Assembly (NCBI RefSeq): GCF_030294945.1
Contig: NZ_AP018448.1
Span: 8,900,501-8,964,500 of the forward strand
Direction of reading: 5' to 3'
From: Streptomyces graminofaciens
GTDB lineage: Bacteria > Actinomycetota > Actinomycetes > Streptomycetales > Streptomycetaceae
DNA: 64,000 bases
Both the position numbers and the translations under genes were made by a program. The notes under the pieces are model-generated. The model saw only the letters and a program-made list of their open reading frames with translations. It was not told where the DNA came from and did no database searches. The stretch's first letter is position 1. Each line of letters starts with the position of its first letter. Positions 1 through 64,000 of the stretch are shown here, in pieces.

Positions 1-2
1 CC

Positions 3-794
3 CAACTGGTCGTCCTGCTGCTCGCCACCGGCACCGCCTCCCTGGCCGAGCGCGTCGACAGCCACATCCCCTCGACGGTCGCCGCCGTCCTCTACGCCCT
101 GACCATCGGGATCGGCGTCCGCGTCTCCCGCCGCCGCGCCCGCGTCCACTGGCAGGCCCACCGCGCCGCCGCCGAGGTCGTCAAGTCCCTGGCCTGGCAG
201 TACATGGCCCACGGCGGCCCCTTCCACTCCCGGCTCGCCCACCCCGACGCCCTGTTCGCCCAACGCCTGGAGGAACGCCTCAGCGAACTGCGCAAGGTCG
301 GCTGGGAGGACGTGCGCGAGGACCCCGCCGACATGGGCGTCGCCCAGATCACCCCCGCCATGCGGGCCGTACGAGCCAAGCCGTTCGCGGCCCGCCGGGA
401 GATCTACCTCCGCGACCGCGTGCTGGAACAGCTCATCTGGTACGGCAACAGTGCCGGGCAGGCCCACGAGGCCTCCGCCCGCTGGTCCGGCCTGACGGCC
501 GCGCTGACCTCGCTGGCCCTGCTCGCCGCCGTACTGCGCGCCTTCGGCGTCATCGACGGCTGGGACCCGACCGGCCTCCTCAGTGCCGCCGCCGCGGCCG
601 GTGTGGCCTGGCAGGAGGTCCGCCGCCACCGCCCGCTCACCTACGCCCACAAACTCGTCGAACAGGACCTCGACACCCTGCGCATCGCCATGAGCACCAC
701 CGTCACCGAGGAGGCCTGGCCGGACACGGTCGCGGAGGCGGAGCGGCTGGTCTCACCGCAGCACACGGACTGGCTCGTACGGTTCGGATCCTGA
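3..794 (+). CDS. SLATT-domain (DUF4231) membrane protein, 5' end outside window
   Basis: The reading frame is open to the left edge, so the N-terminus is missing; 263 codons are visible. Two hydrophobic hairpins are seen: visible residues about 1-12 plus 21-37, and about 161-181 plus 187-203. Each is followed by a charged helical stretch (for example HWQAHRAAAEVVKSLAWQYM after the first). This two-helix layout, twice over, is that of DUF4231/SLATT domains, which are described as 2TM effectors tied to SLOG and SMODS proteins in nucleotide-dependent conflict systems. The neighbour, ending 25 bp away on the other strand, is a SLOG-type protein, which supports the call. An internal ATG at 204 is only a downstream Met, because the domain starts before it. 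Effector function is inferred from the family. Confidence 0.75.
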   Translation, partial: QLVVLLLATGTASLAERVDSHIPSTVAAVLYALTIGIGVRVSRRRARVHWQAHRAAAEVVKSLAWQYMAHGGPFHSRLAHPDALFAQRLEERLSELRKVGWEDVREDPADMGVAQITPAMRAVRAKPFAARREIYLRDRVLEQLIWYGNSAGQAHEASARWSGLTAALTSLALLAAVLRAFGVIDGWDPTGLLSAAAAAGVAWQEVRRHRPLTYAHKLVEQDLDTLRIAMSTTVTEEAWPDTVAEAERLVSPQHTDWLVRFGS

Positions 795-819
795 CGACGC
801 GCGAAGTGTGAGGGGAGCC

Positions 820-1320
820 TCAGGGGCGCCGTACGCCCGGGTTCCACAGGACCGTCACCGGCACCCCCGCGCGGCGCGCGTACGCCACGATGTCGGCCGT
901 GCCGCCGAGGCCCCGGGACGGGGCGCCGTCCCACACGGCGATCATGCGGTCGGCCCGGTCGACGATGTACCGGCCGGCCGCGTCGTACGCCTCCTCGTGC
1001 GTGCGCTCGTACGGCAGTTCCACCCGCTCGGCGCAGCACTTGAGGATGCGGCGGTACGACGTCCGTACGTCGTCGTCGCCGAGATGGGTCTCGTAGTCCA
1101 TGCCGGGGATCACGGCGGTCAGCGGAGCGCCGCACTCCAGGGCGATCTCCGCGAACACCTGATCGGCGCCGGCGGCGAGACTGCTCAGCGCCCACGGCGA
1201 CACGGCGGCCAGCAGCTCCGCGCGGATGCCCGAGCGGACCACGGACAGGGCGGCATCGGGAATCTGTCGGTGTCCGGTGATACCGATCCGGGTCACGGGC
1301 CCTGGCATCCGTGCGCTCAC
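820..1320 (-). CDS. SLOG-fold nucleotide-binding protein
   Basis: A 166-residue soluble protein. The N-terminal strand-loop carries GITGHRQ (about residues 13-19). It is followed by SSLAAGADQVFAEIAL and a late VDRADRMIAVWDG segment with a GGTAD loop, an arrangement typical of the SLOG (DprA/LOG-like Rossmannoid) superfamily that binds nucleotides or nucleotide-derived signals. It converges on the SLATT membrane protein. In the scheme of Burroughs and colleagues, SLOG proteins sense or make a nucleotide signal and SLATT proteins are the membrane effectors. Start could also be Met5; no strong ribosome-binding site decides. The family call is good, but ligand and role are inferred. Confidence 0.72.
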   Translation of the reverse strand: MSARMPGPVTRIGITGHRQIPDAALSVVRSGIRAELLAAVSPWALSSLAAGADQVFAEIALECGAPLTAVIPGMDYETHLGDDDVRTSYRRILKCCAERVELPYERTHEEAYDAAGRYIVDRADRMIAVWDGAPSRGLGGTADIVAYARRAGVPVTVLWNPGVRRP

Positions 1321-1478
1321 CTCCGTGGCCGCGGTCGTCTAACTCACCCTATCGCCGGGGGACTTGCACGGAAATGACGCGTGGGCGTTCGGGCCGATCG
1401 GGCCGTTCCGAGGGCCGGTACGGTGGCGTTTTCGGCCCGATGGCAGGGCGGTACGGCTCAGTGCTGGTTCAGCCGCTC

Positions 1479-1526
1479 ACCGGCTCAGTCGCCCCCCGGG
1501 CCAGTCGCCCACCGGCTCAGTCGCCC
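1479..1526. repeat. Three 16-bp tandem repeats across the mbl stop codon
   Basis: Units at 1479-1494 and 1511-1526 are identical (ACCGGCTCAGTCGCCC). The middle unit, 1495-1510, differs at three positions. The stop codon of the mbl gene lies inside the rightmost unit, and as 16 is not a multiple of three the other copies carry TCA in other frames. A degenerate fourth unit may lie at about 1463-1478. Confidence 0.8.
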
Positions 1527-2572
1527 ACCGGGTCGAGGGCGAGCGGCTCGATGCGGCCCTCCAGCATGGCGCCCACGCCGAGGGCCGCGCAGACATCGGG
1601 CCGTTCGGCGATGTGGACGGGCATGCCGGTCGCGTGGCGGAGCATCTGGTCGAAGCCGGGCAGCAGGGCGCTGCCGCCGACCATCATGATCCCCCGGTCG
1701 GCGAGGTCGGCCACGAGGTCCGGCGGGCAGTCGCGCAGCACGTTGCCGATGCCGTCGACGACCGCGGTGAGCGGGGTCTGGATGGCGTCGCGCACGGCGG
1801 CCGTGTCCACCTGCACGGAACGGGCGAGCCCCGTCGCCACGTCCAGACCGTGGATCTCGGTGGAGGCCGGGCCGTGCGGGGTGAGGCCGTTGCCGGACAG
1901 GGCGAGCTGGAGCGGCCGTACGGACTGGCTGGGCAGGGTCAGCTCGTGCCGCAGCCGCAGATGCTGCACGATCGCGTGGTCGATGGCCTCGCCGCCGACG
2001 GGCACGCGGTCGGCGGTGACGATCGAGCCGAGGGAGAGCACGGCGAGCTGGGTGGCGGCGGCGCCGCACACCATGATCATGGTCGCTTCCGGCTGCTCGA
2101 CGGGCAGCCCGCAGCCGACCGCCGCCGCGATCAGCGTGTCGACCAGCTCCACCCGGCGGGCGCCGAGGCCGACGAGGGTCTCGATGGTGGCGCGCTGGGC
2201 GAGCGGGTCGGCGTCGTGCGGGGTGCAGGCGGCGGCGCGGAGCACCGGCTTGCGGCGCAGCGTACGGCGGATCTTGTCGCCCAGCAGGTGGTGCAGCATG
2301 CGCTGGGCCATCTCGATGTCGACGACCGTGCCGCCGGAGACCGGCCGCACGACCCGGATGTAGTCGGGCGTACGGCCCGTCATCTTCTCCGCGAACTCCC
2401 CGACCGCGATCAGCGCGCCCGTCCGCGTGTTCACGGCGGCCACGCTCGGCTGGTCCACGACCAGCCCCGCGCCCTTCACATACACGCGGGTCCGGGCCGC
2501 GCCCAGATCGACCCCGAAGTGGCAGCGCCGCAGCTGCTCCAGGCTGGGGGTACTGGCGTTGTTGACGGCCAT
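1517..2572 (-). CDS. mbl: MreB-like actin homologue Mbl
   Basis: A 351-residue actin-fold (MreB/Mbl/HSP70 superfamily) protein. Phosphate-1 loop is FGVDLGAARTRVYV (residues 19-32). The adenosine loop is MMVGGSALLPGF near the C-terminus. The phosphate-2 region reads IMVCGAAATQLAV where MreB proteins have a DxGGGT-like loop, so the Asp and glycines needed for normal ATP handling are gone. This fits the shortened, divergent Mbl of Streptomyces, which helps spore-wall assembly together with MreB. I chose the ATG at 2572 because GGGAGG lies 7-8 bases upstream on the minus strand. A longer frame runs to 2668 but lacks family sequence. It lies downstream of, and co-oriented with, the malonate genes, 199 bp away. 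Confidence 0.85.
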   Translation of the reverse strand: MAVNNASTPSLEQLRRCHFGVDLGAARTRVYVKGAGLVVDQPSVAAVNTRTGALIAVGEFAEKMTGRTPDYIRVVRPVSGGTVVDIEMAQRMLHHLLGDKIRRTLRRKPVLRAAACTPHDADPLAQRATIETLVGLGARRVELVDTLIAAAVGCGLPVEQPEATMIMVCGAAATQLAVLSLGSIVTADRVPVGGEAIDHAIVQHLRLRHELTLPSQSVRPLQLALSGNGLTPHGPASTEIHGLDVATGLARSVQVDTAAVRDAIQTPLTAVVDGIGNVLRDCPPDLVADLADRGIMMVGGSALLPGFDQMLRHATGMPVHIAERPDVCAALGVGAMLEGRIEPLALDPVGD

Positions 2573-2771
2573 GGCAGATCCTCCCGAGAGCACAGACCGT
2601 GGGGCCGCCGTTGGTCGTCGGCGGTTCCTTGCGTGGGGGCCGCCGTCGGTTCGGTGGTCCCCTTGCATCGTGCGGGGAGAGACGACGGGGTGCCTGTTCG
2701 GCTGGGCCGGGCGGGGTGCGGCTGGACGGGTGGAACTTTGATGGGGGGTCAGGACGGGGGCGGAGGACCTC

Positions 2772-4172
2772 CTACGTGCCGGTGGCGGCCCGCACGATGC
2801 CTCGTACGACCCCCAGCTCCACCAGATCCTGCGGCCGCACCCGCAGATCGTCGGCCGTGGCCCGCACCCGCTCCTCCGGGCGCTTCAGGATCGCCGCCGC
2901 CAGTTCCGGGGCGATCACCGAGAAGTAGCTGTCGGGGGTGGCCCAGGTGTTGCCGGGGGCGGCCAGCGCGAGGGCGCCGCCCGAGCCGCCCTCGCCGATG
3001 AGGAGGGTGGTGATCGGGGTGCGGGCGGTGGCGACCGTGGTGAACAGGTCCGCGATGGCCGCGCCCGCACCCTGCCGCTCCGCCTCCGCGTCGTTCGCGG
3101 CGCCGGGGGTGTCCACCAGGGTGAGTACGGGGATGCCGAGGCGGTCGGCGAGGCGGATCAGACGGGTGGCGGTGCGGTAGCCGGCGGGGCGGGTGGCCGT
3201 GCCGCACTGCGCCGCGTAGGCGACCGTCCGTCCGGCGCGCTCGCCGAAGCCGCAGAGCATGCCGGGGTCGGTTCCGCCGGAGCGGTCCCCGCGGATGGGT
3301 GTGCGGTGGGTGAAGTAGGTGTCCAGGTAGGCCTCGGCGCGGGGGCGTCGGGGGGAGCGGGCGCGTTCCACCGCCTCCCAGCCGGTGGTGGGGAGCGGCT
3401 GGGGGTCGTTCGTGGTCGCTCGCGCCGCTTCGGGTGCGTGGGGCGTGGGCAGGTGGGCCGGTGTCGGGGCCGGTTCCTTCGACGGGTTCGTCAGGAGGCG
3501 AAGCCACCGGCCCAGGACCGGCCGCAGCTCCGCCGGCGGAACCACCGCGTCCGCCGCGCCCGCCGCCACCTGTGACTCCGCCGTGTACGCCGTCGGGTCC
3601 GCGTCGGACGGGCGGACCCGGGAGCCGGCGAAGCCGACCTGGGCGGCGGGGAGGGCGAGGACGACGTCGGCGCCCGCGCCCAGCGTCGCCCAGCCGCCGC
3701 CCGTGGTCGGGTCGCGCAGGACCGCGATCTGGGGCAGCCCCGCCTCCCTCGTCAGCGCCGACTGCCGGGCCACCCGCTGGAGTTGGGTGAGGGCGCGCAT
3801 ACCCTCCTGCATCCGGCTGCCGCCCGTCGCGACGAGCGAGACGACGGGCAGCCGGTGCTCGCGCGCGTACGCGTACGCCGACTCCAGGCGGTCACCGGTG
3901 CGTTCGCCGAGCGAGCCGCCGAGGAAGCCGAACTCGAAGGCGATCAGCACCGCCTGCGTACCCTCGACCCGAGCGGTGCCGCACACCACCGACTCCTCCT
4001 CGCCGGTGCGCTCGGCGGCACGTGCGCGGGAGTCGTCGTAGCCGGGCCAGGCGAGGGGGCCGTCGGGCGCGTACTCCCGTGCGGGGACCGAGAGTTCGGT
4101 GAATCCCTCACCCGCCGTCACCACCGCCACGGCCTCGCGGGCCGAGAGCCGTCGCCCCGCCGGGTCAGTCAT
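2772..4172 (-). CDS. Fused acyl-CoA carboxyltransferase (AccD/AccA-like)
   Basis: A 466-residue protein with two crotonase-like carboxyltransferase halves. The N-terminal half has an oxyanion-type FEFGFLGGSLGERTGDR and VATGGSRMQEG. The C-terminal half has TPGAANDAEAERQGAGAAI and IGEGGSGGALAL, which are AccA-like glycine loops. No zinc-ribbon Cys cluster is present at the front, unlike bacterial AccD. A Pro/Thr-rich linker at about 225-250 joins the halves. The gene overlaps matB by 8 bp and so is translationally coupled to it. In that setting it probably moves a carboxyl group to or from a CoA thioester linked to malonyl-CoA. No biotin carboxylase or BCCP gene is nearby, so direction and substrate are open. 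Confidence 0.8.
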   Translation of the reverse strand: MTDPAGRRLSAREAVAVVTAGEGFTELSVPAREYAPDGPLAWPGYDDSRARAAERTGEEESVVCGTARVEGTQAVLIAFEFGFLGGSLGERTGDRLESAYAYAREHRLPVVSLVATGGSRMQEGMRALTQLQRVARQSALTREAGLPQIAVLRDPTTGGGWATLGAGADVVLALPAAQVGFAGSRVRPSDADPTAYTAESQVAAGAADAVVPPAELRPVLGRWLRLLTNPSKEPAPTPAHLPTPHAPEAARATTNDPQPLPTTGWEAVERARSPRRPRAEAYLDTYFTHRTPIRGDRSGGTDPGMLCGFGERAGRTVAYAAQCGTATRPAGYRTATRLIRLADRLGIPVLTLVDTPGAANDAEAERQGAGAAIADLFTTVATARTPITTLLIGEGGSGGALALAAPGNTWATPDSYFSVIAPELAAAILKRPEERVRATADDLRVRPQDLVELGVVRGIVRAATGT

Positions 4173-5616
4173 GCTTCAGAGCCCGCTTCATGATCTTCCC
4201 CATGTCGTTGCGGGGGAGCGCGTCGAGGAAGCGTACGGTCCGGGGGCGCTTGTGCGGGGCCAGACGGGCGGCCACGTGGTCGGCCAACTCCTCGGTGTCC
4301 GGCGGTGATTGAGGGTCGCTCGGCACGATCCAGGCCACCACGCGTTCGCCCAGGTCGGCGTCCGGTTCCCCGGTGACCGCCGCCTCGCGCACCCCCGGGT
4401 GTTCGAGCAGCGCGTTCTCGATCTCGCCCGCCCCGATCTTGTAGCCGCCGCTCTTGATCAGGTCGGTGGCCTTGCGGCCGACGATGCGGACATAGCCGTC
4501 GGGGTCGCGGACCGCCATGTCGCCGGTGCGGAACCAGCCGTCCGCCGTGAACGCGGCCGCCGTCGCGTCCGGGCGGTTCAGATACTCGGAGAACAGGTTC
4601 GGGCCGCGCACCTGGATCTCGCCGACCGTCTCGCCGTCGTACGACGCCACCGGCGTCCCGTCCTCCTCGACCAGCCGCAGCTCCACGCCCGGCAGCGGTA
4701 CGCCGACCGTTCCGGCGCGTGGTTCGCCGTCCGCTCGGACGCTCGTGTTCATCAGCGTCTCCGTCATGCCGTACCGCTCGATGACCCGCCGCCCGGTCGC
4801 CGCCGCGATCCGCTCGTGGTCGTGCACCGGCAGCGCGGCCGACCCCGAGACCAGCAGCCGCGCCCGGCCCAGCGCCTTCGCCAGCTCCGGGTCCTCGGGC
4901 AGGGACTCGGCGATCCGGTGGTACATCGTCGGCACCCCGAACAGCATCGTCGCGCCGCCCGCCAGTTCGCGCGCCACGCCCTCCGTCGAGAACCGGCCCA
5001 GATGGCGTACGGAGCCGCCGCGCCGCAGCGGGCCCAGGATGCCCAGCACCAGCCCGTGCACATGGAACAGCGGCAGACCGTGGACCAGTACGTCGTCCCC
5101 CGTCCACTGCCATGCGTCGGCGAGCGCGTCCAGGGTGGTGGCGAGGGCCCGGCGGGGGATGACGGCACCCTTGGGCGGGCCGGTGGTGCCGGAGGTGTAG
5201 ACGACGAGGGCGGGGTCCTCGTCGCCCGCGTCCTCTGCGGGAGCCGGGTCCCCGGTGGCGTACACGTCGACGTCCACGCGCGCCAAGTCACCCAACGGGG
5301 AAGGGAGTTCGTCACCCGGCGCGGCCAGCACCAGCGTCGGCGCGCTGTCGGCCAGGATGTGGCCCAGCTCCTTCTCCCCGGACTTCGGGTTCAGCGGTAC
5401 GGCCGCCACGCCCGCCCGGAGTGCCGCGACGACGGCCACGGCGGTCTCCAGCGCCGGGGTCGCCCACACGGCCACCCGGCCGCCCCCTCTGATCCGGTCC
5501 GCCAGAGCGCCGGTCGCGGCGGCCAGCTCCGCGTACGTCAAGGCACGGTCACCGAACCGCAGGGCGGGCCGGTCCGCCGGGGCGTCGCCGGTCAGGGCCG
5601 GGAAGAGAGGGGACAC
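4165..5616 (-). CDS. matB: Malonyl-CoA synthetase
   Basis: A 483-residue ANL-superfamily ligase that activates malonate (and often methylmalonate) to the CoA thioester through an acyl-adenylate. The P-loop-like YTSGTTGPPKG is at about residues 140-150, the A5 motif is ERYGMTET, the A7/A8 region has TGDMAVRDPDGYVRIVGRKATDLIKSGG split by the hinge, and the C-terminal catalytic Lys is in RNDMGKIMKRAL (K474). The text agrees closely with what I remember of S. coelicolor MatB (SCO2444), which supplies polyketide extender units. It sits between a matC-like carrier and the carboxyltransferase, which fits malonate import followed by activation. Start ATG 5616; length normal for MatB. Confidence 0.93.
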   Translation of the reverse strand: MSPLFPALTGDAPADRPALRFGDRALTYAELAAATGALADRIRGGGRVAVWATPALETAVAVVAALRAGVAAVPLNPKSGEKELGHILADSAPTLVLAAPGDELPSPLGDLARVDVDVYATGDPAPAEDAGDEDPALVVYTSGTTGPPKGAVIPRRALATTLDALADAWQWTGDDVLVHGLPLFHVHGLVLGILGPLRRGGSVRHLGRFSTEGVARELAGGATMLFGVPTMYHRIAESLPEDPELAKALGRARLLVSGSAALPVHDHERIAAATGRRVIERYGMTETLMNTSVRADGEPRAGTVGVPLPGVELRLVEEDGTPVASYDGETVGEIQVRGPNLFSEYLNRPDATAAAFTADGWFRTGDMAVRDPDGYVRIVGRKATDLIKSGGYKIGAGEIENALLEHPGVREAAVTGEPDADLGERVVAWIVPSDPQSPPDTEELADHVAARLAPHKRPRTVRFLDALPRNDMGKIMKRALKHD

Positions 5617-5683
5617 GGTCGTACTCCTTAGCTGTTGCCGTCGTTCTGCTGTTCTACCGCTGCTGCCATGTTCGCCCGGGTGT

Positions 5684-7057
5684 CTACCCCCAGCCCGGCA
5701 CGACCAGTACCAGCCACACCACCGCCGGTACCGCCGCCACCACGATCCCTCCGTACATCATCAGCTGCCGGAAGAAGCGCTCACGGTCGACGTCCGGTGC
5801 CGCGGCCAGCACCAGCGCGCCGTTCGTGGAGAACGGGCTCACGTCCACGACCGTCGCCGACACGGCCAGGGCCGCCACCATCCCCACGGCCCCGATCTCG
5901 CCCTGCGCCAGGAACGGCACCGCAAGCGGGATCAGCGCGCCCATGATCCCCACCGAGGAGGCGAAGGCCGACACGATCGCGCCGATGTAGCAGAGCAGTA
6001 CGGCCGCCAGCAGCGGTACGCCGATGCCGCCGACGCCCTCGCCCGCCCAGGTGATGGTGCCCATCTCGTCCAGCACGCCGACATAGGTGAGGACACCGCA
6101 GATCAGCAGAACCGTCGACCAGGCGATCTCCCCGACCGCCTTGCGGCTGTCCGTCGGCCACACGGTGCTCAGTACGACGGCGAGGGTGATCGCGGTCAGG
6201 CCCGCGTCGAGGTCGAGGGCGAGTACGGCGACGACGAGCGCGACCAGGGCGGTGAGGGTGGCGACGCGGGCGGGGGTGAGACGGGTGGTGTCGGGGGCGT
6301 CGGTGCGGGTGGCGACGGTGGTCGCGACACCCCCGGAACCCCCGGTGCCGGTGCCGGTGCCAGTAACTGTGCCTGTGTCGGTACCGGTGGCTGTCCCGCC
6401 CTCCGGCGGCAGTTCCTTGCCCTTCCCGTCACCGGTCTCCACCGACCCCTGAGCCCACAGCTTCAGCCCGCCGAAGAGCACGAACACGACCCCGGCGATG
6501 ACGACGTTCACGATCAGCGACGCGAGGAACAGCGCGATCTCGTTCCCCGGCAGCTTCTCGCGCTCCACGATGCCGTTGACGATCGAACCGTAGATGCTGA
6601 TCGGCGAGAAACCGCCGCCCTGGGCGCCGTGCACGACCATCGCGCCCATCAGCAGCGGACTGATCCCGTAGCGGGCGGCGAAGCTGAGCGCGATCGGCGC
6701 GACGATCGCGACGGCGGCCGGGCTGACCGCGCCGATCGCCGTGAGCGCGCCGGTGATCGCGAACATCACCCAGGGGATCAGCGCCACCCGCCCGCGGACG
6801 AGCCGGATCGAGGCGTGCACCAGCCAGTCGGTGGTGCCGTTGGCCCGGGCGATCGCGAAGAGATACGTGACGCCGACGAGGACGACGAACAGGTCGCCGG
6901 GGAAGCCGGCGAAGATGCCGTCCGCGTCGAGGTCGGCGACGAGCGTGCCGACCCCGAAGGCGGCCGCGAAGGCGAGCGCGCCCATGTTGACGGAGCGGGT
7001 GGTGGCGATGACGAACACCACGGCGAGGACGAGGATCGAGACGAGTTCGGGGGACAT
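5684..7057 (-). CDS. MatC-type dicarboxylate (malonate) carrier
   Basis: A 457-residue integral membrane protein of the SLC13/arsenite-permease superfamily with the MatC N-terminal domain (residues about 1-145: MSPELVSILVLAVVF…, PGDLFVVLVGVTYLF). Ten or more hydrophobic segments are visible. An unusual cytoplasmic or periplasmic loop near residues 215-260 is made of Gly-Thr repeats (GTGTDTGTVTGTGTGTGG) and is probably unstructured. With matB 67 bp downstream on the same strand, malonate is the best-guess substrate. Transcription starts from the divergent region shared with the GntR gene, where mirrored palindromes lie. Confidence 0.82.
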   Translation of the reverse strand: MSPELVSILVLAVVFVIATTRSVNMGALAFAAAFGVGTLVADLDADGIFAGFPGDLFVVLVGVTYLFAIARANGTTDWLVHASIRLVRGRVALIPWVMFAITGALTAIGAVSPAAVAIVAPIALSFAARYGISPLLMGAMVVHGAQGGGFSPISIYGSIVNGIVEREKLPGNEIALFLASLIVNVVIAGVVFVLFGGLKLWAQGSVETGDGKGKELPPEGGTATGTDTGTVTGTGTGTGGSGGVATTVATRTDAPDTTRLTPARVATLTALVALVVAVLALDLDAGLTAITLAVVLSTVWPTDSRKAVGEIAWSTVLLICGVLTYVGVLDEMGTITWAGEGVGGIGVPLLAAVLLCYIGAIVSAFASSVGIMGALIPLAVPFLAQGEIGAVGMVAALAVSATVVDVSPFSTNGALVLAAAPDVDRERFFRQLMMYGGIVVAAVPAVVWLVLVVPGWG

Positions 7058-7141
7058 ACGGGCTCCCGTCGTTGGGTCCCGGAGCGGCTGGGAGTGGGAG
7101 TGGGGGTGGGGGTGGGGGGAGGCCGGAAGGGTGACCGGGAA

Positions 7142-7237
7142 TGGCCGAGTGGCTCAGCCACTTACGGGTGGTCAGCCTGAGCGCGTACGCCCGTCGCGTC
7201 AAGAGGTCGCGCGAGAATTGGCTCAGCCACTCGGCCA
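7142..7237. promoter_or_regulatory. Mirrored palindromic operator pair in the matC/gntR divergent promoter
   Basis: TGGCCGAGTGGCTCAGCCA (7142-7160) and TGGCTCAGCCACTCGGCCA (7219-7237) are reverse complements apart from the central base. Each copy itself holds the dyad TGGCT-C-AGCCA. The two 19-bp blocks flank a 58-bp spacer between the carrier gene and the FadR-type regulator, as expected for operators of that regulator that close both promoters, possibly by looping. That the adjacent GntR protein binds here is inferred. Confidence 0.7.
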
Positions 7238-7288
7238 CCTGCCCGCCCGGCGGACGGTGGGTTACGCTCCCGAGGAGAGGGGGACCCC

Positions 7289-7999
7289 GTGACCGACGCC
7301 CTGCGCCCCATGACGAAACAGCGCCTCTACGAACAGGTGCTCGACCGGCTGCGCCAGTACGTCGCCGAGGGCGGCCTGCGCGCCGGCGACCGGCTGCCGC
7401 CCGAACGCGATCTGGCCCAGCGGCTCGGCGTCAGCCGCGCCTCCGTGAAGCAGGCGATCGTGGTCCTGGAGGTCCAGGGCCTGGTGGAGGCACGGCACGG
7501 CGGCGGCACGTACCTGGTCCGCGACAGCCTCGACGTCGAACCGGTCGAGAGGATGGTCGAGCGCCGCCGGCGTCTGCCCGACGTCCTGGAGGCCCGCGAG
7601 GCCCTGGAGACGAAGCTCGCCGAACTGGCCGCCGAGCGCCGTACGGAGGACGACCTGGCCGCGATGCGGTCGGCGCTCACCCACATGGCCGAGGAGATCG
7701 AGCGGGACGGCCACGGCATCGAGGGCGACCGGCTCTTCCACTCGGCGGTGACCGCGGCAGCCCACAGCAGCCTGCTCGCCGAGTTCATGCGCTCCATCGC
7801 CGACCAGATCGCCGAGAGCCGCACCGAGTCCCTCCGCCAGCCCGGCCGCCCCACCCGCTCCCTCGCCCAGCACCAGGCCATCCTCGACGCGATCGCCGCA
7901 GGCCGCCCGAGGCAGGCGGCCACGGCCATGCGCCGCCACGTCCGTACGGTCGCGAAGGTCCGCCTGCTGGACTGGGAGCCGGACGACTCGCCCGCCTAG
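7289..7999 (+). CDS. FadR-type GntR transcriptional regulator
   Basis: A 236-residue regulator. The N-terminal winged helix (about residues 8-75) contains the GntR signature LPPERDLAQRLGVSRASVKQAIVVLE and the wing ARHGGGTYL. The C-terminal helical FCD effector domain follows (VLEAREALETKLAELAAER… with the His/Asp metal or acid-binding pattern FHSAVTAAAHS). It is divergent from the malonate carrier and probably a malonate-responsive repressor like MatR. The GTG start at 7289 follows GGAGAGG. Mirrored palindromes in its promoter are good candidates for its own operators. Confidence 0.85.
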   Translation: MTDALRPMTKQRLYEQVLDRLRQYVAEGGLRAGDRLPPERDLAQRLGVSRASVKQAIVVLEVQGLVEARHGGGTYLVRDSLDVEPVERMVERRRRLPDVLEAREALETKLAELAAERRTEDDLAAMRSALTHMAEEIERDGHGIEGDRLFHSAVTAAAHSSLLAEFMRSIADQIAESRTESLRQPGRPTRSLAQHQAILDAIAAGRPRQAATAMRRHVRTVAKVRLLDWEPDDSPA

Positions 8000-8054
8000 G
8001 GCCCTTGGGCCTGCCTCCCCCTTACGAAATCACCCGCACGAGTATGGAGCACCC

Positions 8055-8948
8055 GTGGCGCAGACCCCCCGTATAGCCATCGCCACCTACGACCCCCGGC
8101 CGGAGGAGAGCCTGGACCGCGATCTGCCGGTGCTGGTGACGGCGCTGCGGGAGGCCGGGGCCGATGCGGAGTCCGTGTACTGGGACGACCCCGGAGCCGA
8201 CTGGGCGGCGTTCGACCTCGTCGTGATCCGCTCCACCTGGGACTACAGCTGGCGGGCGGCCGAGTTCGTGGCCTGGGCGGAGAAGTGCGGGAAGGTGACG
8301 AGGATCGCCAACCCGGCGGACGTCGTGCGCTGGAACACCGACAAGCGGTACATCGGCGATCTCGCCCGGGCCGGCGTGCCCGTCGTGCCGACGAGCTATC
8401 TCGCCCCCGGTGACCCCGTCGAGGTGCCCGACACGCACGAGTACGTCGTGAAGCCCACCTCCGGCGCGGGCGCCCGGTTCGCCGCCCGCTACACCCCGGA
8501 CCGGCGGGAGACCGCCGTACGGCACATCGAGCGGATGCACGCCGAGGGGCTCACCGCGATGGTGCAGCCTTTCGTGGCGAGCATCGACACCGCCGGGGAG
8601 CGGGCCCTGCAGTTCTTCGGCGGACGGCTGCTGCACGCCAGCCGCAAGGGGGCCGTGCTCGCGCCCGGCACCCCGTACGACGCGGAGAAGGTCGCCCACC
8701 CCGACCTGGAGCCCTGGACCCCGACCGAGGCCGAACTCGCCGTCGCCGAGCGGGCGTTGGCCGCCGTACCGGGGGTGCCGGAGTTGCTGTACGCGCGGGT
8801 CGACCTCGTCGACGGGGACGACGGACACCCGTGCGTCATGGAGCTGGAACTCGTCGAGCCCAACCTGTTCCTGTGGCTGCACACGGTTTCGCTGCCGCGC
8901 GTGGTCCAGGCGATCCTGGAGGCGGCCACCGACGGGGACCCCGCCTGA
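8055..8948 (+). CDS. ATP-grasp family protein
   Basis: A 297-residue protein beginning IAIATYDP (N-terminal Rossmann-like subdomain). FDLVVIRSTWDYSW, the ATP-clamping HEYVVKPTSGAGARFAARY (about residues 130-150) and VMELELVEPNLFLWL follow, the last being the metal-binding strand with Glu and Asn. This matches the ATP-grasp group that includes DcsG of D-cycloserine synthesis and many uncharacterised actinobacterial members. It should join a carboxylate to an amine or thiol with ATP, but the substrate is unknown. GTG start at 8055. A perfect stem-loop follows the stop, so it looks monocistronic. Confidence 0.75.
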   Translation: MAQTPRIAIATYDPRPEESLDRDLPVLVTALREAGADAESVYWDDPGADWAAFDLVVIRSTWDYSWRAAEFVAWAEKCGKVTRIANPADVVRWNTDKRYIGDLARAGVPVVPTSYLAPGDPVEVPDTHEYVVKPTSGAGARFAARYTPDRRETAVRHIERMHAEGLTAMVQPFVASIDTAGERALQFFGGRLLHASRKGAVLAPGTPYDAEKVAHPDLEPWTPTEAELAVAERALAAVPGVPELLYARVDLVDGDDGHPCVMELELVEPNLFLWLHTVSLPRVVQAILEAATDGDPA

Positions 8949-8960
8949 GGTCGCGCGTGC

Positions 8961-8987
8961 TGCCGCCTCTCACCCGAAGAGGCGGCA
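8961..8987 (+). terminator. Stem-loop terminator after the ATP-grasp gene
   Basis: TGCCGCCTCT and AGAGGCGGCA form a perfect 10-bp stem with a 7-base loop, 12 bp after the stop codon, followed by AATCC. It has no T-run, as is usual for Streptomyces terminators. Confidence 0.7.
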
Positions 8988-9070
8988 AATCCACGAACCG
9001 GACGTCCACCCGTGCCCGCTGCCCACCCTTCGGGGTTACAACAGCGCGTACGGGAACCCTAGTTAAGGGC

Positions 9071-12049
9071 GTGACGGGGATCGTGGGCGAATGGGCGGCG
9101 CGGGGCACTTCCGGTTTCCCGGCGGAGCCGACGAGCTTCGTGGGGCGCCGGGACGAGGCGGCGGACGTCAGAAGGTTGCTGACGACGGGCAGACTGCTGA
9201 CTCTGACCGGGCCCGGCGGAGTGGGCAAGACCCGGCTCGCCGGGCATGTGGCCGGGCAGGTCGCGCGGTCCTTCCCGGACGGCGTGTGGCTGGTGCCGCT
9301 GGCCGCGCTGCGGGACGAGGCGTTCGTCCCGCACGCCGTGATCGACACGCTCGGCGTGCGCACCGAGACGGTACGGCCGCCGCTGGACGTCCTGGTCGAG
9401 CATCTCAGGGGACGGCGACTGCTGCTCCTGCTCGACAACTGCGAGCACGTACTGGGCAGTTGTGCCGTGCTCGCGGGCGCGGTGCTGGCCGGGACCGAGG
9501 GTGTACGGATCCTCGCCACCAGTAGGCACCGGCTCGGGCTGGCCGGGGAGCGGCTCTTCGAGGTGCCGCCGCTGTCCGCGCCCGCGCCGGAGGAGCTGAG
9601 CACGGCCGCCGCCGAGACGTACCCCGCGCTGAGGCTCTTCGCCGACCGGGCGGCGGCCGTGGTCCCCGGCTTCACGCTCGGCGAGGGCAACCAGCAGGCC
9701 GTGGCCCGGCTGTGCCACCGCCTCGACGGGCTGCCGCTCGCCATCGAACTGGCGGCGGTCCGGGTGCGCGCGCTGGGCGTGGACCAGCTGGTCGAACGCC
9801 TCGACGACCGATACCGCCTGCTCACCGGCGGCAGCCCCGCTTCGGCCCCCCGCCACCGGACGCTCCGCTCGGCGGTCGACTGGAGCCATGAACTGTGCAC
9901 CGCACAGGAACAGTTGGTGTGGGCGAGGCTGTCGGTGTTCGTGGGCGGCTTCGACTTGGCGGCGGCGGAGGCGGTGTGCGGGGGCGGGGGTGCCGGGGCG
10001 GCTGATACCGCCAGGGGACTTGAGGCTGTGGGGTCTGCCGAGGCTGCCGGGCTGTCTGAGTCCGCCGGATCCGGTGGATCCGCCGGATCCACCGGGTCCA
10101 CCGGGCTGTCTGAGTCCGCCGTGCTACCTGAGTCTGCAGGGGCCGGCGGCTCTGCAGACTCTGCCGAATCCGTGGGCCACCCGCTCGGCCCGCTCGGCTC
10201 CTCCGATGTCGTCGGTGCCCAGCCAGCGCGTGGCCTGTCCGGTGCCGCCGGCTCTGCCGGTGTGCGTGGGTCTTCGCTCGGCGGTGGCTCCTCGGACGCG
10301 GCCGACGTCTCCGGCTCACGAGGTTCCTCCGCCGACGACGGCCCCTCTGCCGACGACGGCCCCTCCGGTGTCGTCGGCCCTTCCGACGAACGGGGCGCCA
10401 CTGATCCCGTCGGCTCGTCCGGAGCGAGCGGCGACGCCTCCGCTGCCCCCGGCTCTTCCGGAGCACGAGGCTCCTCCGACGCCCCCGCCTCCGCGGACTC
10501 CCTCGGCACTGCCGATGGTCTCGACTCCGCGGACGTCCTCGACGCCGTCGCCGGGCTCGTGGACAAGTCCGTGCTCGTGCGGGAGGAGTACGGCGGGCAG
10601 GTGCGTTACCGGCTGTTGGTCTCGTTGCGCGAGTACGGGCTGGAGAGGCTGCAGGACCTGGGTGAGGTCGTCGGGGCGCGGCGGCGGCACCGGGATCACT
10701 TCGCGCGGCTGGCCGCCGAGTACGAGCGGGCGTGGTTCGGGCCCGACCAGGCGGAGATCACCGACCGGCTCCGTATGGACCTGAACGACTTCCGGGCCGC
10801 GCTGCACTTCTGTCTCACCACCCCCGGCGAGGCCAGGCACGGGCTGCGGCTCGCCTCCCGGCTGTGGTTCCACTGGGTCGCGTCCGGTATGTGGGGCGAG
10901 GGTCGGCACTGGATGGACGGCGCGCTGCGGGCCGGAGCGGGTCCGGACGTGGCGCTGACCCGGGCGTTATGGGCGGGCGCGCTGATGTCCCTGGTGCACA
11001 GCCGCTCCGCAGCGGTCCTGGCCGCCCTCGACCCCGCGCACAGCGCGACGAACGCCGGCACGGAGGCCGACGAAGCGGACGAAGGTGTGGGCCACGGACA
11101 GGCCTACAGGGACGCCGACGCGGAACTGCCGGTCCCCGCGCCGCCACGCGTACCGCCCGGCCCCCTGGTCCAGGGGCGGACGCCCACGGCCTGCTTCGTC
11201 GTCCTCACCCGGGTCGAACTGGCCTGCACGCTCGTCTGCCGGGGCCGGGCGGCGGAGGCGGTGCCGTTGTGCGCCGAGGCCGTCGCGCTGTGCGAGGCGC
11301 ACGGCGAGCAGTGGGCGCGCTCCTGGGCCTTGCGCACGCTGGCCCTCGCGCACTGGGCGATGGGGGAGTACGCGCCGGCCGCCGAGCAGGCCCGTGCCTG
11401 TCTGCGGCTGCCGTACACCGGGCGCCAGCGGCAGAGCCTCGCCCGCACCCTGGACCTGCTCGGCGCCGCCGAGGCCCTGGCGGGTGAGGCCGAGCGGGCC
11501 GGCGTACTGCGCGGAGCCGTCGACCGGATCTGGCACGACATCGGCGGCAACCCGATGGAGTACCGGCGGCCGGGACGCCTACGGGCCCCCGAACGCCACG
11601 CCAGGCTCGCCCTCGGCGACCACGCCTACGAGCGGGCCCACCGCCGAGGCGCGGCACTCACCCCGGACGAGGCCGTCGCGTACGCCCTGAGGGAGACAAG
11701 CGGGGAGACAAGCGGGGAGGCAGCAGGAGAGACACCGGAGAGCACCCCCAACCCCCCGGAACCCACCCCCGCCCCCGCCCCCGTACCCGCACCTGTCCTC
11801 GAGGAGGTGGCGTTGACACCACGCGAGGCGCAGGTCGCCGCCCTCGTCGCCGAGGGCCGCACCAACCGACAGATCGCCGACACCCTCGTCATCGCCCAGC
11901 GAACCGCCGAGGGCCATGTCGAACGCATCCTCGCCAAGCTGGGCTTCCACAGCCGGAGCCAGGTGGCGGCCTGGTTCAGCGCCGGTGCCCGAACGCAGGC
12001 CGGGCACTCGCCGCCTGGCACGCACGCTTCCCCGGACGACGAGCGGTGA
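9071..12049 (+). CDS. NB-ARC ATPase / LuxR-type transcriptional regulator
   Basis: A 992-residue protein. Order: STAND/NB-ARC ATPase with P-loop GPGGVGKT at residues 47-54 and Walker B-like LLLLLDNCEHV; ARC subdomain (RLDGLPLAIELAAVR); winged-helix region; a Ser/Gly/Ala/Asp-rich low-complexity insert at about 305-485; helical TPR-like region; and C-terminal LuxR helix-turn-helix at about 914-970 (LTPREAQVAALVAEGRTNRQIADTLVIAQRTAEGHVERIL split by the turn). I chose GTG 9071 since the family sequence begins there; a longer open frame upstream overlaps the preceding gene. A rare TTA leucine codon lies at 10967-10969 (residue 633), so translation should depend on bldA tRNA. Targets are unknown; there is no obvious cluster beside it. 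Confidence 0.85.
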   Translation: MTGIVGEWAARGTSGFPAEPTSFVGRRDEAADVRRLLTTGRLLTLTGPGGVGKTRLAGHVAGQVARSFPDGVWLVPLAALRDEAFVPHAVIDTLGVRTETVRPPLDVLVEHLRGRRLLLLLDNCEHVLGSCAVLAGAVLAGTEGVRILATSRHRLGLAGERLFEVPPLSAPAPEELSTAAAETYPALRLFADRAAAVVPGFTLGEGNQQAVARLCHRLDGLPLAIELAAVRVRALGVDQLVERLDDRYRLLTGGSPASAPRHRTLRSAVDWSHELCTAQEQLVWARLSVFVGGFDLAAAEAVCGGGGAGAADTARGLEAVGSAEAAGLSESAGSGGSAGSTGSTGLSESAVLPESAGAGGSADSAESVGHPLGPLGSSDVVGAQPARGLSGAAGSAGVRGSSLGGGSSDAADVSGSRGSSADDGPSADDGPSGVVGPSDERGATDPVGSSGASGDASAAPGSSGARGSSDAPASADSLGTADGLDSADVLDAVAGLVDKSVLVREEYGGQVRYRLLVSLREYGLERLQDLGEVVGARRRHRDHFARLAAEYERAWFGPDQAEITDRLRMDLNDFRAALHFCLTTPGEARHGLRLASRLWFHWVASGMWGEGRHWMDGALRAGAGPDVALTRALWAGALMSLVHSRSAAVLAALDPAHSATNAGTEADEADEGVGHGQAYRDADAELPVPAPPRVPPGPLVQGRTPTACFVVLTRVELACTLVCRGRAAEAVPLCAEAVALCEAHGEQWARSWALRTLALAHWAMGEYAPAAEQARACLRLPYTGRQRQSLARTLDLLGAAEALAGEAERAGVLRGAVDRIWHDIGGNPMEYRRPGRLRAPERHARLALGDHAYERAHRRGAALTPDEAVAYALRETSGETSGEAAGETPESTPNPPEPTPAPAPVPAPVLEEVALTPREAQVAALVAEGRTNRQIADTLVIAQRTAEGHVERILAKLGFHSRSQVAAWFSAGARTQAGHSPPGTHASPDDER

Positions 12050-12189
12050 TCCACCGGGGTTCGGGCGCAGGGGCGGGACGGCTCAAGGCGCCTGCGGGCT
12101 CCGGACCCTGTCGCGGAACCGGGCTGCGGATCCGCCCGCACGACGCCTACCGGCCGCTGAAGGCGGACGGTAGGGACGAGGACCGGATC

Positions 12190-13116
12190 TCAGTGCTCGG
12201 CCCCCTCCGACACCCCCGGCTCGTCCTCCACGCTGAGTGCCAGCTGCGGCACCTCGTCGGCGCCCAGCTGCCGTAGGACCAGGCCGAGCAGTTCCCCGCA
12301 GCGGACGGTGACCTGGCTGCCCGGGGGGAGGGACGCGGCGAGGCTGATCAGTTGCCAGGCGCAGTGTGCCTCCATGAAGCACAGGTCCCGCAGGTCGAGG
12401 ACGAGGCGGCTGGGGCCGGCGCTCTCGCGGCGGGCCAGCGCCTCGCGCAGCACCTCGAACTCCGTACGCGGACCCGACTCGGCGACGTCGGCGACCACTT
12501 CGCCTTCGGGGCCCTCGCGGACGTCCACCTCGTCCGTCCGGGCCTTCACCCGAAGCGGATGGACCCGGCCCATCCCGGCCAGGAACTCGTCGCCGAACCG
12601 CTTGCGGTCGTACCAGCAGATCGCGGTGAACAGCGGGTCCGCGAAGAGTGGCGCCACCGACGCCTCGTACTCCAGCAGCCGGTCCTGGTCGAGGTTCACC
12701 CGTGGCGCCCAGCCCATGTCGGCGGTGATGCTCAGCCCCGACCAGCCCTCGTCGTAGGCGCGGTTGACCTCGTCGGTGTACGCCTCGATCGTGCGCTCTT
12801 CGTGGAACCGGCCGTCCGGTACGTACATCTCCGTGTTCCGCCTGAGCGAGAGCTGGCCGCTCTGCCGGGCCCGTACCGCCTGGCCGCTGCCCTGGTCGAG
12901 CAGGGCGACCACCTCGTCGTTGCTCAGATCGTCCGGGTCCATGACCAGCAGGACCTTCTCCCGCCGGGCCAGACTGGTCCGGGTGTAGGCGGTGAACACC
13001 CGCCACGGCGAATCCCCGTCACCCGTACCCCCCGGCCCCAGACAGGCATGATCCCCCAGCCGCAGCCGCTCGGCAGCCACGGTTCGCTCCGCTGGGTGCT
13101 CGGTCGTGTCGGTCAT
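12190..13116 (-). CDS. MEDS–STAS domain regulator (anti-sigma antagonist-like)
   Basis: A 308-residue soluble protein. Residues about 18-185 form a MEDS (DcmR sensory) domain: GDHACLGPGG at the start, VLLVMDPDDLSNDEV, GRFHEERTIEAYTDEVNRAYDEGW and CWYDRKRF. Residues about 210-298 form a STAS domain (SGPRTEFEVLREAL, RLVLDLRDLCFMEAHCAWQL). In Streptomyces such fusions are thought to feed signals into partner-switching control of sigma factors; the STAS loop has FMEAHC where classic antagonists have a phosphorylatable Ser, so control may differ. It is convergent with the LuxR gene. ATG 13116; no operon partner on its strand. Confidence 0.8.
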   Translation of the reverse strand: MTDTTEHPAERTVAAERLRLGDHACLGPGGTGDGDSPWRVFTAYTRTSLARREKVLLVMDPDDLSNDEVVALLDQGSGQAVRARQSGQLSLRRNTEMYVPDGRFHEERTIEAYTDEVNRAYDEGWSGLSITADMGWAPRVNLDQDRLLEYEASVAPLFADPLFTAICWYDRKRFGDEFLAGMGRVHPLRVKARTDEVDVREGPEGEVVADVAESGPRTEFEVLREALARRESAGPSRLVLDLRDLCFMEAHCAWQLISLAASLPPGSQVTVRCGELLGLVLRQLGADEVPQLALSVEDEPGVSEGAEH

Positions 13117-13234
13117 AAGCGGACGGTAAGGCTATAGGGAGGGAGATATGGCGAGTGGTCGCAAATTGACCAAGGGTGATTGATCGGATCGGTAACTCGA
13201 CTGCGTACGACCACGGACATTCGGCGTGACCGGC

Positions 13235-13843
13235 TCAGGCACTCACCCGCTGCAACAACCCCCACGTGAACTCCGCGACACACTCCCGCCGCAGCCCCTC
13301 CGCGTCGGACGCGACGAACGCCAACCCCCACCGCGTGGGCGCCGTCCCCTCCAGCGGCCGTGCCGGTGCGAACGCCCGCGCCACCTCGTCGACCGTGCAG
13401 GACCAGGGCGTCAGGTCCGCCAGTGTCGTCGGCTCGGGGCCGGAGGCGCCCGGGGCCCGTACGAGCCACTCGTTCCACACCGCCCCGTTCGCCGCCCGGA
13501 GCACCTCGAAGCGGAGGTCGGGCCAGAGGGGGACCGGCCAGAGCAGGGCCTCGCAGTCCAGGTCGCCGATCCTGCGGGGGGTGACGGACTCGGGCTCGCC
13601 GAGGACCGAGCGGTACCGGGAGGCCGCCCCGCGTGCCCGGGGTGAGCGGACCATCGCCTGCCAGCGCTTGTTGGCCTCCCGCATCTCCGCCAGCGAGACG
13701 CCCAGCGTGCGCCGGGCGTCGTCGACGAGGTCGGGGTTGTGGTCGGCCATCCGCCGCAGCAGGACGAGCTGGAAGTCCAGGGGAGTGAAGGGGCGGAAGG
13801 GGCCAGAGGGACCGGGGTGCTTCGCGGAGGACATGGCGCCCAT
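13235..13843 (-). CDS. Unknown protein conserved in style with Streptomyces
   Basis: I do not recognise the family. From Met at 13843 (or the Met three codons later at 13834) it encodes about 199-202 residues, soluble and without signal peptide or membrane segments. Visible parts are a Pro-rich start (GPSGPFRPFTPLDFQLVLLRR), a helical stretch with LGVSLAEMREANKRWQ, and a β-rich C-terminal half ending ECVAEFTWGLLQRV. Coding bias and frame conservation across the length support it as a gene. The longer frame to 13939 adds Arg/Pro-rich residues with no features and was not used. No ribosome-binding site settles the start. Confidence 0.55.
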   Translation of the reverse strand: MGAMSSAKHPGPSGPFRPFTPLDFQLVLLRRMADHNPDLVDDARRTLGVSLAEMREANKRWQAMVRSPRARGAASRYRSVLGEPESVTPRRIGDLDCEALLWPVPLWPDLRFEVLRAANGAVWNEWLVRAPGASGPEPTTLADLTPWSCTVDEVARAFAPARPLEGTAPTRWGLAFVASDAEGLRRECVAEFTWGLLQRVSA

Positions 13844-13955
13844 GGTCGTACACGGTCCCGGTCCCCGGCGGGGGCGCGGCGGCGCCCGTCCGGGATCCGG
13901 GAGGAACAGGACCGCCTCCACCTGCGGCCTTGGTGACACAGTCGCCGTCGACCGC

Positions 13956-14615
13956 CTACGTCAGCTCGGCCCAGACCTCGTCCACCAGCCGCGCCACCTG
14001 GCTCGGCTCATGGGCGATGTCGCCCGACAGATTCCGGATCTGCACGGTCAGCCCGGCGTCCGCACGCTGGCAGGACACCACCGACACGGCGTCGGAGTCC
14101 GGTTCGTTGCCGGCGTTGGTGGGCTGGTTGTAGAGGACGCAGTCCACCTCTTTGAAGTTCACCATCTGGTTGGTGGCCACCTCAAGGCCCAGGGCCACGG
14201 GGTCCTCGTACGGCACATACGGTCGCGGGGAGGACCCGCGCACGATCGCCAGCTGGAAGAGGGAGTCGAAGGAGGAATTGGCGAAGGACCGGACGACGGC
14301 CGGTGCGCCGTCGTACGCGTCGGACAGCCGCTTGCCGCTCTTGCTGTCCCAGGTGCGGACCCGCTCCGCCGTCTCCTGCCCGCTCTTGCCGCCGTCGTCC
14401 AGGTCCAGCGCGACCTTGTCCTGGTGGACGAACCCGCCGAGCCGCTCCGGCGCCGAGAGGTCCCCGCCGGGGGCGGCCGCCCCCGGCGCGCCCGGGGAGG
14501 CTGTCTTCTCCTCGTCCCCGGTCAGCAGCCAGGCCCCGCCGATCAGGGCCGCCCCCACCAGCAGACCGGCCAGCCCGACGAGACCGAGTTGCGTCCCTCT
14601 GGTAGCTTCCGTCAC
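13956..14615 (-). CDS. Membrane-anchored extracytoplasmic protein of unknown function
   Basis: A 219-residue protein. One N-terminal transmembrane helix is clear (LGLVGLAGLLVGAALIGGAWLL, about residues 10-31). An Ala/Pro/Gly linker follows (about 35-52), then a globular domain of about 165 residues that should lie outside the cell. The domain has two Cys residues (VDCVLYNQ and SVVSCQRAD) that could form a disulphide. I know no family function. It is on the opposite strand to, and 182 bp from, the iclR gene, so the intergenic region may serve both. Start ATG at 14615. Confidence 0.6.
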   Translation of the reverse strand: MTEATRGTQLGLVGLAGLLVGAALIGGAWLLTGDEEKTASPGAPGAAAPGGDLSAPERLGGFVHQDKVALDLDDGGKSGQETAERVRTWDSKSGKRLSDAYDGAPAVVRSFANSSFDSLFQLAIVRGSSPRPYVPYEDPVALGLEVATNQMVNFKEVDCVLYNQPTNAGNEPDSDAVSVVSCQRADAGLTVQIRNLSGDIAHEPSQVARLVDEVWAELT

Positions 14616-14723
14616 CGTACGCCCCCGTTCCCCTCACCACGTGGAAGGGCACTGCCCGTGCACCGGCCGCCGGAAACACAGGGTGTTCCCGGCCATTGCC
14701 CGCTCAGGGGCACTATGACTAGC

Positions 14724-14766
14724 CTGTGTTCGTTATGCCGATCGACTGTTGAAATTTCGAACACAG
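14724..14766. promoter_or_regulatory. Candidate IclR operator (site A)
   Basis: CTGTGTTCG (14724-14732) and CGAACACAG (14758-14766) form a perfect 9-bp inverted repeat. Inside it, GTTGAAATTTCGAAC (14748-14762) is one base short of the perfect palindrome GTTCGAAATTTCGAAC. IclR proteins of the PcaU/PobR type bind sites like GTTCGATAATCGCAC. The site lies 32-74 bp before the iclR start, as expected for autoregulation. The GTTCG-N25-CGAAC layout recurs exactly before the GH51 gene. Confidence 0.65.
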
Positions 14767-14797
14767 TCACCACAGACCTAAAGGGAGGGGGCCGACC

Positions 14798-15571
14798 GTG
14801 GGACGCCTCGTACCTGCCGTGACCCGGGCGCTCGACATATTGGAGCTCTTCCTCGATGGGGACGGCACGCTCTCCGCCCCCGACATCGTGCGCAAGCTCC
14901 AGCTGCCCCGCACCACCGTGCACGAGCTGGTCACCACGCTCGCCGCCCGGGGATACATCGTGGCGGTCCAGGGCCAGCCGGGACGGTACCGCCTCGGCGT
15001 ACGCCCGTACCAGCTCGGCAGCCGCTACGCCGAGCAGCTGGATCTGGCCGCCGAGGGCCAGCAGGTCGCCCGTACCGTCGCCGAGACCTGCGACGAGACG
15101 GTGCACGTGGCGATCCTGGAGTACACGGACGTCATCTACATCGCCAAGGTGGACTCCACGCACGCCGTCCGCATGGTCTCCGCCGCCGGGCGCAGGCTGC
15201 CCGCGCACTGCACCTCCGTCGGCAAGATGCTCCTCGCCTCCCTTCCCGAGCACGAGCTCAGCGCCCGGGTGCCGGACGACGCGAACCTGATCAGGATGAC
15301 GCCCAACAGCATCACCGACCCGGCCGCCCTGCGCGAGGCCCTGGCCAGGATTCGTGAGCGGGGTCTCGCCGTGGAGAGCCGCGAGTCCAACCCGGACGTG
15401 TCCTGCGTCGCCGCCCCGGTCCGTGACCGCACGGGCCAGGTCGTCGCCGCGCTCTCCATCTCCGTCCCCATGATCCGCTGGAGCGACGAGCGCCGCGTCG
15501 AGCTGGAGCAGCTCGCCGTCAAGGGCGCGGCGGAGCTGTCCGAGCGCCTCGGTCACCGGAGCGTGGCATGA
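14798..15571 (+). CDS. IclR-family transcriptional regulator
   Basis: A 257-residue regulator. The N-terminal winged helix is at about residues 6-65 (LVPAVTRALDILELF, LSAPDIVRKLQLPRTTVHELVTTLA, YIVAVQGQPGRYRLG). The C-terminal IclR effector domain follows (ETVHVAILEYTDVIYIAK, LPAHCTSVGKMLLASLP, ISVPMIRWSDERR). The GTG start at 14798 has AAGGGAGGGG 8-17 bases upstream. Its stop overlaps the ATG of the SMP-30 lactonase (ATGA), so the two are co-translated. It probably responds to a sugar acid or lactone and, from shared sites, may also control the GH51 gene and the dehydratase and U32-like genes 3.8 to 20 kb away. Confidence 0.88.
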   Translation: MGRLVPAVTRALDILELFLDGDGTLSAPDIVRKLQLPRTTVHELVTTLAARGYIVAVQGQPGRYRLGVRPYQLGSRYAEQLDLAAEGQQVARTVAETCDETVHVAILEYTDVIYIAKVDSTHAVRMVSAAGRRLPAHCTSVGKMLLASLPEHELSARVPDDANLIRMTPNSITDPAALREALARIRERGLAVESRESNPDVSCVAAPVRDRTGQVVAALSISVPMIRWSDERRVELEQLAVKGAAELSERLGHRSVA

Positions 15572-16416
15572 GCACCTACGAAGTGGCCGTCCGCGAGTAC
15601 GCGACGCTCGGCGAGGGCCCCACCTGGGACGCCGACGCCCAGCGGCTGATCTGGATCGACATCCTCGGATCGAGGGTCTTCACCTTCGACCCGGCCTCCG
15701 GCCGCCGCACGGCCCTCGTCACCGAGCAGCACGTCGGCGCCGCCAAGCCCCGCGTCGGCGGCGGACTCGTCCTCAACCTCCGCGACGGCGTCGGCCTGCG
15801 CGACCCCGACGGCACATTCCGCTGGCTGCACCACGAGCCGGTCCCCGGCCGCCGCGCCAACGACGCCGCCGTGGCCGCCGACGGCTCCCTCTACGCCGGC
15901 ACCATGCGCTACGACGAGGCCCCGGGCGGCGGCACCCTCGCCCGCTTCACCGCCGACGGCACCGTGGAGACCGTCCTCGACGACGTGGCCGTCAGCAACG
16001 GCACGGGCTGGAGCCCCGACGGCCGCCTGATGTACTACATCGACAGCCCGACGCGCCGGATCGACGTCTTCGACCACGAGACCGGTGAACTGCCCACCGA
16101 ACGGCGGCCGTTCGCCACCATCGAGGAGGGCGCCGGCTTCCCCGACGGGCTCACCGTCGACGCCGAGGGCTGTGTCTGGGTCGCCCTGTGGGAGGGCGGC
16201 GCCGTCCGCCGCTACACCCCCTCCGGCGAGCTGGACCGGGTGATCGAACTGCCGACGCCCCGCCCCACGGCCTGTGCCTTCGGCGGTGCCGACCTCACCG
16301 ACCTCTACATCAGCACGGCCCGCATCGGCACGGACTCCCCGCACCCCCTGTCGGGTTCCCTGCTGGTGGTGCCGGGCGCCGGTAAGGGACTCGTTCAGCC
16401 CGCCTTCGCGGGCTGA
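15568..16416 (+). CDS. SMP-30/gluconolactonase family sugar lactonase
   Basis: A 282-residue six-bladed β-propeller that hydrolyses aldonolactones to aldonates. The divalent-metal ligands of the family are in place: Glu16 (TLGEGPTWD), Asn144 (VSNGTGWSPDG) and Asp193 (GFPDGLTVDAEG). RRANDAAVAADGSLYAGTM is the typical substrate-side strand pair. It has no signal peptide, so it acts in the cytosol. It is coupled to iclR by a 4-bp overlap. It would supply the lactone-opening step between the sugar dehydrogenase at 33219-34241 and the dehydratase at 34238-35395 if all are one pathway; L-arabino-, galacto- or fucono-lactone are plausible. Confidence 0.87.
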   Translation: MSTYEVAVREYATLGEGPTWDADAQRLIWIDILGSRVFTFDPASGRRTALVTEQHVGAAKPRVGGGLVLNLRDGVGLRDPDGTFRWLHHEPVPGRRANDAAVAADGSLYAGTMRYDEAPGGGTLARFTADGTVETVLDDVAVSNGTGWSPDGRLMYYIDSPTRRIDVFDHETGELPTERRPFATIEEGAGFPDGLTVDAEGCVWVALWEGGAVRRYTPSGELDRVIELPTPRPTACAFGGADLTDLYISTARIGTDSPHPLSGSLLVVPGAGKGLVQPAFAG

Positions 16417-16447
16417 ACCACAGCGCGCCGGACCACACCGCACCACG

Positions 16448-17719
16448 TCACGGCTGTCGGTCGGCGGGCGACACGGCGGCCGCCCGGGCGCGTACCGCCT
16501 CGATCTCGGCGGTGCGGCGCAGGACCCGGGAGACGGTCTCGATGTCCTGGAGGAGGTCCGTGGGGTCGGGGAAGGCCGGGGGAGCCTCCCCGCCGTCCTC
16601 CCCGCCCTCCTTCGCACCGGGACCCTCGGCCGAAGGGCCCGCCGCCGCCCGCCGGGCCGTGACCGCCTCCTGGATGGTCACGGCGGCGGCGAGCGCCTTC
16701 GCCCGGCCCGGCGCGTGACCGAGGCCGAGGGCGGCGTCGTACGCGCGTCGGCGCAGGTCCTCGTCGAAGTGGCGGACCAGTTGCAGCAGGACGTCGCGGA
16801 TGAACGTCTCGCGGCGGGTGAGCCGCAGTTCGGGCGAGGCCCGCAGCACGAAGCGGCTGCCGGGGCCGTCGCCCGCGCTCCGGGCCAGCAGATACAGGGG
16901 CCGCAGCCGCCAGTGGCCGAGCCGTGTCCGCCAGCGGTCGTGCAGATACTGGCCGGCGTGCGGAAGGATGAAGCCGACCGCGATGAGGATCGCCGAGACG
17001 GAGGCGACCGGCGGCGCCACGTCCGTGCTCAGCCAGTCCAGATCGCGCCCGGCCCAGCGGGCCGCGACGGCCCCGAGCTTCGAGGCGTCGTACACCAGAT
17101 TGAGCGCGTAGCCGACCCCCAGGGCCTTCAGACCACCGCGCAGCCAGGCGTCGAGGCCGTCCGTGCGGACCCAGTTCCGGATCAGCCGGTAGGTGATCAG
17201 ACAGGCCACCGTGTGCGCGCCGAGATAGAGGACGATCTCCTCGCGCATGAAGGGCGTCGTGGCGTAGTACGTGTCCAGGTCCCGCGGCCGCTCCTCGGGC
17301 ACGTCCGCCAGCGCGAACAGCACCCACAGGGCGACGATCACCCCCGAGTAGACCGAGACGACCCGGCGCATGGCCCGCCGGGTCGCGGCCGAGCGGTCCG
17401 ACGGGCCGCCCCGCCAGGCGATGATCATCAGCAGGCAGGACGCGCAGAACGCGGTGAGCAGCGAGTACACCCAGGGCGCGGCGATGTTCGGCACACCCGT
17501 GACCCGGTTGATCCACGCGATGGACGACGGTTCCGCGCAGACGAACACACAGCAGGCGAGCAGCAGCAGACCGCCGACCGCGCGCAGCAGCGCGTCCTTC
17601 CACAGCATGACGATGCTGGGCAGTTTGATCACCAGGGCGGCGGTCAGCACGGCCGCCGGGATCCATAACGAGATGTACAGACCGCCGAAGAAGTCGGCGA
17701 GGCTCATGGCCGTCCTCAT
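16448..17719 (-). CDS. MAB_1171c-type multi-pass membrane protein
   Basis: A 423-residue protein. About seven transmembrane helices fill residues 10-275 (for example AVLTAALVIKLPSIVMLW, VVSVYSGVIVALWVLFALAD, SVSAILIAVGFILPHAG). A cytosolic C-terminal part of about 140 residues has helices (FVLRASPELRLTRRETFIRDVLLQ) and an acidic Gly/Ala/Pro-rich linker. It resembles the actinobacterial MAB_1171c/DUF6545 'putative transporter' group, whose role is unknown. Its ATG overlaps the stop of the peptidase gene by 4 bp, so they are coupled. A TTA codon at 17666-17668 (Leu18) should make expression bldA-dependent. Confidence 0.7.
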   Translation of the reverse strand: MRTAMSLADFFGGLYISLWIPAAVLTAALVIKLPSIVMLWKDALLRAVGGLLLLACCVFVCAEPSSIAWINRVTGVPNIAAPWVYSLLTAFCASCLLMIIAWRGGPSDRSAATRRAMRRVVSVYSGVIVALWVLFALADVPEERPRDLDTYYATTPFMREEIVLYLGAHTVACLITYRLIRNWVRTDGLDAWLRGGLKALGVGYALNLVYDASKLGAVAARWAGRDLDWLSTDVAPPVASVSAILIAVGFILPHAGQYLHDRWRTRLGHWRLRPLYLLARSAGDGPGSRFVLRASPELRLTRRETFIRDVLLQLVRHFDEDLRRRAYDAALGLGHAPGRAKALAAAVTIQEAVTARRAAAGPSAEGPGAKEGGEDGGEAPPAFPDPTDLLQDIETVSRVLRRTAEIEAVRARAAAVSPADRQP

Positions 17720-18396
17720 CCCTGCGACCTGCGGTATCCCAGCGATGCCTGGATGGCCTTCCCGACCGGGTCGGCGGGACCGTCCTGTCCGCCCTCCACC
17801 CAGGAACGCAGGGCGGTGGCGAGGCGATGCCCGAAGTCCTCGGCCTCCCGCTCGTCCAGCGCGTGCGAGCCGTTGCGCGCGGACACCGCGAGCGCCGACC
17901 CGCGCAGGCCCGGATCACCGGACAGGGCGCGCGCGGCGGCCGCCGCGTCCGGCAGCTGGTGGTGACAGTGCCCGGCGTGCATGTGCCACAACTCGTGGCC
18001 CAGGATGACCAGTTGCTGTACGGCCTCGGCCCGCTCCTCCACCACGACGAGGTCGAAGTCCTGGAACTCCATCCACAGACCCGTCACGTCGACACCGTCG
18101 GGAAACCGCTCGAACCGCAGCTCCACGGGGCGCCCGCCCCGCCGCGCACTCATCTGCGCGCACAACGCCGTCCCCAACTCCCGTACGTCCACGGGCGCGT
18201 CGACCGTCGCCCGTAACGCCTTCACCAGCGCACCGGTCAGTCTGCGCATCTCGCCGTCGGCCCGCGAGGGCAACAGGGGCGACCACAGCCGCCGGGCGCG
18301 CCCCACGGCCCGCCGTACGCGGGCGAACGGCAGCCGGCCGGTCCGTTCCGGGCGGTCTTCGACGGTCTCGGCGAGGGGGTCCGGGAGCGGCGGCAC
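17716..18396 (-). CDS. ImmA/IrrE-like zinc metallopeptidase
   Basis: A 226-residue soluble protein with the zinc-peptidase helix VILGHELWHMHAGHC (HExxH as HELWH, about residues 132-136) and a downstream LDEREAEDFGHRLA that can give the third ligand (Glu). This is the ImmA/IrrE pattern, in which the peptidase cleaves a repressor or antitoxin. Members are often next to an XRE repressor, but none is present here. The gene leads a two-gene unit, overlapping the membrane protein gene by 4 bp. A TTA codon at 18214-18216 (Leu61) marks it for bldA control. Substrate unknown. Confidence 0.75.
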   Translation of the reverse strand: MPPLPDPLAETVEDRPERTGRLPFARVRRAVGRARRLWSPLLPSRADGEMRRLTGALVKALRATVDAPVDVRELGTALCAQMSARRGGRPVELRFERFPDGVDVTGLWMEFQDFDLVVVEERAEAVQQLVILGHELWHMHAGHCHHQLPDAAAAARALSGDPGLRGSALAVSARNGSHALDEREAEDFGHRLATALRSWVEGGQDGPADPVGKAIQASLGYRRSQG

Positions 18397-18494
18397 GGGC
18401 CGACTTTACGGGGCGGATCGCGCCCGCACCAAGGGAATCCACGCCAAAGAGAACCGCTGCTCGTCGGCCCCGGCGCACGATCGCCGGCCCCCCG

Positions 18495-18538
18495 GGCGGA
18501 CGGACGGAGGGGCCCCGGCGGACGGACGGAGGGGCCCC
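18495..18538. repeat. 22-bp perfect tandem duplication
   Basis: Units at 18495-18516 and 18517-18538 are identical and G-rich (both start GGCGGACGGACGGAGG). It lies in the 265-bp spacer between the peptidase gene and the GH51 gene. No function is suggested; it is outside the likely GH51 operator. Confidence 0.85.
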
Positions 18539-18611
18539 GCGAGCGAGCTGGAGGCCCCCACGAGCGAACGCCGGTCGCCTTGACGGGCAGGTGCGACGAC
18601 CATAGCGTTTC

Positions 18612-18646
18612 GTTCGATTATGCGATCGGTATCCGGTATCTCGAAC
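18612..18646. promoter_or_regulatory. Candidate IclR operator (site D) before GH51 gene
   Basis: GTTCG (18612-18616) and CGAAC (18642-18646) are separated by 25 bp, exactly the layout of site A before iclR. The flanks also agree: GTTCGATTAT on the left against GTTCGTTAT at site A. It ends 16 bp before the GH51 start codon, so it would overlap the leader or promoter. Confidence 0.55.
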
Positions 18647-18661
18647 GCACGAAAGGGCCCC

Positions 18662-20176
18662 ATGTCCCGCACCGCCAGGTTCACGCTCGACCCTGCCTTC
18701 ACCATCGGCGAGGTCAACCCCCGACTCTTCGGCTCCTTCGTCGAGCACCTCGGACGCTGTGTCTACACGGGGGTGTTCGAGCCTGGCCATCCCACGGCCG
18801 ACGAGGCGGGCCTGCGCACCGATGTGCTGGACCTCGTCCGCGAACTGGGCGTCACCACGATCCGCTACCCAGGCGGCAACTTCGTCTCCGGCTACAAGTG
18901 GGAGGACTCCGTCGGCCCCGTCGAGGACCGCCCCCGCCGCCTCGACCTCGCCTGGCGCTCCACCGAGACCAACCGCTTCGGCCTCTCCGAGTACATCGCC
19001 TTCCTGAAGAAGATCGGCCCCCAGGCCGAGCCCATGATGGCCCTCAACCTCGGCACCCGGGGCGTCGCCGAGGCCCTCGAACTCCAGGAGTACGCCAACC
19101 ACCCCGCCGGCACCGCCCTGTCCGACCTCCGTGCCGCCCGCGGCGACAAGGACCCCTTCGGCATCAACCTCTGGTGCCTGGGCAACGAGATGGACGGCCC
19201 CTGGCAGACGGGGCACAAGACCGCCCAGGAGTACGGCCGGATCGCCGCCGAGACGGCCCGCGCGATGCGCCAGATCGACCCGGGCATCGAACTCGTCGCC
19301 TGCGGCTCCTCCAGCCAGTCCATGCCGACCTTCGCCGAGTGGGAGGCGACGGTCCTGGCGGAGACGTACGACCTCGTCGACTACATCTCCCTGCACGCCT
19401 ACTACCAGCCCGAGGACGGCGACGTCGACTCCTTCCTGGCCTCCGCCGTCGACATGGAGTCCTTCATCGAGAACGTGGTCGCCACCTGTGATCACGTGGG
19501 CGCCAGGCTGAAGTCCAAGAAGAAGATCAACCTCTCCTTCGACGAGTGGAACGTCTGGTACATCTCGGAGTGGCACGCGATCGAGAACTCCGGCGCGCGG
19601 GACTGGGCGGAGGCCCCCCGCCTGCTGGAGGACAATTACAGCGTCACCGACGCCGTCGTCTTCGGCTCGCTCCTCATCGCCCTGCTGCGGCACGCCGACC
19701 GCGTCACCGTCGCCTGTCTCGCCCAGTTGGTCAACGTGATCGCCCCGATCATGACCGAGCCGGGCGGCCCGGCGTGGCGCCAGACGACGTTCTTCCCGTT
19801 CGCCCAGGCCTCCCGCTACGGCCGCGGCCAGGTCCTCGACGTCCGGGTCGACTCGCCGACGTACGAGACGAAGAAGTACGGCGAGGCGGACCTGCTGCAC
19901 GCCACCGCCGTGCGCGCCGAGGACGGCTCGGTCACCGTCTTCGCGGTCAACCGAAGCCGGACCGAGGCACTGCCGCTCGAAGTCGCCCTCGGCGGGCTGG
20001 ACCTGACGTCGGTCGTCGAGCACTGCGTGCTGGCGGACGCCGACCCGGACGCCCGCAACACCCTCGACGAGCCCGAGCGGGTCGCCCCGCACGCGGCCGA
20101 GGGCACCGCGCTCCGGGACGGCGTCCTGACCGCCGTACTGGAGCCGCTGTCCTGGAACGTGATCCGGCTCGGCTGA
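18662..20176 (+). CDS. GH51 α-L-arabinofuranosidase
   Basis: A 504-residue glycoside hydrolase. The (β/α)8 barrel carries the acid/base Glu176 (WCLGNEMDGPW) and the nucleophile Glu295 (SFDEWNVWY). Substrate-pocket segments RYPGGNFVSGYKWED and HAYY are also present. The C-terminal β-sandwich runs from about residue 390. No signal peptide is seen, so it is intracellular and would cleave L-arabinose from imported arabino-oligosaccharides. ATG 18662 follows GAAAGGG. Residues, length and motif order fit the family well. It is monocistronic and carries the same operator layout as the IclR gene, suggesting shared control. Confidence 0.93.
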   Translation: MSRTARFTLDPAFTIGEVNPRLFGSFVEHLGRCVYTGVFEPGHPTADEAGLRTDVLDLVRELGVTTIRYPGGNFVSGYKWEDSVGPVEDRPRRLDLAWRSTETNRFGLSEYIAFLKKIGPQAEPMMALNLGTRGVAEALELQEYANHPAGTALSDLRAARGDKDPFGINLWCLGNEMDGPWQTGHKTAQEYGRIAAETARAMRQIDPGIELVACGSSSQSMPTFAEWEATVLAETYDLVDYISLHAYYQPEDGDVDSFLASAVDMESFIENVVATCDHVGARLKSKKKINLSFDEWNVWYISEWHAIENSGARDWAEAPRLLEDNYSVTDAVVFGSLLIALLRHADRVTVACLAQLVNVIAPIMTEPGGPAWRQTTFFPFAQASRYGRGQVLDVRVDSPTYETKKYGEADLLHATAVRAEDGSVTVFAVNRSRTEALPLEVALGGLDLTSVVEHCVLADADPDARNTLDEPERVAPHAAEGTALRDGVLTAVLEPLSWNVIRLG

Positions 20177-20204
20177 GAGCTCGGGTTCGGCTGTCGGCAG
20201 CCGT

Positions 20205-20275
20205 GTGCGGGTTGCTCGCGCCCGGGCGGCGGAGCCGCGTATCGACACAGCCCCGCGCCCCTGACGGGGCGCGGG
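20205..20275. repeat. Streptomyces intergenic stem-loop repeat, inverted copy
   Basis: The element runs from GCGGGTTGCTCGCGCCCGGG to a strong hairpin, CCCGCGCCCC (20252-20261) and GGGGCGCGGG (20266-20275) with loop TGAC. It is the reverse-orientation equivalent of the copy at 60598-60670. It lies just after the GH51 gene and probably also ends that transcript. The family is common in Streptomyces intergenic regions as far as I recall. Confidence 0.7.
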
Positions 20276-20280
20276 TGGTC

Positions 20281-20293
20281 GACAATGTTTGTC
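20281..20293. promoter_or_regulatory. Dyad touching the Rrf2 start codon
   Basis: GACAA-TGT-TTGTC is a perfect 5-bp inverted repeat that ends directly before the ATG at 20294. Its position suggests autorepression by the Rrf2 protein and a leaderless or very short leader transcript. Binding is inferred. Confidence 0.45.
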
Positions 20294-20752
20294 ATGAGGA
20301 TCTCGGCGCGGGCGGATTACGCCGTGCGGGCAGTGCTTGAGCTGGCCGTACGGCAGGGCAGTGGGCCGGTGAAGGCGGAGGCCATCGCGGCTGAGCAGGA
20401 GATTCCGCACAAGTTTTTGGAGGGGATCCTCGGCGACCTCAGGCGTGGCGGGCTCGTCACCAGCCGACGGGGCGGCAGCGGTGGCTACCAGCTCGCCCGG
20501 GACCCTGGCGCGATCTCCGTCGCCGATGTCATCCGGGCGGTCGACGGGCCCATCGTGTCGGTGCGCGGAGAGCGCCCCACCGGCCTGACCTACTCCGGCT
20601 CCGCCGAGCCGCTGCTGCCGCTGTGGATCGCCCTGCGCGCCAACGTCCGTCGCATCCTGGAGGGCGTCACGATCGCGGACATCGCGGCCGGCGCCCTCCC
20701 CGAGCCGGTGAAGGAACTGGCGGCGGAGCCGGCGGCCTGGGAGAACCCGTAG
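20294..20752 (+). CDS. Rrf2-family transcriptional regulator
   Basis: A 152-residue winged-helix protein: MRISARADYAVRAVLELA, an HTH with IAAEQEIPHKFLEGILGDLRRGGLV, and the Rrf2 wing SRRGGSGGYQLARD. A dimerisation helix follows (VADVIRAVDGP). No Cys residue is present at all, so it cannot hold an Fe-S cluster like IscR or NsrR; it should sense something else or use another ligand. An in-frame ATG three codons upstream (20285) is possible but lies inside the dyad operator. No co-transcribed partner is apparent. Confidence 0.85.
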   Translation: MRISARADYAVRAVLELAVRQGSGPVKAEAIAAEQEIPHKFLEGILGDLRRGGLVTSRRGGSGGYQLARDPGAISVADVIRAVDGPIVSVRGERPTGLTYSGSAEPLLPLWIALRANVRRILEGVTIADIAAGALPEPVKELAAEPAAWENP

Positions 20753-20849
20753 GTCACGGCGACTTCCTCGTCGCGGTCGCCGTGTGACCCCAGCGCGTTC
20801 ACAGCGCCGCATCAAGGATTTCTTCAGATGCGTTTCTAACTTCTCCGTC

Positions 20850-21082
20850 ATGACAGAGAACACCACGCCCCAGCAGGCAGCCGACGACAACGACGGCGAG
20901 ACCGGTGGCAAACACCGCCGGAGCAAGGCCGTCCAGCGCCGCCGAGTCCTGATCGGCGGAGCCGGTGTCGCCGCGGCGGGCGGCCTGGTGGCCGCCGGGC
21001 TCGCCTCCGCCGACACCACCACCGACGAGACCGGGTCCGCCTCCTCCGACTCCGGTTCCTCCAGCTCCACCGGTCCTCCCGG
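20850..21082 (+). pseudogene. 5' remnant of a Tat-exported intradiol dioxygenase
   Basis: From ATG 20850 the frame reads MTENTTPQQAADDNDGETGG, then a twin-arginine signal (KAVQRRRVLIGGAGVAAAGG) and a Ser/Asp/Thr-rich linker, as in secreted intradiol ring-cleavage dioxygenases of Streptomyces. The frame then runs into antisense sequence of the same family (next entry) and stops at 21131. The catalytic domain with its Tyr/His iron ligands is absent, so the gene cannot be functional. Confidence 0.7.
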
Positions 21083-21160
21083 ATGTCCTCGCGGACGAGG
21101 GCGCCTTCGAGGGAGTACGGGCCTTCGGTGACCTCGGCGTTCAGGACGCAGACACTGCTG
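21083..21160 (-). pseudogene. Inverted fragment of the intradiol dioxygenase
   Basis: Read on the minus strand this stretch gives SSVCVLNAEVTEGPYSLEG followed by ALVREDI. That is the first conserved block of intradiol dioxygenases; the intact gene at 21975-22745 has VCTLTKEMTEGPYYLDGQLV at the matching place. It directly abuts the forward 5' remnant, so an inversion with loss of the rest best explains the pair. It has no start of its own. Confidence 0.72.
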
Positions 21161-21246
21161 ATGTAGGTATCAACTGGCGCTGATTACACGCGAGTTGGGA
21201 CACACTCCGTGTGTCGCCGGGCACGGGACGCGTTCGCCGGGGCGTC

Positions 21247-21669
21247 TCAGTGCAGTCGCATCGCCAGGGTCACCTCGGCCCCCGCGCCCGCGTCGTGCGT
21301 GGTGACGGTCAGTCGGTCGGTGACCAGCCGGGCGAGCCACAGGCCGCGGCCGGGGCAGTCCTCCGTGAGGCCGGGGAGGAGTTCGGGGATGGCGGGGACG
21401 AAGCCGGGGCCCTTGTCGGTGATACGGCACTCCAGCTCGTCCTGGAGCTGCCGCAGCTCCAGCCGGCCGTGGCCGCCGGCGTGCTCCACGGCGTTGGCGG
21501 CGATCTCGCTGACGGCGAGCGTGAACTCGCCCAGCCGGACCCCGCCCAGTCCCGCCGAGGCCGCGGTGTCCTCGACCTGGGCGCGCAGCTGGGGCAGGTT
21601 CTCTCTGGTGAAGTGCCGTTGCAGCAGGATTGTCCCGCCGCTCCTGCCGTCCGTCTCCCCGCCCGGCAT
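21247..21669 (-). CDS. Anti-sigma-type HATPase (RsbW/SpoIIAB-like)
   Basis: A 140-residue single-domain GHKL ATPase. The N-box is LAVSEIAANAVEHAGG, the G1 box is ITDKGPGFVP, and the G2-like region is GRGLWLARLVTD. Such proteins in Streptomyces act as serine kinases in sigma-factor partner switching, with STAS proteins as partners. The start ATG at 21669 was chosen because GAGGAGG lies 7 bases upstream; a longer frame to 21804 lacks family sequence. No sigma or STAS gene is directly adjacent. The nearest STAS protein is at 12190-13116. Confidence 0.82.
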   Translation of the reverse strand: MPGGETDGRSGGTILLQRHFTRENLPQLRAQVEDTAASAGLGGVRLGEFTLAVSEIAANAVEHAGGHGRLELRQLQDELECRITDKGPGFVPAIPELLPGLTEDCPGRGLWLARLVTDRLTVTTHDAGAGAEVTLAMRLH

Positions 21670-21974
21670 CGCAGTCGCCTCCTCTCGCTCGGGGTCGATG
21701 GGCCCGGGCGCGGGGCGCTGGGCGTCAAAGGCGAACTGCCGCACATCGTCCACGCTAGCCGTGCTCGCCGCATGTGTACCCGCGCGATCGAGAGGACATC
21801 GCACCTGGTCGAAACCGTATGAAGCCGACCGAATGGTGACCGTTTCCGGCCGACCTCGGCTGATCGGTTTTCGTGCTCCGATCAGCCGGGCCGGAGGTGC
21901 CTGGACGTGCCGGGCGGTGCCGGGAGGTGCTCGGCAGTGCCCAGGAAACGCTCAGAGGGGTTTCCCGGGAGTCG
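21670..21974. other. 305-bp spacer without recognised gene
   Basis: It lies between the HATPase gene start and the end of the intact intradiol dioxygenase. It should contain the HATPase promoter. I see no strong stem-loop or clear operator; CCGACCGAATGGTGACCGTT and nearby sequence are unremarkable. Open frames here are antisense shadows. Confidence 0.5.
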
Positions 21975-22745
21975 TCAGCCCTGCTCGATGCCGAGCGTCA
22001 GCGTTCCGGTGTAGCCCGCGGAGGGGGAACTGCCCAGCGCGGTGAGCGTCAGGAGGCCGGACGCGGCGCCTCCCTCGTCGTAGATGGAGTCCTGGGCGAG
22101 GGTGGTGCGGGTGACCGTGTTCGCCGAGTACGGGGACAGGGCGCCGACCCTCGCCGTGATCGTCTCGTTGAAGAACAGCTGGCCGGTGTGGAGCTCCTGG
22201 CCGCCGGTGAACGAGCCGTCGGAGGTGAGTGTGACGCCGGTGTGCACCTTGACGTGGATGTGCACGCAGCGGCCCCGGTACCAGCCTGGGTAGACCGAGG
22301 TGATGTTCGCGACGCCGCTGGAGTTGGTGAGGACGCCGCCGCGCAGGAAGGTGCCGTTGTCGGGTTCGCTGTGGCCGTTGTTGCCGACGAACCCGGAGTA
22401 CTCGCCGAGCGCGTCGGCGTGCCAGATCTCCACCAGGGCGTTCGGGATCGGGGCGCAGGTGTCGTCGTCGACGACGGTGAGGGCGAGCCGGAGCGGGAAG
22501 CCGGTCTTGTCCTCGGCGATGTTGGTGCGGACGAGCTGTCCGTCGAGGTAGTAGGGGCCTTCGGTCATCTCCTTGGTGAGAGTGCAGACGGCCGCGGCGG
22601 CCACGGGGGCCGTCGCGTCGGCAGTCGGGGCCTCGGTCGTGGCGGCGGCCCCCACGGCCAGGGTGGCTGCGGTGGCGCCGGTGGCGATCAGCACCGTGCG
22701 ACGCCCTATCGAACTGCCTTCTTGAGCTTCCGTGTTGTCTGTCAT
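21975..22745 (-). CDS. Secreted intradiol ring-cleavage dioxygenase
   Basis: A 256-residue protein. A twin-arginine signal is present (SSIGRRTVLIATGATAATLA, about residues 10-29). The catalytic β-sandwich begins at VCTLTKEMTEGPYYLDG. The non-haem Fe(III) ligands expected of the family are visible: Tyr in GEYSGF, Tyr in YPGWYRGR, and both His in VHIHVKV. It cleaves catechol-type rings between the hydroxyls. As an exported form it may attack lignin-derived aromatics; the physiological substrate is unknown. Start could be ATG 22745 or 22751. It is the intact relative of the inverted pseudogene 800 bp away. Confidence 0.87.
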   Translation of the reverse strand: MTDNTEAQEGSSIGRRTVLIATGATAATLAVGAAATTEAPTADATAPVAAAAVCTLTKEMTEGPYYLDGQLVRTNIAEDKTGFPLRLALTVVDDDTCAPIPNALVEIWHADALGEYSGFVGNNGHSEPDNGTFLRGGVLTNSSGVANITSVYPGWYRGRCVHIHVKVHTGVTLTSDGSFTGGQELHTGQLFFNETITARVGALSPYSANTVTRTTLAQDSIYDEGGAASGLLTLTALGSSPSAGYTGTLTLGIEQG

Positions 22746-22848
22746 GAGCATGGCATGCTAGAAGCGGAATCTGTTGATCGGCTGTCAGAGACGTAAAGTG
22801 ACGGAACGTCAAGTCTCTTGCGAGACAGGCAAGTTGAAGCAGCGTTGA

Positions 22849-22868
22849 ACCACCCGTTGAGGGGTGGT
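22849..22868 (-). terminator. Short stem-loop after the sugar-binding lipoprotein gene
   Basis: ACCACCC and GGGTGGT form a perfect 7-bp stem with a 6-base loop, directly beyond the stop of the leftward lipoprotein gene. Confidence 0.5.
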
Positions 22869-22870
22869 GG

Positions 22871-24157
22871 TCACTGGGTCGCCTGGGCGATCGACTCGAG
22901 AACCGTCTTCGGGTTGCCGTTCGGGGCGACCGCCTTGCCGATCTGCTTGCGGATCGCCGCGGCGACCTCGGACCAGTTGGTCTCGGCCACCGGGTAGAGC
23001 TGCAGATTCTGCAGGGTGTCCAGGCCGCTCCACTGGGAGCGTTGGTCCTTGTCGGCGCGCATCTGGTCGGCGACCGGGGTGGTGACGGGGAGCAGTTCGT
23101 ACTCGTTGGCCTGCTCGGTCACGTACTTGTCGCCGTAGAGGAAGTTCAGGAACTGGCCGATCGCCTTGCGGTGGTCGTCGTTCTTGAAGGCGACGACCCA
23201 GTCGGCGGTGCCCATGGTCGGGGTCTCCTGGCCGGTGCGGCTGGGCAGCGGGATCGAGCCGTAGGGCACGGACTCGGAGGAGTCGTCGATCTGCCGGATC
23301 AGTGAGAGCGGGCCGTTCACCATGGCCGCGTCACCGTCGAGAAAGGCCTTGACCGCGTCGCTCCGGTTGAGCTCGCCGGGCGCCACCGGGCCCGTGAGCC
23401 CCTCCCCGACCAGGTTCTCCTTCAGCCAGGTCAGCGTCCTCACATTGGCGGCGGAGGCGAGGTCGTACGAGTTCGTGGAGTCGGTGTAACCGCCCTCGCC
23501 GGCCAGCAGCCACATCAGCGTCTCGGCCTCCGCCTCCTCCGGGCCGAGCGGCAGCGCGATCGGATACTTCACGCCCTGGGCCTTCAACACCCGTGCGGCG
23601 ACGAGGAGTTCCGCCCAGGACTTCGGGGGCTTCAGACCGGCCCGGGCAAAGAGATCCTTGTTGTAGTACATCAGCCGGGTACTCGCGGTGAACGGCAGCC
23701 CGTACTCCTCCCGGTCCATCTCCCCGGCCTCCGCGAGGCTCGGTATGAAGGACGCCTGGACCGGGATCGACAGGATGTCCTCCGCGCTGTAGAGGAGGCC
23801 CTTCGCGGCGTACTCGGAGTAGCCGTCCGACTGCACGATGTCCGGCGCGTCGCCCTTCTCGACCAGCTCGGCGACCTTCTCGTCGATCTCGTCCGGGTCG
23901 TAGACCTTCACATCCACGTCGATGCCCGGGTTGTCGGTGCCGAAGGCGAGGACGACCCGGTCCCAGAACCCCTCGGAGTTCTTGTGCACGCTGTCGCCGT
24001 AGTTCGTCGCGACGACGGTCAGGGTGACGTCCCCCGCCCCCGAATCCGTGGTCTCACCACACCCGGCAAGCCCGACCATCCCCCACGCGGCCGCGACCGC
24101 CACCACCGTCCGGGCCCTATGGCGCACGGTCCACCCACTTCCAGCCGAACCCGACAC
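22871..24157 (-). CDS. Orphan ABC-transporter sugar-binding lipoprotein
   Basis: A protein of up to 428 residues. N-terminal Arg-rich region, hydrophobic helix and lipobox VGLAGCGE make it a lipoprotein. The mature part is a family-1 extracellular solute-binding protein (LTVVATNYGDSVHKNSEGFW, GDAPDIVQSDGYSEYAAKG, LPFTASTRLMYYNKDLFARAG, FLDGDAAMVNGPLSLIRQ, ADWVVAFKNDDHRKAIGQFL). No permease or ATPase gene of this type is adjacent; the ATPase MsiK often serves such systems in Streptomyces, but permeases must be elsewhere. GTG 24157 or GTG 24127 may start it. Substrate unknown; the family mostly binds oligosaccharides. Confidence 0.8.
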   Translation of the reverse strand: MSGSAGSGWTVRHRARTVVAVAAAWGMVGLAGCGETTDSGAGDVTLTVVATNYGDSVHKNSEGFWDRVVLAFGTDNPGIDVDVKVYDPDEIDEKVAELVEKGDAPDIVQSDGYSEYAAKGLLYSAEDILSIPVQASFIPSLAEAGEMDREEYGLPFTASTRLMYYNKDLFARAGLKPPKSWAELLVAARVLKAQGVKYPIALPLGPEEAEAETLMWLLAGEGGYTDSTNSYDLASAANVRTLTWLKENLVGEGLTGPVAPGELNRSDAVKAFLDGDAAMVNGPLSLIRQIDDSSESVPYGSIPLPSRTGQETPTMGTADWVVAFKNDDHRKAIGQFLNFLYGDKYVTEQANEYELLPVTTPVADQMRADKDQRSQWSGLDTLQNLQLYPVAETNWSEVAAAIRKQIGKAVAPNGNPKTVLESIAQATQ

Positions 24158-24499
24158 ACGGGAGCACAGGCGTCACCGCGCGTATGCGAAGAGCTTGATC
24201 GTAGGCCGGTCACTTGTGCGAGCGAGGCCATGGGCGTTGCGTTTTCATTCCAAGGCTGTGACGGAAGTGACCGGGGGAGGTCTGTGTACGACAGGAGGTA
24301 CGGATCGGACAGGCTCGTGGTTCACGCCGCTGCACACTCTTGTGGAGGACCTCGATGGTGCGGTCCGCGGCCTCCAGCAACTCCCGGGCGGACACCGGCT
24401 CCTGGGCCTCCGCGATCGCTGTGGGGCTGCTTGGTGCCCGGTCCCACTGTCGGTGCCTTCATGAAAACCACCTCCTGGCGTCCCTGCTCCTCACGCCGG
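24158..24499. other. 342-bp region without recognised gene
   Basis: It lies between the lipoprotein gene start and the GNAT pseudogene. GGGGGAGGTCTG and GACAGGAGGTACGG resemble ribosome-binding sites but no coding frame with Streptomyces bias follows them. It may be decayed sequence upstream of the broken acetyltransferase plus the lipoprotein promoter. Confidence 0.45.
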
Positions 24500-24921
24500 C
24501 GGTGGCTGTCCTCTTTCCTCGGCGGCGACCGATGGCCGTTCCACAGTTCCGTCGTGGTCGGGCCGGACCAGGCCCGGGGGTGGATCTCCGAGGGGCGACA
24601 CACCGCTCTTCGATCTACGGATCCGGTCGCCGTACCGGGGGCGCGGCTTCGGTGGCCGGGCCGTGGTCTGGCTGACGGCGTATCTGTTCGAGGAGCTCCC
24701 GGGGATCCGGCGTATCGAGGCCACCACGCGTCAGGACAACGCGGCGATGCGCCTGCCCTTCAGCGGCACGGGTATGTCAAGGAGGCCCACTACCGCGACG
24801 CGTGACCCGGGGAGGACGGGAGGACGGGAGGACGGTCCATGACGCGGTCGGATACGCGATCCTGCGGCGGGACCGGCTCGCCGGTACGGCCATCGTGCCC
24901 GACCGGGACGACGAGCCGTAG
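24500..24921 (+). pseudogene. Frameshifted GNAT acetyltransferase
   Basis: Three stretches of one GNAT protein appear in shifting frames. The first is SSFLGGDRWPFHSSVVVGPD and ARGWISEGRHTA. From about 24606, in another frame, comes LFDLRIRSPYRGRGFGGRAV (the acetyl-CoA-binding RGRGFG loop) with VVWLTAYLFEELPGIRRIEA and TTRQDNAAMR. From about 24765, back in the first frame, comes LQRHGYVKEAHYRDA, followed by TGA at 24803-24805. Reading past that stop gives DAVGYAILRRDRLAG up to a TAG at 24919. Two frame changes and an internal stop make it a pseudogene. Confidence 0.7.
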
Positions 24922-25017
24922 CGGCGGCACGCCGACGACAACAACGAGCGCCCCCGACAGCCAGCAGTACTGGACCTGTTCGGGGGCGCTTCGAGTTCGT
25001 GTTCTACGAGGGCGGGC

Positions 25018-26721
25018 TCACCCCACCTGGTTGAAAACCGCCCCGGCCGCCGGCCAGCCCAGCGGCTCCGGCTGGCCCTCCTCCGGGGCCGTGCGGCCGC
25101 GGACCTGGGCGGCCGTGAGGCCCTGGGCGGCGCCCATCGCACGGCGGTTGGCGGCGGCGGCCATACCCGGCATGCCCGTCTGCGCGACCGGCTGCAGCCC
25201 GGTGGCCGCAGCGGGCGCCATACCGGGCATGGAAGCCACGTTCGGCATGGAAGCCACGTTCGGCATCGAAGGCATGGACGGCGTCGAGGGTATGGACGGC
25301 ATGGACGGCATGGACGGCGTCGAGGGCATGGAAGGCATCGACGGCATCGAGGGCATGGAAGGCATCGAAGGTGTCTGGGGCATCGCCGCGGCGGCCGCAG
25401 CCGGCATCGGGGCCGGAGCAGGCGCGGGCATCGGCATCGGGGCGGGGGCCGGGGCCGGGGCCATGCCCGGCATCCCCATCCCGGTCGCCTGCGCGGCCAG
25501 GCCCGGCATACCCGCGCCGTTGGTCTCGCTCATCAGCCGGTCCACGGCCGCCGTACCCGAGCTGTAGCTGGTCCCGGTGCCCAGCTCAGGTACGGCGGAT
25601 CCCCTCCTGGACCCGTAGAGAACCGACTCCAGGCCGGACACCAGGCGACGCACGTCGACCTGGGGCCGCACCACGAGTCGCAGGAAGCGACTGGACGAGC
25701 CGACCTTGTTGCCGCACTCGCGGACCAGGATCCGGTGCTCGGTGAGCAGCCGGTCCCGGACCACGGTGCCCTCGGCGCCGACGGGAAGGCGCACGAAGAG
25801 GAAGTTCCCCTGCGACGGGTACACCGTCAGCCCGGGGAGGGCGGAGAGCTGGCGGGCCATGTCCAGGCGGTCCCGGCGGACCATGTGCAGGCTCTCCATG
25901 TACTCGGCGCCGTGCTCCTTGAGCATGAACACCACGTGCTCGGCAAAGGAGTTGAGGTTCCACTTCGGCAGCATGGAGCGGACCTTCCCGGCCAGTGCCG
26001 GGTTGGCGACCAGGTAGCCGAAGCGGATGCCGTGCAGACCGAAGTTCTTGCCGAGGCTGCGCAGGACCACGACGTTGGGCCGCATCACGGCGTCCGCGAC
26101 CGTGCTCGGCTCGGACTCGGCGTCGGCGAACTCCAGGAACGACTCGTCGATGACGATCAGGTCCAGGTCCGCCATCGCGTCCATGAACTGCACCAGCGCG
26201 TGCCGGTGCAGAAAGCCGCCGTCGGGGTTGTTCGGGTTGCAGATGACGGCCACGCGGGTGCCGCGGGCCCGGATGAACTCGGCGTACTGCGCGAGGTCCA
26301 GGGCGAAGCCGCTGGACTCCTGCAACGGGAACATGTCGACCCGCTTGCCGGTCTCCATGGGCTGGTCGGTCCAGCGGCCGAAGGTGGGGACGGGGACGGC
26401 GAGGGACTCACGGACCATCAGATGGTCGAGCCAGGTGATGAGTTCGGTCGAGCCGTTGCCCATCGCCACGCACTGCGGCGGAAGTTGGAGCAGATTGCAC
26501 AGCTCGGCCGTGATGGTGTCCGCGCTGCTCGGGTAGTACGTGATGATGTCCCGCAGCTTGCTCGCCATCTCGTCGAACATGGCCGGGGTGGGGAAATAGG
26601 GGTTGCACGGGATACAGAAGTCCACCGGGCCCGCCCCGTCGCCGCCCTCACGCGTCAGCGCCGCCATCGAGGGGCTGTGCGCTGAGGTGCTGCGGAACAG
26701 CGAGGTGACGTTGTCGGCCAT
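25018..26721 (-). CDS. PLP-dependent class I/II aminotransferase with repeat tail
   Basis: A 567-residue protein. Residues 1-370 form a fold-type I aminotransferase like histidinol-phosphate aminotransferases: FCIPCNPYFPTP, MGNGSTELITWL, VAVICNPNNPDGG, VIDESFLEFAD, PLP Lys225 in RSLGKNFGLHGIRFGYL, and the phosphate-side RFLRLVVRP. The C-terminal 190 residues are extra: an Ala/Pro/Met region, then Met-Pro-Ser triplets (about 447-500) and an Ala/Gln-rich end. Typical family length is about 360. ATG 26721 follows GGAGG at close spacing. Substrate is unknown; amino-acid or amino-alcohol phosphate is likely. A strong hairpin lies in its leader. Confidence 0.82.
   Translation of the reverse strand: MADNVTSLFRSTSAHSPSMAALTREGGDGAGPVDFCIPCNPYFPTPAMFDEMASKLRDIITYYPSSADTITAELCNLLQLPPQCVAMGNGSTELITWLDHLMVRESLAVPVPTFGRWTDQPMETGKRVDMFPLQESSGFALDLAQYAEFIRARGTRVAVICNPNNPDGGFLHRHALVQFMDAMADLDLIVIDESFLEFADAESEPSTVADAVMRPNVVVLRSLGKNFGLHGIRFGYLVANPALAGKVRSMLPKWNLNSFAEHVVFMLKEHGAEYMESLHMVRRDRLDMARQLSALPGLTVYPSQGNFLFVRLPVGAEGTVVRDRLLTEHRILVRECGNKVGSSSRFLRLVVRPQVDVRRLVSGLESVLYGSRRGSAVPELGTGTSYSSGTAAVDRLMSETNGAGMPGLAAQATGMGMPGMAPAPAPAPMPMPAPAPAPMPAAAAAAMPQTPSMPSMPSMPSMPSMPSTPSMPSMPSIPSTPSMPSMPNVASMPNVASMPGMAPAAATGLQPVAQTGMPGMAAAANRRAMGAAQGLTAAQVRGRTAPEEGQPEPLGWPAAGAVFNQVG
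25225..25375. repeat. Minisatellite coding Met-Pro-Ser repeats
   Basis: Nine-base units based on GGCATGGAC/GGCATCGAG on the plus strand repeat through this stretch. On the coding strand they read as MPS, MPS, MPST and similar triplets in the aminotransferase tail. GGCATGGAAGCCACGTTC occurs twice at 25228-25265. Confidence 0.85.
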
Positions 26722-26770
26722 GGAACCTCCGTAGGGGGCGGGCCCGTGGGGACGACCGGGCCCGACGACT

Positions 26771-26806
26771 AAGGGCGGCCCGCGCGGGGGAGCGCGGGCC
26801 GCCCTT
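26771..26806. promoter_or_regulatory. Perfect 15-bp hairpin in the aminotransferase leader
   Basis: AAGGGCGGCCCGCGC (26771-26785) and GCGCGGGCCGCCCTT (26792-26806) pair fully around a 6-base loop. The hairpin is 50 bp upstream of the aminotransferase start and 150 bp downstream of the mutarotase stop on the same strand. It may end the mutarotase transcript, or attenuate entry into the aminotransferase gene. Confidence 0.6.
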
Positions 26807-26955
26807 ACATACGGAGACCGGGGCGGCACTGTTCAACCTCTGAGAATTCGCTGGGAAGTTGTGTGCCAACTGTGAATACGTGGCCGTGCCGCCCGGCGTT
26901 CACCCTGGTCACCGGCGTTTTCCGGTACCGATCCGCACGCGTCGAACGAGTCGGA

Positions 26956-27999
26956 CTACTCGAACGCGTGGACCGTCGTCGACCGGTATGTCTCACCCGG
27001 TCGCAGCACCGTCGACGGGAAGTCCGGCCGGTTCGGCGAGTCGGGGAAGTGCTGTGTCTCCAGGCACAGCGCGTCCCCCTGCCGGTAGATCCTCCCGGTG
27101 GGGCCGACGAGCGTGCCGTCCAGGAAGTTCCCGGAGTAGAACTGCAGCCCGGGTTCGGTCGTCGCGACCTTGAGCGTACGGCCGGACGAGGGGTCCCGGA
27201 GCGTGGCGATCCACTCTGGGGTGTCGGTCCTGCCCTTGTCGAGCACCCAGTTGTGGTCGAAGCCCTTGGCGTACAGCAACTGCCGGTCGGCCGCGCGGAG
27301 GTCCTCGCCGACCGTCTTGGCGCGGCGGAAGTCGAAGGGCGTGCCCGCGACCTCGGCCGGCGCACCGGCGGGGATGAGGCCCGCGTCGACGGGGGTGTAT
27401 CGGGCGGCGGCGATCTCCAGTTCGTGGTCGTGGACCGAGCCGCTGCCCTCGCCCGCGAGGTTCCAGTAGACGTGGTTGGTGAGGTTGACGACGGTGGCCT
27501 TGTCGGTGGTGGCCTCGTAGTCGATGCGCCACTCGCCCCGCTCGGTGAGCGTGTAGGTGACCCGCACGTCGAGCGTGCCGGGGTAGCCCTGTTCGCCGTC
27601 GGCGCTGGTGTACGACAGTCGCAGGCCCACGTCCGGGCCGGCCTCGAACGGCTCGACGTCCCAGACGACCTTGTCGAAGCCCTGGTCGCCGCCGTGCAGA
27701 CTGTTCCCGCCGTCGTTGACCGACAGCCGGTACGCCGAGCCGTCCAGCGTGAACCGGCCCTGGCCGACGCGGTTGCCGTACCGGCCGATCAGGGCCCCGA
27801 AGTACGGGGACTCGGTGACGTAGGGCTCGATCGTGTCGAAGCCCAGGGACACATTGGCGTACCCGCCCTCGCGGTCCGGGATCTCCAGGGACTGCACGAT
27901 CCCGCCGTACGACAGGACCTTCAGGCGTGTGCCGCCGTTCTCCAGCGACCAGCGGTGGATCTCGGTGCCGTCGGCGAGCTTGCCGAAGAGTTCCTTCAC
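26956..27999 (-). CDS. galM: Galactose mutarotase (aldose 1-epimerase)
   Basis: A 347-residue β-sandwich enzyme that interconverts α and β anomers of aldoses. Family signatures: GALIGRYGNRVGQGRFTLDG, NSLHGGDQGFDKVVWD (catalytic-site His), VVNLTNHVYWNLAGEG (general acid His), FDHNWVLD, and PGLQFYSGN with the C-terminal catalytic Glu region. Start GTG 27999, with AGGAAG upstream. It is the last gene of the transporter unit (85 bp after the permease) and prepares imported sugar for anomer-specific enzymes. A second mutarotase is at 60673-61644. Confidence 0.92.
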   Translation of the reverse strand: MKELFGKLADGTEIHRWSLENGGTRLKVLSYGGIVQSLEIPDREGGYANVSLGFDTIEPYVTESPYFGALIGRYGNRVGQGRFTLDGSAYRLSVNDGGNSLHGGDQGFDKVVWDVEPFEAGPDVGLRLSYTSADGEQGYPGTLDVRVTYTLTERGEWRIDYEATTDKATVVNLTNHVYWNLAGEGSGSVHDHELEIAAARYTPVDAGLIPAGAPAEVAGTPFDFRRAKTVGEDLRAADRQLLYAKGFDHNWVLDKGRTDTPEWIATLRDPSSGRTLKVATTEPGLQFYSGNFLDGTLVGPTGRIYRQGDALCLETQHFPDSPNRPDFPSTVLRPGETYRSTTVHAFE

Positions 28000-28083
28000 C
28001 GGCTTCCTGCCTCTCGTGGAACAGCCGAGGGGTCCCGCGCGCTCGTGGCACGCGGGACCCGACGACTTGCTCGAAATACCTGC

Positions 28084-29328
28084 TTACGAACCGGACTTGC
28101 GCTTGTTCCACACGTCGAACCCGACCGCCGCCAGCAGGGCCAGGCCCTTGATGACCTGCTGCCAGTCGGAGCCGACACTGAGGAGGTTCATGCCGTTGTT
28201 CAGCACACCGAGGACGACACCGCCGATGATCGCGCCGAGGACGGTACCGACACCGCCGCTCATGGACGCGCCGCCGATGAACGCCGAGGCGATCGCCTCG
28301 AGTTCGTAGCTCAGGCCCGCCTTCGGGTTCGCCGCGTTGAGGCGGGCGGCGATCACCAGACCCGCCAGGGCCGCGAGCACGCCCATGTTCAGGAAGACGT
28401 AGAAGGTGACCTTCTTGTCCTTCACGCCGGACAGCTTGGCCGCCGGCAGGTTGCCGCCGATGGCGTAGATGTGGCGGCCGAAGATGGAGTTGCGCATGAC
28501 GTAGCCGTAGCCGACCACCAGCACGCCGAGGATGATCAGCACGATCGGCGCACCCTTGTAGCTGGCGAGCAGCATGGTGACGACGAGCAGCGCGGAGACG
28601 ATCGCGACGAGCTTCAGCAGGAAGATGTTGGTCGGCAGCGTGTCGAGCGAGAACTCCTGCTGACGCTTCCTGTCCCGGACCTCCTGAAGGACCACGAAGG
28701 CGATCAGGACGATGCCGAGGAGCAGCGTGAGGTTGTGGTAGTTGGTCTCCGGGCCGGTCTCCGGAAGGAAGCCGTTGCCGATCTTCTGCAGGCCCTCCGG
28801 GAAGGGACCGAGGGTCTGGCCCTCCAGCAGGATCTCCGTCACACCGCGGAAGGTCAGCATGCCGGAGAGGGTGACGATGAACGACGGTATGCCGAGATAG
28901 GCGATGAAGAACCCTTGGAGCGCGCCCGCCGCCGCGCCCGCCACCAGGCAGAGCGCCACGGCGATGGGCCAGGCCACATCGTGCTGCACGGTCAGTACGG
29001 CCGCGAAGGCGCCGACGAACGCGGTCAGTGAGCCGACCGACAGGTCGATGTGGCCCGCGATGATGACCAGCATCATGCCGATCGCGAGGATCAGGATGTA
29101 GCTGTTCTGCAGCACCAGGTTGGAGACGTTGCGCGGCAGCAGCAGGTCGCCGTTGGTCATCACGGCGAAGAACGCCACGATCAGGCCGAGCGCGATCAGC
29201 ATGCCGTACTGCCGCATGTTGCGCCGCATGCCGTCCAGCATCAGCTGGAGCAGGCCACCGCCCGCCGCGTCCCCGCTCTTGCCGGGCGGCGCGGGGGCCG
29301 GGCTCTTGGCGGTCACTTCCGTGCTCAT
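28084..29328 (-). CDS. gguB: Multiple-monosaccharide ABC transporter permease
   Basis: A 414-residue permease of the ribose/xylose (BPD_transp_2) group, with about ten membrane helices. Signature [15 protein letters not shown] and the conserved loop [17 protein letters not shown] are present, and a long cytosolic loop ([19 protein letters not shown]) between helices matches the XylH/GguB/MmsB subgroup, which is larger than RbsC. Overlaps the ATPase gene by 4 bp, so they are coupled. Together with the ChvE-like binding protein it should import arabinose, galactose, xylose or glucose. Confidence 0.9.
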
Positions 29329-30875
29329 CGGGTTACCTCTTTGTCCTTCGTCATCTGACGCATCAGCGATTCCTGCGTGGCCTCGGCACGCGGGAACTCA
29401 CCTGTCAACCGCCCTGCGGCCATGGTGTAGATGCGGTCGCACATACCGAGCAGCTCCGGCAGCTCGGAGGAGATGAAGACGACCGCCTTGCCCTCGGCCG
29501 CCAGCTTGTCGATGACCGTGTAGATCTCGTACTTGGCGCCGACGTCGATACCGCGCGTCGGCTCGTCCAGGATCAGTACGTCCGGCCCCGTGAAGATCCA
29601 CTTGCTGAGGACGACCTTCTGCTGGTTGCCGCCGGACAGCTTGCCCACCGGTTCGAAGACGGTCGGCGCCTTGATGTTCATGGACTTGCGGTAGCGCTCG
29701 GCGACCTGGCGTTCCTCGTGCTCGTCGACCACACCGCGCTTGGCGACCTTGCTCAGGGCGGTCAGCGAGATGTTCCGGTTGATGGTGTCGATGAGGTTGA
29801 GGCCGTAGTGCTTGCGGTCCTCGGTGACGTAGGCGATGCCGTGGTCGATCGCCTCCGCGACGGACTTGGTGCGGATCTCCCTGCCGTCCTTGAGGACCGT
29901 GCCGCCCGCGTACCGGCCGTACGTCCGGCCGAAGACGCTCATCGCGAGCTCGGTGCGGCCGGCGCCCATCAGGCCCGCGATACCGACGATCTCCCCGCGC
30001 CGCACGTTGATCGACACGTCGTCGACCACCTTGCGCTGCTGGTCGATCGGGTGGTGCACGGTCCAGTCGCGGATCTCCAGGGCCGGGGCCGCGCCCACCT
30101 CCGCCTCGTGCGGGGTGCGCTCGGGGAAGCGGTGGTCGAGGTCGCGGCCGACCATGCCGGAGATGATCCGGTCCTCGGTCGTCTCCTCGGCCTTCACGTC
30201 CAGGGTCTCGATGGACTTGCCGTCACGGATGATCGTGACGGAGTCGGCGACCCGGCGGATCTCGTTGAGCTTGTGGGAGATGATGATCGAGGTGATGCCC
30301 TGGTTCTTCAACTCCAGGATGAGATCGAGGAGTTTGCCGCTGTCCTCGTCGTTGAGCGCCGCGGTCGGCTCGTCGAGGATGAGCAGCTTCACCTTCTTCG
30401 ACAGCGCCTTGGCGATCTCCACGAGCTGCTGCTTGCCCACGCCGATGTCGGCGACGCGGGTCTCCGGGTGGTCGTTCAGACCGACCCGGCGCAGCAGTTG
30501 GGAGGCGTGCCGCAGGGTCTCGTTCCAGTTGATGAAACCGCGCGAGGCGTGCTCGTTGCCGAGGAAGATGTTCTCCGCGAGGGAGAGGTACGGCACCAGC
30601 GCCAGCTCCTGGTGGATGATGACGATGCCGCGCTGCTCGCTCGCTCGGATGTCCTTGAACGAGCAGACCTCTCCTTCGAAGAGGATCTCGCCCTCGTAGG
30701 TGCCGTGCGGATGGACGCCGGAGAGCACCTTCATCAAGGTGGACTTCCCGGCGCCGTTCTCACCGCAGATGGCATGGACCTCGCCCTGGCGGACGGTCAG
30801 GGTGACGTCCGACAGCGCTTTCACACCGGGAAAGGTCTTGACGATCGAGCGCATTTCCAGGACGGGTCCCGCCAT
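29325..30875 (-). CDS. gguA: Multiple-monosaccharide ABC transporter ATPase (double NBD)
   Basis: A 516-residue protein with two ATP-binding domains in tandem. First: Walker [10 protein letters not shown], signature region [13 protein letters not shown], Walker [12 protein letters not shown]. Second: degenerate Walker [10 protein letters not shown], signature LSGGNQQKV, Walker [12 protein letters not shown]. This is the rule in the ribose/xylose-type importers, where the second site is inactive. Start ATG 30875 is supported by GGAAGG 7 bases upstream; an in-frame TTG lies 15 bp before it. It is between chvE and gguB in the operon. Confidence 0.92.
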
Positions 30876-30907
30876 GGTCGTGCCTTCCAATCCTTAAGGT
30901 TCGACGC

Positions 30908-32029
30908 TTACTTGAGCTGGTCGGCCGTGTAGTAGCCGCCGTCGACCAGGACCTTCTCGTAGTTGGCCTTGTCGACGCTCACCGGCTCGAGCAGGTAGGC
31001 CGGGACGACCTTGGACCCGTTGTCGTAGGTCTCGGTGTCGTTGGTCTCGGGCTTCTTGTCGTTGAGGACCGCGTCGACCATGTTCGAGGCGACCTTGGCC
31101 AGCTCACGCAGGTCCTTGTAGACCGTCTGCGTCTGCTCGCCCGCCATGATCGACTTCACCGAGGCCAGCTCGGCGTCCTGACCGGTGAGGACCGGCAGCG
31201 GCTTGCTCTTGGACCCGTAGCTGTCCGACTTCAGGGCCGACAGGATGCCGATGGAGATGCCGTCGTACGGCGAGAGGACCGCGTCGACCTTCTCGCTCTT
31301 GTACGACTTGGTGAGGATGTCGTCCATGCGCTTCTGGGCGGTGGCGCCGTCCCAGCGCAGGGTCGTGACCTGCGTGATCTTGGTCTGGCCGGACTGGACG
31401 ACGAGCTGCTTCTTGTCGATGTACGGCTGCAGGACGCTCATCGCGCCGTTGAAGAAGTACTTGGTGTTGTTGTCGTCGTTGGAGCCGGCGAACAGCTCGA
31501 TGTTGAAGGGGCCCTTCTTGCCCGCCTTCAGACCGAGCTTCTCGACGATGTAGTTGGCCTGGAGCTCGCCGACCTTGCTGTTGTCGAAGGAGGCGTAGTA
31601 GTCGACGTTCGGGCTGTTCAGGATCAGGCGGTCGTAGGAGATGACCGGGATGTTCGCGTCCTTGGCCTGCTGCAGCACGTTGTCGAGCGACTTGTTGTCG
31701 ATCGCGGCGACGATCAATGCCTTGACGCCCTGGGCGATCAGGTTCTCGATCTGCGAGACCTGCTGCTCGGGCTTGTCCTCGCCGTAGACCAGCTTGGTCT
31801 TGTAGCCCTTGGCCTCGAGGTCCTTGACGACGTTGTTACCGTCGGAGATCCAGCGCTCGGAGGACTTGGTCGGCATCGCGATGCCGATGGTCGCCCCCTT
31901 GGTGCTGCCCTTGGTGTCGTCCGCCTTGCTGCCACCCTCGGAGCTCTGGCCGCAGGCGGACAGGGTGAGGGCGAGGGAGGCGGCGGAGGCTATGGCGGCG
32001 AGAGCGGCTCTGCGAGTGCGCATGTTCAT
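30908..32029 (-). CDS. chvE: ChvE-like multiple-sugar-binding lipoprotein
   Basis: A 373-residue periplasmic-binding fold lipoprotein (lipobox LTLSAC, Cys26). Type-I sugar-binding features are clear: [22 protein letters not shown]-type hinge segments [59 protein letters not shown] and [14 protein letters not shown]. These match ChvE/GguC-system binding proteins for arabinose, galactose and related aldoses. It leads the chvE-gguA-gguB-galM unit. The 98-bp gap to the upstream U32-like gene shows no hairpin, so one longer transcript from the dehydratase is possible. Confidence 0.9.
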
Positions 32030-32127
32030 CTTCCTTGATGTGTTGCGGCCGGGATCGGTCGGGCGATGAGTTGTGTCGGAGTCTGTGGGACTGCGTCAGG
32101 TTTTGTGAAGAGGCGTTGTCCGGAACG

Positions 32128-33096
32128 TTATGACGGAGTTCCGAAGCGCTTCAGCGCGCCCGGCAGTCGTGAGCCGAGCGGCGCCATGTCGCCGTCCGCT
32201 CCGTGCCGTGCGAGCAGGTCCAGGGCCAGCCGACCGCGCCGCACCCGCTCCTTGGCGGTGGACAGCGTCAGGTCGCGCATGTGGTGCCCGTAGGGGTAGA
32301 TCCCGGGGGACTTCGACAGGCCGAACTTCAGGTAGAGCGGCGCGCCGCGCCGGATCAGCTCGGCGACCTCGTACATCCGCACATAGCCGCCGAGATCGTC
32401 GGGCGCCTCGATGTACATGTCCATCGGGGCACCGGAGAGCCGCCGGATCTCGGTGAGATGGTCCAGCGTCAGATCGCTGGGCACGTTGATCGAGTCGCCG
32501 CCGAGGTTCTCGTACACGGCGTACGCGGTCGGGTTGACGGGTCCGATCAGCGCCGAGACCTTGAGGGTCGTGTCGGCCGGGATGATACCCGCGACGCGCG
32601 CCTGGTGCAGCGTCCACAGCACACCCTCGTCGGCGACGAGCAGGCACTTCACACCCAGCTCGGTCGCGCGTACGGCGTCCTCGACGCATCCGGCGACCGC
32701 GTCGTGGCCCCGGGCGCGCAGTCCGCCGCCCTTGGAGTCGGTCCGGGTGGAGCCGCCGATGTCCCAGGTGCCGCGCGGGCCGGTGAACAGGCAGAGCTCG
32801 ATGTCGCGCTCGGCGGTCGCCTCGACCATCTCGGTGATCTCGGCGTCGGTGAGCATCCACACGCCGCTGCCCTGGCTGATCCGGTGGATCGGCACATCGA
32901 GCCGCGAGGCCTCCTTGAGGACCACGCCGAGCGCCTCGGGCCCCTCGACGGAGGGCACCTCGGTGCGCCAGCGGCCGCCGCCGGGGAAGGTGTGCGGGGA
33001 GGCGTCGGAGGGGTCGAGGGCGGGCGCGGCCAGGCCGAGCGCGGTGAGCGCCTGCTCACCGGGTCGGCGCGGCGCCGGAGCGGTGGTGTCGGTCAC
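32128..33096 (-). CDS. U32-like TIM-barrel protein, unknown reaction
   Basis: A 322-residue soluble protein that reads as a (β/α) barrel: VPIHRISQGSGVWMLTDAEI, IELCLFTGPRGTWDIGG, GVKCLLVADEGVLWTLHQAR, LKVSALIGPVNPTAYAVYEN, INVPSDLTLDHLTEIRR and MDMYIEAPDDLGGYVRMYE. It resembles the peptidase-U32 superfamily, a label that covers many non-peptidases. It has no signal peptide. GTG 33096 with GAAGGA upstream. Its place between the sugar dehydrogenase and the sugar-binding protein suggests action on a sugar, sugar acid or keto-deoxy acid, and it could fill the step the cluster lacks. Not a confident enzyme call. Confidence 0.55.
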   Translation of the reverse strand: MTDTTAPAPRRPGEQALTALGLAAPALDPSDASPHTFPGGGRWRTEVPSVEGPEALGVVLKEASRLDVPIHRISQGSGVWMLTDAEITEMVEATAERDIELCLFTGPRGTWDIGGSTRTDSKGGGLRARGHDAVAGCVEDAVRATELGVKCLLVADEGVLWTLHQARVAGIIPADTTLKVSALIGPVNPTAYAVYENLGGDSINVPSDLTLDHLTEIRRLSGAPMDMYIEAPDDLGGYVRMYEVAELIRRGAPLYLKFGLSKSPGIYPYGHHMRDLTLSTAKERVRRGRLALDLLARHGADGDMAPLGSRLPGALKRFGTPS

Positions 33097-33110
33097 AAGC
33101 TGTCCTTCAG

Positions 33111-33140
33111 GTTCGATATTTCGGACGGGGTTCGCGGCTC
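33111..33140. promoter_or_regulatory. Candidate IclR operator (site B)
   Basis: GTTCGATATTTCGGAC (33111-33126) differs from the palindrome GTTCGAAATTTCGAAC at two positions. A second GTTCG begins 19 bp after the first (33130), the same period as at site C. The site is 15 bp upstream of the U32-like gene start. Confidence 0.6.
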
Positions 33141-33218
33141 TGGGTACAACAAGCTCTTGGGTGTACGCCGGTACGAAGTCGTCAGGTACCCCGTACCGGC
33201 GTACGGCTCAGGGGTGGG

Positions 33219-34241
33219 TCATGGCTTCAGAAGGACCTTGCCGACCTTCGGATCGCCCGACCCCACCAGCTCGATGGCCTGCGGGAACTCCTCCAGCGGC
33301 AGCTCGTGCGTGACGAGCGGCAGCGGGTCGAGGAGCCCGGCCCCGAAGACCCGCACGGTGTGCGCCCAGGCCTCGGGCGCCGCACCGAACACGGTGTGCA
33401 CCTCCAGCTGCCGTACGACGAGATCGGTCGGGTCGAGCCCGTCCGCGCCCGCCGCCGGGATTCCCGTCAGGACCAGCCGGCCGCCGCGCCGCAGCAGGGC
33501 GGCGGCGTTGCGGGCCGCGTCCGCGGACCCGGCGGTCTCGATGACGACGTCGAAGTCGTCCGGCAGTTCCTGGTCCTTGGTGCGGAAGTCCGTCGCACCG
33601 AACTGCTTCGACAGCTCGGCCCGGTCCGGACGGGTGCCCACGACGAGCAGCTCGGCCGGCGACGCCGCCTTCAGGAACTGAACGGCGAACATCCCGAGCG
33701 TGCCCGTGCCCACGACGGCGACCCGCTCGCCCGGCAGGGCGTTCGCCTTGAGCGCGGCGGCCGCGATGCACGCGGCCGGCTCCAGCAGCGCAGCCGCCGT
33801 GAGATTGGCGTCGTCCGGCAGAACGTGCAGCAGACGGGCGGGCAGCGTGAGCGTGGAGGCCATCGCACCGGGCTGCGTGAACCCGGTCTCCTCGTAGCCG
33901 GCCGTGCACAGCGTGGTCTCGCCCGCGTGGCAGCGGTCGCACACCTGGCAGTTCCGGAAGCCCTCGCCCACGACCTTGCGGCCTACAAGACTTGAAGGAA
34001 CACCGTCACCGACCGCCTCGACCGTCCCGGACCACTCATGGCCCGGCGTGAGGGGGTAACGGACGTATCCTTCAGGCCGGTTGCCCTGGTAGACCTCGCG
34101 GTCGCTGCCGCAGATCCCGGAGGCGTGCACCCGCACCAGCGCCTCGCCTGCGGCGGGCTGCCGGGGCTCGTGCGGGACGAGCCGGTGCTCGCCCGGTGCC
34201 TCGATGACGACGGCGGTGGCCGCGTCGGGAGAGGCGGTCAC
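33219..34241 (-). CDS. Zinc-dependent sugar/polyol dehydrogenase (MDR family)
   Basis: A 340-residue medium-chain dehydrogenase. Catalytic zinc ligands: Cys in HASGICGSDREVY, His-Glu in TPGHEWSG, and Glu in LLEPAACIAA. The structural-zinc lobe NCQVCDRCHAGETTLC has four Cys. The Rossmann motif is AVVGTGTLGMF with VVGTRPDRAEL downstream, suggesting NADP or NAD. It groups with threonine/sorbitol/L-idonate-type enzymes. GTG 34241 overlaps the dehydratase stop (GTGA), so the pair is coupled. Role inferred: oxidation of an aldose at C1, or of a sugar-acid hydroxyl, in the cluster's pathway. Confidence 0.85.
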   Translation of the reverse strand: MTASPDAATAVVIEAPGEHRLVPHEPRQPAAGEALVRVHASGICGSDREVYQGNRPEGYVRYPLTPGHEWSGTVEAVGDGVPSSLVGRKVVGEGFRNCQVCDRCHAGETTLCTAGYEETGFTQPGAMASTLTLPARLLHVLPDDANLTAAALLEPAACIAAAALKANALPGERVAVVGTGTLGMFAVQFLKAASPAELLVVGTRPDRAELSKQFGATDFRTKDQELPDDFDVVIETAGSADAARNAAALLRRGGRLVLTGIPAAGADGLDPTDLVVRQLEVHTVFGAAPEAWAHTVRVFGAGLLDPLPLVTHELPLEEFPQAIELVGSGDPKVGKVLLKP

Positions 34242-35395
34242 TGGGTGCCCTTGGGCTTGCGCTGCTCCCAGCCCTCGGCCCACAGGTCGAAGCGGGCCTG
34301 CTGCTGCGGGAACTCCGCCGCCGCGTCGACGTCCAGCTCGACACCGAGGCCGGGCTTGTCGGACAGGTGGAAGTAGCCGTCCACGACCTCCGGGGCCCCC
34401 GAGACGACCTTCTTGATCTCCGCGTCCGCGAAGTCGTTGAAGTGCTCCAGGATCTTGAAGTTCGGGGAGGTGAAGCCCACCTGCAGGGACGCCGCGGTCA
34501 GCACCGGCCCGCCCACGTTGTGCGGCGCGACCAACATGTAGTGGGTCTCGGCGGTGGCGGCCAGCTTGCGGGTCTCCCAGATGCCGCCGATGTGGCCGAC
34601 GTCGGGCTGGATGATGTCCACGGCCTGGCTCTCGAAGAGCTCCCGGAACTCGATCCGGTCGTGGATCCGCTCACCGGTGGCGACCGGGATGTCGACCTTG
34701 GCGGCGACCTTCTCCAGCGCCTTCAGGTTCTCCGGCGGGCACGGCTCCTCCAGCCACGCGGGCTTGAAGGGCGCCAGGTCCTTGGCCAGCCGCACGGCCG
34801 TCGAGGGCGAGAACCGGCCGTGCATCTCCAGCATCAGCTCGGCGTCCGGCCCGATGGCGTCGCGTACGGCCTCGATCAGGGAGACCGCGTAGAGGGACTG
34901 CTCGTGGTCCAGCTCGAAATGGCCGGTCCCGAAGGGGTCGATCTTGAGCGCCTTGTAACCGCGCTCCATGACCCCCTGCGCCGCCTTGTGGTACGCCTCG
35001 GGCGTGCGCTCCGTGGTGTACCAGCCGTTGGCGTACGCCTTGACCTTGTCGGTGACCTTGCCGCCGAGCAGCTGCCAGACCGGCACCCCGAGGGCCTTGC
35101 CCTTGATGTCCCAGCAGGCCATCTCGATGACGGCGATGCCGGACATCACGATCTCGCCGGCCCGGCCGTAGTCGCCGTACTTCATCCGGCGGGTCAGGTC
35201 CTCGACAGCGAAGGGGTCCGACCCGAGAATGTGATTGGTCTCTGCCTCGTGCAGATAGCCGAGCAGTGCGTCGGTGTGGCCCAGCATGCGGGTCTCGCCG
35301 ACTCCGGTGAGCCCCTCGTCGGTGTGCACTTGGACGTAGGTCAGGTTCCGCCACGGCGTTCCGACCACGTGCGTGCTGATTCCCGTGATGCGCAC
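34238..35395 (-). CDS. Enolase-superfamily sugar-acid dehydratase (galactonate dehydratase-like)
   Basis: A 385-residue mandelate-racemase/muconate-lactonising family protein. The capping domain is at about 1-115. The barrel has LKIDPFGTG (KxD on strand 2), metal ligands in LEMHGRFS, EEPCPPEN and ATGERIHDR, and the base His in VAPHNVGGP. Overall text resembles E. coli DgoD; the product would be a 2-keto-3-deoxy aldonate. Exact substrate (galactonate, arabinonate, fuconate) cannot be read from sequence. GTG 35395 with AGGGAG upstream was preferred; a longer frame to 35587 crosses the operator. First gene of the leftward cluster. Confidence 0.85.
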   Translation of the reverse strand: MRITGISTHVVGTPWRNLTYVQVHTDEGLTGVGETRMLGHTDALLGYLHEAETNHILGSDPFAVEDLTRRMKYGDYGRAGEIVMSGIAVIEMACWDIKGKALGVPVWQLLGGKVTDKVKAYANGWYTTERTPEAYHKAAQGVMERGYKALKIDPFGTGHFELDHEQSLYAVSLIEAVRDAIGPDAELMLEMHGRFSPSTAVRLAKDLAPFKPAWLEEPCPPENLKALEKVAAKVDIPVATGERIHDRIEFRELFESQAVDIIQPDVGHIGGIWETRKLAATAETHYMLVAPHNVGGPVLTAASLQVGFTSPNFKILEHFNDFADAEIKKVVSGAPEVVDGYFHLSDKPGLGVELDVDAAAEFPQQQARFDLWAEGWEQRKPKGTQ

Positions 35396-35419
35396 GGTAC
35401 TCCCTGTCCTCTTCGATCT

Positions 35420-35449
35420 GTTCGAAATATCGGCACTCGTTCGAAATGC
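35420..35449. promoter_or_regulatory. Candidate IclR operator (site C)
   Basis: GTTCGAAATATCGGCAC (from 35420) and GTTCGAAATGC (from 35439) are direct repeats with a 19-bp period, the same period as site B. The first resembles the palindrome GTTCGAAATTTCGAAC. It lies 25 bp before the dehydratase start on the minus strand. Confidence 0.62.
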
Positions 35450-35642
35450 TGGTCGCGACAGTAGGGACGACGCGGTCGGAGTGTCAATGGGTCGAACGCA
35501 TAACGGTTTGGCCGCGATGGCCGGGAAGGGGGCAAAGATCCGTGCTGTCCCCGCTCTGACGCGCCGGTGCACGAGGCTCCTACACAACTTTCACGGCCCC
35601 GCCGGGGAACGTTACCGGTGCGCCAAATAATCTTCCGGCGTC

Positions 35643-36386
35643 ATGGACTACTGCTCCCCGTGCCAACGGCACCTCAATGGCGCCCTGGCTTGTCCCGGGT
35701 GCGGCGCATCGGCCGAAGAGTGCCGGGCGTATGCGGACGTGTCGCCCGAAAGGGACGACATCCCCGCGGACGAACGCGACGACGTGCGCGATGGCGTGCG
35801 CGACGACGTGCGCGACGACGACACCCCGGAGGTCGGCGGACGCCGCGCCGGGTCCCGGTCCCGCTCCCGTGGCCGTGCGCACGGCGGCCGGGCGGACCGG
35901 CGGGACCGAAGGGCCGCGGCCCACCGGCGCCGCCGCCGGCGGATCGTGTTGATCGGCGCGGGGCTGCTGCTCGCCGCGGGCGGACTGAGCCTCGCCGAAC
36001 TCGGCATGGAGGCGCCGCCGTCGCAGCCGAACGTGGCGGCCGCGGACGACGCCGCCACCGAATCACCGGTGGCTTCGTCGAAGGGCGACGGTTCGCGGGC
36101 CGGTGCCGGTGCGGAAGGGGCGGCCGACGCCGACCGCGACGCGCCGGACGAGTCGGCGTCCCCCTCGGCCTCGGGCTCCGAGAAGCCCGAGAAGGGCGAC
36201 GACGAGGACAAGCCCAAGGAACGCTCGGGCCAGAACGCGACGACCGGCCCCGCGCCCTCGGCGCCCGCCGCGAGCCCCGCACCCGAGGACCCCGAAACCC
36301 CGACGGACGACCCGACCTCGGACGACCCGACGCCGGAACCGACCCCGTCGGAGACGTGCAAGCAGTTCCTGTGGTGGTGCTCGTAG
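35643..36386 (+). CDS. SCO2400-family zinc-ribbon membrane protein
   Basis: A 247-residue protein. The N-terminal 26 residues form a small zinc ribbon (MDYCSPCQRHLNG and LACPGCGAS: two CxxC pairs). A charged Arg/Asp region with repeats of RDDVRDGVRDD follows, then a single membrane helix (IVLIGAGLLLAAGGLSLAELG, about residues 100-120), a long Ala/Ser/Pro/Asp-rich extracellular stretch, and a hydrophobic Cys-containing end (CKQFLWWCS). The plan matches the actinomycete SCO2400 family, whose role is unknown. Low-complexity parts make alignment weak, but both ends are distinctive. Confidence 0.75.
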   Translation: MDYCSPCQRHLNGALACPGCGASAEECRAYADVSPERDDIPADERDDVRDGVRDDVRDDDTPEVGGRRAGSRSRSRGRAHGGRADRRDRRAAAHRRRRRRIVLIGAGLLLAAGGLSLAELGMEAPPSQPNVAAADDAATESPVASSKGDGSRAGAGAEGAADADRDAPDESASPSASGSEKPEKGDDEDKPKERSGQNATTGPAPSAPAASPAPEDPETPTDDPTSDDPTPEPTPSETCKQFLWWCS

Positions 36387-36787
36387 GCTGACGGCCCGCC
36401 CTTCGAAGCCCGGGCGATATGTCCGTTACGTGGAGCGCGGGGCGGCCCTGACACGGGCACGGTTGTGAGCCCGTCCAGGACGGTGTGCCGGCCGTCCAAG
36501 CAGCGCTGATGTCCGTGTCGCGGGCTTGGATCGGGAGTGTTTTCCGGCCACTTCGGCCGCTGTCGGGGCGCGGCTCGGCGGGGGCGCCCGAACCGCCGGA
36601 ACGCGGCGCCGTCCCAGGCCGGATCGTCCCTGCCGCCCCATCGGCATACGGCTGCGGGGGACCCGGAGTCAACACCTTTGAGCCGAGGCCCGCATCGGGC
36701 CCGAATGTGCGGCGCGGCCGGCCGTCCTCCCGGCCCGCGTCGCCCACCACGTTATTCAACCGTGACGACTTCCCTCATGCAGCCCTC
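36387..36787. other. 400-bp spacer before the LacI promoter
   Basis: No gene is seen. A weak stem, ACGGGC (36453-36458) with GCCCGT (36469-36474), could end the SCO2400-type transcript. The rest is GC-rich without clear repeats or operator dyads. Confidence 0.45.
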
Positions 36788-36818
36788 TTGACCGGCATGA
36801 ATTGTTAGCGCTCACAAT
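36788..36818 (+). promoter_or_regulatory. lac-operator-like palindrome in the LacI promoter
   Basis: ATTGTTAGCGCTCACAAT (36801-36818) is palindromic at 16 of 18 positions and differs from the ideal lac operator ATTGTGAGCGCTCACAAT at one base. A possible -35 TTGACC is at 36788-36793 and CACAAT (36813-36818) could be the -10, so a bound LacI-type repressor would block the promoter. Binding by the downstream LacI protein is inferred. Confidence 0.7.
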
Positions 36819-36872
36819 GACCTCGCCAATCACCAGTCGGCGCCCAACGGCACCCAGGGAGGAACGAGCGTC

Positions 36873-36938
36873 ATGCCGGCAGTGCCCCAACTCGCCCTCC
36901 CGCCCGATGCCCTGGGGATTTCCGGGACCCCGGAGTGA
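36873..36938 (+). CDS. Possible 21-residue leader peptide upstream of lacI
   Basis: ATG 36873 is preceded by AGGGAGGA at good spacing. The frame encodes MPAVPQLALPPDALGISGTP plus Glu and ends at TGA 36936-36938. The GTGA at its end offers a GTG (36935) in frame with lacI, giving an N-terminally extended regulator. It lies between the operator and lacI, so it could affect lacI translation. Coding function is uncertain; no similarity is known to me. Confidence 0.35.
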   Translation: MPAVPQLALPPDALGISGTPE

Positions 36939-37009
36939 AACCGACGACGCGGAGCGATCCGCCCGCAGCGCTGGACTTATCGTCAGACGACCGCCAAGGA
37001 GGTGTGGCC

Positions 37010-38056
37010 GTGACCCACTCGCAGCTTCGGCCGCCCACCATGGCCGACGTGGCACGCCAGGCCGGTGTGTCCCACCAGACCGTCTCCCGCGTACTGGGCG
37101 ATCACCCCAACGTGCGGGACGAGACCAGGGCCCGGGTGCTGCGCGCGATCGAGGAGATGGGCTACCGCCGCAACTCCTCCGCACGGGCCCTGGCGACCCG
37201 GCGCACCCGGACCCTGGGCGTGGTCGCCTCCAACACCACGCTCTACGGACCGGCCAGTACGCTGTTCGCGCTGGAGGAGGCGGCACGCGCCGAGGGCTAT
37301 CTCGTCTCGACGGTCAGCCAGCGCAGGCTGACGGTGGAGACGCTGTCCGAGGCCATGGACCACCTCAGCGAGGGCGGTGTGGAGGGCGTGATCGCCCTCG
37401 CCCCCCAGCGGTCGGCGGTCGCGGCACTCGCCGAACTCCGCCACCCCTTCCCGGTGGTGGCCGTCGGCACCGGTTCCGGCGCGGAGATCCCCAGCGTCAA
37501 CGTGGACCAGCATCTCGGCGCGCGGCTGGCCACCGGCCATCTGCTCGCCGCCGGCCACCGCAAGGTCTGGCATCTCGCCGGGCCCGAGGATTGGCAGGAG
37601 GCGGCGGACCGGGCCACCGGCTGGCGGGCGACCCTCGAAGAGGCGGGCGTCGAACCGCCGATGCTGCTGAGGGGAGACTGGAGCCCGCTCTCGGGATATC
37701 GTGCCGGCCAGGAACTGGCGGGCTGGGTGGGCCGGGGCCTGACCGCCGTCTTCGTCGCCAACGACCAGATGGCACTGGGGGTGTTGCGGGCGCTGCGTGA
37801 GGCGGGCGTGCGCACTCCCCAGGACGTCGCGGTGGTCGGCTTCGACGACATCCCGGAGTCGGAGTTCTTCGCCCCGCCGCTCACCACCGTCCGGCAGGAC
37901 TTCGCGACGGTGGGCAAGCAAAGCATCGCGCTGCTGTTGGACCTCATCGAGGGCAGGACCCCCTCCGGGACGTCCACGGTGGCCATAGAGCCCCAACTCG
38001 TCGTCCGCGCCAGCACATTCCCGTACCTCCCGCAGTCGGGGGCAGCCCCCGGCTGA
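37010..38056 (+). CDS. LacI-family transcriptional regulator
   Basis: A 348-residue repressor. The N-terminal HTH is typical (TMADVARQAGVSHQTVSRVL, then the hinge helix NSSARALATRRT). The periplasmic-binding-like sensor has TLGVVASNTTLYGPAST, IALAPQRSAVAAL, PSVNVDQHLGARLATGHLL and VVGFDDIPESEFFAPPLTTV. GTG 37010 is chosen for its excellent AAGGAGGTG at 36996-37004; a GTG at 36935 is possible. It stands directly before the galactofuranose-type transporter and probably controls it and itself through the palindrome at 36801-36818. The inducer is likely a sugar carried by that system. Confidence 0.9.
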   Translation: MTHSQLRPPTMADVARQAGVSHQTVSRVLGDHPNVRDETRARVLRAIEEMGYRRNSSARALATRRTRTLGVVASNTTLYGPASTLFALEEAARAEGYLVSTVSQRRLTVETLSEAMDHLSEGGVEGVIALAPQRSAVAALAELRHPFPVVAVGTGSGAEIPSVNVDQHLGARLATGHLLAAGHRKVWHLAGPEDWQEAADRATGWRATLEEAGVEPPMLLRGDWSPLSGYRAGQELAGWVGRGLTAVFVANDQMALGVLRALREAGVRTPQDVAVVGFDDIPESEFFAPPLTTVRQDFATVGKQSIALLLDLIEGRTPSGTSTVAIEPQLVVRASTFPYLPQSGAAPG

Positions 38057-38204
38057 CCCGGCACCGACACCACCACCCGATCGACTTCCACCCCTCAGTG
38101 CGGCCGACATCTCGAACGATGATCGACAGGCTGGACATAAGGCGGCCGGTCTCCACAAGTACCAGCGGTCCGACCTCGGGCCGGCTCTTCGAAGGAGAAG
38201 ACAC

Positions 38205-39212
38205 ATGCTCAACAGACGGAACTTCCTCACCGCAGCCGTCGGCGTCGTGGCCGCGACCGGCCTGGCCGCCTGTGCCAAGGAGGACGACAGCGCGGGCGGT
38301 TCCTCCTCGGACGGCGGCAGCAAGACGATCACCCTCGGCTTCTCCCAGGTGGGTTCCGAGAGCGGCTGGCGCAGCGCCAACACCGACTCGGTGAAGTCGG
38401 CGGCCAAGGAGGCGGGCTACAAGCTGCAGTTCTCCGACGCCCAGCAGAAGCAGGAGAACCAGATCTCCGCGATCCGCAACTACATCCAGCAGAAGGTCGA
38501 CGTCATAGCCTTCTCGCCGGTGGTCGTCACCGGCTGGGACGCGGTGCTCAAGGAGGCCAAGGCCGCGAAGATCCCGGTGATCCTCACCGACCGCTCCGTG
38601 GAGACCAAGGACGACTCGCTCTTCGTGACGCTGGTCGGCTCCGACTTCACGGACGAGGGCCGCCGCGCCGCCAAGATCCTGGAGAAGGTCCTGGAGAAGG
38701 CCGGCCACAAGGGCAAGGTGAAGATCGCCCAGCTGGAGGGCACCACCGGTGCCGCCCCCGCGATCGAGCGCGCCAAGGGCTTCAAGGAGGTCATGGACGC
38801 CGACCACGCGGACGACTGGAAGATCGTCGTCAGCCAGACCGGTGACTTCACCCGCGCCGGCGGCAAGCAGGTCATGTCGGCCTTCCTGCAGTCCAACCCG
38901 GACATCAACGTGCTGTTCGCGCACAACGACGACATGGGCATCGGCGCCATCCAGGCCATCGAGGCGGCCGGCAAGAAGCCCGGCAAGGACATCCTCATCG
39001 TCACGATCGACGGTGTGAAGGACGGCTTCGTGGCCATGTCCGAGGGCAAGATCAACGCCATCGTCGAGTGCAACCCGCTGCTCGGCCCCCAGCTGATGGA
39101 GGTCGTCAAGACGGTCCACGACGGCGGCACGGTCGACCGGTGGATCAAGACCAAGGAGAGCGACTTCATGCAGGACCAGGCCAAGGACGCCCTCCCCACC
39201 CGCAAGTACTGA
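38205..39212 (+). CDS. ytfQ: Galactofuranose-type sugar-binding lipoprotein
   Basis: A 335-residue type-I periplasmic-binding protein with a twin-arginine start (LNRRNFLTAAVGV) and a lipobox (GLAAC, Cys23), so probably a Tat-exported lipoprotein. The text follows E. coli YtfQ closely: LGFSQVGSESGWRSANTDSV, QQKQENQISAIRNY, ILTDRSVETKDDSLF, QTGDFTRAGGKQVM and FAHNDDMGIGAIQAIEAAG, including residues that hold galactofuranose. GAAGGAG precedes ATG 38205. The 148 bp between it and lacI hold one CATCTCGAAC half-site. First gene of the transporter operon. Confidence 0.88.
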   Translation: MLNRRNFLTAAVGVVAATGLAACAKEDDSAGGSSSDGGSKTITLGFSQVGSESGWRSANTDSVKSAAKEAGYKLQFSDAQQKQENQISAIRNYIQQKVDVIAFSPVVVTGWDAVLKEAKAAKIPVILTDRSVETKDDSLFVTLVGSDFTDEGRRAAKILEKVLEKAGHKGKVKIAQLEGTTGAAPAIERAKGFKEVMDADHADDWKIVVSQTGDFTRAGGKQVMSAFLQSNPDINVLFAHNDDMGIGAIQAIEAAGKKPGKDILIVTIDGVKDGFVAMSEGKINAIVECNPLLGPQLMEVVKTVHDGGTVDRWIKTKESDFMQDQAKDALPTRKY

Positions 39213-39316
39213 CCCCCGCACCCCACCGGCAGGGAGCCCCCGTCCGACCCACCCGTCGGCCCCGGGGCTCCCTGCGGGCCTGAACGAATTCGATGAATTC
39301 CCTGAGGAGCGCTGCC

Positions 39317-40849
39317 ATGGCAGAGCCGCGGCCCGTCCTGGAGATGACGGGCATAGTCAAAGAGTTTCCGGGGGTACGGGCTCTGTCGGGCGTCGACTTC
39401 CGGCTCTTCCCCGGCGAGATACACGCGCTGATGGGCGAGAACGGCGCCGGCAAGTCCACCATGATCAAGGTGCTGACCGGGGTCTACTCCCTGGACGGCG
39501 GCACGATCACCCTCGACGGCGAGTCCGTCCGCTTCGCCAGCCCCCTCCAGGCGCAGCAGGCCGGCATCAACACCGTCTACCAGGAGGTCAACCTCTGCCC
39601 CAACCTCTCGGTGGCGGAGAACATCTTCATCGGCCGCGAGCCCACCCGCTTCGGCCGCATCCAGTGGAAGCGGCTGCGCAAAGAGGCCGCGGAGCTGGTC
39701 GACCGCCTCGGCCTCGACATCGACGTGACGGCGCCCCTGTCCTCGTACCCGCTGGCCGTGCAGCAACTGGTCGCGATCGTACGGTCGGTGAGCGGCGGCG
39801 ACGGGGAGGGCAAGGGCACCAAGGTGCTGGTCCTCGACGAGCCGACGTCCAGCCTCGACCGCGACGAGGTCCTCGAACTCTTCCGTCTGATGCGGCGGTT
39901 GAAGGACGAGGGAGTGGCGATCCTCTTCGTCTCCCACTTCCTCGACCAGATCTACGAGATCTGCGACCGCATGACCGTCCTGCGCAACGGCACCCTCGTC
40001 GGCGAGCACATGGTCAGCGAACTCGACCAGGTCGGCCTGATCCAGCTGATGATCGGCAAGGACCTGGACCAGCTGGAGGAGCTGCACGAGCAGCAGCTGC
40101 ACGCCGACATCGGCGAGACCCTGCTCCACGCGGACGGCCTCGGCCGCACGGGCGGCATCGCCCCCTTCGACCTGGAGATCAAGAAGGGCGAGGTCGTGGG
40201 CCTCGCCGGTCTGCTCGGCTCGGGCCGCACGGAACTCGCCCGGCTGCTCTTCGGCGCCGACCAGCCCGACAGCGGCAAGGTCACCGTCGGCGGCAAGCAG
40301 GTCCCGATGAACGCCCCGAACGACGCCATCGGCGCCGGGGTCGCGTTCTGCTCGGAGAACCGCAAGACCGAGGGCCTGGTCCCCGATCTGACCGTACGCG
40401 AGAACATCATTCTCGCCCTCCAGGCGTCCCGCGGCTGGACCCGGCCCATCCCGGCCGCCCAGCGCGACGAACTGGTCGCCAAGTACATCAAGGCCCTCGA
40501 CATCCGGCCCGCGAACCCGGAGGCCCGAGTCGGCCAACTGAGCGGCGGCAACCAGCAGAAGGTGCTGCTCGCCCGCTGGCTGATCACCCAGCCCAAGCTG
40601 CTGATCCTCGACGAGCCCACGCGCGGCATCGACGTCGGAGCGAAGGCGGAGATCCAGAAACTGGTCGTCTCCCTCTCCGAGGACGGCATGTCCGTGCTCT
40701 ACATCGCGGCCGAGCTGGAGGAGGTCCTCCGCCTCAGCCACACCATCGGAGTGCTGCGCGATCGCAAGCTGGTGGCGCGGCTGACCAACGGGCCGGAGAT
40801 CACCGCCAGCAAGATCCTGGAGACCATCGCGAGCGGAGAACACCAGTGA
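39317..40849 (+). CDS. ytfR: Galactofuranose-type ABC transporter ATPase (double NBD)
   Basis: A 510-residue tandem ATP-binding protein. First domain: Walker [10 protein letters not shown], Walker B VLVLDEPTSSLD. Second: GLLGSGRTEL in place of Walker A, signature [15 protein letters not shown], Walker [15 protein letters not shown] family-typical linker at about 245-265 (LDQLEELHEQQLHAD) separates them. ATG 39317 with GAGGAGC upstream is better than ATG 39293. Its stop overlaps the next start (GTGA), so the permease is coupled. 104 bp follow the binding-protein gene. Confidence 0.9.
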   Translation: MAEPRPVLEMTGIVKEFPGVRALSGVDFRLFPGEIHALMGENGAGKSTMIKVLTGVYSLDGGTITLDGESVRFASPLQAQQAGINTVYQEVNLCPNLSVAENIFIGREPTRFGRIQWKRLRKEAAELVDRLGLDIDVTAPLSSYPLAVQQLVAIVRSVSGGDGEGKGTKVLVLDEPTSSLDRDEVLELFRLMRRLKDEGVAILFVSHFLDQIYEICDRMTVLRNGTLVGEHMVSELDQVGLIQLMIGKDLDQLEELHEQQLHADIGETLLHADGLGRTGGIAPFDLEIKKGEVVGLAGLLGSGRTELARLLFGADQPDSGKVTVGGKQVPMNAPNDAIGAGVAFCSENRKTEGLVPDLTVRENIILALQASRGWTRPIPAAQRDELVAKYIKALDIRPANPEARVGQLSGGNQQKVLLARWLITQPKLLILDEPTRGIDVGAKAEIQKLVVSLSEDGMSVLYIAAELEEVLRLSHTIGVLRDRKLVARLTNGPEITASKILETIASGEHQ

Positions 40850-41967
40850 GTACCCCATCCGCGGCCACGACAGCCACGCCGTCCCGCTGGCGAGCACTGA
40901 CGCACCATCACCTGTTCTGGCCGGTCGCGGTCCTGGTCGCTCTGCTGCTCGTCAACGTCCCCTTCACCCCCGACTTCTTCTCGATCAAGATGACGGACGG
41001 CCACCTCTACGGCAGCCTCGTCTCGATCGTGCTCTTCGGCTCGCCGCTGATCCTGGTGGCGGTCGGTATGACCCTCGTCATCGCCACCGGCGGCATCGAC
41101 CTCTCGGTCGGCGCGGTCGTCGCCATCACCGGCGCCCTGACCTGCTCGTACATCAGTGACCAGGCCGACCAGAACGCCCTGTCGGCAGTCTTCCTCGCCA
41201 TGGGCATCGGCCTGGTGGCCGCGGTGGTCTGCGGCCTGTGGAACGGCTTCCTGGTGGCCAGGATGGGCATCCAGCCCATCATCGCGACCCTCATCATCAT
41301 GGTCGCCGGCCGAGGTGTGGCCCAGCTGATCACCGACGGCCAGATCATCACCATCAACAGCGAGCCGTACAAGCTGATCGGCGGCGGCTACTGGCTGACG
41401 CTGCCCTTCTCCATCTTCGTCGTCGCGGCCGTCGTCGCCATCACCGTGGCCCTGACCCGCAAGACCGCCCTCGGCCTCCTCGTCGAGTCGGTCGGCGGCA
41501 ACGCAGAGGCCAGCCGTCTGGTCGGCATCAGGTCCCGCCGCATCAAGATCATGGTCTATGTCTTCTGCGCCCTGTGCGCGGGCATCGCGGGCCTGATGAT
41601 CAGCTCCAACACCTCGGCCGCGGACGGCAACAACGCCGGTCTGTGGATCGAGCTGGACGCGATCCTCGCCGTGGTGATCGGCGGCACCTCGCTGCTCGGC
41701 GGCCGGTTCTCGATCGGCGGCACCGTGGTGGGCGCCCTGGTCATCCAGACCCTCACGACGACGATCTACACGATCGGCGTCCCGACCCAGACGAACCTGG
41801 TCTTCAAGGCCGCGGTCGTCATCGTCGTCTGCCTGCTCCAGTCCCCGAAGTTCCGCGCGAAGGTCTTCGGCGCGAAGTCCGGTGCGAAGAGCGGCGGTAC
41901 GCCGGATTCCGCGCCCGCGAAGACCGTCACGACCGCCGAGGCAGCCCCCAAGATGGAGGTGTCGTGA
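40846..41967 (+). CDS. ytfT: Galactofuranose-type ABC transporter permease 1
   Basis: A 373-residue permease with about eight to ten membrane helices. It has GGIDLSVGAVVAITGAL, MGIQPIIATLIIMVAGRGVAQ split by the helix start, the loop ESVGGNAEASRLVGIRSRRI, and IGGTSLLGGRFSIGGT, all of the RbsC/YtfT group. The C-terminal tail (about residues 340-373) is Lys/Ala/Pro-rich. GTG 40846 overlaps the ATPase stop. A second, different permease follows, as in the ytfQRT-yjfF system, so the membrane part is a heterodimer. Confidence 0.88.
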   Translation: MSTPSAATTATPSRWRALTHHHLFWPVAVLVALLLVNVPFTPDFFSIKMTDGHLYGSLVSIVLFGSPLILVAVGMTLVIATGGIDLSVGAVVAITGALTCSYISDQADQNALSAVFLAMGIGLVAAVVCGLWNGFLVARMGIQPIIATLIIMVAGRGVAQLITDGQIITINSEPYKLIGGGYWLTLPFSIFVVAAVVAITVALTRKTALGLLVESVGGNAEASRLVGIRSRRIKIMVYVFCALCAGIAGLMISSNTSAADGNNAGLWIELDAILAVVIGGTSLLGGRFSIGGTVVGALVIQTLTTTIYTIGVPTQTNLVFKAAVVIVVCLLQSPKFRAKVFGAKSGAKSGGTPDSAPAKTVTTAEAAPKMEVS

Positions 41968-43007
41968 TGAGCGCGACCACCAAGACCCCGACGGCCCCGG
42001 ACAGCCGTACGACATCGACGTCCGCGCCGACGTCCAAGGCGGCGGCTCTGCTCGGTGACCGGCGGCTGCCCGTCCTGGTCACGGCGGGGCTCTTCCTCGC
42101 GATGTACATCACGGGCCTGAGCCGCTACCAGAACTACGGTTTCGCCGAACCGCAGGTCTTCCTCAACCTCTTCATCGACAACGGCTATCTGCTGGTGGCC
42201 GCCGTGGGCGCCACCTTCGTGATCCTCTCCGGCGGCATCGACCTGTCGGTCGGCTCGCTCATCGGCTTCACGACGATGTTGACGGCCTGGCTGGTGGAAC
42301 GCCAGGGCATGCCGTTCCTGGCGGTCATCCCCGTGGCCCTGGCCGTGGGCGCCTTCGGTGGCTTCCTGATGGGCTATGTGATCCAGAACTTCGAGATCCA
42401 GCCCTTCATCGTGACCCTCGCCGGCCTCTTCCTCTTCCGGGGCCTGTGCCTGGTCATCAGCAAGGAGTCGATCGCGATCGACGACGCCACGGTGAACAGC
42501 ATGGCCCAGGCGCAGGTGCAGCTGGGGGTCGGCTTCCTGTCGATCAGCGCGATGGTCGCACTGGTCGTCCTGGCGGCAGCCTTCTACATCCTCCACTACA
42601 CCCGCTTCGGCCGCCGGGTGTACGCCATCGGCGGCAGCGAGCAGTCGGCCATGCTGATGGGCCTCCCACAGGGCGGCACGAAGATCGCCGTGTACACCGT
42701 GTCCGGCTTCTGCTCGGCCCTGGCGGGCCTGCTCTTCACCCTCTACATCCAGTCCGGTGACCCGCTCCACGCCACCGGCATGGAACTCGACGCGATCGCG
42801 GCGGTGGTCATCGGCGGCACGCTCCTGACGGGCGGCTCCGGCTACGTCCTGGGCACCCTGTTCGGTGTCCTCGTCCTGGGCCTGATCAAGACCATCATCC
42901 AGTTCGAGGGCACGCTGAGCTCCTGGTGGACGAAGATCGCCACGGGTGTGCTGCTGTGCGCGTTCATCCTGATCCAGCGGGCGATGACGGCACGCAAGAA
43001 AACCTGA
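41967..43007 (+). CDS. yjfF: Galactofuranose-type ABC transporter permease 2
   Basis: A 346-residue permease, last gene of the operon. [60 protein letters not shown] and VVIGGTLLTGGSGYVLGT match YjfF. The N-terminus has a Thr/Ser/Ala-rich cytosolic stretch of about 30 residues. ATG 41967 overlaps the previous stop by one base (TGATG), with GGAGGT upstream; a GTG one codon earlier is also possible. A strong terminator hairpin follows 25 bp after the stop. Confidence 0.88.
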   Translation: MSATTKTPTAPDSRTTSTSAPTSKAAALLGDRRLPVLVTAGLFLAMYITGLSRYQNYGFAEPQVFLNLFIDNGYLLVAAVGATFVILSGGIDLSVGSLIGFTTMLTAWLVERQGMPFLAVIPVALAVGAFGGFLMGYVIQNFEIQPFIVTLAGLFLFRGLCLVISKESIAIDDATVNSMAQAQVQLGVGFLSISAMVALVVLAAAFYILHYTRFGRRVYAIGGSEQSAMLMGLPQGGTKIAVYTVSGFCSALAGLLFTLYIQSGDPLHATGMELDAIAAVVIGGTLLTGGSGYVLGTLFGVLVLGLIKTIIQFEGTLSSWWTKIATGVLLCAFILIQRAMTARKKT

Positions 43008-43031
43008 GCGGAAACGCTGTCAGCAACCGGA

Positions 43032-43066
43032 GCGGTCCGTCGCGCGATACACACGCGACGGACCGC
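43032..43066. terminator. Bidirectional terminator after the transporter operon
   Basis: GCGGTCCGTCGCG (43032-43044) and CGCGACGGACCGC (43054-43066) pair perfectly over 13 bp with a 9-base loop. CGTTTT follows on the plus strand. It sits between convergent genes and can serve both. Confidence 0.85.
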
Positions 43067-43086
43067 CCGGCGTTTTCACGGGCTCC

Positions 43087-43932
43087 TCAGCCCAGGAATC
43101 CGGCGACGGCCTCCACGAACCGATCAGGGTCGTCCAGCCACGGATGATGCCCGGCGCCGGGCTGTACGACGAACCGGGTGCGGGTGTCGGGGAACAGCGC
43201 GGCGTACTCACCCATCGCGCCGGGCGGCGAGTTGAGATCGACCTCCCCGGCGAGCACGAGCACGGGCGCCCCGAACCGCCCGAACGCCGCACGCGTACCC
43301 TCCGGATCGAAGGCCCCCTCACCCCCGAAGACGCCTGCGGCCTCGGAGTTCCGCTGCTCGGCGTCGGCGGCGTCCAGGGCCTGGGCGGCCGCATCCCACC
43401 GCCCATGGAAGAACGGCGCGACGGCCGCCCAGTGCCGATCGGTCCCGCGCCCCGCCGCGACCTCCTCCAAAGCCGCGAACGCCTCCCCGAACCAGGGCTC
43501 GCCCTCGCGGAGCCGAGCGAGCGCGAGCCGGTCGTCGACGCCCACGGCGATACCGACCCCGATGGGACTGGGCGTGACGAGAACGAGCCGTCCGACCCGC
43601 TCCGGGTACCGGCGCACATACGCGGCGGCGAGATTCGCCCCGGCACAGTGCGCGAGCAGATCGATCCGCTCCACCCCGAGCCGCTCCCGCAGCGCCTCCA
43701 CATCCCCGACGAGCCGGTCACACCGATAGGACGAGACGTCCTCGGGCACCTCGGACTCCCCGGTCCCCCGAAGATCCAGCATGACCAGCCGCCGGTGCGC
43801 GGACAGTCCGCCGAGATCACCGAGGTAGGCGGAGGCCCGCATGGGCCCGCCGGGGAGGCAGACGAGGGGAGGGCCGTCGCCGATGGAGTGGTGGGCGAGG
43901 AGGGTGCCGTCGGGGGCGGAGAAGGTGGGCAT
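43087..43932 (-). CDS. α/β-hydrolase with Cys at the nucleophile position
   Basis: A 281-residue α/β-fold protein like proline iminopeptidase and related hydrolases: oxyanion region VCLPGGPMRASAYLGDLGG, VMLDLRGTGESEVP, nucleophile elbow DLLAHCAGANLAAAYVRRYP, acid LAGEVDLNSPPGAMG, and His in VVQPGAGHHPWLDDP. At the elbow the family Ser is Cys96 (AHCAGA). Such Cys variants exist and are often weak esterases or lactonases; activity is unproved. I used ATG 43932, where homology begins; the frame continues to 43995. No operon partner. Confidence 0.78.
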   Translation of the reverse strand: MPTFSAPDGTLLAHHSIGDGPPLVCLPGGPMRASAYLGDLGGLSAHRRLVMLDLRGTGESEVPEDVSSYRCDRLVGDVEALRERLGVERIDLLAHCAGANLAAAYVRRYPERVGRLVLVTPSPIGVGIAVGVDDRLALARLREGEPWFGEAFAALEEVAAGRGTDRHWAAVAPFFHGRWDAAAQALDAADAEQRNSEAAGVFGGEGAFDPEGTRAAFGRFGAPVLVLAGEVDLNSPPGAMGEYAALFPDTRTRFVVQPGAGHHPWLDDPDRFVEAVAGFLG

Positions 43933-43989
43933 GGTCTTGACCTTCACAGGCGCGCCGGGGCACGGGCAACCGGAATTTCCCCGCTCCCG

Positions 43990-44150
43990 TCGCACGACGC
44001 GTACCGATCGAGCCGTGCGTGGTGGTGTCGATGAAGCCGAACCTCTCGTGGAGGAAGCGGGCGGGGCCGTCCGCGATCAGTGAGACGTAGGCGGTGGCGG
44101 GCGCCCGGCGTTCCAGTTCCTCGGTCGGGCTGCGCTGGGCTGCGCCATGC
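43990..44150 (-). pseudogene. C-terminal remnant of a GNAT acetyltransferase
   Basis: On the minus strand the stretch reads EELERRAPATAYVSLIADGP and ARFLHERFGFIDTTTHGSIG, the usual end of small GNAT proteins (the helix and strand after the acetyl-CoA loop). No N-terminal GNAT motifs and no start codon in frame with family sequence are present; the open frame comes from neighbouring unrelated sequence. It lies squeezed between the hydrolase and the LysR gene. Confidence 0.5.
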
Positions 44151-44174
44151 CGCTCACCGCCCGCGCCCACGTGA

Positions 44175-45116
44175 TCACCGGCCTTTGAACCCCCTGACGA
44201 CCACGCTCTCCACGGCACCGGCCAGGAGCGCGACCAACTCATCGATGATCGGGGGGCGGGCGCCGCGTCTGCTGACGGCGAGGATCTCCCGTTGGAGAGG
44301 CGCCGCCCCGGGCGGCAGGCTCACCCTCTCGACTCCGGTGTCGTGCCCTGCGCCGAGGAGGGTGGCCGGGATCAGGCCCACCGCGAGGCCGGCTCGGATC
44401 ATGGCGAGCATGCTGTGCAGGTCCTCGGTCTCCAGGGTCACCCGGGGCGCGATCCCGAGTTCTCCGGCCCAGCGGAGCAGCAGACGCCGGTCGGGGTTGT
44501 GCGCGTGGCCCGAGACCCACTCCCGTTCCAGGCACTCGGCCAGCTCCACCGGGCGTCGGCGGCCCGGCTCGGCACCCGTGACCAGGACCAGCGGTTCGCG
44601 CCCCAGGACGGTGATCGTCAACGCCTCGGAGGGGGCCGGCGGGTCCTCGGGCAGATAGCGGTAGGCGACGAGCAGGTCCAGGTCCCCCGACCGCACCCTC
44701 GGCACGCCCTCGTCCGTCTCCACGACGACGAGACGGACACGGGGTCCCGGGCGGCGATCCCTGAGCGTGGCGAGGACCTCCGGGAGCAGGTAGGTCATCG
44801 CGCTGGGGTAGATCCCGACGCGCAGTTCGGCGATCTCGCGTTTCGCGATGCCGATCGCGGTGTCCTGGAACCGCGCGGTCGCGTCGAAGAGCGTCTCGGT
44901 CGCCCGGGCGAGGGAGCGGCCGGCGGCGGTGAGGATCAGCCGGCTGCCGGGGCGGCGGACGAGCAGTTCGATGCCCAGGTCGCGTTCCAGCGCGGCGATG
45001 TGCTGGGACACCGCCGACGGCACATAGCCCAGTGCCGTCGCGGCCTCGGCCATCGAACCCTGGCGCACCACGGCCAGGAAGGTGGCCAGCAGCTTCAGAT
45101 CCGGCTGGGACTTCAC
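44175..45116 (-). CDS. LysR-family transcriptional regulator
   Basis: A 313-residue regulator. The N-terminal HTH is clear (LLATFLAVVRQGSMAEAATA, LGYVPSAVSQHIAALERDLG, then LLVRRPGSRLILTAAGRSLA). The substrate-binding domain follows (LRVGIYPSAMTYLLPEVLATL, VLVTGAEPG, MLAMIRAGLAVGLIPATLL). GTG start 45116. It is divergent from the class V aminotransferase-like gene 107 bp away, which is its probable target; TTCATGAA (45119-45126) and the short spacer hold the likely operator. The effector is unknown. Confidence 0.87.
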   Translation of the reverse strand: MKSQPDLKLLATFLAVVRQGSMAEAATALGYVPSAVSQHIAALERDLGIELLVRRPGSRLILTAAGRSLARATETLFDATARFQDTAIGIAKREIAELRVGIYPSAMTYLLPEVLATLRDRRPGPRVRLVVVETDEGVPRVRSGDLDLLVAYRYLPEDPPAPSEALTITVLGREPLVLVTGAEPGRRRPVELAECLEREWVSGHAHNPDRRLLLRWAGELGIAPRVTLETEDLHSMLAMIRAGLAVGLIPATLLGAGHDTGVERVSLPPGAAPLQREILAVSRRGARPPIIDELVALLAGAVESVVVRGFKGR

Positions 45117-45223
45117 AGTTCATGAACTTTCTCTTCGGAATCCATCGCTTTACGTGTCGCGAGGACGACGCCAGAGTAAGGGGACCCGATGCCGAGAACT
45201 CCGCCCGACAGAAAGCCGAGACC

Positions 45224-46423
45224 ATGGCCCTCGACCTCACCGCCCTGCGGGCCCACTTCCCCTCCCTCGCCACCGGCCTCGCCTTCTTCGACGGACCGGG
45301 CGGCACGCAGACCCCCCGCCCCGTCGCCGACGCCATCGCCGCGACGCTGACCGGCCCCCTGTCCAACCGGGGAACCGTCAGCCCGTCCGAGCGCAACGCC
45401 GAGCGCGCCGTCGCGGACTTCCGCGCCGCCTACGCCGACCTGCTCCACATGCCCGCGAACGGCATCGTCCACGGCCGCAGTGCCACCCAGCTCACGTACG
45501 ACTTCTCGCGTCACCTGGCCAAGGGCTGGAACGCGGGCGACGAGATCGTTCTCAGCCGTCTGGACCACGACGCCAACGTCCGCCCCTGGATCCAGGCGGC
45601 CGAGCGCGCCGGAGTGACGGTCCGCTGGATCGAGATCGACGCCGACACCACGGAGCTGGACCTCGACTCGTACGAGCGGGCCCTCTCACCGCGCACCCGG
45701 CTGGTGGCGGTCACGGCGGCCTCGAACGTGCTGGGCACCAAGCCGCCCGTTCGCCGGATCGCCGACCGCGCCCACGAAGTCGGCGCCCTGGTGTACGTGG
45801 ACGGCGTCCACTACGCCGCGCACCACCTCGTGGACGTACCCGCCCTCGGAGCCGACCTGTTCGTCTGCTCGCCGTACAAGTTCCTCGGACCACATTGCGG
45901 GGTGCTCGCGGCAGCCCCCGAGTACCTCGCGACCCTGCGCCCGGACAAGCTCCTGCCGTCCCCCGACACCGTGCCCGAACGCTTCGAGTTCGGCACCCTT
46001 CCCTACGAGATCCTGGCGGGCGCCACCGCCGCCGTGGACTTCCTGGCGGCGATGGACCCGGGTACGGGCACCTCGCGCAGGGAGCGGCTGACGTGGTCGC
46101 TGCGCTCTCTGCATGAGCACGAGCAGTCGTTGCGGACGAGGCTGCGGGAGGGCCTGCGGGCGTTCGGCGACGCGGTCACCCTGCACTCGAACGCCCCCGA
46201 CCGCACCCCGACCCTCCTGATGACCCTCGAGGGTCGCGACGCACGTGAGGCCCAGACACACCTGGCCGCGCGCGACGTGCTGGCACCCGCCGGGTCGTTC
46301 TACGCGTATGAGCCGTTCACGGCGCTGAAGCTTCAGGACCCCGCGCTGCGGGTGGGCCTGGCCCCGTACAACACCGCCGACGAAGTGGACCGGCTCCTCG
46401 ACGGTCTCGCCGCCTTCCTCTGA
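45224..46423 (+). CDS. Class V aminotransferase / cysteine desulfurase-like protein
   Basis: A 399-residue PLP enzyme of the TIGR01976-type cysteine-desulfurase-like group. GLAFFDGPGGTQTPRPV is at the start, GRSATQLTYDFSRHL binds phosphate, LSRLDHDANVRPW and VYVDGVHYAAHHLVD hold the ring-stacking His and Asp, and PLP Lys219 is in CSPYKFLGPHCG. No obvious catalytic Cys loop of IscS type is visible, so it may act as a lyase or aminotransferase on an unknown amino acid. ATG 45224 is used; the open frame to 45032 crosses the LysR promoter. Probably controlled by the LysR neighbour. Confidence 0.83.
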   Translation: MALDLTALRAHFPSLATGLAFFDGPGGTQTPRPVADAIAATLTGPLSNRGTVSPSERNAERAVADFRAAYADLLHMPANGIVHGRSATQLTYDFSRHLAKGWNAGDEIVLSRLDHDANVRPWIQAAERAGVTVRWIEIDADTTELDLDSYERALSPRTRLVAVTAASNVLGTKPPVRRIADRAHEVGALVYVDGVHYAAHHLVDVPALGADLFVCSPYKFLGPHCGVLAAAPEYLATLRPDKLLPSPDTVPERFEFGTLPYEILAGATAAVDFLAAMDPGTGTSRRERLTWSLRSLHEHEQSLRTRLREGLRAFGDAVTLHSNAPDRTPTLLMTLEGRDAREAQTHLAARDVLAPAGSFYAYEPFTALKLQDPALRVGLAPYNTADEVDRLLDGLAAFL

Positions 46424-46456
46424 CCCATGCCCCCGGCCGCCTACCGCGCGGCGCGG

Positions 46457-46894
46457 CTACGCCGCCAGCATCCGCAACAAAAGATCCCGCAGCGACTCCC
46501 GCTCCGCCACCGAAAGCCCCGCGAGCGGCTCCCGGGCGAAGTGCAACGACTCGCGCAGGCTCCGCGCCACCCGTCGTCCCTCCTGTGTGACCGCCGCCAG
46601 CTTCACTCGGCGGTCGTTCGCGTCGGGGCGGCGTTCCACCAGGCCCCGGGCCTCCAGTCGGTCCACGATGCCCGTCACGTTCGACGGCTCGCACTTCAGG
46701 CGCTGCGCGATCCGCCGCATCGGCAGCGGCTCCAGCGAGAGCAGGCTGAGCAGCCGCGCCTGGGCGCCGGTCAGGGCGTGCCCGGTGGCGGCGTCCTCGT
46801 ACTCGTCGTGGTAGCGGGCCACGACCGTGCCGATGAGGTCGACGACCTCGAGGGTGAGCGGGTCGATACGCGCTGTCGTCTTCTGCGTGGCCAT
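46457..46894 (-). CDS. MarR-family transcriptional regulator
   Basis: A 145-residue winged-helix dimer. Features: LTGAQARLLSLLSLEPLPMR, the recognition region IAQRLKCEPSNVTGIVDRLE, and the wing LVERRPDANDRRVKLAAVTQ. The long C-terminal helices (SVAERESLRDLLLRML) complete the dimer interface. A single Cys lies in the recognition helix region (LKCEPSN), which could be redox-active but is unproved. It is divergent from the reductase gene; the AT-rich spacer holds an inverted repeat. Start ATG 46894 or GTG 46900. Confidence 0.87.
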   Translation of the reverse strand: MATQKTTARIDPLTLEVVDLIGTVVARYHDEYEDAATGHALTGAQARLLSLLSLEPLPMRRIAQRLKCEPSNVTGIVDRLEARGLVERRPDANDRRVKLAAVTQEGRRVARSLRESLHFAREPLAGLSVAERESLRDLLLRMLAA

Positions 46895-46932
46895 GGTCAC
46901 CAGGCTACCCCGATACTTGACAACATGAAATA

Positions 46933-46962
46933 TTCAGGAGCATTGTTGTTTCAGTTCCTGAA
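46933..46962. promoter_or_regulatory. MarR/reductase divergent promoter with inverted repeat
   Basis: TTCAGGA (46933-46939) and TCCTGAA (46956-46962) form a perfect 7-bp inverted repeat 16 bp apart. The surrounding 60 bp are markedly AT-rich (ATATT and AAATATT flanks), unusual in this DNA. It lies in the 103-bp gap between the MarR and reductase genes and is the likely MarR operator. Confidence 0.6.
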
Positions 46963-46997
46963 GTAAATATTGAAGTGCATCCGAAAGGTTCTTCGTC

Positions 46998-47996
46998 ATG
47001 ATCAATCGCGAATGGCACCTGCTCAGCCGTCCCGTCGGCTGGCCGAAGCCCGAGGACTTCGCCCTGGTCGAGGCGGAGATCCGGCAGCCCGGCACGGGCG
47101 AGGTCCTCGTACGGAACAAGTTCCTCTCCGTCGACCCGTACATGCGCGGCCGCATGAGCGCCGCCAAGTCGTACGTCGCCCCGTTCGAGCTGGGCAAGGC
47201 CATGCAGGGCGGTGCGGTCGGCGAGGTCGTCGCCTCCGGCGCCGAGGGCATCGCCGTCGGTGACCACGTCCTGCACTTCGGCGGCTGGCGCGAGTACGCC
47301 ACCTTCGACGCCAAGCAGGCCGTCAAGGTCGACCCTGACGCCGCGCCCCTGTCCACCTACCTCGGCGTCCTCGGCATGACCGGCCTCACCGCCTACGCCG
47401 GCCTGCTGCGCACCGCCTCCTTCAAGGAGGGCGACTCCGTCTTCGTCTCCGGCGCCGCCGGTGCCGTCGGCAGCCAGGTCGGCCAGATCGCCAAGCTCAA
47501 GGGCGCCTCCCGGGTCATCGGCTCCGCCGGCTCCGACGAGAAGGTCAAGCTGCTGGTCGAGGAGTACGGCTTCGACGCGGCCTTCAACTACAAGAACGGC
47601 CCGGTCGCCGAGCAGCTGCGCGAGGCCGCGCCCGACGGGGTCGACGTCTACTTCGACAACGTGGGCGGCGACCACCTGGAGGCCGCCATCGGCCAGCTCA
47701 ACGTCCATGGCCGGATCGCCATCTGCGGCATGATCTCCGTCTACAACAACACCGAGCCCGCCCCCGGCCCGAAGAACCTCGCCCGGCTCATCCAGACCCG
47801 CGGCCGTATCGAGGGCCTCCTCGTCGGCGACCACTACGACCTGCAGCCGCAGTTCGTCCAGGAGGTCGGTGCCTGGGTCCGCTCCGGCGAGCTCAAGTAC
47901 CGCGAGACGGTCGTCGAGGGCATCGAGAACAACCTGGAGGCCTTCCTCGGCGTCCTGCGCGGCGACAACACGGGCAAGATGATCGTCAAGCTGTGA
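46998..47996 (+). CDS. NADPH-dependent medium-chain reductase (CurA/YfmJ-like)
   Basis: A 332-residue zinc-free MDR protein of the leukotriene-B4-dehydrogenase/curcumin-reductase group: LSVDPYMRGRMSAAKSY, GEVVASGAEGIAVGDHVLHF, the nucleotide loop VSGAAGAVGSQVGQIAKLKG, and DVYFDNVGGDHLEAAI. These enzymes reduce C=C bonds of reactive enones and alkenals with NADPH. ATG 46998 with GAAAGG upstream. A MarR repressor is divergently encoded, which fits induction by electrophiles. The transcript ends at a strong hairpin repeat. Confidence 0.9.
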   Translation: MINREWHLLSRPVGWPKPEDFALVEAEIRQPGTGEVLVRNKFLSVDPYMRGRMSAAKSYVAPFELGKAMQGGAVGEVVASGAEGIAVGDHVLHFGGWREYATFDAKQAVKVDPDAAPLSTYLGVLGMTGLTAYAGLLRTASFKEGDSVFVSGAAGAVGSQVGQIAKLKGASRVIGSAGSDEKVKLLVEEYGFDAAFNYKNGPVAEQLREAAPDGVDVYFDNVGGDHLEAAIGQLNVHGRIAICGMISVYNNTEPAPGPKNLARLIQTRGRIEGLLVGDHYDLQPQFVQEVGAWVRSGELKYRETVVEGIENNLEAFLGVLRGDNTGKMIVKL

Positions 47997-48011
47997 CCTG
48001 AGGGTCCGCCG

Positions 48012-48037
48012 CCCCGCGCCCCTTCAGGGGCGCGGGG
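48012..48037. terminator. Stem-loop repeat serving as terminator
   Basis: CCCCGCGCCCC and GGGGCGCGGGG pair over 11 bp with loop TTCA. It is the hairpin part of the intergenic repeat family also seen at 20205, 51993 and 60598. It separates convergent reductase and serine hydrolase genes. Confidence 0.75.
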
Positions 48038-48073
48038 AACCGCGCGAACGGGGCCCCGGGACTTCGGCGTCGC

Positions 48074-49261
48074 TCAACCGCCCCGTCGGACCGTCGGCGC
48101 AGCGCGGTGCACCGCCCGCACCAACCCCACGTTCTCCGGCGCCGCCCCACCCGGAAACGCCATCCGCCGCCGCGTGTACGCGTACGCCAGACCACTGCGC
48201 GCATCCGCGAACCCCTGGCTGCCACCCGCCCCGCTGTGTCCGAACGAACCGGCGCCGAGGAACGGGTACCAGTTCTCGGCGGTCGCCTGGAAGCCCAGCC
48301 CGTACGCCTTGTGGGCACCGGCCACCAGATCGCGGCCGACCGAGTGGATCTGCCCCACCTCGCCGATCGTGTCCGGCTTCAGCAGCGCCGGCCGCCCGTC
48401 CACCGGGCCGATGGCCGCCGCGTACATCCCGGCGAGCCCGCGCGCAGAGCCGACACCGCCCGCCGAGGACTGCCCGTTCGCGCGCACGGCACGGGAGTTG
48501 GGGAAGTCCGTCAGACCTCCCGGATCCGGTACGTGCTCGTTGAACGCGATCGCCGCGAGCGTGTGCGGACCGGTCGGCGAGGCGTCCATCGCGGCCTGCT
48601 GCTCGGCCGTCGGGATCATCGGCAGCACGGTACGGAAGCGGGGCTCCAACTCCTCCGGCAACCCCAGGAACAGATCCAGCCCGTACGGGGCGCGGACCCG
48701 CTCCTCGTACACCTCCTGGAGCGTACGACCCGTCACCCGGCGTACGACCTCGCCGGTCAGCGCCCCGATGACGAGCGCGTGGTAGCCGAAGGCCGTGCCC
48801 GGGCGCCAGAACGGCCGCTGGCCGGCGAGGCGTTCGGCGATCCGCCGGTCGTCCGCCATCTCCTCCGGTGTGAACCCGGCGTCGAGACCGACGAGGCCGG
48901 CCCGATGGGCCAGCACGTCCCTGAGGGTGATCGCCCCCTTGCCCTCGGCGGCGAACTCCGGCCAGTAGACGGCCACTTGGCGGTCCAGCTCCAGCACCCC
49001 GTCCTGGACGAGGAGCGCGACCACGAGATGGGCGGCCCCCTTGGTGGAGGAGAACAGGCCGTACAGCGCGTCCCCGCCCGCCTCGGCGTCCGGCCCGGCC
49101 CACAGGTCGACCACCCGCCGCCCGTGCACATACGCGGTCAACTGCCCCTCGTAGTCGGCCCGTTCACCGGTCACGAAGGCCGCGAACTCCTCGCGTACGG
49201 CCTCGAAGCCGTCGGCGACCGTGCCGTGCACGAGGGCGGTCTCCCGGCTCTCCTGCGTCAT
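48074..49261 (-). CDS. Beta-lactamase-fold serine hydrolase
   Basis: A 395-residue class C β-lactamase-related protein (EstB/penicillin-binding group). The SxxK motif is FSSTKGAAH (Ser71, Lys74); the Tyr-containing motif is FGYHALVIGAL; the late GSFGHSGAGGSQG stands for the KTG-like strand. No signal peptide is seen, so it is likely a cytosolic esterase or transesterase rather than a drug-resistance lactamase. ATG 49261 has GGGAG upstream; the frame runs on to 49297. The next gene upstream on this strand ends 36 bp away and could be co-transcribed. Confidence 0.85.
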   Translation of the reverse strand: MTQESRETALVHGTVADGFEAVREEFAAFVTGERADYEGQLTAYVHGRRVVDLWAGPDAEAGGDALYGLFSSTKGAAHLVVALLVQDGVLELDRQVAVYWPEFAAEGKGAITLRDVLAHRAGLVGLDAGFTPEEMADDRRIAERLAGQRPFWRPGTAFGYHALVIGALTGEVVRRVTGRTLQEVYEERVRAPYGLDLFLGLPEELEPRFRTVLPMIPTAEQQAAMDASPTGPHTLAAIAFNEHVPDPGGLTDFPNSRAVRANGQSSAGGVGSARGLAGMYAAAIGPVDGRPALLKPDTIGEVGQIHSVGRDLVAGAHKAYGLGFQATAENWYPFLGAGSFGHSGAGGSQGFADARSGLAYAYTRRRMAFPGGAAPENVGLVRAVHRAAPTVRRGG

Positions 49262-49296
49262 ACGTGCTCCCGTTCCCCAGTAGGTGGACCCGCCCA

Positions 49297-51849
49297 TCAG
49301 AACACCGACAGCAACGCCCGCCCCATCTGCGGGAATTCCCCCTTCGGGTGGTCCCGGAAGAGCGGTTCCGTGCCGAACAGGACCGTGTGCGGGCCGCTGA
49401 CGACGGACGCCTGCCCCGCCGCCGCTGCCGGTCCGCCGGTGCCGTCGGCCAGCGGCCGCCAGTGCCCGGAGACCAGCGGATTCCCGGTGGCGTACGACTG
49501 CTCGACGGTGACCTCGGGGCCGAGGCCGGTGAACCAGACGGGGGCGTAGACGAAGCTGTGGCCGGGCGCCCCGCCCGTGACCGCGCCGCCCGAGTTCACC
49601 ACGCGCACCACGCCGTTGGCGTCCCCGTTGCCCTCCACGGCCGTCGCCTTCAACAGACCGGCGGCCGTGCTCAGCGCCGCACCGGCGGACCCCCGGCCGA
49701 CGAACCCGTGCCCCCCGGCGAGGAAGCCGTCGAGCGCGGTCCGGGCGGAGGCGTTCAGCCCGCCGTACGACAGCCCCGACGACACGAACAGCACATCCGT
49801 CTTCGCCCAGTCGAACCCGGCGTTGAGGACGGCCGTCGACACCGGCACGACGTCGAAGTTCATCTCCCGCAACGCGAACAGCTCACCGGCGGTCACGGCC
49901 GCGGCGACCCGCACGCGGTGCAGAGGCGTACCCCGTGTTGTCCTCGTCGCGTCGAAGGCCACGTCGTACGACGTGGCGAGCGACTTCGCCCTCCGGCGAG
50001 CCGAGCCCGGTACGAGCGCGCTGCCGTCGGCGGCCTGCCGTACCGAAACCCCGTCCTTGAGAAGGGAGTTGAGGGCCGCGATCTCCTGCGGGCTGTCGAG
50101 CCGCAGCCGCAGCTCGCCGCGCGGTGCCACGTAGCCGACGCGGGCGGCGGCAGTCACGGGCCGGGTGTGAACGGCCGACAGCCGCCCGCCCACGACCCTC
50201 TCCACACTCGCGCCCCACAACCGCCCGAGGCTCCAGCCGGAGATGTCGTACATCACCGAGACCTTGTCGCTGATGTCCCGCCCGTCGGCCAGCAGCACAT
50301 TGGCCAGCCCGCGCTTGGGCTGCCGCATGTCGACGACGTACGACCCCTTCGCGTACGACCGCCCGCCGAGCCGGAAGCCCTGGGTCGCGCGGGTGACGCG
50401 TACGTCGTTGGCGAGCAGATGGTCGACGAGGCGCGCGGCGGCGGTCGCGGAGCGCTGGGCGGTGCCCGCCGGGATGACGTACGCGCGCGGGAACTCGGTC
50501 GTGTAGACGTCCTCCGGGCCGATTCCCGGGACACCCGGGACGGTCTCCTCGGACACCGGCACCTGGGCGGCACCGGTGGCGCCCCGCCGGAAGACCTCGA
50601 TCTGGTCGGCGACGAGGGAGCTGCGGTGGGCCCGGACGAAGTCGAGGGTCGCGCGCATGGCAGCGCCGGCGACGTCGACGTTGATGGCCGAGCGGCGGCG
50701 CAGCTCGGTCACCGGCAGCTGGTCGTACTCCTCGTTGTTGACCGCGAGCGGGATCTCCACGGTGTGCGCGGCGACCGTGCCGTGGAAGGCCGCGTACTGC
50801 GGGGTGAAGACCGGCGGCCAGTCGTCCCAGCCCTCTTCGGAGTCGCGGAAGGGGATCTGCGCCGGGTCGACGCCGTCCTTCTCGGGCGTGTAGCCGAGGC
50901 CGTTGACGGCGGACTCCATACCGAGGGCGTTGGCGTAGGTGTTCTTGAGGAAGAGGTCGTACTCGTAGTTCTCGCCGTGCGGGGGAGTGGTCGGCTCGAT
51001 GAGCGTGCCGTTGACGTATCCGTGCAGGTCGAGCATGACGGCGGGCTGCTTGTCGATCTCGATCTGCCGCATCGCGCGCGCCTCCGGCTGGGAGGCCGTG
51101 ACGAAGTCGCGGTTGAGGTCGAAACCGTTGGCGTTGGCTCGGGTCCCGGCGATACGGCCGTCCGGGTTGGCGGTGATGTTGAAGTAGAGCCGGGAGTGGG
51201 CGAGGAGGCTCGTGGTCCTCTTGTCGTCGGCGGTGGCGAGCGACTCGATGAGGCCGAGGGCCGCGTCCGTGCCCTCCCACTCGTTGCCGTGGATGTTGTT
51301 GTTGAAGAAGACGGGCGTCTTGTAGGTCTTCCTCACCGCCGGGTCCTTGGCGGCCGACTTCGGAGCACTCTCGATGAGTTCGCGCATACGGTTCTGGGCG
51401 CGAGCCTGGCGTGCGCTCTCCGGGGCGGTGACGGTGACGAGGTAGAGGCGGTGCCCACCGGCCGACCGCCCCGCGACCTCGACGCTCACCCGGTCGCCGA
51501 GCCGCTGGAGTTCGTTCAGCTTCGGGGCGATGGCGTGGTACGGCGTGAGGCCCAGCTTGATGGACTTGTCGGCGGGGTTCACGGGGTCGGGGGAGAGGAC
51601 CTGCTCGCGGGGGTAGCCGCGGGTGTCCGACAACTCCGTGACCGGGGCGGTGAGGGCGCGCTCGGCGGCGCTCGCGGGGGCCTTGGCGGCGCCCTGGGGG
51701 AGAGAGGAGCCCTCACGGACGGGCGGCTTGGGGTCGGCGCCGACGGGTTGCGGGGTGAGTACGAGCGCACCGGTCGTGACGGCGATGGTGACAAAGCTGA
51801 GCAGAGCGGATCTCGAAGCGTCTCTCGGGCCGGATCTCGGCGGGCGCAC
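49297..51849 (-). CDS. Secreted M14-family zinc carboxypeptidase
   Basis: An 850-residue protein. A signal peptide is present (SRSALLSFVTIAVTTGALVL, cut near VGADP). The M14 domain spans about residues 95-480. The zinc site is NNNIHGNEWEG (His187, Glu190) with the third His in LDLHGYVNG; ANGFDLNRDFV gives the substrate Arg. VEIPLAVNNEEYDQ is near the catalytic Glu region. About 370 further C-terminal residues form unclassified β-rich domains with a ThuA-like glycine-rich stretch (LLKATAVEGNGDANGVVRVV). GTG 51849 follows a near-perfect AGGAGGT. Digests peptides outside the cell. Confidence 0.87.
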   Translation of the reverse strand: MRPPRSGPRDASRSALLSFVTIAVTTGALVLTPQPVGADPKPPVREGSSLPQGAAKAPASAAERALTAPVTELSDTRGYPREQVLSPDPVNPADKSIKLGLTPYHAIAPKLNELQRLGDRVSVEVAGRSAGGHRLYLVTVTAPESARQARAQNRMRELIESAPKSAAKDPAVRKTYKTPVFFNNNIHGNEWEGTDAALGLIESLATADDKRTTSLLAHSRLYFNITANPDGRIAGTRANANGFDLNRDFVTASQPEARAMRQIEIDKQPAVMLDLHGYVNGTLIEPTTPPHGENYEYDLFLKNTYANALGMESAVNGLGYTPEKDGVDPAQIPFRDSEEGWDDWPPVFTPQYAAFHGTVAAHTVEIPLAVNNEEYDQLPVTELRRRSAINVDVAGAAMRATLDFVRAHRSSLVADQIEVFRRGATGAAQVPVSEETVPGVPGIGPEDVYTTEFPRAYVIPAGTAQRSATAAARLVDHLLANDVRVTRATQGFRLGGRSYAKGSYVVDMRQPKRGLANVLLADGRDISDKVSVMYDISGWSLGRLWGASVERVVGGRLSAVHTRPVTAAARVGYVAPRGELRLRLDSPQEIAALNSLLKDGVSVRQAADGSALVPGSARRRAKSLATSYDVAFDATRTTRGTPLHRVRVAAAVTAGELFALREMNFDVVPVSTAVLNAGFDWAKTDVLFVSSGLSYGGLNASARTALDGFLAGGHGFVGRGSAGAALSTAAGLLKATAVEGNGDANGVVRVVNSGGAVTGGAPGHSFVYAPVWFTGLGPEVTVEQSYATGNPLVSGHWRPLADGTGGPAAAAGQASVVSGPHTVLFGTEPLFRDHPKGEFPQMGRALLSVF

Positions 51850-51992
51850 GCTACCTCCTGGTGGGGGGATTTCTGGGACGGCCGGTGCGGGTGGCGACCA
51901 CGGTGCGGGTGATGACCATGGTGCTGCTGGTCTACCTGTTCGACTCCCGTACAACAAGAGGGCGTTGGAGTGGCTGGTCCGGTTGGCCGACC

Positions 51993-52031
51993 GTGCCCCT
52001 GAAAGGGGCGCGGGGCACTGCGCGAGCGACC
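51993..52031. repeat. Partial copy of the intergenic stem-loop repeat
   Basis: GTGCCCCTGAAAGGGGCGCG followed by GGGCACTGCGCGAGCGACC. GTGCCCC and GGGGCAC can pair, and an inner GCCCCT/AGGGGC hairpin is also possible. It lies in the 267-bp divergent spacer between the carboxypeptidase and EI24 genes, where no other feature is seen. Confidence 0.65.
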
Positions 52032-52116
52032 ACGACGGACCCGCACCCACCGACGCACCCCGCCCACCCGATCTCCCCCGTGCCCCAGACCTCACCCCCT
52101 GGGTAAAGTTCGCCCC

Positions 52117-52935
52117 ATGCGCGATCTAGGGGTGGGTTTCAGGTACCTCGTGCGAGGCCAGCGCTGGGTGGCCCGGCACGGCAAGCAGTACGGCTTCGGG
52201 CTGATCCCCGGCCTGATCACACTCGTGCTGTACCTCGGCGCGCTGACCGCCCTCGCCCTCTGGGGGCCGGACTTCGTCGCCTGGGCCACCCCGTTCGCCG
52301 ACGGGTGGTCCAGCCCCTGGCTGGGCCTCTTCCGCGGCCTCCTCACCGCCGTCCTCTTCGCCCTCGCCCTCCTCCTCGCGGTCGTCACCTTCACCGCCGT
52401 CACCCTCCTCATAGGCCAGCCCTTCTACGAGAACCTCTCCGAGAAGGTCGACCGGGACGTCTCGCCCGACGGCAGCGCCCCGGAGTCGGGCCTGCCGCTC
52501 TGGCGGGAGCTGGTGATCTCGGCCCGGGACAGCCTCCGTATCGTCATGCGGGCCGCCCTGTGGGGCGTACTGCTCTTCGGCCTCGGCTTCGTCCCGTTCA
52601 TCGGGCAGACCGTCGTCCCGGTCATCGGTTTCGTCGTCACCGGGTTCTTCCTCACCGAGGAGCTGACCGCCGTCGCCCTGCAGCGCCGCCGCGTCGAACT
52701 CCGCGACCGGCTCGCCCTGCTGCGCTCCCGCAAGACGCTGGTCTGGGGCTTCGGAACGCCGCTCGGCCTGGCCTTCCTGGTGCCGTTCGTCGCGGTCTTC
52801 CTGATGCCCGGCGCGGTCGCTGGCGCCACCCTCATGGCCCGCGACCTCCTAGGCGAGGAGACGGCCGACGAGGACGACGAAGCCCGCCCTCCCGTCCCCG
52901 GCGACATGTTCCGCAAGCCGGAGGTCGGCGCTTGA
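52117..52935 (+). CDS. EI24-domain (CysZ-like) membrane protein
   Basis: A 272-residue protein with four or more membrane helices (LIPGLITLVLYLGALTALAL, TAVLFALALLLAVVTFTAVT, ALWGVLLFGLGFVPFIGQTV, GLAFLVPFVAVFLMPGAVAG). The amphipathic segment GQPFYENLSEKVDR and FFLTEELTAVALQRRRVELR are EI24/CysZ landmarks. CysZ imports sulfate in Gram-negatives; for actinobacterial homologues the function is not settled. The acidic C-terminal tail ends PGDMFRKPEVGA. ATG 52117. Monocistronic. Confidence 0.82.
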   Translation: MRDLGVGFRYLVRGQRWVARHGKQYGFGLIPGLITLVLYLGALTALALWGPDFVAWATPFADGWSSPWLGLFRGLLTAVLFALALLLAVVTFTAVTLLIGQPFYENLSEKVDRDVSPDGSAPESGLPLWRELVISARDSLRIVMRAALWGVLLFGLGFVPFIGQTVVPVIGFVVTGFFLTEELTAVALQRRRVELRDRLALLRSRKTLVWGFGTPLGLAFLVPFVAVFLMPGAVAGATLMARDLLGEETADEDDEARPPVPGDMFRKPEVGA

Positions 52936-53075
52936 ACGAGTCCTCGCCGTGGCGGCGATCACCGTCCTGGCCGTCATAGCCCCCGGCGCCGGCTTCGCCA
53001 CGGTCATCCGCGACAGCTGTCTCCACGGCCGGACGACCGGGATCCTCGCCGCCACCGGAGTTGCTGACACCGCAT

Positions 53076-53256
53076 CTAGGGCGTGTTTCGAAAGTCCCGT
53101 CTGCCCCGCGACGCCTGGCACGGCACCTCGCCGCGTTGTCGGGGTCGTCCGCGTACACCCAGTACGCGGACGACCCTCCGCCTTGCGACGCACCGCACCG
53201 GACGCCGCGGGCCCCGCCCTCCGGGCGGACGACGCTACTTTCGAAACACGCCCTAG
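53076..53256. mobile_element. 181-bp MITE with perfect 20-bp terminal inverted repeats
   Basis: Left end CTAGGGCGTGTTTCGAAAGT (53076-53095); the right end, 53237-53256, is its exact reverse complement. A perfect internal hairpin is formed by GTCGTCCGCGTAC (53144-53156) and GTACGCGGACGAC (53162-53174). No transposase is encoded. CTAG at both tips may be part of the target. I recall near-identical elements in many Streptomyces genomes. It lies between the EI24 gene and the pyroglutamyl-peptidase-like gene. Confidence 0.88.
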
Positions 53257-53270
53257 TGGCCCAGATCGCA

Positions 53271-54527
53271 CTAGGAAATCGAGCTGGTGATCGCCACGGC
53301 CACGATCGCCCGCACCTGCGCCACGATGTCCAGCCGGTTCCGTACGAACTCGGGGTCCGTCACCGCCCCGGTCGCCGGATCGGTGTTGCCCGTCCCGAAC
53401 TGCAGCACGGGCGTGTGCACATGCCCGCCCGGCAGTACGTCGTGCAGCCCCAGGCGGTCGCGCAGCAGCGTGGCACGGTAGGCGATCTCGTTGGAGAGGT
53501 AGTTCCCGCCGCCCCCGGCACGGGCCGTCGATCCGGCGGTCGGCCCCTCGGGCCGTACGACCGCCTCCGTACCGCCCGCCGGTATCTCCGTCACGCTCGT
53601 GTTGTCGTACACCGGGAAGCGCCCGGTGCTCGCGCCGACGATCGCCTCGTACGGCAGGGTCGTGGACGTCCACTGGGGCTGGGTGGCGGGGTCGGTGACC
53701 GGGACGGTCTCGGTCCGCCCGATGGTGTCGTTGTCGGGGAAGCCGCCGCGCCAGGCGCCGTTCGTCCGCTCGATGTCGAAGCGGCCGACCCGCCCCTGGC
53801 TCACGGTGGTGAACAGATCGACCTCCTTCAGATACGGCCGCAGCGTCCGCTCCACCACCCCGTCCGCGAAGTCCTGCCAGCGGACCGGGAAGACGGCGGT
53901 CTCGATCCGCGCCGGGCCGTCCTCGGTCTCGATCACCGTGCCGTCCAGCGCGAGCGCGGTCGCCCCGGACGGGTTGGAGATCCGCACGTCCCGGTCCAGC
54001 GTGAACGGGTCGAAGCCGGTGACGAGGATCCGCTTGATCCCCTTGCCGCGCGGGAACCGGATGTCCTCCTGCCCGCGCGACGCCCGCTCCAGCGCGCCGA
54101 TCAGCCGGGCCCGTTGGGCGTCACCCAGCCCGAACTCCGGCTCCCAGCCCCGCACTTCCCGCGTCATCCCCAGCCGCGCCCAGTACAGCGGCCGGTCGTC
54201 GTCCCTGCTGAGGTCACCACCGGCCGGCCCCCGCCCCTGCGCCCGGGCGACGGCCCGCTGCCACAGCGCGGATCCCTGCCGTACGACAACGCGCTGTGCC
54301 TGCGCGTACGAGTGGGCCGAGCCGAGCGCCCGGGCGAACTCCTCGGCCGCCGTGTCGAATCCGGACCGGCGCAGGATCTCCTGGGGGACGGCACGGTCGA
54401 GCCGTTGCTCCTCGACCGTGAGGGGTGTCGGCGCGGCCGTGGCGGGTGAGGCGAGTCCGCCGCTCGCCAATAGCGCCACCAGCCCGAGCACTCCTGGCCT
54501 GCTGAGCCGAACGCAAAGGGAAATCAA
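53271..54527 (-). CDS. Secreted pyroglutamyl-peptidase-like protein
   Basis: About 418 residues from a TTG at 54527, chosen because it opens an ideal signal peptide (ISLCVRLSRPGVLGLVALLA, cut near ATAAP). GTG 54599 is another possibility; no good ribosome-binding site decides. Residues about 145-405 resemble pyroglutamyl peptidase I (ILVTGFDPFTLDRDVRISNP). The family's active-site Cys motif appears as GGNYLSNEIAY, with Ser in place of Cys, while the His region GGHVHTP is kept. Catalysis is therefore doubtful or changed. The MITE lies just beyond the stop codon. No operon partner. Confidence 0.72.
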   Translation of the reverse strand: MISLCVRLSRPGVLGLVALLASGGLASPATAAPTPLTVEEQRLDRAVPQEILRRSGFDTAAEEFARALGSAHSYAQAQRVVVRQGSALWQRAVARAQGRGPAGGDLSRDDDRPLYWARLGMTREVRGWEPEFGLGDAQRARLIGALERASRGQEDIRFPRGKGIKRILVTGFDPFTLDRDVRISNPSGATALALDGTVIETEDGPARIETAVFPVRWQDFADGVVERTLRPYLKEVDLFTTVSQGRVGRFDIERTNGAWRGGFPDNDTIGRTETVPVTDPATQPQWTSTTLPYEAIVGASTGRFPVYDNTSVTEIPAGGTEAVVRPEGPTAGSTARAGGGGNYLSNEIAYRATLLRDRLGLHDVLPGGHVHTPVLQFGTGNTDPATGAVTDPEFVRNRLDIVAQVRAIVAVAITSSIS

Positions 54528-54738
54528 GGGAGTTCGTGCCTTCCGTCGCTGTGGGGTGTCGCCGGACGGCCGCAGTATCGCGTGCCGGGCGGGACGCACG
54601 CCACAGGTGGGGCGGGGAGCGGTTTCGCCCACGCGTGCGACGGGGTATGTGGGGGAGGCGCTGTTCGATGGCGTATGCATCGAACGCATCGACTCCTGTT
54701 CCATCACGGGTAGTTGACCACCACGGGGGAGGTCAGCA

Positions 54739-55290
54739 GTGCGAGACGCGTACGACGGACAAGCCGTGGACCGGCTGGCACGGGCCGTGCTGGCGGGCCG
54801 GGAGCTCAACGAGGACGCCGGGCTCGACGCCCGCGCGGAACTGGCCCAGTTCGACGTGGTCGCCCGGGCCTTCCACCGCACGCCCCGGCGCGGCCGACGG
54901 GCGCGGCGCCGCCAGGAACCGCTGGCGTTCGGCGTCGAGGGGATCACCGCGGCGGTCACCGCGCTGGTCCTGGCGGTCGCCGTGGACGTACTGAGCCAGC
55001 TGGCCCGGGACCGCACCCGCCGCACGATGCCCCGCGTCACCGCCTGGTTCCGCCGCGTGGTGCTGCGCCGCCCTGTGCCGTTGCCCCCACCGGACTCGGA
55101 CCCGGACGCGGAACCCACTACGGGACCGATGGTCGAGCTGACCCCGGAACAGATGCGGACCATCCACCGCGTGGCCCGTCGGCACGCCCGCCGGATGCGC
55201 GTCCCGGCCGCCACGGCGGAGGCGATCGCGAACGGCATCGTCGCAGAACTCGCGATGTCGAACGGCTCGGGCGAACCCAGCCGTGACTAG
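54739..55290 (+). CDS. Single-pass membrane protein, partner of M48 protease
   Basis: A 183-residue protein. Soluble N-terminal part (DAYDGQAVDRLARAVLAGRE), an Arg-rich stretch (RTPRRGRRARRRQ), one membrane helix (VEGITAAVTALVLAVAVDVL, about residues 67-86), and a C-terminal helical part (LTPEQMRTIHRVARRHARRM). I know no family. GTG 54739 is preceded by GGGGAGG. It overlaps the M48 protease gene by 8 bp, so co-translation and a shared function are likely, perhaps as a regulatory or adaptor subunit. Confidence 0.65.
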   Translation: MRDAYDGQAVDRLARAVLAGRELNEDAGLDARAELAQFDVVARAFHRTPRRGRRARRRQEPLAFGVEGITAAVTALVLAVAVDVLSQLARDRTRRTMPRVTAWFRRVVLRRPVPLPPPDSDPDAEPTTGPMVELTPEQMRTIHRVARRHARRMRVPAATAEAIANGIVAELAMSNGSGEPSRD

Positions 55291-57406
55291 CCCCCCACCC
55301 ACGGAAGTCCGCCAACGCGACCCGTTCGCCGTCCCCTCCGGCACGACCCTGCGCTTCGGCCTGCTGGTGCTCAGCGCCACCGTGGTGGTGATGACGAGCG
55401 CGGCGCAGCAGATCGGACCCCGGCTGACCGGTGACGCGACCCGGCGTGCCCTCGTCGCGTACCGGGCCTGCTGGGAGCGGGAGAACCGGGAGATGGGCGG
55501 TCTCCCGACGAACGACACGCGGTCGACCGTCGAGGTGTGCGGCGCCGACCCCCGTGTGATCGGCCTCTGGGTGCCCGTCACCGCGATCCTCGTCTTCTGG
55601 CTGCTGGTGTTCGCCGTCTACTGGCTCCTGCCGGCCTGGCGGCTCCGCCGCCGCAGGTACGTCCCCCTTGGCCCCGAACTCCCCGACGCCGTACGGGCGT
55701 TGGAGGCGCTGCGGGACAGGGCGGGCGCCGAGCCCGTCTCCTGGTACGCGCAGCCCCTGGACCCCCGGGTCTCGGCGCTGGCGTTCGGCCGGTGGCGACG
55801 CCGGTACATCGTGCTCAGCGGCGGCCTGCTCGCGCTGCGCACCACCCGGCCGGCCACCTTCGAGGCCGTGGTCCTGCACGAACTCGCCCATGTGCGCAAC
55901 CGGGACGTCGACATCAGCTATCTGACCATCGCCGCGGGCCGGGTCGCCCTGCCCGTCCTGCTGCTGACTCTGCCCGGCGGCATCGGCTGGCCGTTGGTGC
56001 AGCACGAGGGCACGGGCGGCCTGGTGTCGGGCGCCGCCAGTTCGCTCCAGACCCTGAGCCTGCTTGTCGTCGTACCGCTGGCCCGCCGGTCGGTGCTGCG
56101 CAGCCGCGAGTTCTACGCCGACGCCCGCGCCCGGCAGTGGACGACCGCGCCGGACGCCCTGCGCTCGCTCTTCGACGCGGGGGACACCGGGCGCCGTCGC
56201 CTGACGGGCACGCTCCTGCGGGTGCACCCTTCTGCCCGGCAGCGGCAGGCCGTGCTCGACGACCCTGCGCCCCTGTTCCGCAGCGGCTTCTGGGAACTGT
56301 TCGCCGTCGGCTGTGTGCTCGGCGCGCTCCGCTCCGACATCGACGGCACGTTCGTCCTCAACTCCGCGCTCGGGGAGTGGGCCGACGCCGTCAAGGACCA
56401 CGCGGCGGCCGCCGTCGTCGGGGTGCTGTGCGCGGCGGTCGTGGGCTTCCTCGCGCTGCGCGCCAACGAGGGGTTCGCCGGGGCGACCAGGTCCGTGCTG
56501 CGGGCGCCCGCCTGGGGCCTCGGCTGTGGCCTGGCCCTGGGTGGCGGCGTCCTCGACGGCACCACGGCCTGGGCGCTGGCCACCACGGGCCGGCACGGTG
56601 TCGCGTTCCTGCCGTGGACGGTGCTGCTCGCCCTGACGGCGTTCGTCGCGGCGCGCTGGATGTCCGCCACGGTCCGTATCTGGCAGCGGGGTTGGCCGCA
56701 CCGGCGGCACCCGGTCCTGACACTGTGCGCGCTCGCCGCCGCCCTGGGCCTCCTCTTCGGCAGCGCCCTGTTCTGGCTGATGAAGCTGATGGTCGCCGAG
56801 GCCCTGATGGCGAGCATCATCGGCCGGAACACACCGGAGATCGTCTCCTTCGCCCTCGGGACCGTGACCGACGCGGCGGCCCGCTCGCCGTACCTGGTCT
56901 GCGCGGCGACCCTGGCGGCCCTGCTCCCACTGCTGGGTCAGGCGAGCTCCTCGTACCCCGGTGCCCGCTTCGAACTGCGCCGCACGGTGGGGCGGGGCAT
57001 GCTGTGGGGGCTGTGCCTCGTGGCCGGGGTGATCCTGCTCGAATTCGCCGGGATCACCGGCGTGGGGCTGCTCGTCGTGGCGGTCGCGCAGCTCGTCCTC
57101 GCCATCAAAAACGGCCGTCGTCCGCGCGGCTGCGGCCTGGCCTTCGCCCATGCGGTCCTGGCGACTGCCGTCGCCGGTGTCCTGGCCATCGCGGGCGCCG
57201 ACACGATGGTGTCGCTGCTGAACTGCTGGGCGGGGGACCGGTGCGCCGCGCCCAGCGTGACCTACATGGCCCTCGGCATCGGCCTGAGCACCCTCTTCGC
57301 GCTGTCCGTCGCGGCCTGCGTCCCCTCGACCCGCAAGGGACGAGCCCCACGCCGGGTCATGTGGCGGCCCCCGGCGGGCCCGTACTGGTACGGGCCGCCA
57401 CGCTAG
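55283..57406 (+). CDS. M48-family membrane metallopeptidase
   Basis: A 707-residue protein. Two N-terminal membrane helices flank an extracytoplasmic loop with two Cys residues (AYRACWERE, TVEVCGADP). The M48 zinc site is VVLHELAHVRNRD (His199, Glu200, His203) with third ligand Glu276 in RSREFYADARARQ. The C-terminal 350 residues hold about eight more helices, far more than HtpX-type enzymes (about 290 residues). The catalytic residues are all kept. It probably cleaves membrane proteins; the substrate is unknown. GTG 55283 overlaps the preceding gene. It ends WYGPPR, 18 bp before the convergent tetR. Confidence 0.85.
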   Translation: MTSPPPTEVRQRDPFAVPSGTTLRFGLLVLSATVVVMTSAAQQIGPRLTGDATRRALVAYRACWERENREMGGLPTNDTRSTVEVCGADPRVIGLWVPVTAILVFWLLVFAVYWLLPAWRLRRRRYVPLGPELPDAVRALEALRDRAGAEPVSWYAQPLDPRVSALAFGRWRRRYIVLSGGLLALRTTRPATFEAVVLHELAHVRNRDVDISYLTIAAGRVALPVLLLTLPGGIGWPLVQHEGTGGLVSGAASSLQTLSLLVVVPLARRSVLRSREFYADARARQWTTAPDALRSLFDAGDTGRRRLTGTLLRVHPSARQRQAVLDDPAPLFRSGFWELFAVGCVLGALRSDIDGTFVLNSALGEWADAVKDHAAAAVVGVLCAAVVGFLALRANEGFAGATRSVLRAPAWGLGCGLALGGGVLDGTTAWALATTGRHGVAFLPWTVLLALTAFVAARWMSATVRIWQRGWPHRRHPVLTLCALAAALGLLFGSALFWLMKLMVAEALMASIIGRNTPEIVSFALGTVTDAAARSPYLVCAATLAALLPLLGQASSSYPGARFELRRTVGRGMLWGLCLVAGVILLEFAGITGVGLLVVAVAQLVLAIKNGRRPRGCGLAFAHAVLATAVAGVLAIAGADTMVSLLNCWAGDRCAAPSVTYMALGIGLSTLFALSVAACVPSTRKGRAPRRVMWRPPAGPYWYGPPR

Positions 57407-57424
57407 CCATGCGCAGCCGGCACG

Positions 57425-58012
57425 TCACCCCTCACCCAGCAACACCAGAAAGTCCCGGAACGCCCCCGGCATGTCGACGCCCTCGGGATCCAGCAGCCAC
57501 TGGTACTGCAAACCGTCCATCACGGCCACCAGCAACGGCGCGGCCTGCTCCGGCGACAGCCCGCTCGGCAACCGCTCCCCGTACTCGGCCCGCAGCACCT
57601 CCGCCATCACCCCCCGCACCCGCCCGTACCGCTCGGTGAAGAACTCCCGCGCCGGGTGCCCCTCCGTCACGCTCTCCCCGAGCAGTGCGGAGAACGTCTG
57701 TACGATCCCGGGCCGCATGGCGTTGTACTCCACGAGGGATCCCAGCAGATCGAGCCGCCACGGGGTGTCGGGCACGGCGTCCCACTGGTCCCGCTCCTTG
57801 AGCACGGCGACGAGCAGCGCGTCCTTGGTCGGGAAGTAGTGCAACAGGCCCTGCTGGGTGAGCCCCACCCGCTCGGCGACCGCGGCCATGCTCGCACCCC
57901 GGTAACCGCGCTCGGCGATCACCTCCAGCGCCGCCCGCACGATCTCGGCGCGCCGCTCCTCACCTCTGACGCCCCTGACCCTGGTCCCGCTCATGGCGTC
58001 ACCGTACGGCAT
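57425..58012 (-). CDS. TetR-family transcriptional regulator
   Basis: A 195-residue regulator. The HTH is typical (EERRAEIVRAALEVIAERGY, then GASMAAVAERVGLTQQGLLHYFPTKDALL split by the turn). The C-terminal ligand domain has EYNAMRPGIVQTFSALLGES and QAAPLLVAVMDGLQYQWLLD, a BetI/AcrR-like pattern. Start at ATG 58012 or the Met at 57994 (MSGTRV). It is divergent from the GH3 β-glucosidase gene and likely controls it; the ligand could be a glycoside or aglycone. Confidence 0.87.
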   Translation of the reverse strand: MPYGDAMSGTRVRGVRGEERRAEIVRAALEVIAERGYRGASMAAVAERVGLTQQGLLHYFPTKDALLVAVLKERDQWDAVPDTPWRLDLLGSLVEYNAMRPGIVQTFSALLGESVTEGHPAREFFTERYGRVRGVMAEVLRAEYGERLPSGLSPEQAAPLLVAVMDGLQYQWLLDPEGVDMPGAFRDFLVLLGEG

Positions 58013-58059
58013 ACGACCCCACCGACACCCTCGTAATATAACGGCAAGATCACAAAACC

Positions 58060-58078
58060 TACCGCTCTACAGGTAATG
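58060..58078. promoter_or_regulatory. Possible TetR operator in the tetR/GH3 spacer
   Basis: ACCTACCGCTCTACAGGT near 58058-58075 has matching outer arms (ACCT/AGGT, and TACC/GGTA shifted by one). The 113-bp spacer is AT-rich at TAATATAACGG (58034-58044), a plausible promoter part. The dyad is imperfect, so this is tentative. Confidence 0.35.
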
Positions 58079-58125
58079 CGTGCACGATGGAGGGGAGAAG
58101 ACGGACTCGACGAGGAGGCACCGCG

Positions 58126-60582
58126 ATGGCGGAAACCCGGTCCACCCGGAGCGCGACGACGGCCGACGAGGCCCGCGAGGCCGTCGTGGAGGCGGCGCTC
58201 GGCAAGCTCGACCTCGACGCCAAGGCCCGCCTGCTCGCCGGCCAGGACATGTGGACCCTGCCCGCGCTGCCCGAGATCGGCCTGCGGTCCCTCGTCATGT
58301 CGGACGGCCCGATCGGCGTACGAGGAGTGCGCTGGACCGCCGACGACCCCTCCGTCGCACTGCCCTCCCCGACCGCCCTGGCCGCCACCTGGGACCCCGA
58401 ACTCGCCCGTAGAGCAGGCGTGTTGCTCGCCCAGGAGGCCCGCCGCAAGGGCGTCCACGTCCTCCTCGCCCCCACCGTCAACCTGCACCGCTCACCGCTC
58501 GGCGGCCGCCACTTCGAGGCGTACAGCGAGGACCCGTACCTCACCGGCGAGATCGGCTCGGGTTACGTCACCGGCGTCCAGTCCGGCGGCGTCGGCACCA
58601 CGGTCAAGCACTTCGTCGCCAACGACGCCGAGACCGACCGCTTCACCGTCAACAACCTGGTCTCCGAACGCGCCCTGCGCGAGCTGTACCTCGCCCCCTT
58701 CGAGGCGATCGTCGCGAACGCCCACCCTTGGGGCATCATGACCGCCTACAACACGGTCAACGGCACGACCATGACCGAGCACCACTACCTCGTCAACGAT
58801 GTCCTGCGCGGCGAATGGGGCTTCGACGGCTTCAACGTCTCCGACTGGATGGCCGCCCGCTCCACCACCGGCGCCCTCACCGGCGGCCTCGACGTCGCCA
58901 TGCCCGGCCCGGTCACCGTCTACGGCGAGGCCCTCGCCGCCGCCGTACGCGCGGGCGAGGCCGACGAGTCCAAGGTCGACGAGGCGGTACGCCGGGTCCT
59001 GCGCCTGGCCGCCCGCGTGGGCATCCTGGAAGGCGCCGACCCGGTCGTCCCCGAGCCGCCCGCGCCGGTCGACGGCGAGGCCCTGGCCCGCGAGATCGCC
59101 CGCCGCGCCTTCGTCCTCGTACGCAACGAGGCCGGCGCCCTGCCCCTGCGGCCCGGTACCGAGGTGGCGCTGCTCGGAGCCGCCGCCCGCGACGCCCGCG
59201 TCCTCGGCGGCGGCTCCGCCACCGTCTTCCCCGCCCGGACGGTCTCCCCCCTCGACGGCCTCACGGCAGCCCTCCCCGACGGCACCCTCACCTACGCCCT
59301 CGGCGCGGACCCGAACGAGGAACTGGCGGTGGCAGACAAGGGATTCACCCTCCGAGCCGTCTGCCGAGACGCGACCGGCACGGTCATCGGCATCGGCTCC
59401 GCCCCCAACGGCCAGATCCAGTGGATGGGTTCGGACCTCCCCGACGGCGTCACCCACGACGTCCTGCACACCGTCGAACTGACCGGCACCTTCACCCCGC
59501 GTACCACCGGCACCCACACCTTCGGCATCAAGGGCCTCGGCGCCTTCAAGCTCACCGTCGACGGCACCACCCACTTCGACGCCGCCCAGACCACCGACAA
59601 GGACGACCCCTTCGAGGCGTTCTTCGGCGCCCCGGTCCCGCGAGCCCAGGCCGAACTGACGGAGGGCGAGCCGGTGGAGGTCTCCCTCACCCATGTGGTC
59701 GCCCTCCCCGCCGACATCCCCTTCAAGGTCATCGGCTTCTCCCTCTGCCACCAGGAACCCCAGCGCGACGCCGACGAGTTGATCGCCGAGGCGGTGGAGG
59801 CGGCCCGGGCGGCGGACACGGCCGTCGTGGTGGTCGCCACGACGGACCGCGTGGAGTCCGAGGGCTTCGACCGCACGACCACGCGACTCCCGGGCCGCCA
59901 GGACGACCTGGTCCGCGCCGTGGCCGCCGCCAATCCCCACACCGTCGTGGTCGTGAACTCCGGCTCCCCGGTGGAACTCCCCTGGCGCGACGAGGTCGCC
60001 GCGATCCTTCTCACCTGGTTCCCCGGTCAGGAGGGCGGCGCGGCCCTCGCCGACGTCCTCACCGGCACCCATGAGCCCGGCGGCCGCCTCCCCACCACCT
60101 GGGGCCCGCTCCAGGAAGCCCCGGTCACCCAGGTGACCCCCGCCAACGGCGAACTCACCTACGACGAGGGCGTGTTCATCGGCTACAGCGCCTGGGAGAA
60201 GACGTCCACACCCCCGTCGTACCCCTTCGGCCACGGCCTCGGCTACACGGACTGGACGTACGAGTCCCTGGAGATCACGGCCGGCACGACGGCGAAGATC
60301 CGCGTCCGCAACACGGGTGAGCGGGCGGGACGGGAGGTCGTCCAGGTCTATCTCGCCCCGACGACCCCGGACACGGACCGCCCGGCTCGCCGACTGGCGG
60401 GCTTCGCGCTGGTGGAGGCGGGTCCGGGGGAGGCGACGGAGGCCGTCGTCGAACTGCCCCGCCGAGCCTTCGAGACCTGGGACGAGAAGACCGACTCCTG
60501 GACGTACAGGAGGGGTTCGTACGAGGTGGAGGCGGGCCGTTCCATCACGGACCGCCGCGTCACGGCAACCATTCAGGCGTAG
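58126..60582 (+). CDS. GH3 β-glucosidase with PA14 insert
   Basis: An 818-residue glycoside hydrolase family 3 enzyme. The N-terminal barrel has KHFVANDAETDRF and the nucleophile Asp240 (FNVSDWMAARS). The α/β sandwich is interrupted by a PA14 domain at about residues 403-538 (TFTPRTTGTHTFGIKGLGAF), which usually caps the active site. The fibronectin-III-like end has GEVVQVYL-type strands (REVVQVYLAPTTP). No signal peptide, so intracellular hydrolysis of β-glucosides. ATG 58126 with AGGAGG 7 bases upstream. Likely controlled by the divergent TetR. Confidence 0.93.
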   Translation: MAETRSTRSATTADEAREAVVEAALGKLDLDAKARLLAGQDMWTLPALPEIGLRSLVMSDGPIGVRGVRWTADDPSVALPSPTALAATWDPELARRAGVLLAQEARRKGVHVLLAPTVNLHRSPLGGRHFEAYSEDPYLTGEIGSGYVTGVQSGGVGTTVKHFVANDAETDRFTVNNLVSERALRELYLAPFEAIVANAHPWGIMTAYNTVNGTTMTEHHYLVNDVLRGEWGFDGFNVSDWMAARSTTGALTGGLDVAMPGPVTVYGEALAAAVRAGEADESKVDEAVRRVLRLAARVGILEGADPVVPEPPAPVDGEALAREIARRAFVLVRNEAGALPLRPGTEVALLGAAARDARVLGGGSATVFPARTVSPLDGLTAALPDGTLTYALGADPNEELAVADKGFTLRAVCRDATGTVIGIGSAPNGQIQWMGSDLPDGVTHDVLHTVELTGTFTPRTTGTHTFGIKGLGAFKLTVDGTTHFDAAQTTDKDDPFEAFFGAPVPRAQAELTEGEPVEVSLTHVVALPADIPFKVIGFSLCHQEPQRDADELIAEAVEAARAADTAVVVVATTDRVESEGFDRTTTRLPGRQDDLVRAVAAANPHTVVVVNSGSPVELPWRDEVAAILLTWFPGQEGGAALADVLTGTHEPGGRLPTTWGPLQEAPVTQVTPANGELTYDEGVFIGYSAWEKTSTPPSYPFGHGLGYTDWTYESLEITAGTTAKIRVRNTGERAGREVVQVYLAPTTPDTDRPARRLAGFALVEAGPGEATEAVVELPRRAFETWDEKTDSWTYRRGSYEVEAGRSITDRRVTATIQA

Positions 60583-60597
60583 GGCGCGGCCGGATCT

Positions 60598-60670
60598 TCC
60601 AGGGGCGCGGGGCCGTATAGATGTGCGGCTCCGCCGCCTGGGCGTGACCAGCCCCCACCCACCCGCAGCC
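60598..60670. repeat. Streptomyces intergenic stem-loop repeat, forward copy
   Basis: CAGGGGCGCGGGGCCGTATA, then GATGTGCGGCTCCGCCGCCTGG and GCGTGACCAGCC…CACCCGCAGC. It matches the reverse complement of the copy at 20205-20275 in block order (hairpin arm, GTAT, CGGCTCCGCCG, GGGCG, CCCGC). The left hairpin arm is degraded here. Confidence 0.7.
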
Positions 60671-60672
60671 GA

Positions 60673-61644
60673 CTACGAACGCGCCCCGAACCCATAAACC
60701 GTCTCCGACCGGTAAACGCCCCCCGGCCGCAGCTCCGTACTCGGGAACCGCGGCTGATTCGGCGAGTCAGGAAAGTGCTGCGTCTCCAGCGCGACCCCAC
60801 CCCCGGGCCCGAACGGCTCCCCCAGATGATCCGCCGTGTACAGCTGGAGACCCGGCTCGGTGGTCGCCACCGTCAGCACCCGCCCGGACGCCGGGTCGTA
60901 CAGCTCGGCGACCTCGACGGGCGCCGGCGTGATCCCCTTGTCGAGCACGAAGTTGTGGTCGTAGCCCGCGCCGGTCCCGCGTGCCTGCCGGAAGTCGAAG
61001 CGGGTGTCCGTCACGTCCTCCACCCCGGTCGGGATCAGGTCCGCGTCGACCGGCGTGAACCGTGAGGCGGCGATCCGCAGTTCGTGCCCGCCGGCGTTCC
61101 CGGAGCCGGCCAGGTTGAAATAGCTGTGGTTCGTCAGGTTCACGATGGTCGGCGCGTCCGTGACCGCCTCGTACGCGATCCGCAGCGCGCCCGACCCGTC
61201 CAGGGTGTAGGTCGCCGAGATCTCCAGGCGCCCCGGGAAGCCCTCCTCGCCGTGCGGGGAGACCCGGCTCAGCCGCACCCCGTGCTCGACCGGCTCCACG
61301 TCCCACACCCGCTTGTCGAAGCCGTTCTCTCCGCCGTGCAGGGAGTTGGGCGCGTTGTTGGACGCGAGCACGTACGTCCGCCCGTCCAACTCGAAGCGAC
61401 CGCCCGCGATCCGGTTGGCGTACCGGCCGATCAGGGCACCGAAGTACGGGCCCGGATGCTCCAGATACCCGTCCAGATCCGCGAAGCCCAGCACCACGTC
61501 CGCCGACCGCCCCTCCCGGTCCGGGACCTCGACCGACTGCACGATCCCGCCGTACGACAGAACCCCCACCCGCACGCCCGCGCGCTCCAGCGTCCAGCGG
61601 TGCACGGGGGTGCCGTCGGAAAGTGTGCCGAAAAGTTCACTCAT
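60673..61644 (-). CDS. galM: Galactose mutarotase (aldose 1-epimerase), second copy
   Basis: A 323-residue β-sandwich epimerase, clearly a paralogue of the gene at 26956-27999. Motifs: GALIGRYANRIAGGRFELDG, NSLHGGENGFDKRVWD, IVNLTNHSYFNLAGSGNAGG, FDFRQARGTGAGYDHNFVLD split by the loop, and TEPGLQLYTADHLG. It is shorter than the first copy by about 24 residues. Convergent with the GH3 β-glucosidase gene, and beside it could act on released glucose. ATG 61644. The SGNH gene starts upstream on the same strand and ends 33 bp away. Confidence 0.92.
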   Translation of the reverse strand: MSELFGTLSDGTPVHRWTLERAGVRVGVLSYGGIVQSVEVPDREGRSADVVLGFADLDGYLEHPGPYFGALIGRYANRIAGGRFELDGRTYVLASNNAPNSLHGGENGFDKRVWDVEPVEHGVRLSRVSPHGEEGFPGRLEISATYTLDGSGALRIAYEAVTDAPTIVNLTNHSYFNLAGSGNAGGHELRIAASRFTPVDADLIPTGVEDVTDTRFDFRQARGTGAGYDHNFVLDKGITPAPVEVAELYDPASGRVLTVATTEPGLQLYTADHLGEPFGPGGGVALETQHFPDSPNQPRFPSTELRPGGVYRSETVYGFGARS

Positions 61645-61677
61645 GAGCGAAACCCTAGGCCACGGAAGAACCCCAGG

Positions 61678-62577
61678 TCACGCCCCCTTCCTGCTGATGA
61701 TCCGGTAGGCGATCTCGGCCAGCCGCGCCTGCCCGTCCTTGCTCGGATGGAACCAGTCCCACTGGCTGAGCTGCGTCTCGCCGAAGTGGTAGTCGAAGAC
61801 CGCGTCCCCGTCGTACCGGCAGTGGCGGTCCTTCTCGCACACCTTCTCCAGCACGTCGTTGTACGCCTCCACCCGGTCCTGCACGGCGTCGCGCCGCTCG
61901 GCGGCCGCCTTGGTGAGGACGTCCGGGTCGGCCAGCATCGACGGGCAGATGCCCAGCTTCCAGACCTGCTTGCCGAGCGGGTTCGTACGGCCCTCGGACC
62001 ACAGCCGCTTCAGGTCCGGCACGCTCGCCACGAACACCTGTGCCTTCGGCAGGGTGTCCCGCAGGGCCGCCAGCGCGTCCTCGAAGTCGGCGCGGAAGTC
62101 GGCGACCGGGGTCATGTCGGCGGCGGTGGCACGGCACGCGTCGTTCGCGCCGATCATGACCGTGACCAACTCCGGCGCGCGCGCCGCCGCCCGGGCCATC
62201 TGGCTCGGCAGGTCGGCCATCCGGGCCCCGGTCACCGCGTAGTTCCAGCTCCGCTCGGCGGCCCCGGCCGCTCCCAGCAGCCGTACGGCGAGACTGTCGA
62301 CCGAGGTGTCGCTGCCGGTCGCCCACGAGACCTCCGGGCAGTCGGACAGCACCTTGCAGGCGTCGAAGCCGCGCGTGATGGAGTCCCCGACGGCGGCCAG
62401 CGACGCGGGCGTGCTGTCCCAGGCCGGGGCCGGCTTCGCGGAGGGCTCGGCCTTCGCCTCGGTGGCCTCGGGGCCGGCGGAGTTGCCACCCGCGGTGTCG
62501 CAGCCGGCCACGGCCAGCACGGAGGCCGCGGCCACGGCTGAGCACACCGCCCTCGTACGGTGGCGTCGCTTCCGCAT
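61678..62577 (-). CDS. SGNH/GDSL-family esterase lipoprotein
   Basis: A 299-residue protein. Arg-rich start, hydrophobic helix and lipobox VLAVAGC (Cys26) show a lipoprotein. An Ala/Glu/Pro linker follows, then an SGNH hydrolase domain: catalytic Ser in LAAVGDSITRG, Gly block NYAVTGARMAD, Asn in VMIGANDACRA, and Asp/His in DWFHPSKDG. Four further Cys residues (DACKV, SDCPE, ICPSM, VCEKD) may form disulphides. It is a surface esterase or lipase of unknown substrate. ATG 62577 was chosen for the lipoprotein signal; a much longer frame extends upstream without family sequence. Confidence 0.85.
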   Translation of the reverse strand: MRKRRHRTRAVCSAVAAASVLAVAGCDTAGGNSAGPEATEAKAEPSAKPAPAWDSTPASLAAVGDSITRGFDACKVLSDCPEVSWATGSDTSVDSLAVRLLGAAGAAERSWNYAVTGARMADLPSQMARAAARAPELVTVMIGANDACRATAADMTPVADFRADFEDALAALRDTLPKAQVFVASVPDLKRLWSEGRTNPLGKQVWKLGICPSMLADPDVLTKAAAERRDAVQDRVEAYNDVLEKVCEKDRHCRYDGDAVFDYHFGETQLSQWDWFHPSKDGQARLAEIAYRIISRKGA

Positions 62578-62877
62578 CCCCTGGTCCCCTCGTCGGTCAT
62601 ACACATGCACGTTCCCACCCAGGACAACGCGCGAGAGTTCCCGACACGAGGGCCGTGGGGGCAGGTGTGGTGAGCAAAGGAGAGGGTCGATGTGACCGGA
62701 GGTGCAACCGTTCCGTCCGCACAGGCGTCCCCTCGGGTGAAACCCGAGTTCTTCCTGGCACTGGCTCCGACGGTACGTCACACTCCTTGCCCCGCCGCAC
62801 GGTAGCCTCGCCACGTGGCCGCTGGCGCCACTGCCGTTCCGCCAAGTTACAAGATGTCCCGCTCTGTGGAGGCCCCG
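62578..62877. other. 300-bp divergent spacer
   Basis: It should hold the promoters of the SGNH gene and the DUF3145 gene. TACACATGCACGTTCCCACC and CACGAGGGCCGTGGGG are seen but no clear dyad operator or hairpin. An in-frame GTG at 62815 could lengthen DUF3145 but is not favoured. Confidence 0.45.
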
Positions 62878-63372
62878 GTGACGACACGTGGAGTTCTGTA
62901 CGTGCACTCCGCGCCGCGTGCGCTGTGCCCGCACGTCGAGTGGGCCGTCGCGGGTGTCCTCGGGACGCGAGTGAACCTCGACTGGATCCGCCAGCCGGCC
63001 GCCCCCGGCACCTGGCGCTCCGAGTTCTCCTGGCAGGGCCAGGCAGGCACCGCCTCCAAGCTCGCCTCGGCGCTGCGCGGCTGGCACCTCCTCCGCTTCG
63101 AGGTCACCGCCGAGCCCTGCGCCACCGCCGAGGGCGAGCGCTACAGCTGCACCCCCGAGCTCGGCATCTTCCACGCGGTCACAGGCATCCACGGCGACAT
63201 CCTCATCCCCGAGGACCGCCTCCGCGCCGCCCTGACCCGCTCCCAGCGCGGCGAGACCGACCTGGAAGCCGAGATCGCCAAACTCCTCGGCAAGCCCTGG
63301 GACGACGAGTTGGAGCCGTTCAGATACGCGGGGGAGGGCGCCCCGGTGCGTTGGCTGCACCAAGTGGTGTGA
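62878..63372 (+). CDS. DUF3145 family protein
   Basis: A 164-residue soluble protein nearly identical in text to the actinobacterial DUF3145 family: VLYVHSAPRALCPHVEWAVA, ASKLASALRGWHLLRFEVTA, YSCTPELGIFHAVTGIHGDI, KPWDDELEPFRYAGEGAPVR. The function is unknown. It is conserved beside the fatty-acid synthase genes (fabD, fabH, acpP, fabF) in Streptomyces, which suggests a link to lipid synthesis. GTG 62878 follows GGAGG and gives the usual family length. It is convergent with fabF, with a shared terminator. Confidence 0.9.
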   Translation: MTTRGVLYVHSAPRALCPHVEWAVAGVLGTRVNLDWIRQPAAPGTWRSEFSWQGQAGTASKLASALRGWHLLRFEVTAEPCATAEGERYSCTPELGIFHAVTGIHGDILIPEDRLRAALTRSQRGETDLEAEIAKLLGKPWDDELEPFRYAGEGAPVRWLHQVV

Positions 63373-63391
63373 TGACTGCCCAAGCCGACTG

Positions 63392-63421
63392 AAGGGCCCC
63401 CACCGGACGGTGGGGGCCCTT
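63392..63421. terminator. Bidirectional terminator between DUF3145 and fabF
   Basis: AAGGGCCCCCACC (63392-63404) and GGTGGGGGCCCTT (63409-63421) form a perfect 13-bp stem with loop GGAC. It is 20 bp from each stop codon. Confidence 0.92.
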
Positions 63422-63440
63422 CGACTTCGTACGACGGAAA

Positions 63441-64000
63441 TCAGACCGTCCGGAATGCCAGCACCACGTTGTGCCCACCGAACCCGAACGAGTCGTTCAG
63501 CGCGGCGATCCGCCCCTCGACAGGCAGCTTCCGCGCCTCACCGCGCACGATGTCCGCGTTCGCCTCGGCCTCGGGGTCGAGGTTGTCGACGTTGATCGTC
63601 GGCGGAGCCAGCCGGTGGTACAGCGCGAGCACCGTCGCCACGGTCTCCACCCCACCGGCACCACCGAGCAGATGCCCGGTCATGGACTTCGTCGCGGACA
63701 CCGCGAAGTGGTCGGTCTCGTCACCGAACACCTTCCGCAGCGCCTTCAGCTCGGCGATGTCACCGGCCGGCGTCGAGGTCCCGTGCGCGTTGACGTGCAC
63801 GATCTCCGCCGGGTCCAGGTCGGTGCGCTCCAGCAGGTGCTCCAGGGCGGCGGCGATGCCCCGCCCCTCCGGCTCGGGCTGCACGATGTCGTGGCCGTCG
63901 GCGGAGATGCCCTGGCCCACAGCCTCCGCGTAGACCCGCGCCCCGCGCGCAGCCGCGTGCTCGGCGGACTCCAGGACGACGACGCCCGCGCCCTCGCCGA
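63441..64000 (-). CDS. fabF: 3-oxoacyl-[ACP] synthase II (FabF), C-terminal part
   Basis: The frame is open to the right edge; 185 C-terminal residues are visible. They begin near GEGAGVVVLESAEHA and include the catalytic His motifs VNAHGTSTPAGD and NDSFGFGGHN and the Lys in SATKSMTGHLLGGAGG, which are the KAS II active-site residues apart from the nucleophile Cys, which lies outside the window. The enzyme elongates acyl-ACP with malonyl-ACP in type II fatty-acid synthesis. The position next to DUF3145 fits the Streptomyces fab cluster. Confidence 0.95.
   Translation of the reverse strand, partial: GEGAGVVVLESAEHAAARGARVYAEAVGQGISADGHDIVQPEPEGRGIAAALEHLLERTDLDPAEIVHVNAHGTSTPAGDIAELKALRKVFGDETDHFAVSATKSMTGHLLGGAGGVETVATVLALYHRLAPPTINVDNLDPEAEANADIVRGEARKLPVEGRIAALNDSFGFGGHNVVLAFRTV

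Follow-up and report, generated by a model that had tools for sequence, protein, structure and literature searches.

A convergent SLATT-SLOG gene pair inherited together and linked to Fxs peptide/STAND clusters in Streptomyces

Both FxSxx peptides and SLATT proteins have been predicted to take part in biological conflicts; in Streptomyces, as far as we know, experiments have yet to address what either does. SLATT-SLOG nucleotide-centric conflict systems, with SLATT as the predicted nucleotide-gated membrane effector, were reportedly described by Burroughs et al. in NAR in 2015. The consulted portions of three other papers add that ADP-ribose derivatives are the predicted regulators of SLATT (PMC9503650), that FxSxx systems carry TIR-AP-ATPases (Kaur et al. 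2020, eLife, PMC7159879), and that DRT10 cannot defend against phages without a SLATT protein (PMC12632851).

The pair analysed here, from a window of 64,000 nucleotides (the whole stretch of Streptomyces graminofaciens DNA studied; Table 1), is a variant of the SLATT-SLOG systems already known. It has the same two protein classes as those of Burroughs et al., but its genes are convergent rather than in one operon, its SLATT protein is a tandem of SLATT_3 and SLATT_1, and an Fxs cluster adjoins it. That cluster resembles the FxSxx systems of Kaur et al. in its FxSxx precursor, radical-SAM/SPASM FxsB, and TIR-NB-ARC-TPR ATPase with a ParA-like domain; in the consulted text of that paper, figures and source data apart, SLATT is tied to GTPase-centric systems only, and neither SLATT nor SLOG is named with FxSxx (PMC7159879). 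The TIR-SLATT neighbourhoods of firmicute phages, as far as the excerpted source describes them, likewise join SLATT to a nucleotide-signal protein, with TIR replacing SLOG (PMC9503650). DRT10 also depends on SLATT for defence, but there a reverse transcriptase, together with an RNA, makes the signal, and SLOG and Fxs go unmentioned in the sections consulted (PMC12632851). On balance, we favour a reading in which the pair is a two-gene, nucleotide-gated membrane-effector module that works with the Fxs STAND/TIR cluster in Streptomyces.

Table 1. Coordinates of the pair, its motifs and its neighbours
Feature	Location	Strand	Remarks
SLATT_3+SLATT_1 membrane protein, 303 aa	window 1..794	+	ATG left of window, L002 4883
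SLATT_3 domain, residues 17-172	window 1..398, start left of window	+	profile match
First predicted transmembrane hairpin, residues 37-79	window 1..119, start left of window	+	
SLATT_1 domain, residues 175-297	window 405..773	+	profile match
Second hairpin region of SLATT protein, about residues 206-247	window 498..623	+	
Gap between SLATT and SLOG stop codons, 25 bp	window 795..819	.	
YpsA-like SLOG protein	window 820..1320	-	166 aa from GTG 1320, or 162 aa from ATG 1308
GGT-A/G-D/E loop of SLOG	window 892..906	-	alignment
GxD motif, G47+D49 of 162-aa form	window 1162..1170	-	alignment; YpsA-clade GxD/E signature
MreB-family protein, 355.7 bits	window 1520-2668	-	adjoins pair, SLOG side
FxsA-FxsB-AAC-FxsC cluster	L002 1-4480 = window -4999 to -520		divergent from SLATT
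FxsT	L114 3485-7420		follows FxsC; ATG overlaps FxsC stop

The SLATT protein matched both curated family profiles above their cut-off of 26.3 bits each (SLATT_3, 163.4 bits; SLATT_1, 129 bits), which bears out the view, taken earlier from the letters of this locus, that two SLATT-like units are fused. Its first hairpin is clear in hydrophobicity. In the second hairpin region residues 206-224 are hydrophobic, and a second helix is modelled that is too weakly hydrophobic to call. The structure model gave no Foldseek match at E≤0.001, and PADLOC returned no SLATT match.

The partner had been called a SLOG protein, and here the evidence divides. Fold and motif agree with the call: the protein has a SLOG-type Rossmannoid fold, closest to YpsA, DprA and ShosA. 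The HMM search does not add to it: at E≤1 it matched none of the SLOG subfamilies that have curated profiles in Pfam or NCBIfam, the best match being DNA_processg_A (E 0.048). The protein is assigned to no curated SLOG subfamily, and its identity rests on fold and motif. Could it be a LOG-type glycosidase that makes or removes a nucleotide, with SLATT responding to the product? LOG phosphoribohydrolases carry the motif PGGxGTxxE. In an alignment of 44 proteins, hand-chosen from 155 listed, the loop has an acidic residue at T+2 in every case, and the LOG glutamate at T+3 is missing from all 44, its place being taken by I, V or T. We know of no nucleotide hydrolase activity in YpsA, DprA or ShosA, the closest folds, and with both observations against it the enzymatic reading is unlikely. 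G47 and D49 are invariant in the same 44 proteins. GxD/E is the signature of the YpsA clade, and YpsA mutants in it have impaired foci, according to the consulted part of PMC6459960; some members of the YpsA-like SLOG clade sense cyclic ADP-ribose, according to that of PMC9503650. A SLOG paralogue 38% identical to this one occurs in the same genome (G000:C1:875307-875777), directly 3' of a 201-aa gene with no Pfam match over cut-off.

The SLATT query matched 100 of 295 Streptomyces genomes and the SLOG query 174, paralogues near 40% identity included. For counting we used 103 of 107 SLATT matches, dropping the first halves of four split ones, and the best 90 of the SLOG matches listed, leaving out lower ones (≤45% identity, paralogues). 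A SLOG gene among these best 90 lay on the same contig at 89 of the 103 SLATT places, and all 89 pairs were convergent, with spacings below 330 bp in 85 and below 3 kb in 87 (outliers 1.2, 1.5, 4.0 and 10.7 kb). When genomes were scored with SLATT at E≤1e-50 and the best 90 SLOG places, 89 had both genes, none had one only and 206 had neither, by thresholds picked after viewing the lists and with kinship ignored. SLATT without this SLOG was confined to two second copies (G261:C131, G182:C2) and 12 distant SLATT places, and SLOG without SLATT to one second copy (G235:C1). Among 276 genomes from across the phylum, SLATT matched three: two Streptomyces and one at 28% identity; a SLATT orthologue outside Streptomyces is at best rare. 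The tail-to-tail arrangement with stops 25 bp apart, read originally from this one locus, is thus present here, and the two genes are conserved together in 89 of 89 genomes at the thresholds used; the two outcomes that would have refuted the first reading, absent profile matches and genes that never co-occur, did not appear. Because the genes are convergent, they are not co-transcribed, which counts against the favoured reading of one module. Overlap of their transcripts at the 3' ends is possible; around the 25-bp gap we saw neither an intrinsic-terminator-like site nor an unusual RNA fold.

This patchy, all-or-none distribution (89/295) tells against housekeeping or developmental roles outside any conflict, for instance those of an ion or osmotic channel and of a regulator that senses nucleotides, as do the TIR, NB-ARC and caspase partners of the same families. 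Such roles would suit chromosomal genes with the codon bias usual in Streptomyces (GC3 0.92), the frequent MreB neighbour, and the effect of Bacillus YpsA on cell division given in the consulted part of PMC6459960, yet we think them very unlikely. Beyond MreB, at window 2772-7999, is a malonate-use-like gene run (carboxyltransferase-like, malonyl-CoA synthetase-like, transporter and GntR regulator), the gene names being a reading of sequence with no profile behind them.

The sequence-only reading took the pair for a likely nucleotide-signal conflict system, and this is supported in part. What it said of the two protein classes, of the tail-to-tail genes and of a place in the nucleotide-centred conflict world holds; the pair is not, however, the whole neighbourhood, since left of the window, as in most genomes, it is flanked by an Fxs peptide/STAND-TIR cluster, which shifts the candidate source of the signal. 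The gene order beside SLATT is FxsA-FxsB-AAC-FxsC-FxsT (TIR/NB-ARC/TPR). The FxsA-type precursor is a 76-aa ORF next to FxsB with the C-terminus FNSSL, an FxSxx ending; it scores 15 bits against TIGR04268, under the cut-off of 28. FxsB is a radical-SAM/SPASM maturase (TIGR04269, 594 bits; cut-off 370). It differs from the zincin-like HExxH metallopeptidase of Kaur et al. in having no HExxH, a comparison made on FxsB itself; the 'inactivated' form NF040587 matches it at 332.7 bits, and of 35 other FxsB frames, three contain HExxH. The gene between FxsB and FxsC encodes an AAC(3)-like protein. The TIR-like FxsC, scanned on the 413 of its 440 residues inside L002, matches NF040588 (202.5 bits; cut-off 130) and TIGR04276 (146.5; cut-off 55). 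FxsT has about 1,312 aa counted from the ATG that overlaps the FxsC stop. Its domains were scanned on a 1737-codon open frame that, over its initial 425 codons, shares DNA with the differently framed gene of the 440-aa FxsC: AAA_31/ParA-like and TPR domains are over cut-off, and NB-ARC (23.4 bits; cut-off 23.5) and TIR_2 (17.4; cut-off 28) are under it. Both of the latter are over cut-off in the FxsT of the relative L066, and NB-ARC only in that of L063. No CD-NTase (SMODS), which assignment to CBASS or to SMODS-SLATT systems would call for, was found among the scanned SLATT, SLOG, FxsA, FxsB, AAC, FxsC, FxsT and MreB proteins.

Linkage of the pair to Fxs is well supported within this one genus. 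With 150 FxsC matches taken from a longer list and a limit of 15 kb, FxsC was linked to at least 75 of the 89 pairs, always upstream of SLATT; among the other 14 are pairs near the end of a contig and pairs with a weaker FxsC copy. Beside two of these 14 (G007 and G222) FxsC, FxsB and FxsT all adjoin, and beside a third (G231) FxsB does. Across 31 SLATT loci (L066 and L110 being one locus, and L082 a distant SLATT), SLOG was present in 30, FxsB in 27, AAC in 24, FxsC in 24, FxsT in 23 and MreB in 14; of the 27 FxsB genes, 23 had an ORF ending in F-x-S-x-x no more than 1.5 kb upstream. In L104, FxsB is absent from the 5.3 kb upstream of SLATT.

The association is not obligatory, and the pair might instead be a self-contained sensor-effector or toxin-restrainer unit, its adjacency to Fxs being inherited synteny and its function separate. 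Half of the FxsC places taken (75/150) had no pair within 15 kb, and 17 genomes had such an FxsC and no pair; of the four FxsC matches in the genome studied here, both that were examined (L143, L144) were without one. Conversely, G274 keeps the pair with FxsA and FxsB only, FxsC giving no match there and FxsT none at E≤1e-12, and SLOG relatives occupy several non-Fxs contexts. Against simple synteny, Fxs adjoins the pair in two gene orders: FxsC is on the strand opposite to SLATT in 59 of the 75 cases and on the same strand, with different gene order, in 16 (one genus, kinship ignored). MreB, on the other side, is kept in only 14 of the 31 loci compared with 27 for FxsB. We regard a stand-alone unit as possible but doubtful.

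One chromosomal site shows the pair present or absent as a block. We picked 14 FxsC places for the absence of a nearby pair, two of them from the genome studied here: at E≤1e-3 neither gene of the pair matched in any of them, and FxsB was present in 10. Five of these pair-absent places (L146, L150, L151, L152 and L155) represent the same site and were examined there, with MreB, a GAF histidine kinase and then FxsB; at L145, MreB and the kinase are beside FxsC, and FxsB is missing. In the pair-bearing loci L067, L070 and L112, the same kinase lies between MreB and SLOG. SLOG and SLATT are therefore either jointly between kinase and FxsB or both gone. The kinase may be an old neighbour of the Fxs site, which offers a natural with/without comparison for the pair.

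The company of SLOG paralogues provides mixed evidence. Two natural fusions join SLOG relatives to multi-TM proteins. One, a 555-aa actinomycete frame (38% identical in its SLOG part and hydrophobic at 286-304, 310-328, 433-451 and 462-480), scores 18.1 bits for SLATT_3, below cut-off; because a comparison of its TM part with the SLATT family profile fell short of significance (probability 2), it is a similar layout of unproven homology. The other, from Caballeronia sp. SBC2, has 577 aa, with segments at 301-319, 334-352 and 462-480 and another, at 238-256, that is marginal; it matches DUF4231 at 30.9 bits (cut-off 24.7) and adjoins a TIR gene. SLOG relatives also occur in TIR-caspase operons of Agrobacterium, Rhizobium, Methylorubrum and the actinobacterium G524, beside a caspase in Streptomyces G210, and, on a plasmid of Streptomyces sp. 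NBC_00984, directly 3' of a gene for 8xMP, an octameric membrane protein (L083 4398-5492), a further case of a SLOG paired with a small membrane protein. Neighbours at other paralogue loci were TPR, HTH, HAD, GNAT, 2'-5' ligase-like, AAA and unknown proteins.

Tandem SLATT proteins adjoin TIR genes in Rhodococcus and in Rhizobium, the latter protein being identified by DUF4231 annotation and a 25.6% match. The Rhodococcus plasmid genes (L141 3983-5852) are tail to tail 58 bp apart, convergent like the pair here, with TIR in place of SLOG and no Fxs among the listed features of the stretch. Enterobacterial 5.2-kb plasmids (NZ_CP064912.1 and others) carry a tandem-SLATT-like DUF4231 protein at about 24% identity.

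The joint inheritance of SLATT and SLOG, usually beside the Fxs cluster, suggests a defence by self-sacrifice in which the pair would be the part that acts on the membrane. For the module working with Fxs, we infer a ligand, a pore, a direction of control, a role for the peptide and a defensive outcome as follows. The tandem SLATT would form oligomers in the membrane and open a pore there. The YpsA-like SLOG would bind a nucleotide of the NAD/ADP-ribose type and so set the state of SLATT, making or destroying that nucleotide being less likely. FxsT, a STAND NTPase with ParA-like, TIR, NB-ARC and TPR parts, would be a sensor of damage or infection, with the TIR-like FxsC as its partner, and the two would make or relay the nucleotide; FxsA, modified by the radical-SAM FxsB, may be a peptide trigger or a toxin. 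The predicted output is membrane permeabilisation, leading to death or arrest of the compartment.

A more elaborate version, which we offer as a long shot, would have the FxSxx cyclophane peptide act as a danger signal between compartments, passing through FxsT, nucleotide and SLOG to the SLATT pore in a coordinated sacrifice of hyphal compartments. If that were true, a ribosomal natural product would control nucleotide-gated immunity. The pair is of interest because SLATT-SLOG systems here become tied to Fxs peptide/STAND clusters: peptide, STAND-TIR, nucleotide, SLOG and pore make up a concrete, testable circuit.
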